Shown here: piece by piece, positions 1 through 9,247 of the stretch
Layout: every line of letters starts with the position of its first letter
Position numbering within the stretch: the first letter of the stretch is position 1
DNA from: Flammeovirgaceae bacterium UBA4659
Lineage (GTDB): Bacteria; Bacteroidota; Bacteroidia; Cytophagales; Cyclobacteriaceae
DNA: 9,247 bases
NCBI GenBank assembly: GCA_002405445.1
Contig: DHLV01000245.1
Coordinates: 1-9,247, forward strand
Direction of reading: 5' to 3'
Made by a program: the position numbers and the translations under genes
Notes under the pieces: model-generated
The model's database searches: none
The model's input: only the letters and a program-made list of their open reading frames with translations
What the model was told of the DNA's origin: nothing

Positions 1-110
1 ACAGCCTGTGCCGTGGCAGTACGCACCGTCACTTTTTTTTGTGACACATCCACCATTTTTGGGTTGCCCGATGCATCAATATGACTAAATTTATTTTTTT
101 TCATTCCCAT
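1..110 (-). CDS. moaC: Cyclic pyranopterin monophosphate synthase MoaC, N-terminal part (cut by window edge)
   Basis: The reverse strand reads from an ATG at 110-108 (or the second in-frame ATG at 104-102) to the window edge, giving about 36 residues with no stop. After the start comes the MoaC N-terminal signature: FSHIDASGNPKMVDVSQK followed by VTVRTATAQA, close to the F-T-H-I-D-x-x-G-x-x-x-M-V-D-V-S and RxAxA pattern of the family. MoaC acts with MoaA in the cytoplasm to turn a GTP-derived intermediate into cyclic pyranopterin monophosphate, the first stable step of molybdenum-cofactor synthesis. The catalytic region lies outside the window. The neighbouring divergent moeA belongs to the same pathway, which supports the call. 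The ATG at 104 gives the more typical start (MKKNKF); the one at 110 would overlap the moeA start codon. Confidence 0.9.
   Translation of the reverse strand, partial: MGMKKNKFSHIDASGNPKMVDVSQKKVTVRTATAQA
64..93 (+). promoter_or_regulatory. Candidate moeA promoter inside the moaC start region
   Basis: TTG at 64-66, a 19-base spacer and TAAATTTA at 86-93 match the Bacteroidota consensus TTG-N19-TAnnTTTG with one mismatch, the last base. Transcription would start near 98-102, leaving only about 8-14 bases before the moeA ATG, so the mRNA would be almost leaderless. The site lies within moaC codons. This is a prediction from consensus matching only. Confidence 0.4.
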
Positions 111-1317
111 GATGGTCAGCGTTGAAGAAGCTACTCAAATCATTCACTCAAAGTTACTAAAGACTTCGAGAGTTGCGATTGAATTTACACAGGCCGTGGG
201 GCGCGTATTGGCAGAAGATATCGTGGCAGACCGCGACCTCCCTCCTTTCGACCGCGCTACCATGGATGGGGTGGCCGTCTCTTCTGCCAGCCTTTCACAA
301 CATTCCACTTTGCTCATACAGAGTGTCCAGGCGGCAGGCGAGCCTCAACAAACCCTTGTCTCGCATGCCCACTGCATCGAAATAATGACAGGTGCAATGC
401 TACCCAAAGGCACTGATACGATCATCCCCTACGAGCAAGTCGAAATCAAAGACGGCACGGCCACCCTTCCCGCAGGTGTAAAGATTGAAAGAGGTCAAAA
501 TATTCACCCCCAGGGGGCAGATGCCCGCAAAGGGGAAAAGGTGATGAAGGCAGGTATTCGGATTTCTCCGGCAGAAGTTGCTTTGTTTGCCTCAGTGGGC
601 AAGAATGACGTAAGCGTGATGGCTTGGCCCAAGGTCGCGATCATTTCCACAGGCAACGAACTGGTAGATGTCACTGCAACACCGCTGCCACATCAAATCA
701 GAAAATCAAACAGCTACGCGTTGCAGGCTGCTTTGAAAAGCATCGGGTGCCCATCAACAGTGATGCACCTACCTGATGATAAGCCCACGCTTGAACTCGC
801 GCTGCGCGAGCTGGTAACCCAACAGGATGTGATCATTTTGTCTGGTGGTGTTTCAAAGGGGAAATATGACTTTGTGCCGCAGGTACTGGCAACCATCGGC
901 ATCGAAAAGCATATTCACCAGGTTGCACAAAAGCCCGGTAAGCCTTTTTGGTTTGGCTCAAAGGGCAACACATTTGTGTTTGGCCTGCCGGGCAATCCGG
1001 TGTCAACATACCTGTGTTACTACCGATATATACTGCCATGGCTCTGGCATTCGCTGGGGGCTCAAACTCCGGATCAAAAAGCAATACTCGCAGAAGATTT
1101 CATGTTCAAGCCGCCACTCACCTGCTTTTTGCAGGCGGCAATCAAAAACGAGAATGGCCGTTGGATGGCTTACCCGTGCGCAGGCGGGGGATCTGGCGAT
1201 TTTGCAAACCTCGTTAAAGCGGATGGATTTTTAGAACTGCCCAATCATGGTATCCACTTCAAAAAAGGTGACGTATTTTCATGGATAAGTTTCCGGCCAA
1301 TACATCATTTGATATAG
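109..1317 (+). CDS. moeA: Molybdopterin molybdotransferase MoeA
   Basis: This 402-residue cytoplasmic enzyme inserts molybdate into adenylylated molybdopterin, the last general step of molybdenum-cofactor synthesis. Its length is normal for the family. Visible motifs, in order, are the N-terminal V-x-x-A block, DLPPFDRATMDG (residues 43-54), IMTGAMLPKGTDTIIPYE (92-109), STGNEL (180-185) followed by IRKSNSYAL (197-205), SGGVSKGKYDFVP (245-257, the GGxSxGxxD nucleotide/pterin loop of the MogA-like fold), KPGKPFWFG (275-283) and GLPGNPVST (292-300). ATG codons at 109 and 112 both fit; the second gives MVSVEEA, a common MoeA beginning. There is no Shine-Dalgarno sequence. The start abuts the divergent moaC start, and the 3' end overlaps the convergent TPR gene by 13 bases. 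No key motif is missing. Confidence 0.97.
   Translation: MMVSVEEATQIIHSKLLKTSRVAIEFTQAVGRVLAEDIVADRDLPPFDRATMDGVAVSSASLSQHSTLLIQSVQAAGEPQQTLVSHAHCIEIMTGAMLPKGTDTIIPYEQVEIKDGTATLPAGVKIERGQNIHPQGADARKGEKVMKAGIRISPAEVALFASVGKNDVSVMAWPKVAIISTGNELVDVTATPLPHQIRKSNSYALQAALKSIGCPSTVMHLPDDKPTLELALRELVTQQDVIILSGGVSKGKYDFVPQVLATIGIEKHIHQVAQKPGKPFWFGSKGNTFVFGLPGNPVSTYLCYYRYILPWLWHSLGAQTPDQKAILAEDFMFKPPLTCFLQAAIKNENGRWMAYPCAGGGSGDFANLVKADGFLELPNHGIHFKKGDVFSWISFRPIHHLI
149..178 (-). promoter_or_regulatory. Candidate moaC promoter inside moeA
   Basis: On the minus strand, TAACTTTG (156-149) matches the Bacteroidota -7 element TAnnTTTG exactly. Exactly 19 bases upstream lies TCG (178-176), one mismatch from the -33 TTG. 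The predicted start is near 140, giving a moaC leader of about 30 bases that is antisense to the first moeA codons. Prediction only. Confidence 0.35.
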
Positions 1318-1973
1318 CTTAACCCCTCCAATGCTGATACATCGTTTGGAGAATACATCAGCACCTTCGTGAAAAGCACCTTTGCCTCGCGGGTCTTACC
1401 CAATTGAAAATTGGTCCAGGCAAACATCAGCAGCCCGTCATACCCAAAAGGATACAGGTTAACCAGTTTTTCGAAATACTTGTATGCGTTGCTGTAACGC
1501 TTGTTATAGTACTCGATGTAGCCCATGCGGTAGTTGGCAGTCGAATTTTGAGGATCAATTTCCAAAACCTTCTTGTATTGTTCCACCACAGTAGTCCAAT
1601 TGCCGAGCGCAGAAGCAGGATACACATAGCCGAGCTTTGCTTCAATGGAATATGGTTTTAGCTTGATCGCCTTTTCGTAATAGGAAAGCGACTCAACATG
1701 CTGTGCTGCTTCGTAATGAAGCCAGCCAAGCCGGAGGTTCATTTCATACGACTGCTCGTCATACACTTCTTTCAAACTTGAAATCGCCTTTGTGTAATCA
1801 GCAGCGTTTTCCCATTCCATACTCTTTGCAAAAGCAGCCGTCACTTTATCTTGCGCGAGGGTGCTTGCTGCACAAAGAACCTGCCATGAAATCAACATGA
1901 ACAACATGCGCAATGAACTACTTCGTTGACAAAATGTGAAGCCAGCGCGAAAAAATAAACGAACGTTTTTCAT
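1305..1973 (-). CDS. Exported TPR-repeat protein, last gene of the operon
   Basis: A 222-residue protein made almost entirely of tetratricopeptide repeats. After a hydrophobic N-terminal segment (about residues 23-36) and a plausible signal-peptidase I site at STLA-Q (residue 40/41), roughly five TPR units run from about residue 43 to 211, with typical W/Y-x-x-L-G-x-x-x-Y and A-x-x-x-Y/F-x-K-A-L/I-x-L-x-P patterns. TPR arrays act as protein-binding scaffolds; the signal sequence places this one in the periplasm. Its ATG overlaps the preceding gene's TGA in an ATGA (1973-1970), a classic translational-coupling arrangement and the main reason for choosing this start. An internal ATG at residue 23 would give a shorter, cleaner signal peptide and cannot be excluded. 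No enzymatic domain is visible. Its 3' end overlaps convergent moeA by 13 bases. It may be a partner of the neighbouring barrel protein. Confidence 0.8.
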   Translation of the reverse strand: MKNVRLFFRAGFTFCQRSSSLRMLFMLISWQVLCAASTLAQDKVTAAFAKSMEWENAADYTKAISSLKEVYDEQSYEMNLRLGWLHYEAAQHVESLSYYEKAIKLKPYSIEAKLGYVYPASALGNWTTVVEQYKKVLEIDPQNSTANYRMGYIEYYNKRYSNAYKYFEKLVNLYPFGYDGLLMFAWTNFQLGKTREAKVLFTKVLMYSPNDVSALEGLSYIK

Positions 1974-3166
1974 AAGGGTTTGAATTTAAGTGCGAAGCTA
2001 AATATAGAATACGAATATTGGGTGGTGGTAGCTTGCTTCTCTTCGTAAGAATAGAGTGCTGTCAAATCCCACCGGGGCGAAATCGCGTAGGCGATGGTGC
2101 CCCCATACCTTGCCAGGGTTAAGTCAATAGAGTTGTTGACCAAATACCCATTCATTTCGGTGATGTTGTAATTCGAGTTTCTGAAATAATTGAGCCCAAC
2201 CAGCAACCGCGGAACGGGCGTGAAATACAGATACGGGCTCATTGCAAAAAAGGAAGGCAAGCTCCATGCGTTGACTATCGCATCTTGTGTGTTGTTTTGG
2301 TGTGTATACAGGGTAATTCCGAATGAAAAGTCCGGCTTGCCGCGAGGGTATAGAGCGACCGTGACAAACTGTAAGTATTGAGGTCGCGCCAGCACGGTAG
2401 AATAGCCTCCCCCCCCACTGAAGTCAGCATAGGGTGTTGATTTTGACACCATGCCGGAGGCTACAAGATCGCTGTATCTGAACACCCCGGCAGCGTTTGG
2501 GCTGCTGAAAGTCAAATTGACCGAGTGAAGCGAAGGGCTGAAAGTCCAGCCCTTGCCTAGCGGAACAGAAGCTTGAATAAAGTACTGCCATTGTGAAATC
2601 ACCCCTCTTGATTCGGCCTGATTGTATGCGCTTGCAGCATGCAACAAGCCGAAGTTGTTGCGCACGGTATGCGATAGGTTCACTTGAAAATACCCTGCCG
2701 GCCCGTATGCGCGGTTATTTGCAATTTTTGCACCACCTTCGGCATACACAAAGTTAACCGGAGAAATCTGTTTGACGTTTGGTATGTTGACTGCACCGTT
2801 GGGTGAATGGGCAGCGAAGGCTCGCGCCTCATCGATGCGGCCCGAAAACAATAAACTGTAATACAAATACACCTGCGTGTCGGCATCATCACTATTCAGG
2901 TAAAGTGCTTTTTTGAAGTGAGCGGCAGCTAAACGGTATCGCCCTTTGTAATAATAGGCAACCCCAAGCCGGTACCGCAAATAAAAGTAGTCGTAACCAT
3001 CTGCCAGTGCCTTATTGGAGAAAGAGATCAGTTGATCCCATTTGGATTGAGAGTAGTACTCAAAACTGCGCGCCTCCACATCAAAAGAAGTTTGCCGTTG
3101 TTGGCTATGGGCGCAAACTGCGAACCAACACAATGCAAACGTCAAAATCTTTTCGCTGTGATACAT
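1970..3166 (-). CDS. TPR plus outer-membrane beta-barrel protein, YaiO-like
   Basis: A 398-residue protein with a signal peptide (hydrophobic residues about 7-19, probable cleavage after CAHS near residue 21), an N-terminal TPR-type helical region (about 30-120, including RYRLGVAYYYKGRY and AAAHFKKALYLN), and then a long C-terminal region (about 135-398) rich in alternating polar/aromatic strands. It ends in S-Y-S-I-F-S-F-A-L-K-F, as expected for an outer-membrane barrel. This order (signal peptide, TPR, barrel) resembles the YaiO family of outer-membrane proteins; the family call is recognition by eye, not a search result. The start is ATG at 3166, 25 bases inside the upstream urea-transporter/M23 gene, and the stop overlaps the next start by ATGA. 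The coding strand has a run of eight G within a Gly-rich stretch (residues 251-254). Its exact role, pore or surface scaffold, is unknown. Confidence 0.75.
   Translation of the reverse strand: MYHSEKILTFALCWFAVCAHSQQRQTSFDVEARSFEYYSQSKWDQLISFSNKALADGYDYFYLRYRLGVAYYYKGRYRLAAAHFKKALYLNSDDADTQVYLYYSLLFSGRIDEARAFAAHSPNGAVNIPNVKQISPVNFVYAEGGAKIANNRAYGPAGYFQVNLSHTVRNNFGLLHAASAYNQAESRGVISQWQYFIQASVPLGKGWTFSPSLHSVNLTFSSPNAAGVFRYSDLVASGMVSKSTPYADFSGGGGYSTVLARPQYLQFVTVALYPRGKPDFSFGITLYTHQNNTQDAIVNAWSLPSFFAMSPYLYFTPVPRLLVGLNYFRNSNYNITEMNGYLVNNSIDLTLARYGGTIAYAISPRWDLTALYSYEEKQATTTQYSYSIFSFALKFKPL
2409..2416 (-). repeat. Eight-G homopolymer in the barrel gene
   Basis: The plus strand shows eight consecutive C, read as eight G on the coding strand, encoding part of a Gly-Gly-Gly-Gly turn in the beta-barrel domain. 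Slippage by one base would shift the frame about 250 residues into the protein. The reading frame is intact in this sequence. Confidence 0.85.
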
Positions 3167-5310
3167 GCGTTACTTTCAAAAACAGTGAATTGCAATATGC
3201 CCGTGGCATCAACGGAAATCGTAAATGCGATTCGCTGGTTGGTACGTGAGCCTCGTTTTAGTATTGCCTCAGAAGAAATCTCAAACTCAGCATCGCCTTT
3301 TTCAACTATCCGCGATTGGTAGTGCCCGCTCAAATACAAGTAGAATGGAGCCGTAAAATCGTGCAGAAACTTTGCGATGCCCTGATGGAATCCTTCAACT
3401 GATAAAACGTCTGCCACTTGTATGCCCGGATAATTCGTTAGCACCAATTTGTAAGCTGCCAAGTAGAATTTATAAAGCAATGACTGCTTGTTGCCAAAAA
3501 ACTGTGTGAAATAGAAGTTGATGCCGTTGTTGACAAAATAGGCGGCTGACTGCGTTGCGTTGCAGTAGATGTACGACTGGTTGTATGCATCCACCATCAT
3601 CTCCCACTCCTCTTGCATCGGTTTTGCACCATCGGTTACAAACTTTATTTTCTGCCCAGGAATAAATTCAAATGCATGTTGAACAGTTGGGTTTGGCTCC
3701 GGATTGAATACTATTGTGCCCTCCTCAGGGATACTAAATGACCGGAATACGTTTTGCTCGCCCTTCTCAATAAAAAATGCAATCGGATATTTCAAAGGCT
3801 TCGAACCTACATCAGGTGTTGACTGCAGTTGAAAATGAATATGTGGCTCCGGTGAGCGTCCGGAGTTTCCGCATGCTGCCAACATAGTCCCCTGCCGTAC
3901 ATAGTCGCCTGTCTTTACTTTAAAGCTGTCTTTCTTGATATGACTGAGTTTTGAATACAGACTCTCATGATGCTTGATGACAATTGTATTGCCCCAATTC
4001 TCTGCGGTGTTCACGCTGCCCACTTCGTTCTCTTCCACTTCATTGATGATATTGACAACGTAGCCGGCCGCGGGCGCCAATACGGGCAAGCCGTAGCAAT
4101 AAAAGTCAGACAACTGGTGTCCGGGAAGTTTAAAGGTTTTACCTGTTTCATCTGCAATATCGAAGTCCCAGGCGTAAGCCCAGTCTCCTTTATGTGTAAT
4201 TCCACCACCGTGCCCCTGAGAAACGCGCCACTCACCGTAAAACGGTAACTGTATATGCCAGAAGGCACTGTTTGCAAAACGAATTCCGTCCGTCCGGTAA
4301 GCATAGAGATTTTTTTCCGGATTCAGGTGTTGGTTCACCACCATGGGTAAAGCGGTGGCGTCCGCCCTATTCAACATCAGAAAGACCAATGCAATGACCA
4401 CAAGCGAAAAGGGCAATGAAAATATGGGCAACTGGTAACTTGAAATCACAACGTCCAACGCCCCCATCAGGAGGCTGACTACCGGCATCAGCAGCGCTGC
4501 CAGCAGATATGACTGAATGGACGGAATGAAATAAATCCCCACTGCCAAGCCTGTTAGCACGAAATTGAAACCTACATAGCTATTGTGAAGCTGCTCAATG
4601 TTGCCCTGTGTGGCCCAACAAAAAAAGTAGCCGGCATAAAATGCTATCAATGAGAGTGAAAATGCGATGCGCGAGTGCATCAATAAACCGATGGCAATCA
4701 GGACACCAGCGATGAGGTTATGTTGAAAAAAAATTGCAGCCAACGACCTTAAATATACGTCTATCGCCAGCGGAAGATTGATAAGCGCTGCCTGGTCGTA
4801 TGCGCTCACCAAGGTAGCGCCTCCCATCTTCCACAGCTCATTCAACTCGTAAATGCCCTGGTCAGTCAATTGCATGGAACCGATATTCCTGGAGCTCAGC
4901 AGGATCATCCACACAGCAACCAAAAAAGGCAAACTCAAAAATGGGATTCGATACGGGGCTGTCCGCACCGCCATCCACACCGTAAGCATCAATGTGATGA
5001 AACAGCCGAGCGCTAGCAACAAAAAAAACGTCACGCTCAAATTGAAATATACACCCATCGCCAAACCCAACAGCAGCACGTTGTAACCGTAGGTGCCATT
5101 GCGCATCAGCTCTTTATTCAATCCGAGCAGGTTTACCAGCAACAACGTAAAGGTTACGGCTGCCAGGCCGCTGGCACCGGCATAGGGGTTGATAAATGAT
5201 GCCACCAACAAGCATACACCCAGCCACGGCCTGCCGGAAAACAACACCTGACTATAGCTGTTGGTGATGCTATCGCGATAGAACGATATGTTCGAAAAGA
5301 CCCTCAACAC
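3142..5310 (-). CDS. Urea-transporter-like membrane domain fused to an M23 metallopeptidase domain
   Basis: A 722-residue three-part protein. Residues about 10-315 are polytopic and show the two-fold repeat of the urea-transporter (UT) family: QVLFSGRPWLGV (21-32) with NGTYGYNVLLLGLA (71-84) and IPFLSLPF (122-129) in the first half; QHNLIAGVLIAIG (196-208), YVGFNFVLTGLAVG (245-258) and LPIFSLPF (294-301) in the second. Residues about 345-515 form an M23 (LytM/NlpD-type) domain: H373 with D382/D384 in THKGDWAYAWDFD, GLPVLAPAAGYV (407-418), a GNTIVIKHH strand (440-448) and H490-x-H492 in SPEPHIHFQL. All expected zinc ligands appear present, so peptidase activity is plausible. Residues about 520-722 are of unknown type. 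The M23 part should lie in the periplasm. The start is GTG at 5310, directly after the decarboxylase TGA in the same frame; no ATG occurs before residue 69, which is already inside the membrane domain. It overlaps the next gene by 25 bases. The transported solute is unknown; urea is only a family-level guess. Confidence 0.85.
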   Translation of the reverse strand: MLRVFSNISFYRDSITNSYSQVLFSGRPWLGVCLLVASFINPYAGASGLAAVTFTLLLVNLLGLNKELMRNGTYGYNVLLLGLAMGVYFNLSVTFFLLLALGCFITLMLTVWMAVRTAPYRIPFLSLPFLVAVWMILLSSRNIGSMQLTDQGIYELNELWKMGGATLVSAYDQAALINLPLAIDVYLRSLAAIFFQHNLIAGVLIAIGLLMHSRIAFSLSLIAFYAGYFFCWATQGNIEQLHNSYVGFNFVLTGLAVGIYFIPSIQSYLLAALLMPVVSLLMGALDVVISSYQLPIFSLPFSLVVIALVFLMLNRADATALPMVVNQHLNPEKNLYAYRTDGIRFANSAFWHIQLPFYGEWRVSQGHGGGITHKGDWAYAWDFDIADETGKTFKLPGHQLSDFYCYGLPVLAPAAGYVVNIINEVEENEVGSVNTAENWGNTIVIKHHESLYSKLSHIKKDSFKVKTGDYVRQGTMLAACGNSGRSPEPHIHFQLQSTPDVGSKPLKYPIAFFIEKGEQNVFRSFSIPEEGTIVFNPEPNPTVQHAFEFIPGQKIKFVTDGAKPMQEEWEMMVDAYNQSYIYCNATQSAAYFVNNGINFYFTQFFGNKQSLLYKFYLAAYKLVLTNYPGIQVADVLSVEGFHQGIAKFLHDFTAPFYLYLSGHYQSRIVEKGDAEFEISSEAILKRGSRTNQRIAFTISVDATGILQFTVFESNACITAKRF

Positions 5311-6669
5311 TCAGATCTTAAACTCTTTGAGGTGTGCGGGCAGCACTTCTTCTGCTTCGATGGATTTGAGTGTTTCACGCTTACGGATGATGTGTGCTTT
5401 GTCATTCTTATCAATCATTACAATCGCAGGGCGAAGTGAAATAAACTGCATCCACTGTGTCATATTGTAAGCACCCACCGTGTGCACCACCACGTGGTCA
5501 TCACGCTTGAGCGGAGGCAGCGAAATGCTCTCGCGCACCACATCGATATTCATGCAAAGGGGGCCGTACAGAACCGCATCCTCACTGTACTGAGAGAATT
5601 CCTGGGCAGGGCTTATCTTGTGGTCATACCAAAACGAAGTAAAGAGCACATTCACGCCAAAATCTAAAATCGTTGCCCTCCTGCCATCGGAGAGTCGCTT
5701 GTTCGAAATCACCGATCCAAGCAAAAAGCCTGCTTCATCAATCAGCGCGCGTCCGGTTTCCAAAATCAATTGTGGCAAATCCTCTTTCGCAAAACCAGCA
5801 TTCAAAATCGCAGTTGTGATCTCCTCGGCATACGCATCAAAACTCGGTGCGAGGTCTACACCCTGTAAATACGAACCTTTTAATGTATTGCGCGATGCAA
5901 AACCGCCACCGATATCAATATATTGAATTGTTTTTTTGAATTTCTTTTTCACGTGCAACGCCAGGTCGCTCAGCTTGCTGGCAGCAATACCATACGCGCT
6001 TGGCGACAACATAAACGTGCCGATGTGGCAATGCAATCCAACCAACTCCATTGCATCGGTTAACATGATCTTATTGATGGCATCCCAAGCCTGGCCAATT
6101 TCATAATTGAAGCCAAAGCGATCCCAGATGGGGTACACTCCGGTATCCATGTTGACGCGGATTGCCACGCGCGGCTTCTTCTTGCTGTGCGATGCCAACT
6201 CCTTGATCATGTACAACTCGTCTAAATGATCAATATGGATCAACGAGTTGTTCTCAACGGCTTCTTTCAATTCAGCTCCGGATTTATCCGGACCGTTGAA
6301 GATGATTTTATTTCCCGGCACCCCGTTTTTCAAGGCCTTTTGGTACTCAAACCCTGATACCACTTCCGCCCAGGCACCTTCCTGGTGAAACACATTGCAA
6401 ACTGCATTCACGTAATTGGTTTTGTAGCTCCACGCAAACTGTACTTTTGGGTACCTTGTCTTAAATGCGCGGTTGGCGTCTTTGTACATTTGCCGGATGG
6501 TGCGTTCGGAAATCACAAACAAAGGCGATCCGAACTTTTCTATCAACGACTTCACGGGGTTGCCGTCAATGTGCGTGACGGGCGTGTATTCTGTCTTGGT
6601 TCCAAACTTATTCATGATGCCCACATTCAGCCTTTGGATGATCGGGCGTTCATAGCGAAGTTTTTTCAT
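5311..6669 (-). CDS. Fold-type III PLP-dependent decarboxylase, diaminopimelate-decarboxylase-like
   Basis: A 452-residue enzyme of the alanine-racemase-like barrel fold that includes diaminopimelate, ornithine and arginine decarboxylases. Visible motifs are SYKTN with the presumed PLP Schiff-base lysine K83, HCHIGTF (213-219), the phosphate-binding DIGGGF (252-257), ETGRALID (304-311), GPLCMNID (369-376, with the usual active-site Cys372) and GAYN (399-402). These support a catalytically competent decarboxylase acting on an amino acid or a derivative; the substrate cannot be told from sequence, and the operon context argues against routine lysine synthesis. The normal family start would be near Met19 (MNKFG). 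The ATG at 6669 adds 18 residues with a leader-like motif, and A-rich DNA precedes it, so I keep the longer form. It sits 51 bases after the ATP-grasp stop and directly abuts the next gene. Confidence 0.88.
   Translation of the reverse strand: MKKLRYERPIIQRLNVGIMNKFGTKTEYTPVTHIDGNPVKSLIEKFGSPLFVISERTIRQMYKDANRAFKTRYPKVQFAWSYKTNYVNAVCNVFHQEGAWAEVVSGFEYQKALKNGVPGNKIIFNGPDKSGAELKEAVENNSLIHIDHLDELYMIKELASHSKKKPRVAIRVNMDTGVYPIWDRFGFNYEIGQAWDAINKIMLTDAMELVGLHCHIGTFMLSPSAYGIAASKLSDLALHVKKKFKKTIQYIDIGGGFASRNTLKGSYLQGVDLAPSFDAYAEEITTAILNAGFAKEDLPQLILETGRALIDEAGFLLGSVISNKRLSDGRRATILDFGVNVLFTSFWYDHKISPAQEFSQYSEDAVLYGPLCMNIDVVRESISLPPLKRDDHVVVHTVGAYNMTQWMQFISLRPAIVMIDKNDKAHIIRKRETLKSIEAEEVLPAHLKEFKI
6616..6669 (-). 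other. RiPP-leader-like N-terminal extension of the decarboxylase
   Basis: Codons 1-18 encode a basic segment containing YERPIIQRLNVG (residues 6-17), placed before the normal decarboxylase N-terminus at Met19. The pattern YxxPxIxxL resembles the YxxP...L leader motif recognised by PqqD-fold RiPP recognition elements in lasso-peptide pathways (established family knowledge). A PqqD-like protein is encoded two genes upstream. That the two interact is inference. Confidence 0.45.
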
Positions 6670-6720
6670 CTTTTTACTGTTTTTGGTTTTTCTGATATCG
6701 GTTTACATTACATCATGTTC

Positions 6721-7767
6721 CTATAATTCCCCCGTTGTACTGATTTTCTCGAACTCCTTCAGATCCACAATCATGTCGTAAGAGTAGCGGATAAACATCT
6801 TACCCACTTCGTAGTCAACAGAGGGCTTTACTTTGCGGCCCATGGCAACTTTAATTAATGCTTCCGGGTGATTTTGCCCACATCCCACCGCTAAATATAC
6901 CCACGCGGGAAAGCGGGGGTTTATTTCCAGCAGGTAATACTCATCGTAGGTGGTTTTGATAATCTCCAACTCCAGCCCGCCCTTCCACTTGGTGGACTTG
7001 ATGAGTTTGCGTGTCATGTTCAGCAACTTTTTATCATCGATGGAAATGCCTGCCCATGCCTTGCCTTTGTCGGTGATGTATTGTTTACGCATGGGCACGG
7101 CACCCAGCGTCACCCCGGTTCCATCGCCAATGGCTGTCACGTTCACCTCCGAGCCGAAAATATACTGTTGGATGATGATGGGCAACCCCCACTTCGCGCT
7201 GATCCGGTTGAAGTAATTGTACACCTGATCGGGCGAATAGGCAATAGACGCATCATAAAACTTTCCTTTCACCACCAGTGGATAGGTGAACTCATCGCGC
7301 AGGTTTTGAATTTCGTTCACACTGAAAATGGTCTTGCTGTAAGGTACTTTGATATTGTGTTTCTTCCCGAACTCAGTGAGGTTTACCTTGTGGCGCGCAT
7401 CAAATTGCTCTTGTGTGGGGAAACACGTCTTGATGTTGCGCTTATCCAGATCTTTCTTCAATTTGATGAAACTTGGCAACTCGGCATCAAAGTTAGGGAT
7501 TATGACGTCCAGGTTCTCTTTGCCATGAATGTAATCGAGCCGCTCGAGCAAAATGTTTGCACCTGCACTGGGCAGCGGAATTTGGTAGGTCTTGTTGACT
7601 AAATCATGCATGTAAATGCCGGGCTCCAGCGTTTCGTACGATAAGCCGATGATGCGGACATCGAAATCACGGCTTTCGCGCAAAGCACGGATCACCGGTA
7701 TGCCGGGGCCCGGACTGTCGATCGCGTTGAGCCCGGTAATCGCTACATTAATCGTTTTCCTTTTCAT
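6721..7767 (-). CDS. ATP-grasp ligase, carbamoyl-phosphate-synthetase-like subgroup
   Basis: A 348-residue cytoplasmic protein with the three-part ATP-grasp fold. A Rossmann-like pre-ATP-grasp domain opens with INVAITGLNAIDSPG (6-20). The ATP-binding part has PLVVKGKF (163-170, nucleotide-contacting K167) and QQYIFGSEVNV (200-210). The metal-binding strands are GGLELEII (263-270) and EINPRFPAW (281-289), with the usual Glu281 and Asn283 magnesium ligands. Such enzymes activate a carboxylate as an acyl phosphate and join it to an amine or similar nucleophile. The nearest style is CarB/PylC-type rather than D-Ala-D-Ala ligase or RimK, judged by eye. The start ATG at 7767 overlaps the PqqD-like gene by 20 bases, so the two are probably translationally coupled. 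In context it probably forms an amide or peptide bond on a substrate shared with the decarboxylase; the substrate is unknown. Confidence 0.88.
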   Translation of the reverse strand: MKRKTINVAITGLNAIDSPGPGIPVIRALRESRDFDVRIIGLSYETLEPGIYMHDLVNKTYQIPLPSAGANILLERLDYIHGKENLDVIIPNFDAELPSFIKLKKDLDKRNIKTCFPTQEQFDARHKVNLTEFGKKHNIKVPYSKTIFSVNEIQNLRDEFTYPLVVKGKFYDASIAYSPDQVYNYFNRISAKWGLPIIIQQYIFGSEVNVTAIGDGTGVTLGAVPMRKQYITDKGKAWAGISIDDKKLLNMTRKLIKSTKWKGGLELEIIKTTYDEYYLLEINPRFPAWVYLAVGCGQNHPEALIKVAMGRKVKPSVDYEVGKMFIRYSYDMIVDLKEFEKISTTGEL

Positions 7768-8008
7768 TCGCTTCTGTCAGTTTGAATTTCGAAAGGGTGC
7801 CCAAAAAATCCTGAATGTCTCGCTCCATGGTGGCTTCATCAATGTCGTACTGCTTGAGCAGGATTGCCTTGATGTCTTCAACCGCTTTTCCCTCCTTCAT
7901 CTGCCTCACGATTTCCATGCCGATGGGGTTGGTGGAAAACGAATCGCCATTGGAGGGGTTAAACACAAAACCCGAGTCGCTTAGTGCCAAGTTTTTTCCA
8001 AGTTTCAT
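7748..8008 (-). CDS. PqqD-like small protein (RiPP recognition element fold), first gene of the operon
   Basis: An 86-residue protein matching the PqqD family throughout: SDSGFVFNPSNGDSFSTN (residues 10-27) is the beta-hairpin with the conserved N-P-x-G step after it (NPIG, 27-30), then a helical half with EGKAVEDIKAILLKQYD and a final DIQDFLGTL helix. Stand-alone PqqD proteins bind the leader region of a peptide substrate and present it to a modifying enzyme (established for PqqD in PQQ synthesis and for lasso-peptide B1 proteins). No radical-SAM partner is nearby; the partner here would be the ATP-grasp ligase, whose start codon lies inside this gene. I chose ATG at 8008; a longer GTG start at 8059 adds 17 residues unlike the family. 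No classical precursor peptide gene was found beside it. Confidence 0.82.
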   Translation of the reverse strand: MKLGKNLALSDSGFVFNPSNGDSFSTNPIGMEIVRQMKEGKAVEDIKAILLKQYDIDEATMERDIQDFLGTLSKFKLTEANEKEND

Positions 8009-8098
8009 ATTGCTGTTGGTTTCTGTTCGATTGCAAGACAAAAATGCTTTTAAGACCACCCAAAACCGTTACAAGATTCTGTGAGTTTGTTATAAAAT

Positions 8099-8698
8099 TC
8101 AGTCTAACAACGCAGAAAGGGGTTTTCTGCCGCCTCTTTGGGCTTTGTACTCAGACAAAGTGAGCCCTGTTACCTGTTTAAACTGGTTGGAAAGATACTG
8201 GACACTACTGTATCCCATTTGAAAGGCAATTTCGCTGACGGTCATCTGATCATAGCTCACCAACTCCTTCACCTTCTCCATTTTTATCAGGATGATGTAC
8301 TTCTCTAACGTGGTGCCGGTCTTTTCTGAAAACATCTTGCTCAATTGCTGGTAGGGATAGCCGAGCTTTTCGCTGAGGTAGTCTGAATTGCGGACAAGTG
8401 AGTTGGTGTTGCCGCCATAAAAAACCAACTGGATCACCGCTGTTTTTATATGCTCCACCAATTTGGTTGTGTTTTCAAAAATCAATTCGAAACCCTGAGA
8501 CTTTAACAAGTCGTTGATAAAATTCAAAGTGATGATTTGCGGATCAAAATACACCTCGGCTTCGCCCAGTTCAATGCGCTTCACTTCGATGAAACCCGTG
8601 CGGTAAAGGGCGTCTTTGACGAACCGGATACAACTGTTGCCCACCATATCTTTTATATGCAAAGTGGTAAGCTGTGTGTTAAAGTTATGTTTTTCCAT
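8099..8698 (-). CDS. AraC-family regulator with a degenerate heavy-metal-associated-like N-terminal domain
   Basis: A 199-residue protein from ATG at 8698. The C-terminal half carries the AraC two-helix-turn-helix DNA-binding domain: SYDQMTVSEIAFQMGYSS (about residues 147-164), then SNQFKQVTGLTLSEYK (about 168-183). The N-terminal about 70 residues (TLHIKDMVGNSCIRFVKDAL, then VKRIELGEAEVYFD) look like a ferredoxin-like heavy-metal-associated fold, an arrangement I know from many Bacteroidota AraC proteins. The usual first Cys of MxCxxC is Gly here (MVGNSC), so a two-Cys metal site is absent. An upstream TTG start at 8731 would add 11 residues and is less likely. It lies 90 bases before the pqqD-like gene on the same strand, so it could be the operon's regulator or its first gene; the sequence does not decide. 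Confidence 0.87.
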   Translation of the reverse strand: MEKHNFNTQLTTLHIKDMVGNSCIRFVKDALYRTGFIEVKRIELGEAEVYFDPQIITLNFINDLLKSQGFELIFENTTKLVEHIKTAVIQLVFYGGNTNSLVRNSDYLSEKLGYPYQQLSKMFSEKTGTTLEKYIILIKMEKVKELVSYDQMTVSEIAFQMGYSSVQYLSNQFKQVTGLTLSEYKAQRGGRKPLSALLD

Positions 8699-8753
8699 CA
8701 AAACTGCCCACAATTTATTGCATTGTTGCAAAAGACAAAAGCCTAACGGTCAA

Positions 8754-8783
8754 TTGACTTAGATAAATTCTGCATTAACTTTG
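8754..8783 (+). promoter_or_regulatory. ffh promoter, exact Bacteroidota consensus
   Basis: TTG at 8754-8756, exactly 19 bases, then TAACTTTG at 8776-8783 fit the Bacteroidota vegetative consensus TTG-N19-TAnnTTTG without mismatch. The transcript would begin around 8788-8792, giving a leader of about 20-25 bases before the ffh ATG. This is also the best sequence evidence for the phylum. Confidence 0.75.
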
Positions 8784-8812
8784 CGCATCATTTTCAAGCA
8801 AAGCCAAACTTC

Positions 8813-9247
8813 ATGTTCGATAGCTTAAGCCTTCAACTCGAAAAAGCATTTCAAACCCTCAAAGGCCAGGGCCGCATCACTGAAATCAATGTTGCCGGCA
8901 CCATCAAGGAAATACGCAAGGCCCTGATTGACGCAGACGTAAATTACAAAGTAGCCAAAGAGGTAACAGACGAGATCAAAACCAAGGCCATGGGCATGAA
9001 CGTGCTCACGGCCGTCTCGCCCGGCCAGTTGCTTACCAAAGTCACCAACGATGAGTTGACCCAGTTGATGGGTGGAGCCAGCGAAGATATTGTAATTGAA
9101 GGCAACCCGGCCATTATTCTTATTGCTGGTTTGCAAGGTTCCGGCAAAACAACGTTTTCAGGAAAACTGGCCAACTACCTCAAGCGCCAGGGCCGCCAGG
9201 TTTTGTTAACCGCTTGCGACATTTATCGCCCGGCAGCTATTGACCAA
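8813..9247 (+). CDS. ffh: Signal recognition particle GTPase Ffh, N-terminal part (cut by window edge)
   Basis: An open frame of 145 codons from ATG at 8813 to the window end, without a stop. It starts MFDSLSLQLEKAFQTLKGQG and shows the helical N domain (residues about 1-90, including ITEINVAGTIKEIRKALIDADVN in the usual place), then the G domain with the P-loop GLQGSGKTT (106-114) and the DIYRPAAIDQ motif (136-145). Ffh binds signal sequences of inner-membrane proteins at the ribosome together with 4.5S RNA and, through paired GTP hydrolysis with FtsY, delivers them to the translocon. GLQGSGKTT and the lack of an acidic or membrane-targeting N-terminal extension favour Ffh over FtsY. The rest of the G domain and the M domain are outside the window. 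It is divergent from the AraC gene and has its own consensus promoter. Confidence 0.96.
   Translation, partial: MFDSLSLQLEKAFQTLKGQGRITEINVAGTIKEIRKALIDADVNYKVAKEVTDEIKTKAMGMNVLTAVSPGQLLTKVTNDELTQLMGGASEDIVIEGNPAIILIAGLQGSGKTTFSGKLANYLKRQGRQVLLTACDIYRPAAIDQ

Follow-up and report, generated by a model that had tools for sequence, protein, structure and literature searches.

Six genes lie closely packed on the minus strand of the 9,247-nucleotide stretch of DNA analysed here (the window), and they raise the question of whether they serve one pathway and, if so, what that pathway acts on. An earlier note had reported six co-oriented genes with tight junctions, and all were recovered on the minus strand with that packing from the ORF coordinates and Pfam. 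The features are as follows.

7748..8008, minus strand: PqqD-family protein, 86 aa (Pfam PqqD, 6.5e-12)
6721..7767, minus strand: 348-aa ATP-grasp ligase, carbamoyl-phosphate-synthase-like (Pfam ATP-grasp, 4.4e-8; families ATPgrasp_Ter and ATP-grasp_3)
5311..6669, minus strand: fold-III (alanine-racemase-fold) PLP decarboxylase, 452 aa (Pfam Orn_Arg_deC_N, 1.3e-30)
6580..6669, minus strand: leader-like N-terminal tail of the decarboxylase, residues 1-30, KKLRYERPIIQRLNVGIMNKFG... (from alignments)
6637..6654, minus strand: YxxPxI motif in that tail, Tyr6-Ile11, predicted to be RRE-bound (motif as defined in excerpts of PMC13381572 and PMC10368454)
3142..5310, minus strand: UT-M23 fusion, 722 aa (Pfam UT, 2.8e-52, and M23, 9.8e-15)
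1970..3166, minus strand: TPR plus beta-barrel-like protein, 398 aa (Pfam TPR; predicted exported, barrel inferred from sequence)
1305..1973, minus strand: TPR protein, predicted exported, 222 aa (Pfam TPR)

The junctions are a 20-base overlap (PqqD/ATP-grasp), a 51-base gap (ATP-grasp/decarboxylase), direct abutment (decarboxylase/UT-M23), a 25-base overlap (UT-M23/TPR-barrel) and an ATGA overlap (TPR-barrel/exported TPR). The AraC-type regulator at 8099-8731 was left out of the operon because a homologue was present in just one other of the 44 loci compared (L074).

Conservation of the gene cluster

The operon is one conserved functional unit. In a 395-genome sample of the phylum, the UT-M23 and ATP-grasp genes were found in the identical 34 genomes among the matches listed. 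UT-M23 was called at E-values of 5.3e-79 or better with two candidates scored per genome, and weaker profile matches were dropped, namely those to M23 only, one weak match to UT only, and the second fragments in G124 and G005. Two of these 34 genomes lack a single full ORF for the fusion, which is split in G005 and covers residues 8-537 in G255. The order PqqD, ATP-grasp, decarboxylase, UT-M23, all co-oriented, was observed at 34/34 loci fetched from the UT-M23 genomes among the matches listed, where the window's own genome is represented by a second copy, L043. Nine of ten Cloacimonadota loci show the same four-gene order and orientation, the tenth being a 3.9-kb contig that begins inside the decarboxylase gene. 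Because the order is kept across both sets of loci, the four-gene packing is not due to chance.

In a second sample, drawn from the window's class, the ATP-grasp gene was present in 76/395 genomes, and 73 genomes carried both it and UT-M23. The two genes lie at most 3 kb apart in 67 of these 73 and are split at contig ends in four, while G464 and G570 keep the PqqD/ATP-grasp/decarboxylase triad and UT-M23 at separate sites. The unit is therefore built of two modules that are able to sit apart. The shared distribution in both samples bears out the single functional unit that had been proposed from the gene packing. The order is not seen only here but is common to two phyla, with the cluster scattered among Bacteroidota and Cloacimonadota genomes. 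The earlier note knew of no described pathway with this gene set, and we likewise found no match in the open-licence literature searched.

An RRE and its probable ligand

The best solved relatives of the PqqD protein are lasso RREs; its profile matched TbiB1 (1.8e-12), TfuB1 (1.9e-9), PbaB1 (9x90, 1.2e-5) and LppB (9x8z, 7e-4) in the PDB, and no NCBIfam PqqD model at its cut-off. In LppB, according to excerpts of PMC13381572, N33 kinks the leader proline and D70 holds the leader tyrosine. These residues align with Asn27 and Asp64 of the window's protein, and the Asn is present in 35/35 sequences and in 71/71 of a second set. Judged by sequence alone, the PqqD protein belongs to the lasso-type RREs and has a leader-binding cleft in which the leader-binding Asn and the Tyr-binding Asp are kept. 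Apart from two Gly, two Phe and the cleft Asn, no residue in it is invariant, and its C-terminus is not conserved; therefore no attachment residue stands out, and a LysW-like carrier tail on this protein was dropped as a candidate owing to the variable C-terminus.

The ligand motif was found on the decarboxylase, whose conserved N-terminal tail carries [Y/F]xxPx[I/L/V], the motif of lasso-type leaders. For comparison, excerpts of PMC13381572 give the lasso/LPP RRE ligand motif as [Y/W]xxPx[L/V/I/F/A], and those of PMC13381572 and PMC10368454 define the YxxP leader motif. Pro9 and Lys21 of the tail are invariant in 35 aligned sequences, and the structure model predicts disorder, with pLDDT below 50 at residues 7-20 and 22-25. 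The tail is under coding constraint: its codons in the two copies from the window's genome differ by 10 synonymous changes versus 1 non-synonymous change. The same genome's other LysA-like enzyme has no such tail, its match starting at residue 34.

The strict motif occurs at the decarboxylase in 40/44 loci and nowhere else in the 44. A loose form was found in 66 of 9327 small ORFs; where such a match recurs (L005/L007, L044/L050, L057/L059), the genomes are related and the reading frame falls inside a conserved gene or on its opposite strand. A tail-profile search found no free copy in any of 11 genomes (next-best E 0.29). No free peptide substrate was found, and the leader-like peptide is the decarboxylase's own N-terminus. 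Since no free copy was found in the 11 genomes, the RRE ligand is most likely the decarboxylase tail and not a free precursor; a motif as short as YxxP leaves room for a free precursor of other sequence. The system shares the PqqD fold, the N33/D70 equivalents and a YxxP-type ligand motif with the lasso/LPP RREs (TbiB1, TfuB1, PbaB1, LppB), but places the motif on a biosynthetic enzyme instead of a free precursor. Pfam showed no lasso cyclase or B2 protease family in the window's operon proteins.

A tail Tyr is paired with the RRE Asp in 107/107 readable pairs (38/38 and 69/69), and a tail Phe with an RRE lacking the Asp in 5/5, plus 1/1 in extra loci. A tree of the first 44 rows shows a single Tyr-to-Phe change, in a clade that has lost the Asp, and the loci gathered for a second event yielded one more Phe row, L083, of the same family as three known. 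Independent covariation was therefore rejected, and with one event on the tree the pairs carry no statistical weight as independent pairs.

A predicted conjugate-type decarboxylase and the neighbouring ligase

The nearest solved relative of the decarboxylase, both by sequence (3.1e-60) and by fold, is the N-citrylornithine decarboxylase 7kh2, and BtrK is also related (2.7e-25). Lys83 is presumably the PLP-binding lysine, and the enzyme carries Cys372-Met373. The FigC/FslC subfamily (SbnH, AcsE, MccE, BtrK) acts on already conjugated amino acids, and a docked model of FigC has M355 and Y383 packing on the substrate's chain and H357 and R387 binding citrate (excerpts of PMC7857480). The M355/Y383 equivalents are Met373/Tyr401 in 35/35 sequences, and the citrate ligands are replaced by Ile375/Gln405, also in 35/35. 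We therefore rejected an N-citrylornithine decarboxylase proper; an identity as LysA was rejected as well (the TIGR01048 score of 227.1 bits falls below the cut-off of 297.9). With its alanine-racemase fold and FigC as nearest solved relative, the protein is a predicted FigC-like enzyme of the FigC/BtrK conjugate-decarboxylase type. It differs from FigC/FslC in its citrate-ligand positions, in its leader-like tail, and in the ATP-grasp enzyme that stands in place of an NIS synthetase. The ligase itself matched NCBIfam PRK12767 models below cut-off and has 2pn1 and 1a9x as solved relatives in the PDB. The assignment of the first three products to peptide-modification-like types was supported.

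The UT-M23 fusion

UT-M23 comprises a urea-transporter fold (residues 3-343), an M23/LytM fold (~350-526) and a beta-rich C-terminal domain (~540-722), with the fold alignment (VIA-align) covering up to about residue 540. It thus adds C-terminal M23 and beta-rich domains to what is found in the SLC14/dvUT urea transporters; its conduction of urea is putative. Position 126 is Ser in 34/36 sequences, where the urea-transporter signature has Thr. The M23 domain shares its fold and its His/Asp/His/His/His set (H373, D382, H457, H490 and H492, in 36/36) with ShyA, the DipM LytM domain, Csd and LytM, but is fused to a channel, predicted to face the cytoplasm, and has an H to D spacing of 9. A disulfide would be a sign of a periplasmic M23 domain; Cys405, which follows Tyr404, was also present in sequences with Val at position 480 (L003, L004, L047; alignment by eye).

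The transporter part has 2x5 membrane helices, which places the N-terminus and the M23 domain on one side of the membrane. By the positive-inside rule that side is the cytoplasm in 36/36 sequences, so the M23 domain is predicted to be cytoplasmic; against this, inspection by eye suggests export for 7/8 standalone M23 relatives. An envelope-spanning UT-M23, as proposed earlier, is therefore not clearly supported.

In two UT-M23 families without the triad, a different ATP-grasp enzyme and a fold-I amino-acid decarboxylase adjoin UT-M23 at 6/6 loci where the contig is long enough (one of these is covered only in part). This count favours a link between UT-M23 and ligase-plus-decarboxylase chemistry. 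Shared synteny between two families may explain the adjacency, because the alternative decarboxylase occurs without UT-M23 in 17/25 genomes that have it. At one further locus (L171) UT-M23 stands next to neither the triad nor the alternative pair.

Proposed pathway and alternatives

What stands of the earlier interpretation is the single unit and the peptide-modification-like enzymes, and what finds no support in its original form is a free peptide substrate and an envelope-spanning UT-M23. We hold, with somewhat more confidence than doubt, that the RRE docks on the decarboxylase tail and holds the enzyme beside the ATP-grasp ligase, giving a small decarboxylated amino-acid conjugate in one conserved pathway. 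In this scheme the RRE would be a scaffold and not a precursor-peptide chaperone. The ligase would act first, forming an amide between an amino acid and a partner, and the decarboxylase would then take off the alpha-carboxylate, a reaction that FigC, BtrK and MccE carry out on conjugated amino acids. More tentatively, the channel-tethered M23 domain might cleave or recognise the product on the cytoplasmic side, the UT pore might pass its small neutral part, and the exported TPR and barrel proteins might carry the product onward.

The tail could instead be a built-in carrier, making the enzyme its own precursor: the RRE would present the tail, the ligase charge Lys21, the tethered decarboxylase process the charged group, and the M23 domain release the product within the cell, which it would leave by way of the urea-type pore. 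Lys21 lies 10 residues past the motif, in a disordered stretch whose other residues vary, and is retained even where its neighbours change (e.g. L136, L149). It may merely contact the RRE or the ligase, however, and we found no precedent for such a carrier, so we consider this unlikely. RREs, ATP-grasp enzymes and peptidases are common RiPP parts, and all three occur in the cluster. A conventional RiPP pathway would have the RRE serve an unlinked or unrecognised precursor, with the decarboxylase tail competing with or mimicking its leader, and YxxP is a generic leader motif (excerpts of PMC13381572 and PMC10368454). Yet the strict motif is confined to the decarboxylase, and no separate precursor gene with a leader was found in the 44 loci or by the tail profile, a search that a dissimilar precursor would escape; this reading seems decidedly unlikely.

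A cell-wall system, in which a periplasmic M23 domain cuts peptidoglycan, the UT part serves solely as an anchor and a diamine or amino-acid derivative made by the cytoplasmic enzymes is attached to the wall, would suit the LytM/ShyA/Csd-like fold, the exported look of the standalone relatives, and the TPR and barrel genes that follow. The even number of membrane helices and the positive charges, which lie on the M23 side in 36/36 sequences, speak against it, and we rate it as quite unlikely. BtrJ fills an ATP-grasp-type ligase role in the butirosin carrier logic. By analogy with that pathway (BtrI and BtrK roles from excerpts of PMC7857480), the PqqD protein would be an amino-acid carrier loaded by the ligase, with the decarboxylase acting on the loaded form. 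The three roles of BtrI/BtrJ/BtrK would be matched, with a ligase and a decarboxylase for bound amino acids in common and BtrK a relative of the decarboxylase, but the PqqD protein has no carrier features, which makes this very improbable.

The familiar role of RREs is to direct enzymes to free precursor peptides; in this cluster the recognition motif seems to have been transferred to a biosynthetic enzyme. If the RRE does dock on the decarboxylase tail, this would be a different use for RREs, RiPP mining would gain a class of RRE clusters where no precursor is expected, and the urea-channel/peptidase fusion would presumably be handling a small molecule not described so far.

Variable outer-membrane-like genes

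The outer-membrane-like gene varies among loci. Clustering placed the window's type in 13/44 and another barrel-like gene of ~275 aa in 17/44, and the TPR cluster was present in 41/44. A signal-like start was seen by eye in seven relatives of the 222-aa TPR protein.

Conservation of the operon

The six-gene layout and junctions described in an earlier note were borne out, with six minus-strand genes occupying 8008-1305. They encode PqqD, ATP-grasp and decarboxylase proteins (the triad), a urea-transporter/M23 peptidase fusion (UT-M23), a TPR/beta-barrel-like protein and an exported TPR protein. In a search of 395 genomes of the phylum with the UT-M23 protein, in which two candidates were scored per genome, matches spanning UT and M23 were found in 34 genomes among the matches listed. 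The ATP-grasp profile was positive in 34 of the same 395 genomes, and the two genome lists, compared by eye, were identical. The order PqqD, ATP-grasp, decarboxylase, UT-M23 recurred in all 34 loci fetched from the phylum sample (L043-L076) and in nine of ten Cloacimonadota loci, the remaining one being truncated. Among the phylum loci, an extra gene separates PqqD from ATP-grasp in L076, additional sequence lies ahead of UT-M23 in L072, and UT-M23 is split over two ORFs in L074. At the three junctions of these four genes the neighbours were at most 50 bases apart in 41/43, 36/43 and 35/44 loci; overlap sizes are possibly overstated, because the longest ORFs were used. The same 34 of 395 genomes and the shared order in two phyla support the single functional unit that had been proposed, and it is about certain that the operon genes form one unit.

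A second sample comprised 395 genomes of the window's class, with ATP-grasp in 76, UT-M23 in 83 and both in 73. ATP-grasp had PqqD and the decarboxylase beside it in 71/71 further loci (including L083, from a family search). For 67 of the 73 genomes with both, ATP-grasp and UT-M23 were on the same contig, less than 3 kb apart; four others (G477, G604, G610, G658) have the two genes split between contigs, ATP-grasp being close to the end of one. G464 and G570 retain both the triad and UT-M23 at two distinct sites, each set among neighbours of its own, so the operon consists of two modules that are retained together even when apart. Within these two genomes (L177-L180), an amidohydrolase-like gene was read by eye close to the triad in L177 and L179. 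Three genomes (G526, G664, G670) have ATP-grasp but not UT-M23, and the contigs that carry the gene are 3.4-7.0 kb long.

The window's assembly has 301 contigs and is 89.7% complete and 5.2% contaminated. Another of its contigs (C35, locus L043) carries a diverged second operon copy, with an ATP-grasp protein 91% identical, an in-frame stop inside UT-M23 and PqqD interrupted by an N run; this copy could stem from contamination or from another strain. Named Bacteroidota relatives of the window's ATP-grasp protein are 71-75% identical.

The decarboxylase tail and the PqqD protein

Approximately 30 N-terminal residues of the decarboxylase, here called the tail, precede the region common to diaminopimelate decarboxylase and FigC, an N-citrylornithine decarboxylase; the alignment of the genome's other decarboxylase homologue begins only at residue 34. 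The aligned tail consensus is K-x-x-[Y/F]-x-x-P-x-[I/L/V]-x5-G-x-x-x-K-[F/Y]-[G/A], in which Pro9 and Lys21 never change across 35 sequences, whilst positions 17, 22 and 23 vary somewhat. In the structure model, pLDDT was below 50 at residues 7-20 and 22-25, and 27 of 43 ten-residue blocks past residue 30 were at 90 or above. Over the first 31 codons, the assembly's two copies show 10 synonymous differences and 1 non-synonymous difference, so this stretch is translated and under constraint.

The best solved relatives of the PqqD protein are lasso-type peptide-recognition elements (RREs) binding YxxP leaders. In one of them, LppB, the kink at the leader proline is fixed by Asn33 and the leader tyrosine is bonded by Asp70, with binding nearly abolished by exchange of Asn33 and weakened by exchange of Asp70 (PMC13381572). 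These residues align with Asn27 and Asp64 of the window's PqqD (26 and 63 in the analysed fragment, which starts after the first Met). The Asn27 equivalent is invariant (35/35 and, in further loci, 71/71). Across the first 44 rows, a tail Tyr accompanies a PqqD Asp in 38 and a tail Phe accompanies Tyr (4) or His (1), one PqqD being unreadable (L043). The 71 further loci gave 69 Tyr/Asp pairs (66 parsed by script; L121, L146 and L152 read by eye), one Phe/Tyr pair (L083) and one locus without a readable tail (L092). On a tree of the 44 rows one event suffices for both changes, so the pairing is consistent with contact and is not independent evidence of it. As judged from these sequences, the RRE likely docks on the decarboxylase tail.

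A free ligand was also sought. The strict tail motif occurs once per locus in 40/44 loci, always at the decarboxylase start; the other four are truncated (L007) or have a varied tail (L047, L049, L050). A loose motif gave 66 matches among 9327 small ORFs, and the recurrences noted (L005/L007, L044/L050, L057/L059) lie within or opposite conserved genes in related genomes. Searched against 11 whole genomes, the tail profile found decarboxylase starts only (13 places), beyond three matches at E 0.29-0.80.

Enzymes of the triad

N-citrylornithine decarboxylase ranks first for the operon decarboxylase by both sequence and fold. A published docked model of FigC has the substrate chain packed against Met355 and Tyr383, and citrate in contact with His357 and Arg387; FigC is grouped there with SbnH, AcsE, MccE and BtrK, whose substrates are amino acids already conjugated (PMC7857480). 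Through alignment, the operon decarboxylase keeps the substrate-chain pair (Met373 and Tyr401, each 35/35), whereas the citrate-contacting pair is replaced by Ile375 and Gln405 (each 35/35). From these replacements and the FigC grouping we infer a plausible, slightly favoured order, in which the ATP-grasp ligase would first make an amino-acid conjugate and the decarboxylase would act second, on a conjugate that is not one of citrate. The ATP-grasp protein is kin to carbamoyl-phosphate-synthase-like ligases.

UT-M23 with a second synthesis module

The operon-type ATP-grasp is missing from ten class genomes in which UT-M23 was found (loci L163-L172). In L163, L164, L165, L168, L169 and partly L167, which come from two families only, the UT-M23-TPR-barrel genes adjoin a second set of genes that is divergently oriented. 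This set encodes a 913-aa fold-I amino-acid decarboxylase, another ATP-grasp protein (PRK06524 above cut-off) and a small protein that we take to be VOC-like, for which a Pfam scan gave no match. The UT-M23 module is therefore seen with two unrelated ligase-plus-decarboxylase pairs. Elsewhere, contig ends were reached before this region (L166, L170), a fragment of the usual decarboxylase was at the contig end (L172), or neither module was beside UT-M23 (L171, genome 68% complete). The fold-I decarboxylase was found in 25/315 genomes, 17 of them not among the UT-M23 genomes. It matches PDB chain 9n0o at 1.1e-234; this is M. tuberculosis Rv2531c, whose activity is described as unclarified (PMC12910592), and the six loci offer a possible genomic context for such an enzyme. 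What UT-M23 does is the least secure part of the proposal and is put forward tentatively.

Genes flanking the operon

AraC-type genes, the name being our assumption, adjoin PqqD upstream in two loci:
Window, 8099-8731, minus strand: AraC-type regulator gene, directly upstream of PqqD
L074, 4207-4797: AraC-type regulator gene, directly upstream of PqqD

The AraC-type protein is a possible regulator of the operon. Beyond it in the window lies a plus-strand gene, presumably ffh-like, and the downstream neighbour of the operon is a gene that we take to be moeA-like.

In ten loci (L057-L060, L062-L064, L066-L068), a co-oriented, exported-looking protein of ~280 aa (358 aa in L058) is encoded directly before PqqD. 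It bears an NYPNPFNP-type sorting tail, presumably a type IX secretion signal, and its protein cluster (c5) mixes it with other proteins bearing such tails. Seven Cloacimonadota loci (L003-L006, L008, L010, L011) have a lipoprotein-like gene of ~900-970 aa after the TPR genes. Near the operon in L055, L056 and L072, FG-GAP-like or vault/inter-alpha-trypsin-type surface-protein-like genes were observed by eye.
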